The translations under genes were made by a program, and so were the position numbers. From contig JAUMZN010000010.1 of the NCBI GenBank assembly GCA_030528085.1, forward strand, positions 1-33,360: a stretch of DNA of 33,360 nt, given 5' to 3'. Of the stretch, positions 1 to 33,360 are shown piece after piece (the first letter of the stretch is position 1; each line of letters opens with the position of its first letter). The notes below the pieces were generated by a model. The model saw only the letters and a program-made list of their open reading frames with translations, did not search any database and had not been told where the DNA came from. Origin of the DNA: Erysipelotrichaceae bacterium (GTDB taxonomy: Bacteria; Bacillota_I; Bacilli_A; Erysipelotrichales; Erysipelotrichaceae).

Positions 1-281
1 CACTTAAACAACACAAACAAGCATTTCACTTCGCTAACTTAATGACATTGCTAATCAAGCAAAGGTTTGACAAGTTAGAACTATCTCTAGCGCTCACGTC
101 ATTCGTACCTCGGACACCCTTTTCAGACTGAAAACCTCACTCCCGCTTGGTATTCTTTTTCACACCTTAGGTATACGCCTCTCGAATGTAAAAAGGTCTC
201 TTACTTTCCAAGACATATTCAGTTATCATAAAGAAGAAACAGTGATCACTTGAAATACAACGATTAAATTTAGTCAAATTT
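1..281. other. Gene-free left edge with nested inverted repeats
   Basis: I recognise no gene here. A plus-strand frame is open from the left edge to a TGA at 129-131 (about 42 residues), but it has no start in the window and resembles nothing I know. Several inverted repeats are visible: CTAACTT at 34-40 with AAGTTAG at 72-78, enclosing TTGCT/AGCAA (48-52/58-62); CATTCG plus TACCT at 100-110 with AGGTA at 169-173 and CGAATG at 183-188; and a TTTTCAG/CTGAAAA hairpin at 120-134. These could be an untranslated or structured RNA, or chance. No promoter or known RNA family was recognised. Confidence 0.35.
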
Positions 282-327
282 AAAACCGATCTGATTTCAG
301 TTCAAAGAACTGTGTCAGATCGGTTTT
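282..327 (-). terminator. Terminator after the folA operon
   Basis: A 13-base stem (AAAACCGATCTGA with TCAGATCGGTTTT) encloses a second stem, CAGTTC-AAA-GAACTG. It begins 33 bases after the end of the dihydrofolate reductase gene. The T run is short on both strands, so it may work in both directions. Confidence 0.75.
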
Positions 328-360
328 CTTTCGTAGTCAGACGTTTAACTATCTAATACT

Positions 361-855
361 TTATGATTTTTTTCGTTTAAAAAGAACATGCGAATAAGAA
401 TATCCATTTTCTTCGATATGATCTAGGGATGTTGTTGTAAATTCATCTGGATTCCATTGCGGAAACCAAGTATCTGCTTCAAATTCACAATCGATCAAAG
501 TCAAATACATGCCTGAACATGCATCTAACATTTGTTTGTAGATCGAGCCACCGCCAATCACAAAAACAGTTTCATCACACTCTTGATACACCTTCATGAA
601 CGCATCGATTGAAGAATAAACTTCTAAGTTTTCTCGAGGCTCCATTTGACTTGTTGTGATCACGATATGTTTTCGTCCTGTCAGCATCTTTGGCAAGCTT
701 TCAAACGTTTTTCGTCCCATGACCATCGCATGGCCTTTTGTCGTGTCTCGAAAAAAGTTCAAGTCTTGTTTCAGCGCTCTTTTCCAAGGCATATCGCCTT
801 GCAAGCCTAATTCGCGATTTTTCCCAATCGCTGCAATCATCATTAGTTTCATCAT
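361..855 (-). CDS. folA: Dihydrofolate reductase
   Basis: Reduces dihydrofolate to tetrahydrofolate with NADPH in the cytosol, regenerating the cofactor that thymidylate synthase oxidises. The 164 residues match the usual size. Visible family motifs are the N-terminal AAIGKNRELG strand and Met20-type loop, MPW followed by the catalytic Asp31 in the DLNFFRDTT helix, VMGRKTFESLP (NADPH site) and FVIGGGSIY. Between PW and the catalytic DL there are six residues (KRALKQ) rather than the four in E. coli, a small insertion. The ATG overlaps the thyA stop as ATGA, so the two are translationally coupled, and this is the last gene before the terminator. The family call is firm. Confidence 0.95.
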   Translation of the reverse strand: MMKLMMIAAIGKNRELGLQGDMPWKRALKQDLNFFRDTTKGHAMVMGRKTFESLPKMLTGRKHIVITTSQMEPRENLEVYSSIDAFMKVYQECDETVFVIGGGSIYKQMLDACSGMYLTLIDCEFEADTWFPQWNPDEFTTTSLDHIEENGYSYSHVLFKRKKS

Positions 856-1724
856 TGTGCAATTGGCATACTGATTTTACCCATATGCCTATACCCTTCT
901 AAGCGAACATCTTTTAATTCTTTGGAGGAATCGAATTGATAGAAATCATCAATTTCTGGATTCAGCCACAATGTTGGTGCTTGGTAAGATCCATTTTCAT
1001 GCCATCTTGTGAGCTGTTCTTGAATGCCCTCGATTTGATTGACATAAATATGTGCATCTTTAATCGACCAGTCTAAAGTCCCCACTTCTAAATGGCACAC
1101 TTGGGCCAACATTTTCATCAATACCGCATATTGAGTCACATTAAATGGCAATCCAAGTGGCACATCACAAGATCTTTGGTGAACCCAAACGTTCAACTTG
1201 CCGTCGGTAATATCCCATTCACTGCTCCATACACAGCTTGGCAAAACCGCTGTTTCCATTTCAGCATCTTGCCATAAAGAAACGACACGACGGCGATCTT
1301 CAGGTGTTTCTTTTAAAGATTGGATCAAACGATCGATCAAGCCATATTTTTTGACGACATAGCCATAAGCTGTACCAATTGTATGGGCCATCGCTGGATC
1401 GAAATGACGCAATACTTTTCCTGTTTTAACGTCTTTCCAATCGCCATTTTCATCGATTTCCCATTCATCCCAAATGTGCACATTGCGCTCTTGTAGCCAG
1501 CGCACATCATTGCTTTGGGCTTGGTAAATCCACAACATTTCTAAAACCGCTTGGCGAATAAAGAGCTGCTTTGTTGTCAAAATTGGAAATTCTTCTCCAA
1601 CATTGAGCTGAAAATGCGTGCTAGGAATTTTGATCGTATCAATTCCTGTTCGGTTATGAACTCGTGTACCTTCATTTAAAATCGTTTCGCATAACGAGCA
1701 ATAAATATCATCCCATTTAGCCAT
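852..1724 (-). CDS. thyA: Thymidylate synthase (ThyA type)
   Basis: Methylates dUMP to dTMP with methylene-tetrahydrofolate, releasing dihydrofolate that the downstream folA product recycles. The 290 residues carry the N-terminal RTGIDT phosphate-binding segment, the EMLWIYQAQSNDVRWLQ helix, the arginine cluster near 144-146, catalytic Cys164 in LPSC, the signature QRSCDVPLGLPFNVTQYA, and the C-terminal DAHIY motif. The residues after the catalytic Cys (VWSSEW) differ from the common HCLFQF type, but the nucleophile and the QRSCD signature are intact. The start lies four bases after the stop of the HAD gene and the end overlaps folA, so this is an operon member. Confidence 0.96.
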   Translation of the reverse strand: MAKWDDIYCSLCETILNEGTRVHNRTGIDTIKIPSTHFQLNVGEEFPILTTKQLFIRQAVLEMLWIYQAQSNDVRWLQERNVHIWDEWEIDENGDWKDVKTGKVLRHFDPAMAHTIGTAYGYVVKKYGLIDRLIQSLKETPEDRRRVVSLWQDAEMETAVLPSCVWSSEWDITDGKLNVWVHQRSCDVPLGLPFNVTQYAVLMKMLAQVCHLEVGTLDWSIKDAHIYVNQIEGIQEQLTRWHENGSYQAPTLWLNPEIDDFYQFDSSKELKDVRLEGYRHMGKISMPIAQ

Positions 1725-1728
1725 AAAT

Positions 1729-2583
1729 CTATCTTTCTACTTTATCTTGTTGATGAGGCAAAATCACCTCGTTGATGTAATGCGCAATCGCATCTTGATC
1801 ATTTGTATATTCGCTGACAACATCGCAAATCGCTTTAACCCCTGGCAATGCATTGTTCATCGCAACACCAGTTCCCGCTGTCATCAACATTTCAACATCG
1901 TTATTTTCATCACCAAAGGCAACGACGTTTTGCAGGTTCAAACCAAAGTGATCGCAGACTTTATATAAGCCATAGCCTTTATTAATATCTGGATCGACAA
2001 ATTCATAAAGAATATCACTCGTTGAAAAGCCCGTAACGCCAGGAATGCTGATTTGATCCCCAATTTCTTTAACGCGTGGTTGTTCTTCGGCAGTGGAGCG
2101 AATAACGAGTTTGTTGACGTTATGCGTTTCTAAGAATGATTCTAAATCGACAATAATTTCTTCTTCACCATACAATTTTGCATTGGCGATCGTTTCTGGT
2201 GTGGAGTATTGAACGTAACGTTTGTTTCCAACCATGACCTCGAAATGTAAAGTTGGCATTTCGTGATATGCTTCGATAATCTTCCAAATTGTATGGCCTG
2301 GAATAATGGAATATGTTTCTTTTTCTTTACGTCTTACGTCATAAAGAACGCCGCCATTCATACCGATTAAAAAGCTGATGGAGTCTTGAATACCCCAGCC
2401 TTCACAAAGAATTAGTCCACTTTCGACTGGACGGCCGGATACGATTCCAAATAAAATGCCGTGTTCTTTCAGTTCGCGAATCGCTTCTTTTGTTTTTTCG
2501 CTGACTTTCTTTTCGCTTGTTAATAAAGTTCCATCTAAATCAACGGCAACTAGCGTAGTGATTGGGCGTGCATGTTTTTCCAT
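1729..2583 (-). CDS. Cof-type HAD phosphatase
   Basis: A cytosolic haloacid dehalogenase superfamily phosphatase of the Cof (YidA/YbjI-like) type, which usually removes phosphate from sugar phosphates, nucleotides or cofactors; the substrate cannot be read from sequence. Motif I is VDLDGTLLT (Asp15, Asp17). SGRP follows, there is an alpha/beta C2 cap in the middle, and the C-terminal motif is FGDENNDVEML. The length of 284 is typical. The ATG has a clear AAGGAG site. It lies between an HD phosphohydrolase and thyA, so a nucleotide or folate substrate is conceivable, but that is only contextual inference. Confidence 0.88.
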   Translation of the reverse strand: MEKHARPITTLVAVDLDGTLLTSEKKVSEKTKEAIRELKEHGILFGIVSGRPVESGLILCEGWGIQDSISFLIGMNGGVLYDVRRKEKETYSIIPGHTIWKIIEAYHEMPTLHFEVMVGNKRYVQYSTPETIANAKLYGEEEIIVDLESFLETHNVNKLVIRSTAEEQPRVKEIGDQISIPGVTGFSTSDILYEFVDPDINKGYGLYKVCDHFGLNLQNVVAFGDENNDVEMLMTAGTGVAMNNALPGVKAICDVVSEYTNDQDAIAHYINEVILPHQQDKVER

Positions 2584-2640
2584 GTTTTATTCTCCTTATG
2601 TTTTATTCAAGCTATGTGCTTTGAAAAGTTTTAGTTTCTT

Positions 2641-3438
2641 TTAAAGTGCTGCTTTTGATTTTTGTATTAAAAACTGTTTAGTTTTTTCAAGTAATGCTGC
2701 CACTTCATTTCGCGTTTGATCATCTACAATGAGGTTTTGATCTAACAGATCGATGAGTGGTTTATTCCAATACCCAGCTTCTAAAATGAGTTGGGCCGAT
2801 TTAGGAAAATTCAAATCAAAAACAAATCCTAAAAACGAAACCCACATATCGAGTGCTGTTTTACGATCTGATCGCAAAACGCTTTTTTCCTGCATAATCG
2901 ACTCATAAACAATCGGGGTGATCGTCGCATTGTGAACGGCTTCTAGTGGCTGACCGCTCGTATCGATTGGATCTTGAGTTGCAGCAACCCGAAAAATATC
3001 GATTTTATCGGCATCGCGAACAATTTGATCCAATGTTTTCTGCCAGTCTTTATGTTCTGCTGGAATTGAAAGCATACTGTGTACGCGAACTGCTTCAATA
3101 ATTTGCGCTTGCTGCTCAGAAGAAAAATCTTCTTCGAGAATTTTTTCTTCTTTTAAAATAGAAGCGCCTAGTGCTGCATGATCGACACTTTTTGCGTCAA
3201 AAAAAGTATGATAGCGCCGCACTTGTTCAAAGCGCCCGATGTCATGAAATAATGCCGCAGCATGAACAAGTAGTTGTTGCGTTGAATCTAACGCTAAACT
3301 CTGGGCGATTTGATCAGCTGCTTGCACAACATAACCAGTATGTTCGATTTTTAAAGCAATCTTAGGATCAGTAGGATCGTAAGGTTTGACATACTCATCA
3401 AAAAATCTTTCGTGTTTCGTTTGGATTGATTTGATCAT
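2641..3438 (-). CDS. HD-domain phosphohydrolase
   Basis: A metal-dependent phosphohydrolase of the HD superfamily. The metal-binding pattern is visible as His33 (KIEHTGYV), His65-Asp66 (LFHDIGRFEQ), His120 (AVRVHSML) and a downstream Asp at 142/144 (RDADKIDI). The C-terminal 100 residues are mainly helical with no second motif that I recognise. Members act on nucleotides or signalling nucleotides, but the substrate is not predictable here. The gene is probably first in the run HD > HAD > thyA > folA, with 57 bases to the next start, and has a GAAGAAGGA site before the ATG. Nucleotide metabolism is the natural guess from its neighbours. Confidence 0.85.
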   Translation of the reverse strand: MIKSIQTKHERFFDEYVKPYDPTDPKIALKIEHTGYVVQAADQIAQSLALDSTQQLLVHAAALFHDIGRFEQVRRYHTFFDAKSVDHAALGASILKEEKILEEDFSSEQQAQIIEAVRVHSMLSIPAEHKDWQKTLDQIVRDADKIDIFRVAATQDPIDTSGQPLEAVHNATITPIVYESIMQEKSVLRSDRKTALDMWVSFLGFVFDLNFPKSAQLILEAGYWNKPLIDLLDQNLIVDDQTRNEVAALLEKTKQFLIQKSKAAL

Positions 3439-3527
3439 GATATTCCTTCTTCGTTTTCTTCATCATTTTAACTTTTTTGCTTATTTTTGGGAAATTTATA
3501 CTTTCGTTGTCCGTTGATTTTTCCACG

Positions 3528-3573
3528 AAAAAACTCATCATTGCAGGATGAATCCTCTTGCAGCGATGAGTTT
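3528..3573 (-). terminator. Terminator after the lipoprotein gene
   Basis: Stem AAACTCATC/GATGAGTTT with inner pairing AGGAT/ATCCT. On the minus strand it runs into TTTTTT. It lies about 30 bases past the lipoprotein stop and separates it from the folA operon. Confidence 0.85.
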
Positions 3574-3603
3574 AAGTGTTTCATTCAAAGGATTAGTGCC
3601 GCA

Positions 3604-4644
3604 TTAGTCCCAACTTGGAACATCAAATGCGCTTCCCGATTCTAATTTTCGACTTTCGATCATCTGCATTAATCGATCTAATTCTTGTTCGAGGTGTTCG
3701 TCTTCGTCAAAATCTTCAATTTCTATTTCTTGATGGAGATTCACATACGTTTTTTTGTCTTTGTTGATGCGGGCTTTAAACATATCATTTGTGAGTTCTT
3801 CTAAAATTCCATCGCGATTAAATTCAAACACATATTGTTCTTTTGTTGCTTCATCTAAAGCAATCAAAGTTTGTGTTTGATTTTCATCTTCTGAAACCAT
3901 CGTTCGTTTCGCTTTATTTTGATAGTCCAAAACCGAACGAATCGTTGCCGTCAGCTCGAATCCGTCTTCGGTTTCGATGCAGTCATACACATATAAAGAA
4001 GCATTTTGGATTGGATCGACACTGCGTAAATAACCGCCATTCATAAGGTTTTCTTGTAAGAACACTTGCGCATATGTGTCTTGCGAATACGTATCTTCGT
4101 TAATATCAGTAATCAATCCTTCATCAAAATGCGCTTGCTCATGATCGAGCAATGCTTTAACGGCTGTAGAACGACTAGAAGAAACTCTAGCGTATTTGCC
4201 ATAAAGATTGAGTAAAGTCGATTGACTGTCATCGTCCATTTCCATGTTGCTCATCGCAAGAATATCGCCAGAACGAACGATCATCCCACTTTTGCGATCG
4301 ATTTCTTCAATTAAATGATCAGGGGTATTGCTTGTGATGTCATCGCCTTTGTAGTCATACAATTGAATTTCACTATTGGTTTCTACTTTGCCATGATGGT
4401 AATCGACAGTTTGTTTTAAAAGTTTTGTCCATATTTCTTTTGCTTGCTGATCGTCGTGATTTGCCAACAAAAGTTGATTCAAAAGATCGTTTGAAATCGC
4501 GCTCGTTACTGTAGATTCAACTGGAGCTGTGCTTGAAGCAGCTGCAGTTGAGATTGAATTTTGGTTCGTATTTTGACTTTGGCAGCCAACGAAAACACTT
4601 GTTGCCATTAAGAGGGCAAGACTCTGTTTTGCATATAGTTTCAT
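3604..4644 (-). CDS. Putative lipoprotein of unknown function
   Basis: I do not recognise the family. The first 21 residues form a lipoprotein signal: charged start MKLYAK, hydrophobic core LALLMATSV, lipobox VFVGC with Cys21 as the likely lipidated residue. A Ser/Thr/Asn/Gln-rich linker to about residue 50 would tether the folded part to the membrane. The remainder (about 50-346) is hydrophilic, without repeats or transmembrane segments. It contains aromatic strand-like stretches such as YVYDCIETEDGFELTATI and an acidic C-terminus. It should therefore be an extracytoplasmic, membrane-anchored protein. It stands alone, with its own terminator. Function is unknown. Confidence 0.75.
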   Translation of the reverse strand: MKLYAKQSLALLMATSVFVGCQSQNTNQNSISTAAASSTAPVESTVTSAISNDLLNQLLLANHDDQQAKEIWTKLLKQTVDYHHGKVETNSEIQLYDYKGDDITSNTPDHLIEEIDRKSGMIVRSGDILAMSNMEMDDDSQSTLLNLYGKYARVSSSRSTAVKALLDHEQAHFDEGLITDINEDTYSQDTYAQVFLQENLMNGGYLRSVDPIQNASLYVYDCIETEDGFELTATIRSVLDYQNKAKRTMVSEDENQTQTLIALDEATKEQYVFEFNRDGILEELTNDMFKARINKDKKTYVNLHQEIEIEDFDEDEHLEQELDRLMQMIESRKLESGSAFDVPSWD

Positions 4645-4930
4645 GATGGTCCTTCTTTCAAATCGCTGTTTTCTAGTGGTTCATTCTGTCATGAATATAA
4701 AATAGAGATGATAAAATTTACTGCTTCATGGCATGATTGAACGTCATTGCGATTGTTTTATGGGGATTGGGAAAGGATTTTTCTTATTCTACATCCATTA
4801 TAATGCACAAGCATGCAGAATGACCAATTTTGACCATACACACTTTTTCCGCCTTCGATTTCATCCATCTGTAACTCATTTTTAATATTTTCTTTATCGT
4901 GAAATTTCCCATTAATTTTGAATTGTAGAG
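4645..4930. other. Gene-free spacer
   Basis: This spacer lies between the lipoprotein gene and the terminator of the serine hydrolase gene. A minus-strand frame over 4758-4940 can be translated (about 60 residues). It begins with TTG inside the terminator hairpin, has no ribosome binding site and matches nothing I know, so I do not call it a gene. The part near 4645-4740 should hold the lipoprotein promoter, but I see no convincing -35/-10 pair. Confidence 0.4.
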
Positions 4931-4970
4931 AAAAAGGCAAAGTGAAATCATGGATGGGATCACTTTGCCT
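4931..4970 (-). terminator. Terminator after the serine hydrolase gene
   Basis: A perfect 11-base stem (AGGCAAAGTGA/TCACTTTGCCT) followed by TTTTT on the minus strand, a few bases after the stop codon. Confidence 0.92.
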
Positions 4971-4976
4971 AAGCAG

Positions 4977-7181
4977 CTATTTAGATTTTGAATTCGATTT
5001 GTCAGATTTTTTTGGTTTTTCTTCAGCAAATAGACTTGCTTGATCTCGGTCTGCTTTCTTGATCAATTCTTGGTCTGTTTTTACATCTGACTTCTTCTTA
5101 GATTTTTGTTCGACCTTTTGGGATTCTCTTACCGGCGTTGTTCCATTGTAGTGTTCTTGCATCCAAATATAAGTTTGATTGGATACTGTTTGCATAATGC
5201 GCAAGCAGTTATTGTAGTCGACTAAATCTGTCGCCATCAAACTAAGAATATAAACGCCATCATCTAACCACACAATTACTGAGTCATTAGACGTGTTCGA
5301 TAACCAACCTGCTTTATTTCCCGTTTTCACTGATGCTGGAATTCCGGCTAATAAACGTCCCGGCACGCGCTGTTGGCAGATGAGATTTTCCATCGCTTGC
5401 GAATGTCTAAGTTTGTCTAAATAAATATCTTGAAGAATCTTGGACGAATCATGAACGCTCGTAAAGTTTCCATAAGCGCGGTTTTCCATTCGCGTTTGAT
5501 TGTAGCCATGCTGCTTGCACCAATTCGTTAACTCAACTACACCTTGCGCATAGCTGCCACCGCCTAAAACGGAAGTTAAATACTTCCAGCCTTCGTTATC
5601 GCTGACGGTAATCATCGCATAAAGCGCATTATCGATTGCAGATTTGCCGAAACGGGCAATATACGTTTCATAGTTTTCGTAAATCGCGCCCATCACAAAT
5701 AGTTTCATCGTGCTCGCAGATTGTTGAACGCCATTTTGCCACATATATTGTTCACCTGCATCGGGTAATCGCAAGGCAAGTGAATATGTTTCACCAGGGC
5801 GTTTATTTTGTTCGATGTATTGCGTTAAGCGATTCATCAGTTTTTGCGTATCGTTGATCAATTTGCCGCTTTGTCCATCAAATTCTAAGCGGCGTCCTTT
5901 GTATTCTTTCGAACCCGTAAAGCGAACACCATTTTGATCATAGTAATAAGCACTGCGATCCGCACCATAGCGGATAATTTGATCGCGAATCATATGGCCA
6001 TCGCCAAGATCAAAGTAATGAATTTGATTGTTGACTGCTTGTTCACCTACAGCCATTTTGCCATCGCTTAAATATAGACGATAACAAGGTTCAGTAATCA
6101 ATTCGCCGGTTTGTGTTTGTGAAAGGACATCAATGTATCCTGAACTCATCTTGCCCTCGTTTTCTGGGTCAAAATAAGCCGCTAATGTGCGCATTTTTAA
6201 TGTGCCGACAATTGGATTCGCTTTGCAGTCATACGCCTGCAAAACATTTTGATTGTTTTGTTGAAGGGCAACAACACTTGCATAAGGGACGACTTTAAAT
6301 CCGATTCCTAAATCAATCCAGCCAAGATTTAACAACGTTTGTCTTTCCTGAAGATCAGGCGTTAATGCGATTCTTTTATCGTTTGGGTTTTGGATTTGAT
6401 AAACATCTTGGCCATCGATGGAGCTTGCATAAAGGACGGTATTATCTTGGCTCCAGCCATTGGCTTTAAATTGTTCCATTTCTTCTTGTTTGGATGTATA
6501 GCGATGATGACCTGTTGATTTTTGATAGAAGCGGTAAACAGGAACACCATTTTTGAGTGATGAGCCAAAAATAATTCCTTCATTGCGCCATCCCATTTTC
6601 TCTAAATCATGCACTTCATGCGTGTCTGTGGACAGTAAATGTTCACCGGTATTTGGGTTATAAATGGAATGAACAGGCTGTGTTTCCAGATAAGGCTGAA
6701 TTGGAAACAAGTTATCTTTTAATGTTTGACGCTGTTGGCGATCCAAATTTTCTAATTGTGCAACAACTGGGTATTGTTTTAATTGTCTAGAGAGCGTTGA
6801 TCTCGTTTCAAGTTCTTGAATTCCTTTTAAAACAAGTTCAATGTCTTTTGCCCCTAATGTTTTTGCTGGCGCATTGACATTGATTTTCGGTACATATTGT
6901 TGAATTTGCGCATCTTGTAAATATACCGTCTGCATGGCAGAAGATTCATTGATCGCAAAAGTCCACTCTTCTGATTCTTTGATTTCTTCTGCTTCTTCAC
7001 TGACTAATGTTTGGTCTGATTGTTCAACAAATTGTTCTTCACTTGTTTCATCGCTAAAGGCTTCGTCTTTGGCATAAAGCATTTGCGAAGTGACTAAACA
7101 GAGTGGAAGCACGGTAAACGCGATTTTTTTCATCCAAGATCGATGACGGGATGAATTATGGGGGATTTGTTTTTTTGACAT
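4977..7181 (-). CDS. Secreted serine hydrolase (class A beta-lactamase-like) with surface repeats
   Basis: 734 residues from the start used here. The ATG at 7181 has AAGGAAG at good distance; the in-frame ATG seven codons earlier (7202) has no clear site. A signal-peptide-like helix near residues 18-37 precedes an acidic linker. Three repeats of the DUF5648 kind lie at about 170-206, 214-252 and 260-297 (first one YNPNTGEHLLSTDTHE..GW). Segments near 385-440 (IHYFDLGDGHMI, YYYDQNGVRFTG) resemble cell-wall or choline-binding repeats. The C-terminal domain has the serine hydrolase triad motifs Ser490-T-M-Lys493, Ser527-Asp-Asn and Lys619-Thr-Gly. The tail is Lys-rich with no LPXTG. Likely a wall-associated penicillin-recognising enzyme or inactive relative; beta-lactam resistance should not be assumed. 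Confidence 0.85.
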   Translation of the reverse strand: MSKKQIPHNSSRHRSWMKKIAFTVLPLCLVTSQMLYAKDEAFSDETSEEQFVEQSDQTLVSEEAEEIKESEEWTFAINESSAMQTVYLQDAQIQQYVPKINVNAPAKTLGAKDIELVLKGIQELETRSTLSRQLKQYPVVAQLENLDRQQRQTLKDNLFPIQPYLETQPVHSIYNPNTGEHLLSTDTHEVHDLEKMGWRNEGIIFGSSLKNGVPVYRFYQKSTGHHRYTSKQEEMEQFKANGWSQDNTVLYASSIDGQDVYQIQNPNDKRIALTPDLQERQTLLNLGWIDLGIGFKVVPYASVVALQQNNQNVLQAYDCKANPIVGTLKMRTLAAYFDPENEGKMSSGYIDVLSQTQTGELITEPCYRLYLSDGKMAVGEQAVNNQIHYFDLGDGHMIRDQIIRYGADRSAYYYDQNGVRFTGSKEYKGRRLEFDGQSGKLINDTQKLMNRLTQYIEQNKRPGETYSLALRLPDAGEQYMWQNGVQQSASTMKLFVMGAIYENYETYIARFGKSAIDNALYAMITVSDNEGWKYLTSVLGGGSYAQGVVELTNWCKQHGYNQTRMENRAYGNFTSVHDSSKILQDIYLDKLRHSQAMENLICQQRVPGRLLAGIPASVKTGNKAGWLSNTSNDSVIVWLDDGVYILSLMATDLVDYNNCLRIMQTVSNQTYIWMQEHYNGTTPVRESQKVEQKSKKKSDVKTDQELIKKADRDQASLFAEEKPKKSDKSNSKSK

Positions 7182-7239
7182 GATTTCTTCCTTCTTTCTC
7201 ATTCATCAAATTCAACTCATATACCGTTTGTTTTTTTTC

Positions 7240-7267
7240 ATTATATCAATCGATTCATGCCTTGACA
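7240..7267 (-). promoter_or_regulatory. Promoter of the serine hydrolase gene
   Basis: Minus strand TGTCAA, 16 bases, then consensus TATAAT at 7245-7240. It ends about 60 bases before the chosen ATG. The -35 is a weak match; the -10 is exact. Confidence 0.55.
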
Positions 7268-7290
7268 TGATCTGTATTGCGTTTTAACCA

Positions 7291-7330
7291 AAAAGAAAAC
7301 GACAAGACTCATTGTTTTGCATCTTGTCGT
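7291..7330 (-). terminator. Terminator after the TIGR04076-like gene
   Basis: Perfect 9-base stem ACGACAAGA/TCTTGTCGT with a 14-base loop, then TTTCTTTTT on the minus strand. Confidence 0.88.
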
Positions 7331-7388
7331 ACTTCATCATGATGTTCTAATCTCTTGTTCATTTCAAAAAGCGTATTGAATTCAATTC

Positions 7389-7655
7389 TTATTCTTGATC
7401 AATGCGTTCAATTTTAAAAATATTCAGCGTATCCACATCGGGACAAGAAAATACAGCTGTCCCTTTTGGCTGACCAGGGATTTCGCCGCCATATCTTAAA
7501 ATGTCGATATAAGGAAAGGCAACATGCATTGCCATTGGACAAAGTTTTCCTCTTTCTGTATCGAAATCAAAACAATCGCCAATTTGATGACCGCGATGAC
7601 AACCGCAAGTTCCTTTTTGATCGATTAGCGTAATGCGGATTTTTGGTTTGTTCAT
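7389..7655 (-). CDS. Small TIGR04076-like protein
   Basis: 88 residues, resembling the TIGR04076 family of small proteins of unknown function. The pattern seen is an N-terminal KIRITLID strand, then CGCHRGHQIGDCFDF, LCPMAMHVAFPYIDILRYGG and a C-terminal FSCPDVDTLNIFKI. The four to five cysteines and the histidines could bind a metal, but this is not established. The ATG overlaps the stop of the vitamin B6 kinase gene by four bases (ATGA), indicating translational coupling and perhaps a shared process. The family assignment comes from memory of its pattern and has moderate certainty. Confidence 0.7.
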   Translation of the reverse strand: MNKPKIRITLIDQKGTCGCHRGHQIGDCFDFDTERGKLCPMAMHVAFPYIDILRYGGEIPGQPKGTAVFSCPDVDTLNIFKIERIDQE

Positions 7656-8479
7656 CCTTCTAAATCCTCTAAATACATTTCCAAAGGAATGCCTTTATAT
7701 TTATCTACATTATTCACATTGACTTCAATCATCTTTTTGACCACATTCATCGCTTTTTGCGCAGACTCTTTGACTGGCAATCCTTCTAAAATATTGCCCG
7801 TAAAGACGGCTGAGAAAATATCTCCAGTTCCAGGGAATCGGACTGGAATTTCGTCAAAGTTAATCGTGAAATAGGCATCTTGTTGGTGATCATAGCCAAC
7901 AACTGCTCTTTGTTTTGAATCTTTTAAAATTGCACTCGTAATGACAACTGATTTTGCGCCTTCATTTCGCAAAGTATCGATCATTTTTCGATATTCTGCT
8001 TCTGTTTGGCCATCTTGTTGATAAGGCATTTTGGCAAGATAGGCAGCTTCGGTATAGTTTGGCACGATATAATCTGCAACGGAAATCAATTCGCGCATTA
8101 AATCAATTGTTTTTTCTTCCACGCCGTTATACAGCACACCATCATCGCCCATGATCGGATCACAGAACACGATCGTCCCTTTTTGGGCTTTCTTTTTACA
8201 ATAATCTGCGATCAATTTTGTTTGTTCTTGGGAAACAATAAAGCCAGTGGAGATGGCATCAAATTCAAATTGAAGTTCATCCCAGACTTTAATTGTATTT
8301 TTCATATAATCCGTTGTTTCTAAAATATCGAATTTTCCATAATCCAATGTATTGGAAACAAGTGCTGTCGGTAAATTGAAAATTTCATATTTCATGTGGG
8401 ACAACACTGGAATCATTGCTGCTAGCGCAACTTTTCCATATCCCGCCATATCGTTAATCAAAAGAATTTTCTTGCTCAT
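7652..8479 (-). CDS. pdxK: Pyridoxal/pyridoxamine kinase (PfkB fold)
   Basis: A ribokinase-superfamily kinase that phosphorylates vitamin B6 vitamers using ATP in the cytosol (salvage of pyridoxal 5'-phosphate). The start used gives MSKKILLINDMAGYGK and 275 residues. It is preceded by AAAGGTGATTCC; a frame extending 14 codons upstream lacks a site. Motifs: LVSNTLDYGKFD near the substrate pocket, FCDPIMGDDGVLYNG, NYTEAAYLA and the catalytic PGTGDIFSAV with its Asp. The length matches PdxK/PdxY. I cannot choose between pyridoxal and pyridoxamine preference, so the symbol is approximate. It is translationally coupled to the TIGR04076-like gene. Confidence 0.88.
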   Translation of the reverse strand: MSKKILLINDMAGYGKVALAAMIPVLSHMKYEIFNLPTALVSNTLDYGKFDILETTDYMKNTIKVWDELQFEFDAISTGFIVSQEQTKLIADYCKKKAQKGTIVFCDPIMGDDGVLYNGVEEKTIDLMRELISVADYIVPNYTEAAYLAKMPYQQDGQTEAEYRKMIDTLRNEGAKSVVITSAILKDSKQRAVVGYDHQQDAYFTINFDEIPVRFPGTGDIFSAVFTGNILEGLPVKESAQKAMNVVKKMIEVNVNNVDKYKGIPLEMYLEDLEG

Positions 8480-8512
8480 GGAATCACCTTTCCTTTTGGG
8501 ATTTAAATCATT

Positions 8513-8540
8513 ACCGCTCAATGGTTAATAGAATAGCGGT
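8513..8540. repeat. Inverted repeat upstream of the B6 kinase
   Basis: ACCGCT and AGCGGT separated by 16 bases, 34-61 bases before the kinase start. It covers the weak minus-strand promoter-like pair TTTAAA-17-TATTCT, so it could be an operator. On the plus strand it is followed by TTTTT, so a weak plus-strand terminator is an alternative. Confidence 0.35.
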
Positions 8541-8638
8541 TTTTCCCTTCTGTTTAAAGGAATTCTTTATGAAAGCAATCTCATGCTTTGAAGAATAGAC
8601 ATATTTAGATGTGCTTTGAGCAATTCTTTGCGCAGTTG

Positions 8639-8674
8639 AAAAAAAGCTTGCAGGATCAAAGTCTTGCAAGCTTT
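8639..8674 (-). terminator. Terminator after the M18 aminopeptidase
   Basis: Perfect 10-base stem AAAGCTTGCA/TGCAAGCTTT followed on the minus strand by four further T residues, just past the stop codon. Confidence 0.9.
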
Positions 8675-8680
8675 AAAGTT

Positions 8681-10075
8681 TTATTTCATTGCGCGTAAGA
8701 ACGCTTCGTTGAATTTTAATGCGCTATATACGTCTGCTTTAGAAGATAATTCAAATGGCGCATGCATATTCATTAATGCGACACCACAGTCGATAACTTG
8801 CATACCGTATTTAGCCAAGATATAAGCGATTGTTCCACCGCCGCCTTGGTTAACTTTGCCAAGTTCACCTGTTTGCCAGATGACGTTAGCATCGTTTGCC
8901 ATGATGCGCAGTTTTGAGATGTATTCTGCATTGGCATCGTTGGATCCAGATTTACCGCGGCTGCCGACATATTTAGAAAGGCAAACCCCGTAGCCAAATT
9001 CTGCCGCATTGTTGTTTGGAGAACTTGCTTCTGCATAGTTTGGATCGTGTGCTGCGGAAACGTCGCAAGATAACATATAAGAGTTCTGTAAAGCACGACG
9101 AACGTTCAATTCGTTATATTGACCTAATAAGTTCATCAGTTCAGCAACGACGTTTTCAAAGAAGTAAGACTGCATACCTGTTGCACCGATTGAACCAACT
9201 TCTTCTTTATCGACTAATAAGCAAGCACTGGTTCTTTCCACTTCTTCTTGAGCAGTGTTGAGCATTGCTAATAAAGAAGTGTAAGCGCAAATGCGGTCAT
9301 CTTGGCCATAGCCTAAAATCATAGAATGGTCAAAGCCGCAAGTTCTTGCTTTGCCGCTTGGAACGAGTTCAAGTTCTGCACTGATGAAGTCATCTTCTTC
9401 AATGTCATAGCGAGATTTTAATAAACTTAAAATATTTGCTTTAACTGGATCTTTCTTTTCATCTTTTTGTGGAATTGAGCCGAATGTAACATCGAGGGAT
9501 TCACCTTCGATCACTTCATTTGCTTTTCTAGTCATGCGTTCACCGGAAAGGTGGATTAAAAGATCAGTGATTACAAATACTTCATCATCTTCTTGATCCC
9601 CAATTGCGATTTCAACTTGACGACCATCTTTTAAGTACACAACACCGAATAAAGACAGAGGAATTGTTACCCATTGGTAAGCTTTAATTCCACCATAGTA
9701 ATGAGTATCTAAAAGGCAGATTCCATCTTTTTCATAAATTGGATGTTGTTTTAAATCGAGACGAGGTGAGTCGATGTGAGCACCTAAAATGTTTAAACCT
9801 TCAGCAAGTGGTTTTGTGCCGACATGGAATAAAGCTAATGCTTTTTCGTTCATGTTGTAATACACTTTAGCGCCTGCATTTAATGGTTTGTTTTCTTTGA
9901 TATATGTGTTGATATCTTCATATCCATATTGTTTTGCTAAAGAGATCGATTCTTTTACTGCTAAACGTTCTGTTTTACATTTAGATAGATAATCCATGTA
10001 TCCATCTGCAGTTGTCATGATGTCTTGTTTTTGTTGATCTGTGCTTTCAAGCCAGATGTTCTTTTTTTCACTCAT
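8681..10075 (-). CDS. M18-family zinc aminopeptidase
   Basis: A cytosolic metallo-aminopeptidase that trims N-terminal residues from peptides. 464 residues, typical of the family. Visible motifs are NILGAHIDSPRLDLK (first zinc His and Asp), LLVDKEEVGSIGATGMQ (catalytic and metal Glu pair), LSCDVSAAHDPNY (metal Asp) and the C-terminal MHAPFELSSKAD with its zinc His. A long insertion around 150-260 corresponds to the M18 dimerisation domain. The ATG overlaps the murI stop by four bases, so it is co-translated with glutamate racemase. This pairing could reflect peptide or peptidoglycan recycling, but that is inference. Confidence 0.92.
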   Translation of the reverse strand: MSEKKNIWLESTDQQKQDIMTTADGYMDYLSKCKTERLAVKESISLAKQYGYEDINTYIKENKPLNAGAKVYYNMNEKALALFHVGTKPLAEGLNILGAHIDSPRLDLKQHPIYEKDGICLLDTHYYGGIKAYQWVTIPLSLFGVVYLKDGRQVEIAIGDQEDDEVFVITDLLIHLSGERMTRKANEVIEGESLDVTFGSIPQKDEKKDPVKANILSLLKSRYDIEEDDFISAELELVPSGKARTCGFDHSMILGYGQDDRICAYTSLLAMLNTAQEEVERTSACLLVDKEEVGSIGATGMQSYFFENVVAELMNLLGQYNELNVRRALQNSYMLSCDVSAAHDPNYAEASSPNNNAAEFGYGVCLSKYVGSRGKSGSNDANAEYISKLRIMANDANVIWQTGELGKVNQGGGGTIAYILAKYGMQVIDCGVALMNMHAPFELSSKADVYSALKFNEAFLRAMK

Positions 10076-10845
10076 AGTTTTCCCTCCATTTTTTTGACTA
10101 ATTTTTCGGATAATTCCAGTTTTGTTGGATCCGAATTTTCAATAGAAAGATTTCCTTCTTGATCTTGATTCAACAAGTTTTTTTGATCCAATAAAAAGCG
10201 AACGCGATTGACTGTGCCTTCATTGCCATCAATAATTTTCACATTTTGATCAACAAGTTTTAATAGGCGCTCTTTATAAAATAAAAAGTGCGTACAGCCT
10301 AAAACAATAAATTCCGCGTCTTTACATTGATCTAAATATTCTTGTAAAACACGATCCACAAGTTCAACTTGATCCAGTGCATCTTGTTCAACTAATTCGA
10401 CAAGTTTAGGACAAGCAACGCGAATAATTGTATGGTCTTGTTCATAACGCTCCATAAGATGTTTAAATTTCTCTTCTTTTAACGTTAAGTCCGTTGCCCA
10501 TACTGCAATTGTAGCTGGAGTCTTCATCGTAGCAGCTGGCTTTAATGCCGGTTCCATTCCGATGATATCTAACTCTGGATACTGTTTTCGCAAATCATTG
10601 GCTGCGACACTTGTTGCCGTGTTGCAGGCGATGACGATTGCTTTGACAGATTTTTGTTTTAAATGTTCGACAATCTCAAAGCAATAATCTCTTACTTCTT
10701 GTTTTGGTTTTGTTCCATAAGGATTACGCGCCGAATCGCCAAAATAAACAATGTTTTCATGCGGAAGCATTTGTCTTAATGTTGCGACCACACTTAATCC
10801 GCCTAAACCTGAATCAAATACTCCAATTGGATCGTTCGCTTTCAT
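10072..10845 (-). CDS. murI: Glutamate racemase
   Basis: Interconverts L- and D-glutamate, supplying D-glutamate for peptidoglycan. From the ATG at 10845 (AAAGGTGAT site; a GTG three codons earlier overlaps that site) it has 257 residues. It carries the family signatures FDSGLGGLSV with Asp11, YFGDSARNPYG, catalytic Cys74 in IACNTATS, and catalytic Cys184 in LGCTHFLF. These two cysteines are the acid/base pair of the cofactor-independent mechanism. The stop overlaps the aminopeptidase start. Upstream lies a 500-base gene-free, structured region. Confidence 0.95.
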   Translation of the reverse strand: MKANDPIGVFDSGLGGLSVVATLRQMLPHENIVYFGDSARNPYGTKPKQEVRDYCFEIVEHLKQKSVKAIVIACNTATSVAANDLRKQYPELDIIGMEPALKPAATMKTPATIAVWATDLTLKEEKFKHLMERYEQDHTIIRVACPKLVELVEQDALDQVELVDRVLQEYLDQCKDAEFIVLGCTHFLFYKERLLKLVDQNVKIIDGNEGTVNRVRFLLDQKNLLNQDQEGNLSIENSDPTKLELSEKLVKKMEGKL

Positions 10846-10944
10846 GTGTATCACCTTTGTTCAATATACAACAACTTTTACAATTTCGTTTGATTTTGAT
10901 TTGGATTGTTTTAAAAAAGAGGTTTATGCCATATTGGCGTACAG

Positions 10945-10975
10945 AAAAAAGACAGGTCGAATGTTTTTCGGCCTG
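10945..10975 (-). terminator. Terminator-like hairpin upstream of murI
   Basis: Minus strand CAGGCCGAA/TTCGACCTG (one mismatch) followed by TCTTTTTT, about 100 bases before the murI start. On the plus strand the stem is complete through a G-U pair but the T run is poorer. It could end an upstream transcript or attenuate murI. Confidence 0.55.
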
Positions 10976-11037
10976 CCTTCCTTTTGCCAAAAAGCTTACC
11001 CATGACACGTTTTTATTTTTAGCTTTTTGACTTTTTC

Positions 11038-11185
11038 CCTCAAATCACTTTGAGATTTTTGATCTCATTTTTGGGACAGTATTTCCGTTATTTCACAGAT
11101 CGCTTTGCATTAGAAAATGCAGGTGGGATCAAACTTCATTTGGAAAATCAATGATTGTCCTTATCGACTGTCTGAGTCTTTGAGG
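11038..11185. ncRNA. Candidate structured RNA, strand uncertain
   Basis: A 148-base block in which seven helices nest without conflict. The closing helix is CCTCAAA/TTTGAGG (11038-11044/11179-11185). Inside it are TGAGAT/ATCTCA (11051-56/11062-67), GGACAGT/ATTGTCC with one G-U on the plus strand (11074-80/11154-60), TTTCC/GGAAA (11082-86/11142-46), GATC/GATC (11098-101/11127-130), TGCATT/AATGCA (11106-11/11116-21) and GACT/AGTC (11066 series: 11166-69/11175-78). On the plus strand the closing stem runs into TTTTGTTTTG, terminator-like. I recognise no known RNA family; overall shape recalls a long irregular hairpin. AT-rich sequence can make such pairings by chance. Confidence 0.35.
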
Positions 11186-11353
11186 TTTTGTTTTGTTGTA
11201 GAAATAATATAGCACCATTTTTTAAAACATAAATCTTTCAACAAGAAGATGGCTTCGTTGGTCTTTAAAACGGTTAACTTGGTCAATACCACCATGTCGA
11301 ATTCATTTTTCCTGCTCATTTAAAGGCAATTTTTCATTCTTTGCCGCCAAAAC

Positions 11354-11386
11354 AAAAAGTGGAGCCAAAGAATGGAACTCCACTTT
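11354..11386 (-). terminator. Terminator after the GT8 gene
   Basis: Perfect 9-base stem AAAGTGGAG/CTCCACTTT, then TTGTTTT on the minus strand. It closes the likely four-gene two-component operon. Confidence 0.88.
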
Positions 11387-11421
11387 CATTGATTCAAATA
11401 GATGCTGGGTATGACAATTGC

Positions 11422-12258
11422 CTATTCGTTATCACTAGAGCGAAAAGTCAGGTTCATATAGTGCTTATACAGTGCTGCAAAGCGGCTTGAATAACTTGGT
11501 TTCCAAGGTTTTCTTTTTCCACAAAAATGCAGGAAAACCGTATTTTGCATCAGCCAATCCATATCGCATTGACCATTGCTTCGCAAACGATAGGCGGAAA
11601 AATAACGCGGATCAAAGTTCCAAATCGTATCATCGATTTGCAGAGTGTCATCTCCATATAAAGCATTGAATACATCTTGATCAGGTAATAACAATTCTGC
11701 TGCATGCTCAGCGACATAATCGAAAATATCTTGTGCACAAACGAGTTCTCGCGCTTTGCGCAAATCCATCAAGATCACACCCGAATTGTAATAATCGTGT
11801 TCTTGTCCTAATCGCACTCGGTTGACATCACTCATTAAATCAAAGACACCAGAATGGGATGCCGCCGCAAACGCATGATCTTGTAAATCGATATCCCATA
11901 ATGGACGTACGGAATTGATCACCAAAATATCGGGATCGATGTATAACACCTTGTCCATTGATTCCGGCAAAAGCAAAGGTGCCAACAGGCGATAATACAT
12001 TTCTTGTGGATATTGTTTAGAGATCGGCGCATGTTCAAAGATGGCACGATCGACTTTAATTGGTGTTAAAGTCACTCTTTGTTCGCTGCAAAATTCATGT
12101 AATGCCTGCAATTTTTCAATCGGAATTTCACTATGGAGTAGCCAAACGTGAAACGTCTCATTGGCATTAGTGGTGACGAGCGATTTAATCATCACTTCAA
12201 ACGGTCGAATATAATTTTGATCGAACGTAACGAGAAGATTAATTTTATCTTTTTGCAT
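11422..12258 (-). CDS. Family 8 glycosyltransferase
   Basis: A retaining glycosyltransferase that uses a nucleotide-sugar donor; cytosolic or at the inner membrane face, acting on cell-surface glycans in related proteins. 278 residues, shorter than LgtC-type enzymes but complete for the catalytic domain. Visible: INLLVTFDQNYIRPF at the N-terminus, the metal-binding Asp108-x-Asp110 in VLYIDPDILVINS, YYNSGVILMDLRKAR, LLPDQDVFN and the C-terminal HFCGKRKPWK. There is no transmembrane segment. The start lies five bases past the stop of the AI-2E-type gene and has only a weak ribosome binding site, so coupling to the upstream gene is likely. Acceptor and sugar are unknown. Confidence 0.9.
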   Translation of the reverse strand: MQKDKINLLVTFDQNYIRPFEVMIKSLVTTNANETFHVWLLHSEIPIEKLQALHEFCSEQRVTLTPIKVDRAIFEHAPISKQYPQEMYYRLLAPLLLPESMDKVLYIDPDILVINSVRPLWDIDLQDHAFAAASHSGVFDLMSDVNRVRLGQEHDYYNSGVILMDLRKARELVCAQDIFDYVAEHAAELLLPDQDVFNALYGDDTLQIDDTIWNFDPRYFSAYRLRSNGQCDMDWLMQNTVFLHFCGKRKPWKPSYSSRFAALYKHYMNLTFRSSDNE

Positions 12259-12263
12259 CTCAT

Positions 12264-13388
12264 TTATTCGCTTTCTTGCGCACTTAAAGTGCCTTTAATC
12301 GCTAGCTTGCGATTAGTATCTTCGCGTATAAGTACATATAACGTTGCGGTCAGCGGAATCGCAAAAATAATACCGACAACGCCAAATAATTTACCACCAA
12401 TCAGTGCGGCGATTAATGTCCAGATTGGCATTAAGCCAACTGAGTTACCTACGACATGTGGATAAATAAACTGATTTTCCACAAATTGCACAACCATATA
12501 GACCACTAAGCACAATACTGCTTTAGATGGATCAACTAATAACGATAAAAACACACCGATTGCACAAGAGGCAAAAGCACCAACATAAGGGATGAAGGCA
12601 AATAAGCTTGTTAAAAAGCCAATCAATCCTGCATAAGGGATTTGGAATATGCTGAAGGAAACAAAAATCAACACTCCAAGAATGATCGCTTCAACGCATT
12701 GTCCGGAAAGGAATTTTGCGAACGTATCACGAACTAAAATTGCGACTTCACAAATGCGGCGTGCTGTTTCCTCTTTTAAATTGGCATAAACCACTTTTTT
12801 GCTTTGGCGGGAGAGGATCTTTTTGCTTGATAAAACATAGATCGCAATGATCATGCCAAACACACCACTCATGATTAAAGAGATGGTCGAGGATGCGGCA
12901 GAAAATGCAGAACCTAAAATGTGTTTAGCATTGCCCGCTAATGATTCAAAATCTATGCCATTAACCCAATCTGTAATCATCGAAGTATCAATTTCATGAC
13001 TGCTTAAAATTGCCAGCCATTCTGGCCATCTTTCCCGAATCAATGGCGAAATACTTTTCACAGACGTGATCAATGCTGGAATTAACATCGTCCAAGCAAT
13101 TGTAATCACCAGGATAATGCAAATCAGCGTCAACAATAAGCTTGCTTTTTGTAGCAATTGATCACTGATTTCTTTATTCATCTTTACTGCGAGATTTTTT
13201 AATAATCGCTCAAAGCCCCGCATTGGAACATTGAGCACAAACGCAAACAATAGCCCAATGACCACGGGAAACACTAAACTCAGCACACTTTGTAAAAACT
13301 GCAAAACCATTGGCAAGTTCATCACTGCCGCAAATAGCAGTACACCAAATGTGATGAGAAATAGTGGGGATTTTGTATTGAATTTCAT
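12264..13388 (-). CDS. AI-2E family membrane protein
   Basis: A polytopic membrane protein of the AI-2E/PerM (formerly DUF20) family, whose members have been linked to export of small molecules, ions or autoinducer-2. 374 residues with roughly seven or eight hydrophobic segments: two near the N-terminus (about 9-50), one near 85-110, one near 165-190, and a dense cluster from about 235 to 365. The family hallmark region is IPYAGLIGFLTSLFAFIPYVGAFAS-like, followed by the final helices. GGGAGG precedes the ATG. The histidine kinase gene ends 54 bases upstream with no terminator, and the GT8 gene follows after five bases. Substrate is unknown. Confidence 0.88.
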   Translation of the reverse strand: MKFNTKSPLFLITFGVLLFAAVMNLPMVLQFLQSVLSLVFPVVIGLLFAFVLNVPMRGFERLLKNLAVKMNKEISDQLLQKASLLLTLICIILVITIAWTMLIPALITSVKSISPLIRERWPEWLAILSSHEIDTSMITDWVNGIDFESLAGNAKHILGSAFSAASSTISLIMSGVFGMIIAIYVLSSKKILSRQSKKVVYANLKEETARRICEVAILVRDTFAKFLSGQCVEAIILGVLIFVSFSIFQIPYAGLIGFLTSLFAFIPYVGAFASCAIGVFLSLLVDPSKAVLCLVVYMVVQFVENQFIYPHVVGNSVGLMPIWTLIAALIGGKLFGVVGIIFAIPLTATLYVLIREDTNRKLAIKGTLSAQESE

Positions 13389-13442
13389 GTTTACCTCCCT
13401 GACTATTGAACTGGATCGATTGAAAACTAACCTTGAAGATTG

Positions 13443-16076
13443 TTATTGATCTTGATCTTCTTCGAGTTCTTTGATGAATGCTTCAAATTTTTCCTGTTGT
13501 TGAAAATCGATCGCTTCATCTTCTTGTGAATCTGATTTGGGTTCAATTTCTTGTCTTGCCTTTGCGATCGCTTCTTTTTCCATGCGCTCAAGTTCTGTGA
13601 TCGATGATTTCAAAGAAGCTTTGCGTAAAACATCCGTTTCACTTTCATACTCTTGCATTTGCGAAAGTCGGCGTTGATGTAAATCGCGAATCGCTTGCAT
13701 AGATGCATCAACATCAAATAGAGGCAAAGCAGGAATTTCTTCCGTATTTTCTGACTGTTCGATCGTCTGTTTTTCTAAAACATCTTCATGTGTAGACTCA
13801 TTGTCTTTTGAATCCAAAACAGAAGACTCTTCTAATTGGCTATGTGAGTTTTCGTTTGGCAAGTCGCTTTCTAAAAGATGCGCATTAGACATTTCCACTG
13901 GTGGAGTCGGTGGTAAATCCGGCATTTGTTCTGGACGATTTGCAAGTTCTTTTTCTCTTGCTTCTTTTGCCAATTTAGCCATCGCTGGTGCTTCAAAAAT
14001 CATGATCGCTTTAAATAAATCGCCATCAGTTTGGACTTCGAAAGATCCTTGCTGAATTTCAGTAAAGCTTTTAACGATCGCAAGTCCAAGGCCGCTTCCT
14101 GCTTCATGTCTAGAAGCATCCCCACGCGTAAATCGTTCAACGATCGATTCTGGCGTAAAGTTCATCTGCGTACTGGAGATGTTTTTAAAGATGATATGGC
14201 AGAAGCCTTCTTGTTCGTATAAATCGACAAATACGCGCGTGTTTTTCATGGCGTACTTGTAAATATTAGACAACAAGTTTTCGATAATCCGCACGGTTTT
14301 GCCCGGATCCAAATGAACGATCGCATTTGGTTGCAAGTTCATGACAAGCGTTAATTGTTTTTCTTCAAATTGATCGGTCCATTCTGCGGCGACTTGCATA
14401 ATCAATTCGCTTAAATCTAAATCAATTTGTTCAAGGACAATATCACCACTAGTCGCTCTCGCCACATCGAATAAGTCAGAGATTAAATCCGTTAATCGTT
14501 CTGAATATCCTGTTAAACGTTTGGAATATTCATGAATGTCATCCATGTTATCGGATAAAGTAATCAGTTCCGCATAGCTTTGAATGCCGGCTACTGGTGT
14601 TTTTAAATCGTGTGAGACGTTCGAAATTAATTGTGTTTTCGAAATCTGCGATGCCAAACCTTCTCTGACTGCCTCTTGGCAGCTGTTCGATGTTTCGACT
14701 AACAAGTTATACAGCGGCTGATATAATCCGATGTCTTGTTGTTCTAAATCAGTGAAATGGCCATTCGCAAGTTTTTGGCTAGCTTGATACACTTTTTGAT
14801 AACTTTGATCAAGACGGCTGTACATGCCCCATAAAAATCCGCAACAAAGCAATACCGCAAGAACAAAGCCGATAATCAATCCGACTGAATCAAAGACCAT
14901 GCCAAAACCGGCGATAATCGCACAAGCGATAACCATTAAAATGCTGCCCAAAACAAAAATTTGGAAAATCGCATTATTGTTAGTTGAAGAACTCATAACT
15001 TCAACGAGATTAATTTGGCTATTGCGCAAAATATTTGCGACTAACGTATCTTGCTGCAAATAACGCAAAATGCCTTGCGAGAAAATGGACTTGATATATA
15101 GCAACAACAATGCGATCAGTTGAAATAAAATCATCCAACCGATAACCACTGTTGTAAACGCCGTGAAGTTGGCCTGATTGGCGGTTAATCCAAAGCTTTC
15201 CAACAATTGATTAAGAGTACCGCTCGCTTTAAATACGGCAATCGCATATAAGAAAGAAGCCACCGCATAAATTGAGATTCCCATCGTCAGCCAGGCGAAT
15301 AATGCCTTCATATTGCGCAACTGGGTCAGCATGAATGTATCTTTTTCATATTTCCAATGCGTGAGAATGATCACAGCGGCGAGAACTCCCGTTCCCGCAA
15401 ACAGCGCGAAAAAGAAGTTTCTCGCATCCATGTTTTCGCAAGTTCGTGCGATAATTCCCGCATTCGGTTTAATCGTAGATGGAATATAGTAGCGAATCGA
15501 AAAATCGTTAGGCAGATTTAACGAATACGTATATTCTGATCCTTTTTGCGAACCTAAACGTTTCGTTGGAACAATTGATGGCGGGACTAAAATCGTCTTT
15601 TTGGCATCAAACGTTTGGGTTGGATAATTCAATCCCGAATAAGAAATTTTATCTCCGCTTTTGCGAATCGTATAATCGAGCGCACCTGTTTCTAAGTTAT
15701 AAGAATCTTTCCAGTTATGGGTATATTCATGATCAATGCCATCAATGCGCATATGAATAATCCACGCTAAGTTGCTGTCTTTGGACAGTTGATCATTGCT
15801 TAAACGGATCGACGAAGTCAGCGTCTCCGCAATGTAATCTTGAACTTCTTGAGGCGCATCTTCTTCTACTTTTAACCATTGTGCTTGTGAATCTAAACTT
15901 CGTAATCTCGAAATCGTATTTTGTTCTAAATATTCTTGCAGCGAATTAACTAAATAGATGCGCTGCGAATTTTGCGAGATGAAGATTCGTCCGGTAATTT
16001 GACTGGCTAAAACCGAAATCACGATCATCAGCACAGTGATTAACGAAGTAAACCAAAAGCTTTTTTTCTTTTCCAT
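13443..16076 (-). CDS. Membrane sensor histidine kinase with long acidic C-terminal tail
   Basis: Sensor of a two-component system, 877 residues. A signal-anchor helix (about 9-26) is followed by an extracytoplasmic domain (about 30-218). Five more hydrophobic segments lie near 221-240, 256-278, 305-327, 371-392 and 395-417. A HAMP-like stretch follows, then the H-box with phospho-acceptor His489 (NVSHDLKTP), N-box Asn600 (IIENLLSNIYKYA) and G-box SGLGLAI (661-667). The catalytic domain ends near 696. The last 180 residues are an unusual cytosolic tail: Pro-rich (LPPTPP), then strongly acidic and Gln/Glu-rich with coiled-coil character. Its start codon shares one base with the response regulator stop (TAATG). 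The signal is unknown. Confidence 0.93.
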   Translation of the reverse strand: MEKKKSFWFTSLITVLMIVISVLASQITGRIFISQNSQRIYLVNSLQEYLEQNTISRLRSLDSQAQWLKVEEDAPQEVQDYIAETLTSSIRLSNDQLSKDSNLAWIIHMRIDGIDHEYTHNWKDSYNLETGALDYTIRKSGDKISYSGLNYPTQTFDAKKTILVPPSIVPTKRLGSQKGSEYTYSLNLPNDFSIRYYIPSTIKPNAGIIARTCENMDARNFFFALFAGTGVLAAVIILTHWKYEKDTFMLTQLRNMKALFAWLTMGISIYAVASFLYAIAVFKASGTLNQLLESFGLTANQANFTAFTTVVIGWMILFQLIALLLLYIKSIFSQGILRYLQQDTLVANILRNSQINLVEVMSSSTNNNAIFQIFVLGSILMVIACAIIAGFGMVFDSVGLIIGFVLAVLLCCGFLWGMYSRLDQSYQKVYQASQKLANGHFTDLEQQDIGLYQPLYNLLVETSNSCQEAVREGLASQISKTQLISNVSHDLKTPVAGIQSYAELITLSDNMDDIHEYSKRLTGYSERLTDLISDLFDVARATSGDIVLEQIDLDLSELIMQVAAEWTDQFEEKQLTLVMNLQPNAIVHLDPGKTVRIIENLLSNIYKYAMKNTRVFVDLYEQEGFCHIIFKNISSTQMNFTPESIVERFTRGDASRHEAGSGLGLAIVKSFTEIQQGSFEVQTDGDLFKAIMIFEAPAMAKLAKEAREKELANRPEQMPDLPPTPPVEMSNAHLLESDLPNENSHSQLEESSVLDSKDNESTHEDVLEKQTIEQSENTEEIPALPLFDVDASMQAIRDLHQRRLSQMQEYESETDVLRKASLKSSITELERMEKEAIAKARQEIEPKSDSQEDEAIDFQQQEKFEAFIKELEEDQDQ

Positions 16077-16789
16077 TAGTCGCGGCGCAGTTTATAACCC
16101 AAGCCCCAGACAACTTGTAAATAAACCGGTTTTTTTGGATTTTCTTCGATTTTTTCCCTTAACTTACGAATATGAACGGTAATCGTTTCTGTTGAAAGGG
16201 CATCTTCTTTCCAAATCGCTTCATAAATTTCCGCAGCTGAAAATACTCGTCCAGGATTGCGCATTAAAAGTTCAAGAATTAAGAATTCTTTTGGCGTTAA
16301 ATGAACTTCTTTGCCATCGACGCGAACTTCTTTCGTCATCGTATTGAGCTCTAGGCCGCGATTGACTAACAGTTCTGCTTTTTTATCATCGACCCCGGTT
16401 GTTTTCATTTCCAAGAAACGATCATAACGGCGCAAAGCGGCATTGACGCGCGCTAATAATTCCATTGACGAGAATGGTTTCGTTAAATAGTCATCTGCTC
16501 CCATCGTTAAGCCGTTAATTTTATCGACTTCTTCTGAGCGGGCAGAAAGAATGATGATTGGAAAATCGTATTTTTTGCGAACTTCTTGAATCATCGTCAA
16601 TCCATCCATGACTGGCATCATTAAATCGACAATCGCAAGGTGTACTTGATCTCCTGCTTTATCCAATTGTTGCAATCCTTCCATTCCGTTTTCCGCTAAC
16701 AAAGTATTGTATTGCTGGCTTTTTAAGTAAATATTAATTGCTTCGCGAAGGCCTTGATCGTCTTCGACAACAAGAATTAGGTGTTCCAT
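16076..16789 (-). CDS. OmpR/PhoB-type response regulator
   Basis: DNA-binding partner of the downstream histidine kinase. 237 residues: receiver domain (1-120) with acidic pocket Glu9-Asp10-Asp11, phospho-acceptor Asp55 (LAIVDLMMPVMDG), Ser82 and Lys104 (LTKPFSS); then a winged-helix domain with HLTPKEFLILELLMRNPGR and the recognition region TETITVHIRKLREKIE, ending GLGYKLRRD. This is the VanR/YycF-like architecture. It is the first gene of the run regulator > kinase > AI-2E-type protein > GT8. Upstream, the inverted repeat GACCAAA-6-TTTGGTC (16879-16898) might be its binding site, but this is unproven. Confidence 0.95.
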   Translation of the reverse strand: MEHLILVVEDDQGLREAINIYLKSQQYNTLLAENGMEGLQQLDKAGDQVHLAIVDLMMPVMDGLTMIQEVRKKYDFPIIILSARSEEVDKINGLTMGADDYLTKPFSSMELLARVNAALRRYDRFLEMKTTGVDDKKAELLVNRGLELNTMTKEVRVDGKEVHLTPKEFLILELLMRNPGRVFSAAEIYEAIWKEDALSTETITVHIRKLREKIEENPKKPVYLQVVWGLGYKLRRD

Positions 16790-16878
16790 ATTTCTTCCCT
16801 TTCTATTGAACGAATTGTGTCATTCGATATTTAATCAATGAGTTAGTTTGTTTTCTAAAACCGCTTTTATTCTAACAT

Positions 16879-16898
16879 GACCAAACAAAGATTTGGTC
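16879..16898. repeat. Inverted repeat upstream of the response regulator
   Basis: GACCAAA and TTTGGTC separated by six bases, about 90 bases before the regulator start. On the minus strand it is followed by a -10-like TAGAAT but by no T run, so an operator is more likely than a terminator. No good -35 is visible. Confidence 0.4.
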
Positions 16899-16963
16899 GC
16901 AAGCCAAATGACTCACAAAGACGTAAGATTGATATTATTGTGCAAATACCATGTCAAATCGTC

Positions 16964-17566
16964 CTAAAGTACATTTGTATTGCGATTGACTTGGCATTTT
17001 TCTAACTTGTTATATTCAGCGCAAACACTTTGAACAATCAAGTTTGTCGTCAGACGATTTCTTGCGGCAATTCGCTCTTGGAAGTTGTAATGCGACTTGA
17101 GACTTCTAATATGGTGTTTTGAAAAATCTGTTCGCTTTACTTGCAGGCTCATGTTCACAAAGATCAAAAGTCCCGCAAATAAGCCAATATAAAAAACAGT
17201 TTTAGGCTGGTTAATCAAAAATAAAATGAAAATCAGCGAGACAAAAGAGCGTAAAGCATTGATTTTGACTGATGATTGCGTCAAGAAAAGAATTAAGGCA
17301 CACGCAAGACTGCTTGTTGCGATCACATAAATAGCTGGGACTAAATCAAAATGAGTCAAAAAGTAGCGGGAAAGAAATAAAGATGTACTATACATCAAAT
17401 CGATGATCAGCGCTTCTTTTGCAGATGTCGCAAATAATACAAATAAAGAGCTGCAATAAATCGCAAAGCAGCCAATCAAAAACCAATGTTGAATAAATTC
17501 TAAAAAGTAAGCTGTACTGATTCCAAATAAGATCGTACCGATACTGATCAATAAATAACGTTTCAT
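16964..17566 (-). CDS. Small integral membrane protein, unknown
   Basis: I do not recognise the family. 200 residues, of which about 1-140 are almost entirely hydrophobic and could form five or six transmembrane helices. They run from MKRYLLISIGTILFGIST onwards, with YCSSLFVLFATSA, YFLTHFDLVPAIYVIATSSLACALILFL, SFVSLIFILFLI and FYIGLFAGLLIFVNM. The last 55 residues are basic and soluble (SKHHIRSLKSHYNFQERIAARNRLTTN), probably cytoplasmic. GGAG lies about 11 bases before the ATG. It is followed, on the same strand, by the two-component operon, but 174 bases and a possible operator separate them. Function cannot be inferred. Confidence 0.65.
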   Translation of the reverse strand: MKRYLLISIGTILFGISTAYFLEFIQHWFLIGCFAIYCSSLFVLFATSAKEALIIDLMYSTSLFLSRYFLTHFDLVPAIYVIATSSLACALILFLTQSSVKINALRSFVSLIFILFLINQPKTVFYIGLFAGLLIFVNMSLQVKRTDFSKHHIRSLKSHYNFQERIAARNRLTTNLIVQSVCAEYNKLEKCQVNRNTNVL

Positions 17567-17668
17567 ACAATCGAAAACTCCTTGACTCTAAATTTAAAGA
17601 ACATTCGTTAAATCTTACGAGCTAAAATCGAAACAATTTCCTAATCTTTCTTTGCAAATTGCTGAACT

Positions 17669-17701
17669 AAAAAAGCACACCTCTAAAAATCAGAGGTGTG
17701 C
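17669..17701 (-). terminator. Terminator after the secreted repeat protein
   Basis: Perfect 10-base stem GCACACCTCT/AGAGGTGTGC, then TTTTTT on the minus strand. Confidence 0.94.
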
Positions 17702-17717
17702 GAAATGGAAAATTGAC

Positions 17718-18902
17718 TTATTTTACTGCGTACCAAGCGATTCCTTCAGCTTGCCAGCCAAGGCTTACTAAAGTGTTGTTTTCTTCAGTGCTTGTTGTGA
17801 AGTTATGCGCACCGGCAATCGCATTTGGATTATATTGACGATATAAAGGTTTTCCTGCTTTTTCATCATCTACGGAATACCAACCGATATTTTCGGATTT
17901 CCAACCAAATTCAACTAAAGCATCGTGTTCTTTTTTATCAGTTGTGTAATGGTGGTCACCTGCATTGGCATTATATAAACGATAAACTGGAGTTTTGCTG
18001 ATCACTGGTGCAACCCAACCGATCATTTCATAAGTCCATCCAGCTGCTTCTAATGCATCTCTTTCTTTAGCTTCAGCTGTGTAGAAGTGTTCGCCAGAGT
18101 TTGGATTATACATACGGTACATCGCAACGTTATCTTCATTTGTTACTGTCAAATTCAACACATCGCTGACTTCATTCCAAGTTGGTTGTACAGAATATGT
18201 GCGATCTGTTTTTAAATTCCAATAAATGAATGAATTTGTTTTTGTTGTGAATTTAATTGTTGCTGCTGGAGTTGCATCTTCAGCAACTTTTACTTTGGAT
18301 ACTGTGAATTCAAGATCGATTGTTTCTGGAATTGAATCGATGAATTGTTCAACAGTTAATTTCTTTTCTTTAGCTGTTTCGAATAATTTTTCAAAATTCA
18401 ACGCAAATACGAGTTGATCTGTTTCTGTTGTTTTACCTTCTTCAGATCCTTCGATTTTTGTTCCTTTTGGTACGAATTTAACAGTAGCTAAATCGTGTTT
18501 AAAGCTTTCGCATGCTTTATTTAATGCATCTGCATCAAGAGTGAAAGCAGAGTCTAAAACTAAATCCACTGTAACTGTGTTATCTTTAGCTTCAAATGTC
18601 ACGTTATCCGTAACATTGCGTGATGCACTAACACCCGCTCTTTCTAATAATTCTGCTTTTGCATCTTTTAAATTCAGGCTTGCATTGACTGTTGCATCTA
18701 CTGTTTTACCAGCTTTAGCTTCACCAAAATCTTTACCATCAACAGTTACTGCTGCTTTGATGGCTGGTGTTTTTTCAGTTTCTTCAGTTTCGCTAATTAA
18801 TGCTGTTGGTTCTTGAGCAAAAATTGCTTGTGCGCCTGTTGCTTGGAATGCCATTACAGCACTCACTAAGACGCCAAAACCTTTTTTATAATTAAAGTTC
18901 AT
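17718..18902 (-). CDS. Secreted protein with three C-terminal DUF5648-type repeats
   Basis: 394 residues. A signal peptide is clear (MNFNYKKGF, hydrophobic core, cut near AIFAQ/EP at about 30). An acidic Glu/Thr linker follows. Residues 48-260 form a beta-rich region of no family I recognise, with alternating charged strands and almost no aromatic residues. The C-terminus has three repeats at about 261-298, 306-343 and 353-392, of the form YNPNSGEHFYTAEAKERDALEAAGW. They are of the kind annotated as DUF5648 and also occur in the serine hydrolase at 4977-7181. They often sit in wall-associated or secreted hydrolases, where a binding role is suspected. No LPXTG motif. AGAGAGGAT precedes the ATG. 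The gene is monocistronic. Confidence 0.85.
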   Translation of the reverse strand: MNFNYKKGFGVLVSAVMAFQATGAQAIFAQEPTALISETEETEKTPAIKAAVTVDGKDFGEAKAGKTVDATVNASLNLKDAKAELLERAGVSASRNVTDNVTFEAKDNTVTVDLVLDSAFTLDADALNKACESFKHDLATVKFVPKGTKIEGSEEGKTTETDQLVFALNFEKLFETAKEKKLTVEQFIDSIPETIDLEFTVSKVKVAEDATPAATIKFTTKTNSFIYWNLKTDRTYSVQPTWNEVSDVLNLTVTNEDNVAMYRMYNPNSGEHFYTAEAKERDALEAAGWTYEMIGWVAPVISKTPVYRLYNANAGDHHYTTDKKEHDALVEFGWKSENIGWYSVDDEKAGKPLYRQYNPNAIAGAHNFTTSTEENNTLVSLGWQAEGIAWYAVK

Positions 18903-18918
18903 ATGTCATCCTCTCTTT

Positions 18919-18936
18919 CATGTCATTTCTGACATG
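18919..18936. repeat. Palindrome in the 5' region of the secreted repeat protein gene
   Basis: CATGTCA-4-TGACATG, perfect, 17-34 bases before the ATG. It sits between the possible promoter and the ribosome binding site, so it could be an operator or an mRNA hairpin. Confidence 0.55.
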
Positions 18937-18946
18937 ATTAATGTAC

Positions 18947-18964
18947 AACGTTTTATTAAACGTT
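18947..18964. repeat. Second palindrome upstream of the secreted repeat protein gene
   Basis: AACGTTT-4-AAACGTT, perfect, ten bases upstream of the first palindrome. It overlaps the likely core promoter region (TACATT at 18946-18941 as -10), which would suit a repressor site. Confidence 0.5.
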
Positions 18965-19098
18965 TATGAAATTATCTTCTTAAAAACGCTTGAATCTGTC
19001 TATTCTTTTGCTAGAAAAGATCGGCTATTTACTAGAATGCGCAATCAATTTTGAATCAAAGCGTGTCCGATTTGAGTGATTTAAGCCTAAGATTTCGC

Positions 19099-19139
19099 TA
19101 AAAAAAGAAGATCAAACCAGACTTAGTTTAGATCTTCTT
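19099..19139 (-). terminator. Terminator of the his operon
   Basis: Stem AAGAAGATC/GATCTTCTT with inner AAAC/GTTT, followed by TTTTT on the minus strand, nine bases after the hisE stop. Confidence 0.92.
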
Positions 19140-19147
19140 GCATGAGT

Positions 19148-19477
19148 TTAATAGTTGGTAATCGGTTTTCGTTCAGCTTTTAAATTATGTTTTTTTCCTG
19201 AACGTTTTGCGAGTTCAGCTTCTACTTCTGCCATCGAAACATCTTTTTGCGCCATCAAAACAGTTAAATGATAAATCAAATCTGCCATTTCGTTGACTAA
19301 ATCTTCTTTTGTTTGACTTAAAGAAGCAATGACGACTTCAGTGCATTCTTCACCGACTTTTTTTAAAATTTTATCTTCACCTTTCGCAAACAAATAAGCC
19401 GTATATGATCCTTCTTCAGGATTTTCTTTGCGGTCCATAATTGTTTGATACAAGACTTCAAATTCGTTTTGTTCCAT
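19148..19477 (-). CDS. hisE: Phosphoribosyl-ATP pyrophosphatase
   Basis: Second step of histidine synthesis: PR-ATP to PR-AMP plus pyrophosphate. 109 residues, an all-alpha MazG-like fold. Visible: the GSYTAYLFAKGEDKILKKVGEECTEVVIA helix with its EExxE-type metal site, and NEMADLIYHLTVLM with the Asp of the second site. It is a stand-alone HisE, not fused to HisI as in E. coli. Last gene of the operon; AAGGAG precedes the ATG, 26 bases after hisI. Confidence 0.94.
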   Translation of the reverse strand: MEQNEFEVLYQTIMDRKENPEEGSYTAYLFAKGEDKILKKVGEECTEVVIASLSQTKEDLVNEMADLIYHLTVLMAQKDVSMAEVEAELAKRSGKKHNLKAERKPITNY

Positions 19478-19503
19478 CTCTTCTCTCCTTGCTTTTTAAC
19501 TCG

Positions 19504-19824
19504 TTATTCTTCATCTAATAAGCGATAGAAGCAGCTGCGATTGCCGGTATGGCAAGCCGGTCCAACACTTTCTACTTGAACAAGCAATGTATCTTCATCG
19601 CAATCTTTATAAATCTTTTTGACGATTTGGAAGTTGCCCGACGTTTCACCTTTTGTCCAAAGTTCATTGCGGCTGCGCGACCAAAATGTCGCTTTTCCGG
19701 TTTGAAGTGTTTTTTCTAAAGCTTCTTCATTCATGTACGCCAACATCAAGACAGTTCCATCATGAACATCTTGAACGATCGCGGGAATGAGGCCGCCGCA
19801 TTTTTTAAAATCGAGATCGATCAT
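19504..19824 (-). CDS. hisI: Phosphoribosyl-AMP cyclohydrolase
   Basis: Third step of the pathway: hydrolytic opening of the adenine ring of PR-AMP. 106 residues, complete. Motifs: [32 protein letters not shown], the DCDEDTLL metal-binding segment, and [14 protein letters not shown] with the zinc cysteines. Stand-alone, separate from HisE. The ATG overlaps the hisF stop by four bases. Confidence 0.95.
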
Positions 19825-20576
19825 CGAACTTCGACTCCTCTCTGTTTAAGATGTTGTTTTACATCGTTGACTGTTAATTCGTTGTAGTGGAATAAAGATG
19901 CTGCAAGTGCTGCATCCGCTGCATCTTCTTCAAATACTTGGGCAAAGTGTTCTAATTTGCCGCATCCACCAGAAGCGATCACTGGTACATTCACGGCTTG
20001 TTTAATCGCCTTGCAAAGTTCTAAGTCAAAGCCTTGTTTAGTTCCATCAGCATCCATGCTCGTCAATAAAATTTCACCAGCACCTAATGCCGTTGCTTTT
20101 TTCGCCCATTCAATCGCATCGACACCTGTATCAATACGACCGCCGGCTTTAAAGCAATGCCAAGAACCATCGGGCATTTTTTTGGCATCGATTGCTAAAA
20201 CGACGCATTGTGCCCCATACACTCTTGCTGCTTGTTCGATTAGTTCTGGATGATCTAACGCAGCGGAATTCAATGAAATTTTATCGGCACCGCTATTGAG
20301 CAAGTCGCGGATTTGTTCGATCGATGAAATTCCACCGCCCACTGTGAGCGGAATAAATACTTGTTCCGCTACGCGTTTGACGACATCCACCATCGTTTTG
20401 CGTCCTTCATAAGTGGCTGTGATATCTAAAAAAACGAGTTCATCAGCACGCTGGTCGTTATACTTTTTCGCCAATTCGACAGGGTCACCCACTTCTTTGA
20501 TGCCGACAAAGTTAATCCCTTTAACAACTTTGCCATCTCGAACATCAAGACAAGGAATAATTCGTTTTGTAAGCAT
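19821..20576 (-). CDS. hisF: Imidazole glycerol phosphate synthase, cyclase subunit
   Basis: With HisH it converts PRFAR and ammonia to imidazole glycerol phosphate and AICAR. 251 residues, a complete TIM barrel. Catalytic Asp11 in [16 protein letters not shown], the second catalytic Asp in VVLAIDAKK, and the paired phosphate sites TVGGGI and ASGGCG are present. The start is two bases from the hisA stop and its AAAGGGGAG site lies inside hisA, so translation is coupled. Confidence 0.96.
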
Positions 20577-20578
20577 AC

Positions 20579-21310
20579 TTACTCCCCTTTCTCTTTGGCT
20601 AATACCGATAAAGCAGATTTCAAATCAATGGCTCCTGAATAAATTGCTTTTCCAGTTATAGCTCCCGCTACATTGCCATCGTTTTGCAGTTTTTCTAAAT
20701 CTTCTAAACTAGAAATCCCGCCGCTTGCGATAATGTCGCAAGTCGTCAGCTTAGCTAGTTTTTGATATAGTTCATGGCTTGGTCCACTCAGCATGCCATC
20801 ACGACGAATATCAGTGACGATCAATGTTCGAATTCCCGCTTGTTCCATCGTTTTTACGGCATCTTCAATCATCACACCACCATCTTCTAACCATCCAGAA
20901 ATTTTTACACGCATATCTTTACAATCTAATCCCACCGCAATGCGTCCGGGATAATCGTTTGAAAGGCGTTTGACTAAATCTAAATCTGCTAGTGCTGCTG
21001 TAGAAAGAATAATGCGCTCAATACCACCATCTAAATACGCTCGTGCTTGGCTTTCACTACGAATACCGCCGCCAACTTCAACCGGGATCGATAATGCATT
21101 GGCAGTTTGTAAAATAAGCTCATCGTTTACAGGGTGTCCGGCTTTAGCGCCATCTAAATCGACTAAGTGAACCCACTTTGCCCCATTTGCTTCAAACGAT
21201 TTTGCGGTTTCTAAAACAGAAGCGGCAACTTGGCTTGCTTGGTTATAGTCGCCTTGTCGTAAGCGAACAGGCTTACCTTCTAAAATATCAATTGCTGGTA
21301 AGACGATCAT
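20579..21310 (-). CDS. hisA: ProFAR isomerase
   Basis: Isomerises ProFAR to PRFAR, fourth step of the pathway. 243 residues from the ATG at 21310, which gives the family-standard [17 protein letters not shown]. This ATG overlaps the hisH stop (ATGA) and has AAAGGAG upstream; the frame runs eight codons further but without merit. Catalytic Asp8 and the second Asp in [11 protein letters not shown] are present, with EVGGGIRS and IASGGISS phosphate loops. TIM-barrel paralogue of hisF. Confidence 0.95.
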
Positions 21311-21951
21311 ACGCAAAACTCCTTTCCAAACCATTCCAAAATTCTAAGACCTGTTGGTCCTGATTTTTCTGGGTGAAACTGGCAGCCCATCACATTGTTA
21401 TGAATTAATACTGCCGGAATAACATAAGGTCCATATTGGGCATACGCTTTTAAATCAGCTGGATCCCAATGCATCAAGGCATAAGAATGATCAAAATAAA
21501 CATAAGGATCTGCTGCTAATTCATCAGCAAGGGCAAAATCATACGAGAAGTACAGTTTATTCCAGCCAATTTGTGGAACGGTCAATGTGACTTCTTTTCC
21601 TTTTTCATGAACGCGCAAAGACTCTAATGGACAAATATCGCCTTTCATAAAGTGCAGACCTTCATATTCGCCAAATTCAAAAGAGCGATCAAATAATGCC
21701 TGCATACCTAAACAAATCCCCAAAATCGGTTTATGACAAACTTCAACTTGGTTTTTGATCCAATCGTATAAACCACTTTCTCTTAACATGTGATCCATAT
21801 CGCCAAATGCGCCAACGCCAGGCAAAATGAGGCGTTCGCATTGTTCTAATTGTTTGGGATCAGAAGAGATGATGGCGTCTAATTTTAAATATTGGCATGC
21901 CGAGTAAACGGAATGCAGATTGCCCATTCCATAATCGATAATTCCAATCAT
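21307..21951 (-). CDS. hisH: Imidazole glycerol phosphate synthase, glutaminase subunit
   Basis: Class I glutamine amidotransferase that feeds ammonia to HisF. 214 residues. Triad: nucleophile Cys80 (LGICLGMQ), His193 and Glu195 (CQFHPEKSG). The N-terminal IGIIDYGMGNLHSV is typical of HisH. Overlaps hisB and hisA by four bases each. Confidence 0.96.
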   Translation of the reverse strand: MIGIIDYGMGNLHSVYSACQYLKLDAIISSDPKQLEQCERLILPGVGAFGDMDHMLRESGLYDWIKNQVEVCHKPILGICLGMQALFDRSFEFGEYEGLHFMKGDICPLESLRVHEKGKEVTLTVPQIGWNKLYFSYDFALADELAADPYVYFDHSYALMHWDPADLKAYAQYGPYVIPAVLIHNNVMGCQFHPEKSGPTGLRILEWFGKEFCV

Positions 21952-22529
21952 TCTAATACTCCTTTTGTCGAAGGCAAGCGATCGGATTCAATCGCAATCG
22001 CTTGTTTGATCGCGCGACCGAGTCCTTTAAAAATCGCTTCAATTTGGTGGTGATCATTTTTTCCATAAACATGGATATGCAAAGTGATGCCGGCATTAAA
22101 CGCAAATGCGCGCAAAAATTCTTCGACCATTTCTGTAGAGAAAACACCGATCATCTCGCGATGGAATTCACATTCGAAAACAAGATATGGACGACCTGAA
22201 AAATCGAGATCCACTTGCGCTAATGCTTCATCCATCGGTAAGCGACAGTTTCCATAGCGGGCAATGCCGCGTTTGTCGCCTAATGCTTTTTTAAGCGCTT
22301 GGCCAAGAATAATCCCTGTATCTTCAACTAAATGGTGATCATCGACATCGATATCACCTTGCGCTACAAGATCGAGGGCGATATTGGAATGGAAACTGAA
22401 TAGTTCCAACATATGATTGAAAAAGCCGACTGGAGTTGAAACATAACTTGTGGCTTGGTCTTCATCGAGTGAGAGTGAAAGATCGATTTGCGTTTCTTTC
22501 GTATTACGTTGCAGTTGTGCTTCTCTCAT
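21948..22529 (-). CDS. hisB: Imidazoleglycerol-phosphate dehydratase
   Basis: Dehydrates imidazole glycerol phosphate to imidazole acetol phosphate; manganese enzyme forming a 24-mer in known cases. 193 residues, the monofunctional form without the phosphatase domain of E. coli HisB. Metal motifs DDHHLVEDTG and KNDHHQIEAIFKGLGRA are intact, as is FFNHMLELFS. It follows a 61-base gap after hisC, with AAAGGAGAT before the ATG. Confidence 0.96.
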   Translation of the reverse strand: MREAQLQRNTKETQIDLSLSLDEDQATSYVSTPVGFFNHMLELFSFHSNIALDLVAQGDIDVDDHHLVEDTGIILGQALKKALGDKRGIARYGNCRLPMDEALAQVDLDFSGRPYLVFECEFHREMIGVFSTEMVEEFLRAFAFNAGITLHIHVYGKNDHHQIEAIFKGLGRAIKQAIAIESDRLPSTKGVLE

Positions 22530-22555
22530 AAATATCTCCTTTCAAAATTCTCTTT

Positions 22556-22595
22556 GTTGATCCGAACTGATTGATCATGTATGTTGTGGATCAAC
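22556..22595 (-). repeat. Hairpin in the hisC-hisB gap
   Basis: Perfect 8-base inverted repeat GTTGATCC/GGATCAAC with a 24-base loop, starting in the hisC stop region. No T run follows, so it is not a normal terminator. It may protect or set the level of the downstream message. Confidence 0.45.
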
Positions 22596-23625
22596 TTTCT
22601 TGAATCAACTTTAAAACGAGATCGTTTTGTTCAGGTAAACCAATCGTAATACGAATGCGCTCATGACTTAGCCAAGTCCGTAATTGGATATTTTGTTGAA
22701 CAAAACTTTGTTCTAATTGTTCATTGCGTTTTAAATCGAGATTGCCTTGTTCATCCACAAAGCTAATCGCATAGAAATTGGCATGCATTGGGCCAACTTT
22801 TAAATTTTTTACTTGTTCGAGCGTTTTGGCGATGCGTTTAGTTTCTTGTTGAATGCATGCGACGTATTCATCTTTAACTTCCGGATGGGCAAGACCTGCT
22901 TTAGCAGCAATTTGATCGAGCGTTGAAACAGAATAAACAACGCGCCATTTAGCCAGTTCGCTAGCGAGTTTTTCGTTCGTGACTAAAAAGCCACAGCGAA
23001 TACCCGCCAGTCCCCAAGCTTTGGATAAAGTTCTCGTCACAATGACGTTTTGTAAAGATTGCACTTGATCCAACAAACTTTGATCGGAAAAATCCATATA
23101 CGCTTCATCGACAGCTAAAACAATTGGGTCAAGTACTTTAGCCATCTGTAAAAGGGTTTGACGATCTACTTGATGCCCTGTTGGATTATTCGGATTGGAG
23201 AATAAAACTAATCCAGCTTGTTTTTCTTTCGCAAATTGAACAAACGCTTCAACATCAAATTCGCCTTGCCATTTTGTTTGATATGCATACACTCTGCTTT
23301 GCATCGCACTTGCATAGAAGTCATACATACCAAAATCCGGTTTAAGCGTGACTAATGGGCGATCTTGGCGACAAAGTGAGTTGATCATCATTTGTAAAGT
23401 TGCATCACTGCCATTCCCGACTAAAATTCCGTTGGCATCTAGATCGTATAATTTCGCAAATTGTTGAGCGAGCGCAGTGGCTTGATCATCTGGATAACGA
23501 TTGAGATGACCGGCTTTTAAATCTTGAGCAATTTGATCCAAAACAACTTGTGCCGGTTCGTTGGAACATTCATTGGCATTTAGCAACATTCCTTGTTGGG
23601 CATGGGCTTGATAAAGAGCACTCAT
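22591..23625 (-). CDS. hisC: Histidinol-phosphate aminotransferase
   Basis: PLP enzyme converting imidazole acetol phosphate and glutamate to histidinol phosphate. 344 residues, class II aminotransferase fold type I. Visible: LNANECSNEP, YPDDQ, GNGSDATLQ, SNPNNPTG, DEAYMDFS and the PLP lysine Lys202 in TRTLSKAWGLAGIRCGF. Twenty bases separate it from hisD. Confidence 0.94.
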   Translation of the reverse strand: MSALYQAHAQQGMLLNANECSNEPAQVVLDQIAQDLKAGHLNRYPDDQATALAQQFAKLYDLDANGILVGNGSDATLQMMINSLCRQDRPLVTLKPDFGMYDFYASAMQSRVYAYQTKWQGEFDVEAFVQFAKEKQAGLVLFSNPNNPTGHQVDRQTLLQMAKVLDPIVLAVDEAYMDFSDQSLLDQVQSLQNVIVTRTLSKAWGLAGIRCGFLVTNEKLASELAKWRVVYSVSTLDQIAAKAGLAHPEVKDEYVACIQQETKRIAKTLEQVKNLKVGPMHANFYAISFVDEQGNLDLKRNEQLEQSFVQQNIQLRTWLSHERIRITIGLPEQNDLVLKLIQES

Positions 23626-23645
23626 CGTTTTTCCCCTTTCGTATT

Positions 23646-24941
23646 TTATTGATATTGTTTTAAGCGAATCGCAACGGCATTAGCGTGCGCATCTAAATCT
23701 TCTTCTTGTGCCATTTTGACAATTTTCTTCCCATGTTTAATTAAAGCTTCTTTGGAATAATAGAGATAAGAAGATTTCTTCACGAAATCTTCTACGGAAA
23801 GTGGTGAAGAAAAGCGTGCCGTTTGCGAAGTCGGCAAGACGTGGTTTGTCCCGCCAAAATAGTCTCCAATACTTTCACAAGTCGTATACCCTAAGAAAAT
23901 TGATCCGGCATTGCGGCAAAGGGTGCGGTATTGATTGGCGTCTTGGACTTGTAATTCCAAATGTTCAGGTGCAACTTCATTCGCAATCGCGATAGCATCT
24001 TCAATGGAATTGGCAAGAATGCTTGTTCCATAATTGGCTAAAGATTGTTCGATAATTTCTTTTTTCGGCAATGCATCCGTTTGTCTGCGCAATTCTTGAT
24101 TGACGGCATCAATCATGTTTTGATCCGTTGAAATTAAAATTGAGCAAGCCATTGGATCGTGTTCTGCTTGGGATAATAAATCTGCAGCAACAAATGCCGG
24201 ATTAGCATGTTCATCGGCGATGACGAGAATTTCACTTGGACCGGCAATCATATCGATATCGACTTTGCCATAGACTAATTTTTTCGCCGCGGCGACATAC
24301 ATGTTGCCAGGACCGACGATTTTATCGACTGGCTGAATTGATTCAGTACCATAGGCTAAAGCCGCAATCGCTTGTGCCCCACCAACGGTATAAATTTCAC
24401 TCACTCCTGCTACTAGTGCTGCAGCTGCTAAGTTTGGGGCAAGTCCGCCATCTGCACTTGGTGGAGTGGTCATGACGATGCGTTTTACGCCCGCAATTTT
24501 GGCAGGAATTGCGTTCATCAATACAGAAGATGGATATAATGCTCTTCCTCCGGGAACATAAATGCCGACAGATTCTAAAGGGAAAATCATTTGACCTAAA
24601 TAAACACCATCTTCACCTTCTAAGTGATATCCAGAACGTTTTTGTTCTTGGTGATAAAAGGTAATATTTTGTGCTGCTTCTTGCAGAGCCTGCACAAAAA
24701 ATGGATCTGCTTTTTTAGCTTGTTGCTCAATGACTTCTTGAGGAACTTTGAAGCTTTCTAATTCGATGCCATCAAAGCGTTTTGTATATTCCTTGAGCGC
24801 TTGATCTTTATTTTGGCGAACATCATCCAAAATTTTACTTGTTGCGATCAGCGTTTCTGGGCGAATTTCGTACGCCCGCGATGCTAAATAGTTCGCCAAT
24901 TCTGTTTTATTTTGTTGTAAGTAAGGTTTAAGCATGTTCAT
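23646..24941 (-). CDS. hisD: Histidinol dehydrogenase
   Basis: Last two steps: histidinol to histidinal to histidine with two NAD; zinc dependent. 431 residues. The signature is intact: VPGGRALYPSSVLMNAIPA, VGGAQAIAALAYGT, VGPGNMYVAAAKK, IAGPSEILVIAD, LLSQAEHDP and APEHLEL. It overlaps the hisG end by 14 bases. An ATG two codons inside (24935) is an equally good start. Confidence 0.96.
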   Translation of the reverse strand: MNMLKPYLQQNKTELANYLASRAYEIRPETLIATSKILDDVRQNKDQALKEYTKRFDGIELESFKVPQEVIEQQAKKADPFFVQALQEAAQNITFYHQEQKRSGYHLEGEDGVYLGQMIFPLESVGIYVPGGRALYPSSVLMNAIPAKIAGVKRIVMTTPPSADGGLAPNLAAAALVAGVSEIYTVGGAQAIAALAYGTESIQPVDKIVGPGNMYVAAAKKLVYGKVDIDMIAGPSEILVIADEHANPAFVAADLLSQAEHDPMACSILISTDQNMIDAVNQELRRQTDALPKKEIIEQSLANYGTSILANSIEDAIAIANEVAPEHLELQVQDANQYRTLCRNAGSIFLGYTTCESIGDYFGGTNHVLPTSQTARFSSPLSVEDFVKKSSYLYYSKEALIKHGKKIVKMAQEEDLDAHANAVAIRLKQYQ

Positions 24942-25566
24942 CCACCGCCTTTTTTAAATCTGCAAGAACTGCTGTAATTTCATCTTTTTTCAATTTCCAA
25001 CTTGCTTTGTTGACAATGACCCGTGCTGAAATTTGCGCACATACATCTAATACAACTAAGCCATTGGCTTTAAGTGTGCTGCCTGTTTCCATAATGTCGA
25101 CAATTCCATCGACTAAACCAATCAAAGGAGAGAGTTCAACAGATCCATCGATTTTAATGATTTCTACATCCATATTTTTGGATAGAAAATAACGACGAGC
25201 GACATGCGGATATTTGGTACCAATACGAATTCGGCCTTTTTTCTCAAATAAATTTGTTTGTGGCAAGGAAGCAACGATAAAGCAACATTTTCCCGTTTGA
25301 AGATCTAACATTTCAAAGTAATCTTCGCCCTCATTTTCCATTAATGTGTCTTTACCCACGACACCAAGATCAGCAACACCGTGTTCAACATAAGTGATGC
25401 AGTCATTGGATTTTACTAATACATAATCAATATCTTTCTTTGTGTCAGGTAAAACTAAAGCGCGGCCTTTATTGCGGACTTTTTCAGTTCCATAACCTGC
25501 TTGTTCCAACATCGTGAGCGTTTTGTCTTCTAAACGACCTTTCGTTAAAGCAATACGTAAACTCAT
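24928..25566 (-). CDS. hisG: ATP phosphoribosyltransferase, short form
   Basis: First committed step: ATP and PRPP to PR-ATP. 212 residues, the short form that lacks the C-terminal regulatory domain and works as a hetero-octamer with HisZ, which is encoded immediately upstream. Visible: LRIALTKGRL, VKSNDCITYVEHGVADLGVVGKD and DIMETGSTLKANGL (PRPP site). Feedback inhibition is expected to pass through HisZ. The ATG overlaps the hisZ stop (ATGA). Confidence 0.96.
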   Translation of the reverse strand: MSLRIALTKGRLEDKTLTMLEQAGYGTEKVRNKGRALVLPDTKKDIDYVLVKSNDCITYVEHGVADLGVVGKDTLMENEGEDYFEMLDLQTGKCCFIVASLPQTNLFEKKGRIRIGTKYPHVARRYFLSKNMDVEIIKIDGSVELSPLIGLVDGIVDIMETGSTLKANGLVVLDVCAQISARVIVNKASWKLKKDEITAVLADLKKAVDEHA

Positions 25567-26678
25567 GGCCGCACCTCTCTTTCCACAACAATCTCTGTTT
25601 GTTGATCATCCAATAATAAAGCTACCGGTCCTTCTAGACGTTTTTGTTTAGCCAATGCGTATGCCTCTTTAGCACTAGAGGAAGGATAGCGAATAATGAG
25701 GATTTCTCGATCTTCTAACGTATCTAATAATTCAACTAATGGATCGATTTTAAATGCGAAGCCGATCGCAGGTAATGGCCGGCCAAAACTAGCCATTAAA
25801 TTGTCGTAACGGCCGCCGGATAAAATTGAACCACTCACACCTGGAACAAAGGCTTCAAAAATAATGCCTGTGTAATAGTTCAAATGCGGCAGTTTACCTA
25901 AATCGAATTGAATATATTCGCCATAGCCAAGTTCTTGTAAAAAGCGGCCGAGCGTTTCTAAATCTTGCAGCGTCTGAATCGTTTCTGCATCTTGAGCAAG
26001 TGCTTTGGCCTTTTCGAAAACTTCTAAACCTCCATCCAATAAAGGCAAGTTTATAAAGTATTGGCGCACAGCTTCATCTAAATCGAATTGGTCTAAAAAC
26101 TCACCGAGTTCAACCATCGATTTACGATCCGTTAAATCTGCAAGTTTTGCGATATCTTCAGGGCGATCAAAACATTTCATCGCCGGTACTTGTAATAACC
26201 TGGCATCAGATAATTCAATTTTATAATTTTTAAGACCACTCGCCTTGAGCGCTTCAAGTGCACAAACAAGAATTTGCGCATCATCTTTAGAACCAATAAG
26301 TTCAACACCACAATCCAATGTTTGACTTTTGCGGCCTGTATAAGCTTTTCGCACTTTCCAAACATCGGACAAATACGATAAACGAAGCGGTACTTGCGCA
26401 TTTTTTAAAGACGTCGCGGCAAGTCTTGCGATTGGAACTGTCATATCCATACGCATCGTGACGATATCTTGATTTTCATCAAATAACTTAATCATCTTGC
26501 GATCTTGTAAAGTCGCAAAAGCTTGGTTGTATGTTTGGTAGTATTCCAAAGCTGGCGTTTGTACTTCCTCAAATCCAAATTGATCAAAAACATGTTGGAT
26601 TCGATCACAAAGCTCTCTTCGCTTTCTCACTTCTTTTGCGAGTTTATCTGAATTACCAAGTGGCGTTCTTAATTCCAT
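25563..26678 (-). CDS. hisZ: ATP phosphoribosyltransferase regulatory subunit
   Basis: HisRS-like protein without tRNA charging activity; it activates short HisG and carries its histidine control. 371 residues. Motif-2-like TMRMDMTVPIAR and the HisRS-like sections YTGIIFEAF and SGGRYDNL are visible. The C-terminal anticodon-binding domain is short, as expected for HisZ rather than HisS. First gene of the operon; AAAAGGAAGATG lies before the ATG, just after a 9-base hairpin, and the T-box leader lies upstream. Confidence 0.92.
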   Translation of the reverse strand: MELRTPLGNSDKLAKEVRKRRELCDRIQHVFDQFGFEEVQTPALEYYQTYNQAFATLQDRKMIKLFDENQDIVTMRMDMTVPIARLAATSLKNAQVPLRLSYLSDVWKVRKAYTGRKSQTLDCGVELIGSKDDAQILVCALEALKASGLKNYKIELSDARLLQVPAMKCFDRPEDIAKLADLTDRKSMVELGEFLDQFDLDEAVRQYFINLPLLDGGLEVFEKAKALAQDAETIQTLQDLETLGRFLQELGYGEYIQFDLGKLPHLNYYTGIIFEAFVPGVSGSILSGGRYDNLMASFGRPLPAIGFAFKIDPLVELLDTLEDREILIIRYPSSSAKEAYALAKQKRLEGPVALLLDDQQTEIVVEREVRP

Positions 26679-26698
26679 ATCTCATCTTCCTTTTCACA

Positions 26699-26720
26699 CC
26701 ATCTAAATTGCTTTAGATGG
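26699..26720 (-). repeat. Hairpin just before the hisZ ribosome binding site
   Basis: Perfect 9-base stem CCATCTAAA/TTTAGATGG with a 4-base loop, placed between the T-box terminator and the hisZ ribosome binding site. No T run follows. A role in mRNA stability or initiation is possible. Confidence 0.5.
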
Positions 26721-26774
26721 AAGATTCTCGATTCCTTATTGAACGCGTCATTTCGATGCGCTCTTTTCTTTAAT

Positions 26775-26806
26775 AAAAAAAAAGCTTCCATCCCAAAGGA
26801 CGAAAG
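26775..26806 (-). terminator. T-box-controlled terminator
   Basis: Minus strand CTTTCGTCC/GGATGGAAG (with two wobble pairs) and loop TTTG, then C and nine T residues. It is mutually exclusive with the antiterminator, which uses the same TTTCGT and CCTTT. Confidence 0.92.
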
Positions 26807-27019
26807 TAAATTCCGTGTTCCCACCTTTATTCACTGCTTCCTCACGAAAGCAGCCTCTATGACTGTTTAACAGTACATCCGATAACGGGGACTCCGGGAT
26901 TCCATTTCCTGAATCCGACTCCAGAATGTGTTTCAAAACGGTTCATGACTTCTTTACACCTACCAGAAGCTCTCTAAACAATTCCCGAATTTACTCTTTC
27001 CTTCATTGTCGCTGAATTT
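26775..27019 (-). promoter_or_regulatory. T-box leader for tRNA-His controlling the his operon
   Basis: Minus-strand leader that senses uncharged tRNA-His. Visible parts in transcript order: a stem I arm with AGAGAGC, the CTTCT/AGAAG helix and GGTAGGTGTAA; a CAC specifier (His) at 26930-26928 in GAAACACATTC; a stem III-like hairpin CTGCTTTC-GTGA-GGAAGCAG; then the T-box itself, AAAGGTGGGAACACGG. The antiterminator pairs AAAGG with CCTTT and ACGGAA with TTTCGT, leaving bulge UGGGAAC. UGGN with N=G pairs with an acceptor end CCCA, i.e. discriminator C73, which is the hallmark of bacterial tRNA-His. The alternative fold is the terminator at 26775-26806. Uncharged tRNA-His should therefore allow read-through into hisZ. 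Very sure of the class; sure of the amino acid. Confidence 0.93.
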
Positions 27020-27025
27020 AAACTG

Positions 27026-27054
27026 ATTTTAGAAAGATTGAAAACACATGTCAA
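27026..27054 (-). promoter_or_regulatory. his operon promoter
   Basis: Consensus TTGACA (27054-27049), 17 bases, TAAAAT (27031-27026) on the minus strand. Transcription should start near 27019, just before the T-box stem I. Confidence 0.88.
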
Positions 27055-27185
27055 TTATTTTGTAACTATTTTCAATAAAACGTGTAAATTCGATTCATTC
27101 TTGTTTCATTTTCGCTTGAGTTTTTGGGTTTTGGCTTTATGTGTGCGCATTTTAAATTCTTTTTTGATGTTGCTGCTTAGCTAAA

Positions 27186-27209
27186 CAAAAAAGGAGAGTT
27201 TCCTCTCCT
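27186..27209 (-). terminator. Terminator after the upstream HAD gene
   Basis: Perfect stem AGGAGAG-GAAA-CTCTCCT with a GNRA loop, then TTTTTT on the minus strand. Confidence 0.94.
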
Positions 27210-27233
27210 CATCATTTTTCGATTCAATTTTCT

Positions 27234-28112
27234 TTATAGAACTTGCAGAAGCTCAAACGCATTCCAAATTCCCTGATTTTCGCAAAGCGTTGTTTTAAAA
27301 TCCGAAACAGCTTGCACTTCTTCATTGGCGTGGCCCATACAAATCGCAAAGTCTGCTGCTTCCAACATTGGAATATCGTTTTCGGCATCTCCGATCGCGA
27401 CGATGACGTATTGATCACGATCTAAATTCATCGCGGACAAAACTGTTTCCATCGCATTCGCTTTAGTATGCGCATCCCAAGTAAGCTCTCCGCGATATAA
27501 ATCACTATCATCACCTTCAGGGTTAAAACGATGACGGTACTCTAAAATATCAAATCCTATTTCTGCGGCAGGTTCTCTGAGTGTTTTTTCAGTTTCCGAG
27601 TTAAAGCTGATTTTAAGAACGTAGGAATATAACTCTTCACTAAATTCTGACATCGGATGGCGATCGCCTTTGACTTCCCTGCCAGTTGACCGGAAATACT
27701 TCTCGTGAAGGTTAGCATATTGTTGTGTCTCATAAATTCCTTTTGCGGTTTCTAAGGCATAGCCAAAACCATTTTCCTCTAAATACTGGATCATTTTCTT
27801 CGTAAGCTCTGGTTTAACATAGAAAGAAACTAAATGTTGGTCTTTGGCGTATAAATCCATTCCTGCTGCTAAACAATAACCATCCAATTTTGCATCCCAT
27901 AAAAACTGGGGAATGAAATGCGCTGGTCTTCCAGTATTCACGAAGATTAAATGTCCATTTTCACGTGCTTGATTGACCGCACGCCAAGCTGATTCGGGAA
28001 CGACTTGGCGATCCCAAAATGTTCCATCTAAATCTAAAAAGATTGCTTTTTTCTTTGCGGATTGAATGATGTTTAAGTTTTGCGGTTTTAATACTTGTGT
28101 CTGATTCATCAT
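27234..28112 (-). CDS. Cof-type HAD phosphatase
   Basis: Haloacid dehalogenase superfamily phosphatase, 292 residues from the ATG at 28112. That start follows AGGAAAAGAG; the in-frame ATGs at 28154 and 28136 lack sites. Motifs: FLDLDGTFWD, FVNTGRP, a C2-type cap in the middle, and AIGDAENDIPML near the C-terminus. It differs from the HAD protein at 1729-2583 and is not a recent copy. It lies directly upstream of the his leader but is closed off by its own terminator. It might supply the missing histidinol phosphatase, but nothing in the sequence supports this specifically. Confidence 0.87.
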   Translation of the reverse strand: MMNQTQVLKPQNLNIIQSAKKKAIFLDLDGTFWDRQVVPESAWRAVNQARENGHLIFVNTGRPAHFIPQFLWDAKLDGYCLAAGMDLYAKDQHLVSFYVKPELTKKMIQYLEENGFGYALETAKGIYETQQYANLHEKYFRSTGREVKGDRHPMSEFSEELYSYVLKISFNSETEKTLREPAAEIGFDILEYRHRFNPEGDDSDLYRGELTWDAHTKANAMETVLSAMNLDRDQYVIVAIGDAENDIPMLEAADFAICMGHANEEVQAVSDFKTTLCENQGIWNAFELLQVL

Positions 28113-28242
28113 TTTTTGTTCTCTTTTCCTATTCATTGATACGTATTGATTCATTTTGTTTTTGATTCATACACAAGATACATAAAACAAATTCAATTTT
28201 GGACACTCCTTTATTTTATTTCTGTAAAGCGCATACATAACC

Positions 28243-28277
28243 AAAAATAAAACTGCCGAATTTGGTCTCGGCAGTTT
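28243..28277 (-). terminator. Terminator after nfeD
   Basis: Perfect 10-base stem AAACTGCCGA/TCGGCAGTTT, then TATTTTT on the minus strand. Confidence 0.92.
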
Positions 28278-28309
28278 GTTTTTAAAAAATTGATTGTCCC
28301 ATTTTTGAG

Positions 28310-28759
28310 CTAAGCACTTTCGTTATTGGACTTTGACTTTACATAAAGTGTTACGCCTTTTACATCCACCACTTCTATAACCATTCCTTCTGAAATTGTT
28401 TGTTGATCAACTGATCTAGCCGTCCACGTTAAACCATCGACTTGAACAGCTCCCTTTTCATAGACATTATCAATGGTCTCTGTCACGATTGCCTGCTTAC
28501 CCATCATCGCTTGGATATTTGTTGCAGTCAGCTTGTTATTGAAGTGGCGCTGTACAATTGGTTTGGTAAAGATCAACAAAAGCGCAGTCACGACTAAAAA
28601 GATCGCAACTTGCCAGAAAATACTTACTCCAAATAGAGAGAAAACTAAAGCTACAAGTGCGCCTCCAGCAAACCATATTGTCGTTAAGTTTACCGTTGCT
28701 GCTTCGATCACAATAAAAGCAATCAACAAAATCAGCCATAGAAATATGAGTTTGTCCAT
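28310..28759 (-). CDS. NfeD family membrane protein
   Basis: 149 residues from the ATG at 28759, which has GGAAG well placed; the frame opens 26 codons earlier with a poor site. Four hydrophobic segments lie at about 2-22, 25-45, 50-70 and 72-85. They are followed by a soluble OB-fold-like C-terminal domain (IQAMMGKQAIVTETIDNVYEKGAVQVDGLTWTARSVDQ) typical of NfeD. NfeD proteins act with SPFH proteins in membrane organisation and stress responses. The neighbouring SPFH gene is on the same strand but ends in its own terminator, so the partners are adjacent but separately transcribed. Confidence 0.88.
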   Translation of the reverse strand: MDKLIFLWLILLIAFIVIEAATVNLTTIWFAGGALVALVFSLFGVSIFWQVAIFLVVTALLLIFTKPIVQRHFNNKLTATNIQAMMGKQAIVTETIDNVYEKGAVQVDGLTWTARSVDQQTISEGMVIEVVDVKGVTLYVKSKSNNESA

Positions 28760-28872
28760 TTGATCTTCTTCCTTTCCAAAAAATGCCATTACTTTAATGA
28801 CTGTATTGAATCTAAGTTTTCGCGTTTGATCCATCAAAAATGATTGTTCAATATGCTCTAAAACTTATTTTT

Positions 28873-28878
28873 ATTATA
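28873..28878 (-). promoter_or_regulatory. Likely -10 box of nfeD
   Basis: Exact TATAAT on the minus strand, about 115 bases before the chosen nfeD start; no convincing -35 lies 17 bases upstream. It lies between the SPFH terminator and nfeD, so an independent promoter is likely. Confidence 0.5.
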
Positions 28879-28912
28879 CCGTATTCAGTTTCAATCCGTT
28901 TTATATCCGTAT

Positions 28913-28950
28913 AAAAAAGCTCTAGCGATCCATTTGAGAACAGCTAGAGC
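28913..28950 (-). terminator. Terminator after the SPFH gene
   Basis: Perfect 8-base stem GCTCTAGC/GCTAGAGC, then TTTTTT on the minus strand, seven bases after the stop. Confidence 0.93.
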
Positions 28951-28957
28951 GAATGAT

Positions 28958-29899
28958 TTAACTATTTTGACCTTTTGCGATTTCAACCGCAGAAGTAATC
29001 AATCCCGCCATATCTTGCATATCCGATGGAATAATAATCTTCGTTGCTTTTCCATCGGCAACTTTTGTCATTGCCTCAAAGCTCTTGAGGGCAAGTACAC
29101 TTTGGTCGGCGCCAGCTTCTTTTAAGAAGCGAATTCCTTGCGCATTCGCTTGTTGAACTTTAAGAATCGCTTCCGCTTGACCTTCTGCTTCGCGGATCAT
29201 TTTTTCTTTCTGGGCTTCAGCTTTTAAAATTTCTGCTTGTTTTGCGGCTTCAGCATCCAAAATCATTGATTCTTTTTTACCTTCAGCAATCAAAATTGCG
29301 GATTTCTTTTCCCCTTCAGCAACCAGAATCGTTTCACGGCGTTCACGTTCCGCTTTCATCTGTTTTTCCATTGCTTCACGAATCGCAGCTGGTGGAATGA
29401 TGTTTTTTAACTCAACACGAGTTACTTTTATACCCCACGGATCAGTTGCGATATCTAATGCTGAACGCATCCGAGTATTGATGACTTCGCGAGAAGTTAG
29501 TGTTTCATCAAGTTCCATGTCCCCGATAATATTACGCAATGTTGTCGCCGTCAGATTCTCAATAGCCATGATTGGGTTTTCGACACCATAGGCATAAAGT
29601 TTTGGGTCTGTAATTTGGAAGAAGACAACTGTATCAATTTGCATTGTTACGTTATCTTTCGTGATTACAGCTTGAGGCTCAAAGTCAGAGATTTGTTCTT
29701 TGAGCGTAACTTTTTTTGCGACTTTATCAATCAAAGGTACTTTGAGATGCAAGCCGACATCCCATGTTGCATAGTATCCGCCAAGTCTTTCTACGACATA
29801 CGCTTTAGCTTGCGGCACAATGCGAATGTTATTGACGATCAATAAAATGATGATCAAAAACAAAACTGCGAAAATGATCAATTTGATAATTCCCTCCAT
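28958..29899 (-). CDS. SPFH/Band 7 (stomatin-like, QmcA-type) protein
   Basis: Membrane-anchored scaffold of the SPFH family, 313 residues. An N-terminal hydrophobic helix (about 4-24) is followed by the Band 7 domain (about 25-190; QAKAYVVERLGGYYATWDVGLHLKVPLIDKV, LRNIIGDMELDETLTSR). Then comes an Ala/Glu/Lys-rich coiled coil (about 190-265) with AEGEKKSAILIAEGKKESMILDAEA-like repeats. Typically forms large rings and partners NfeD, whose gene follows. The start is 15 bases from the aconitase stop, so it is probably in an operon with acn, an unexpected pairing. Confidence 0.93.
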   Translation of the reverse strand: MEGIIKLIIFAVLFLIIILLIVNNIRIVPQAKAYVVERLGGYYATWDVGLHLKVPLIDKVAKKVTLKEQISDFEPQAVITKDNVTMQIDTVVFFQITDPKLYAYGVENPIMAIENLTATTLRNIIGDMELDETLTSREVINTRMRSALDIATDPWGIKVTRVELKNIIPPAAIREAMEKQMKAERERRETILVAEGEKKSAILIAEGKKESMILDAEAAKQAEILKAEAQKEKMIREAEGQAEAILKVQQANAQGIRFLKEAGADQSVLALKSFEAMTKVADGKATKIIIPSDMQDMAGLITSAVEIAKGQNS

Positions 29900-29914
29900 A
29901 CATTGATCCTCTTT

Positions 29915-31864
29915 CTAGACAAGATCTTGAACGTTTTTCTCACGTTTTTGCATATTGCGAATGTAATTAAGAGTTCCGCCTGCTTGCAGGGTTGGAATAT
30001 CATGAGCGTCGAATTGACAATCCAATTCATATTCAAGATTTTTAGTCAAGTTCATTATTACATATGACTTTTGGGAATCCAATTGTCTTAAATTCTTGAA
30101 TTCTAACTCATCCATTTCATCGATTGTGTCGTAATCTTCAGGATTTTTGAAGGTGAATGGCAAGATGCCAAAATTGATTAAGTTTGCTAAATGGATGCGC
30201 GCAAAAGATTTTGCGATGACTGCTTTAATACCTAAATACATTGGCGCAAGTGCAGCGTGTTCACGGCTGCTTCCTTGACCATAGTTTTCTTTGGCTACAA
30301 TAATTCCACCGTTGTTGGCTTTACAGATTTGATCGAAGCCTTCTTTGTTGTTGCGGAAAACGAATGTAGATAGTTTTTCGATATTTGAACGATAAGGTAA
30401 AACTTCTGCACCCGCTGGCGCGATATGGTCTGTCGTAATGTTATCGCCAAGTTTGATCACGACTTTTTTCGTAAAGGAATCTGGCAATTCATCATTCAAA
30501 GGCAACGGTTTAATATTTGGTCCGCGCACGATTTCGACTTCTTCAGGGTGTTCAGATGGAGCAAGAATCATTGAATCATCTACATAATCGATCATTTCAA
30601 AATCGTGATCTTGATAATCCAATGTCGTTGGATCCGCAAACTCACCGGCAAGTGCACTAGCCGCTGCAACTTCAGGGCTGACTAAATAAACCCCTGCTGT
30701 ATTCGTACCAGAACGGCCATAGAAGTTGCGGTTAAACGTTCTTAATGAAACACCGTTTGATTTTGGAGATTGCCCCATGCCAATGCATGGACCGCAAGTG
30801 CATTCCAAAATACGTGCTCCTGCTTTAACAAATGTCTGCAAAGCTCCGTTTTCCATCAATTTAATTAACACTTGACGGCTTCCTGGAGAAACGACAAGTG
30901 ATACGTTTGGCGCAATTGTTTTTCCTTTTAGAATTGCGGCAACTTTCATCAAGTCTTCAAAACCAGAGTTTGTGCAAGAACCGATTGCGACTTGGTCCAC
31001 TTTTTGGTGCAGCAATTCATCAATTGGACGAACTGCATCCGGTGAATTTGGACAAGCGACAGCCGGACGAAGTGTTGAAAGATCGATGACTTCTAAATCA
31101 TCGTATGTACATCCAGGATCAGCAGAAAGTGCGATCCAATCTTGTTCGCGTTTTTGTTGTTTTAAAAATTCCAGCGTTCTTTCATCAGATGGGAAAATCG
31201 AAGTTGTTGCCCCGAGTTCTGCACCCATGTTGGTAATCGTTGCACGCTGATAGACGCTTAAGTGCTGGACACCAGAACCTGTATATTCAAATACTTTGCC
31301 CACGCCGCCTTTAACGGTGCGGCGTTTTAAGAGTTCTAAAATAATATCTTTTGCGGATACGCCATGATTGAGTTTTCCTTCAAGGCGGACTTCAACGACT
31401 TGTGGATAAGGGATTGTATAAGGAAGACCTGCCATAGCTTTAGCTACGTCAAGTCCGCCAGCACCCATCGCAATACAAGCCATTGCCCCTGCTGTTGGGG
31501 TATGGGAATCGGAACCAATCAAAGTCTTCCCTGGTTTCGCAAAGCGTTCGAGGTGGACTTGGTGACAAATTCCATTGCCCGCTCTGGAATATAACACGCC
31601 ATGTTTAGCGGCTACGGATTGGAGATAAGCGTGGTCATCCGCATTCATAAATCCGGATTGAAGGGTATTGTGATCGACATAGGAGACAGATAGTTCTGTT
31701 TTTACTTGATCAACACCCATCGCTTCAAGTTGAATATAAGCCATCGTTCCGGTGGCATCTTGAGTCAATGTTTGATCAATTTTTACTTCTACTGGAGTTG
31801 CAGGAGTAGGATTTTGATCCCCAATATGTGCATTGAGGATTTTTTGCGTCAAGTTAAGTTGCAT
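29915..31864 (-). CDS. acn: Aconitate hydratase
   Basis: Iron-sulfur enzyme converting citrate to isocitrate. 649 residues from the ATG at 31864 (AAAGGAGTG site). The cluster ligands are Cys297 (GSCTNSG), Cys357 and Cys360 (CTCGPCIGMG). The sequence has substrate-binding SDSHTPTAGA and the C-terminal swivel domain with NYGQGSSREHAALAP. At about 650 residues it is the shorter mitochondrial-like or AcnX-independent type, rather than the 900-residue AcnA. It diverges from citrate synthase, so the two give the route citrate > isocitrate. No isocitrate dehydrogenase is inside the window, but it may lie beyond the right edge. Confidence 0.93.
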   Translation of the reverse strand: MQLNLTQKILNAHIGDQNPTPATPVEVKIDQTLTQDATGTMAYIQLEAMGVDQVKTELSVSYVDHNTLQSGFMNADDHAYLQSVAAKHGVLYSRAGNGICHQVHLERFAKPGKTLIGSDSHTPTAGAMACIAMGAGGLDVAKAMAGLPYTIPYPQVVEVRLEGKLNHGVSAKDIILELLKRRTVKGGVGKVFEYTGSGVQHLSVYQRATITNMGAELGATTSIFPSDERTLEFLKQQKREQDWIALSADPGCTYDDLEVIDLSTLRPAVACPNSPDAVRPIDELLHQKVDQVAIGSCTNSGFEDLMKVAAILKGKTIAPNVSLVVSPGSRQVLIKLMENGALQTFVKAGARILECTCGPCIGMGQSPKSNGVSLRTFNRNFYGRSGTNTAGVYLVSPEVAAASALAGEFADPTTLDYQDHDFEMIDYVDDSMILAPSEHPEEVEIVRGPNIKPLPLNDELPDSFTKKVVIKLGDNITTDHIAPAGAEVLPYRSNIEKLSTFVFRNNKEGFDQICKANNGGIIVAKENYGQGSSREHAALAPMYLGIKAVIAKSFARIHLANLINFGILPFTFKNPEDYDTIDEMDELEFKNLRQLDSQKSYVIMNLTKNLEYELDCQFDAHDIPTLQAGGTLNYIRNMQKREKNVQDLV

Positions 31865-31954
31865 CTTATATTTCACTCCTTTTTTCAAATTCTGATTTTT
31901 ATCATATCAAAATACTTTCAAAACTCATGCAAAATCTTTCAGAAAATGAAATAT

Positions 31955-31997
31955 TTACAAATTCGTTTACATTTTCGAGCGATTTCTCTGTTATACT
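31955..31997 (+). promoter_or_regulatory. Citrate synthase promoter region with a cre-like half site
   Basis: Extended -10 TGTTATACT (31989-31997) about 30 bases before the ATG, with no standard -35. The stretch TTACAAATTCGTTTACAT (31955-31972), read on the minus strand, begins ATGTAAACGAAT. This resembles the left half of a catabolite control (cre) site but mismatches the right half. It lies between two divergent central-carbon genes. Confidence 0.45.
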
Positions 31998-32028
31998 GTC
32001 AAACACGCAGAAAGGAATCCGTGATGAT

Positions 32029-33348
32029 ATGAGTAAGAATTTAAAAGAAGTCTATCTAGCCAACGAGTCCCATAACACAATTGATCCTGAATTATATACG
32101 CGCTACCACGTTAAACAAGGTTTGCGAAATGAAAATGGGACAGGAGTAAAAGTCGGTTTAACCCGTATTTGTGATGTTATCGGTTACGAGTTGGTCGACG
32201 ACTATAAAAAGCCAATTGATGGTGAACTGATCTATCGAGGATACTCCGTCGCTGATTTAGTGAAACTTGAAAAAAGCATGCCGACAATTTGCGGCTATGA
32301 AATCACTGCGTTTTTACTCATCTTCGGGCAATTGCCAACACCCGAACAATTAAAAGAATTCCAGTATGTGATCAAACACCATTACTCCAACTCCTTAGTA
32401 TTCTCCACATATCGCACTGCGAATTTATTGAATGCGATGCAAATTGAAGTCTTAAAGTTATTTGGCCAAGATCAAAATCCTGAAAACGACTCTTTAGAGG
32501 ATCGAATGATGAAAGGATTAGTCATTCTTTCTTCTTTGCCTTTATTTGTCTTCTCCGTGCACCACAAACAAAAAATCACTACTTATCCCCTGCCGCAAGC
32601 CGGATTTGCGGAAAACGTATTATGGATGGCGCGCAATCATCAGCCTTATACAAAACAAGAAGCTCGTGTTTTAGATGTGTTGATGATGGTTCATGCAGAT
32701 CATGGCGGTGGTAACAACTCCACATTTGCCAATGTCGTTATTTCATCGACAGGAACTGATATTTATTCTTGTATTTCCGCTGCCATCGGTTCTCTAAAAG
32801 GGCCAAAACACGGTGGGGCTGCTGGCAAAGTCGGTTCACAAACCGCAATGCTGCTCAAGACGATTTCAAATGATTCTACAGATGCACAAATCGAAGAACT
32901 ATGCGAAAAAATATTAGATAAAAAAGCGGGTGATGGTTCTGGTTTAATTTATGGCATCGGTCATGCGATCTATACAAAAAGCGATCCACGTTGTCAGTTG
33001 ATCAAAGAAGAAGTTCGCATACTCGCAAAAGAGAAACATCAAGAAAGCACCTTCCAATTAATGGAACGCTTCGAAAAAGCTGCGGTTGCGACGATGAAAA
33101 AACGCAAAGGCTCAACTGTTTGTGCAAATGTCGATTTCTATTCTGGTTTTGCGTATCACTTATTGGGCATTGACCAATCGTTGTATACACCATTATTTGC
33201 GATTAGCCGCTGCGCTGGCTGGATCGCTCACCATTTAGAAAACCGTCAAAACAATCGCAAACTGATTCGTCCCGCAAATATTTATATTGGTGATAAACTT
33301 CAGCTCGAATTTGATGAAGATGGACAACCAATATTTGATGAACATTAA
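32029..33348 (+). CDS. gltA: Citrate synthase
   Basis: Condenses acetyl-CoA with oxaloacetate to citrate. 439 residues from the ATG at 32029, which has AAAGGAATCC upstream; the frame opens earlier but begins in promoter sequence. Catalytic residues are present: His225 (HADHGGGNNSTF), His261 (GPKHGGAAG) and Asp369 (NVDFYSGF), plus SRCAGWIAHHLE with the CoA-site arginine. The middle region around 130-200 is longer than in minimal bacterial enzymes. The only plus-strand gene; divergent from acn. The 3' end carries a 21-base direct repeat. Citrate versus methylcitrate specificity cannot be decided, but the pairing with acn supports citrate. Confidence 0.93.
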   Translation: MSKNLKEVYLANESHNTIDPELYTRYHVKQGLRNENGTGVKVGLTRICDVIGYELVDDYKKPIDGELIYRGYSVADLVKLEKSMPTICGYEITAFLLIFGQLPTPEQLKEFQYVIKHHYSNSLVFSTYRTANLLNAMQIEVLKLFGQDQNPENDSLEDRMMKGLVILSSLPLFVFSVHHKQKITTYPLPQAGFAENVLWMARNHQPYTKQEARVLDVLMMVHADHGGGNNSTFANVVISSTGTDIYSCISAAIGSLKGPKHGGAAGKVGSQTAMLLKTISNDSTDAQIEELCEKILDKKAGDGSGLIYGIGHAIYTKSDPRCQLIKEEVRILAKEKHQESTFQLMERFEKAAVATMKKRKGSTVCANVDFYSGFAYHLLGIDQSLYTPLFAISRCAGWIAHHLENRQNNRKLIRPANIYIGDKLQLEFDEDGQPIFDEH

Positions 33349-33360
33349 CCAATATTTGAT
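33326..33360 (+). repeat. Direct repeat across the citrate synthase stop
   Basis: AACCAATATTTGAT at 33326-33339 recurs exactly at 33347-33360, giving a 21-base period (seven codons). The second copy is after the TAA and runs into the window edge, so more copies may follow. Confidence 0.75.

Follow-up and report, generated by a model that had tools for sequence, protein, structure and literature searches.

In T-box regulation, uncharged tRNA stabilises an antiterminator in the leader RNA, and charged tRNA leaves a terminator to form. Whether T-boxes read the discriminator of tRNA-His is an old question, and in the mature tRNA this base, C73, is paired with G-1. The DNA analysed here (the window, 33,360 nucleotides) comes from an Allobaculum genome of the Erysipelotrichaceae, the assembly of which is 66% complete, and it raises this question through the leader of its histidine operon. 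An earlier note on this DNA had proposed that the leader carries two independent tRNA-His signatures, a CAC specifier and a UGGG bulge complementary to C73, and that uncharged tRNA-His turns on hisZGDCBHAFIE. We were interested in establishing whether the leader is a His-specific T-box and whether its bulge can be taken as a second signature of tRNA-His.

A T-box leader with a CAC specifier upstream of hisZ

The whole window was scanned with the Rfam covariance models, among them that of the T-box, RF00230 (gathering score 93 bits). A T-box was the sole Rfam match in the window (27015-26793, minus strand, 109.5 bits, E 1.4e-23 for the whole window), and it was aligned over the full length of the model (positions 1-219). 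Within this alignment the T-box sequence is GGUGGGAACACG, with UGGG at 26823-26820. The features of the locus, all on the minus strand, are as follows.

27026..27054, minus: sigma-A type promoter, TTGACA (27054-27049), 17-nt spacer, TAAAAT (27031-27026); consensus scan
26793..27015, minus: T-box leader RNA (RF00230); cmscan, full length
26928..26930, minus: specifier CAC (His) in the Stem I specifier loop; covariance alignment and register in relatives
26897..26916, minus: Stem II hairpin GGAUUC/GAAUCC with an 8-nt loop, without S-turn; alignments
26795..26828, minus: antiterminator, helix A1 (26828-26824 with 26799-26795) and helix A2 (26816-26811 with 26805-26800); structure
26817..26823, minus: antiterminator bulge UGGGAAC, its UGGG complementary to tRNA-His C73-CCA; alignment, structure and C73 in four congeners
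26776..26806, minus: intrinsic terminator, 9-bp stem, 4-nt loop and U run; terminator scan and structure
25563..26678, minus: hisZ, first gene of the operon; NCBIfam TIGR00443 above cut-off
19148..25566, minus: hisG, hisD, hisC, hisB, hisH, hisA, hisF, hisI and hisE; NCBIfam equivalogs

In the covariance alignment Stem I carries the AGAGA and distal GGUG motifs together with the codon of the specifier loop, which stands in the context GAA-A-CAC-A, and the UGGN bulge of the family is present as UGGG in the antiterminator. The Infernal search that the earlier note had put forward therefore returned a match with the predicted specifier and bulge, and no other codon was placed in the specifier loop. 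The fold of the whole leader is more stable than that of shuffled sequences (z -3.2). The promoter, also predicted earlier, agrees with the consensus at 11 of 12 positions, and its -35 and -10 elements can be aligned in three Allobaculum relatives.

For comparison, 43 his leaders were collected, of which a few are near-identical. In nearly all of them CAC stays in one register when counted from the 3' side of the specifier loop, whereas 0 to 3 bases lie between GAA and CAC; model and comparison thus both support the specifier reading. Because the same register recurs in nearly all these related leaders, a T-box with CAC at this place is far beyond chance. The specifier loop is GAAACACA, and consequently other triplets overlap CAC and might be read in another frame, as ACA (Thr) or AAC (Asn). 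This is very improbable: the covariance model puts CAC in the specifier, CAC is the only triplet that stays constant among the relatives (Allobaculum sp. Allo2 has GAATCACA), the genes downstream are his genes, and a G as the fourth bulge base suits neither A73 of tRNA-Thr nor G73 of tRNA-Asn. The Thr and Asn frames were rejected on the comparison of the relatives' leaders.

The T-box stands directly ahead of ten open reading frames in the order hisZ, G, D, C, B, H, A, F, I, E, as had been described, and a CAC or CAU specifier before histidine genes is what defines a His-specific T-box. Nine of the genes are assigned as listed above; hisC was assigned by its best NCBIfam match, which falls just under the cut-off. 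HisZ of the window is 61-69% identical to HisZ of four Allobaculum genomes.

Between leader and hisZ, a stretch of seven bases (26719-26725) complements the hisZ Shine-Dalgarno region (26684-26690), and a hairpin lies between the two. A pairing that masks the Shine-Dalgarno sequence was considered and dropped, as folding does not choose it and the relatives' hisZ leaders differ there. Elsewhere in the window (13443-16789) a response regulator is paired with a histidine kinase; the top NCBIfam matches of the two are of the VanR/VanS type, all below the curated cut-offs.

Stem II

Two elements of T-box leaders, the S-turn of Stem II and the IIA/B element, are optional. The window leader has the IIA/B element (CCGUUA), and in the alignments its Stem II is without the GAA...AGUA S-turn motif that most Erysipelotrichaceae his leaders have. 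The S-turn is also missing in the nearest relatives, Ileibacterium and G031, and several further T-boxes of the same genome likewise have none. Since Stem II is without an S-turn, docking of specifier and anticodon may be weaker in this leader.

Two mutually exclusive folds

The antiterminator is formed by helices A1 (AAAGG/CCUUU) and A2 (ACGGAA/UUUCGU), which flank the 7-nt bulge. The terminator stem-loop (26806-26785) is followed by CUUUUUUUUU. Positions 26805-26795 belong to both structures, serving in the terminator as its 5' arm and loop, so the two folds exclude each other, which bears out the earlier description of a pair built on the same bases. Computed energies are -4.5 kcal/mol for the antiterminator and -11.7 kcal/mol for the terminator. 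Both folds are present in all five Allobaculum genomes.

According to PMC7583486, the basal pair of A2 is a conserved G-U that acts as a steric sensor, the primary one for the aminoacyl group. In the window it is not the usual G-U but A26816-U26800, and the pair census gave A-U in 42 of the 43 his leaders. Most other T-boxes of Allobaculum have G-U, and a Met-like T-box (locus L005) has A-U.

Proposed mechanism

The sequence, the covariance match, the conserved architecture, the operon and the tRNA sequences of congeners make it almost certain that hisZGDCBHAFIE is under the control of a class I T-box riboswitch that acts on transcription and is specific for tRNA-His; from them we infer the response to tRNA and its direction. 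RNA polymerase would start near 27020, and CAC of Stem I would bind the GUG anticodon of tRNA-His. When the tRNA carries no amino acid, pairing of its CCA end with the bulge's UGG would let the antiterminator (26828-26795) form and the operon be transcribed. With charged tRNA-His, or with none, the terminator (26806-26776), being the more stable fold, would form and transcription would stop. In Allobaculum, opening of G-1:C73 could let C73 pair with the fourth base of the bulge, G, as well. Histidine-dependent expression has been reported for a CAC T-box before a lactobacillus hisS (PMC5313534).

Relation to known His T-boxes

A 2022 study (PMC9413887) already lists His T-boxes that precede his operons, with Allobaculum among the genera. 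The window leader agrees with those of the Erysipelotrichaceae and Lactobacillales in RNA family, specifier and target operon, and differs in its UGGG bulge, where most relatives have UGGA, and in a Stem II without the S-turn. It is thus an ordinary T-box of a kind already known and catalogued for the genus. According to the same study, in Erysipelotrichales some genera, including Allobaculum, have T-boxes and others have attenuators. Our survey fits this picture: T-boxes precede hisZ in nearly all Erysipelotrichaceae hisZ loci checked, and none was found at five hisZ loci scanned from a second family of the order. Pattern scans of a phylum sample, apparently without Lactobacillales, for His T-boxes outside Erysipelotrichaceae found recognisable T-boxes only within Erysipelotrichaceae; two Lactobacillales examples were taken from plasmids.

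The his operon of Lactococcus lactis (Delorme et al. 1999, as cited in PMC9413887) is, by that description, likewise under T-box transcriptional attenuation, in a different order of bacteria. In histidine decarboxylase clusters (PMC5313534; Tetragenococcus halophilus pHDC-RI), the T-box of hisS shares the CAC specifier, but it controls hisS and has a UGGA bulge.

The UGGG bulge and the tRNA-His discriminator

Genes for tRNA-His were located by BLAST search, as a strict tRNA-His pattern had missed most genomes. All those examined encode both C73 and G-1; one of them, framed one base off by ARAGORN, fits C73/G-1 by eye. The tRNA-His gene of the source genome itself was not found in its 66%-complete assembly, and four congeners, each with a tRNA-His(GUG) bearing C73, were used instead. 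The G of the window bulge thus stands opposite C73 of the congeners' tRNA-His. Within Allobaculum the second signature proposed in the earlier note holds. Among T-boxes with a readable bulge in four genomes of the genus, UGGG occurs in his leaders only, and nearly all the rest have UGGU or UGGC; of the tRNAs recovered in one Allobaculum genome (G002), all others having A73, G73 or U73, C73 was seen solely on tRNA-His.

Across the family it does not hold, and to call UGGG independent and characteristic goes too far. The census of bulges in the 43 his leaders gave UGGA in 34, UGGG in 6, UGGU in 2 and UGGC in 1; the six UGGG leaders represent five Allobaculum genomes, one counted twice, to which UGGG among his leaders is confined. 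UGGA cannot pair with C73. The match to the discriminator is consequently absent from most Erysipelotrichaceae His T-boxes and is not a defining feature of them. Two Lactobacillales His T-boxes, before a Nicoliella his operon and before hisS of the Tetragenococcus plasmid (L262), also combine CAC with UGGA, and UGGA has been reported in a proposed, disputed his T-box of Corynebacterium (PMC3896937). Furthermore, C73 is expected to be paired within tRNA-His, as G-1 is encoded opposite to it, and the possibility of such internal pairing led the authors of TBDB to omit discriminator matching for His (PMC7778990). Given the prevalence of UGGA in the family, its occurrence in Lactobacillales and the G-1:C73 pair, discriminator pairing is not a general signature of His T-boxes. 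The bulge base is consequently unsafe for assigning His specificity.

Mapped on a HisZ tree, the bulge base requires three changes. One falls on the branch of Allobaculum (support 100), where UGGG arose once, by a single A-to-G event. Judged from these sequences, the C73 match of Allobaculum is a derived, genus-level peculiarity of putative function.

Two readings of this change can be weighed. The one we find somewhat the more probable is that, with C73 held by G-1, the fourth bulge base of His T-boxes has in effect no partner, A or G there being neutral or serving as a stacking purine, and that G arose in Allobaculum by drift. It is consistent with UGGA prevailing in Erysipelotrichaceae and occurring in Lactobacillales, with the existence of UGGU and UGGC, and with the treatment of His in TBDB. 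However, the position is not free, because A is strongly kept (34 of the 43 leaders), and the sole derived base fixed in a genus is the exact complement of C73. In the other reading, which is possible at odds of somewhat worse than even, the match works as double coding: the bulge displaces G-1 from C73, and the additional pair raises specificity or affinity for tRNA-His. UGGG is fixed in five of five Allobaculum genomes and missing from their other T-boxes; the remaining T-boxes of the genus mostly have U or C as the fourth base, which suits tRNAs with A73 or G73; and C73 was seen on tRNA-His alone. Such a pair is nevertheless dispensable, since 34 of 43 leaders face the same C73 tRNA with UGGA; the Allobaculum tRNA-His genes retain G-1, and the change is one event on one branch. 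Still more tentative, and in our view unlikely, is the full contrast in which the Allobaculum bulge would open G-1:C73 and read C73 and nearly all relatives would ignore it. If true, it would amount to a natural test of how T-boxes cope with the only tRNA that has a paired discriminator. The contrast between UGGA and UGGG at the same C73, G-1 tRNA-His supplies natural pairs that make the discriminator-reading question directly testable.

Further observations on Allobaculum leaders

In Allobaculum mucilyticum 128 the terminator of the his T-box is separated from hisZ by an inserted transposase gene (Pfam DDE_Tnp_1; L112, 1250-2950), and the promoter upstream of this T-box looks degraded; his control in this strain may be broken or rewired. 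The Met-like T-box mentioned above (L005, 1501-1735) is near the his leader in sequence (nhmmer E 1.8e-29), with specifier AUG and bulge UGGU, and may share a recent origin with it.
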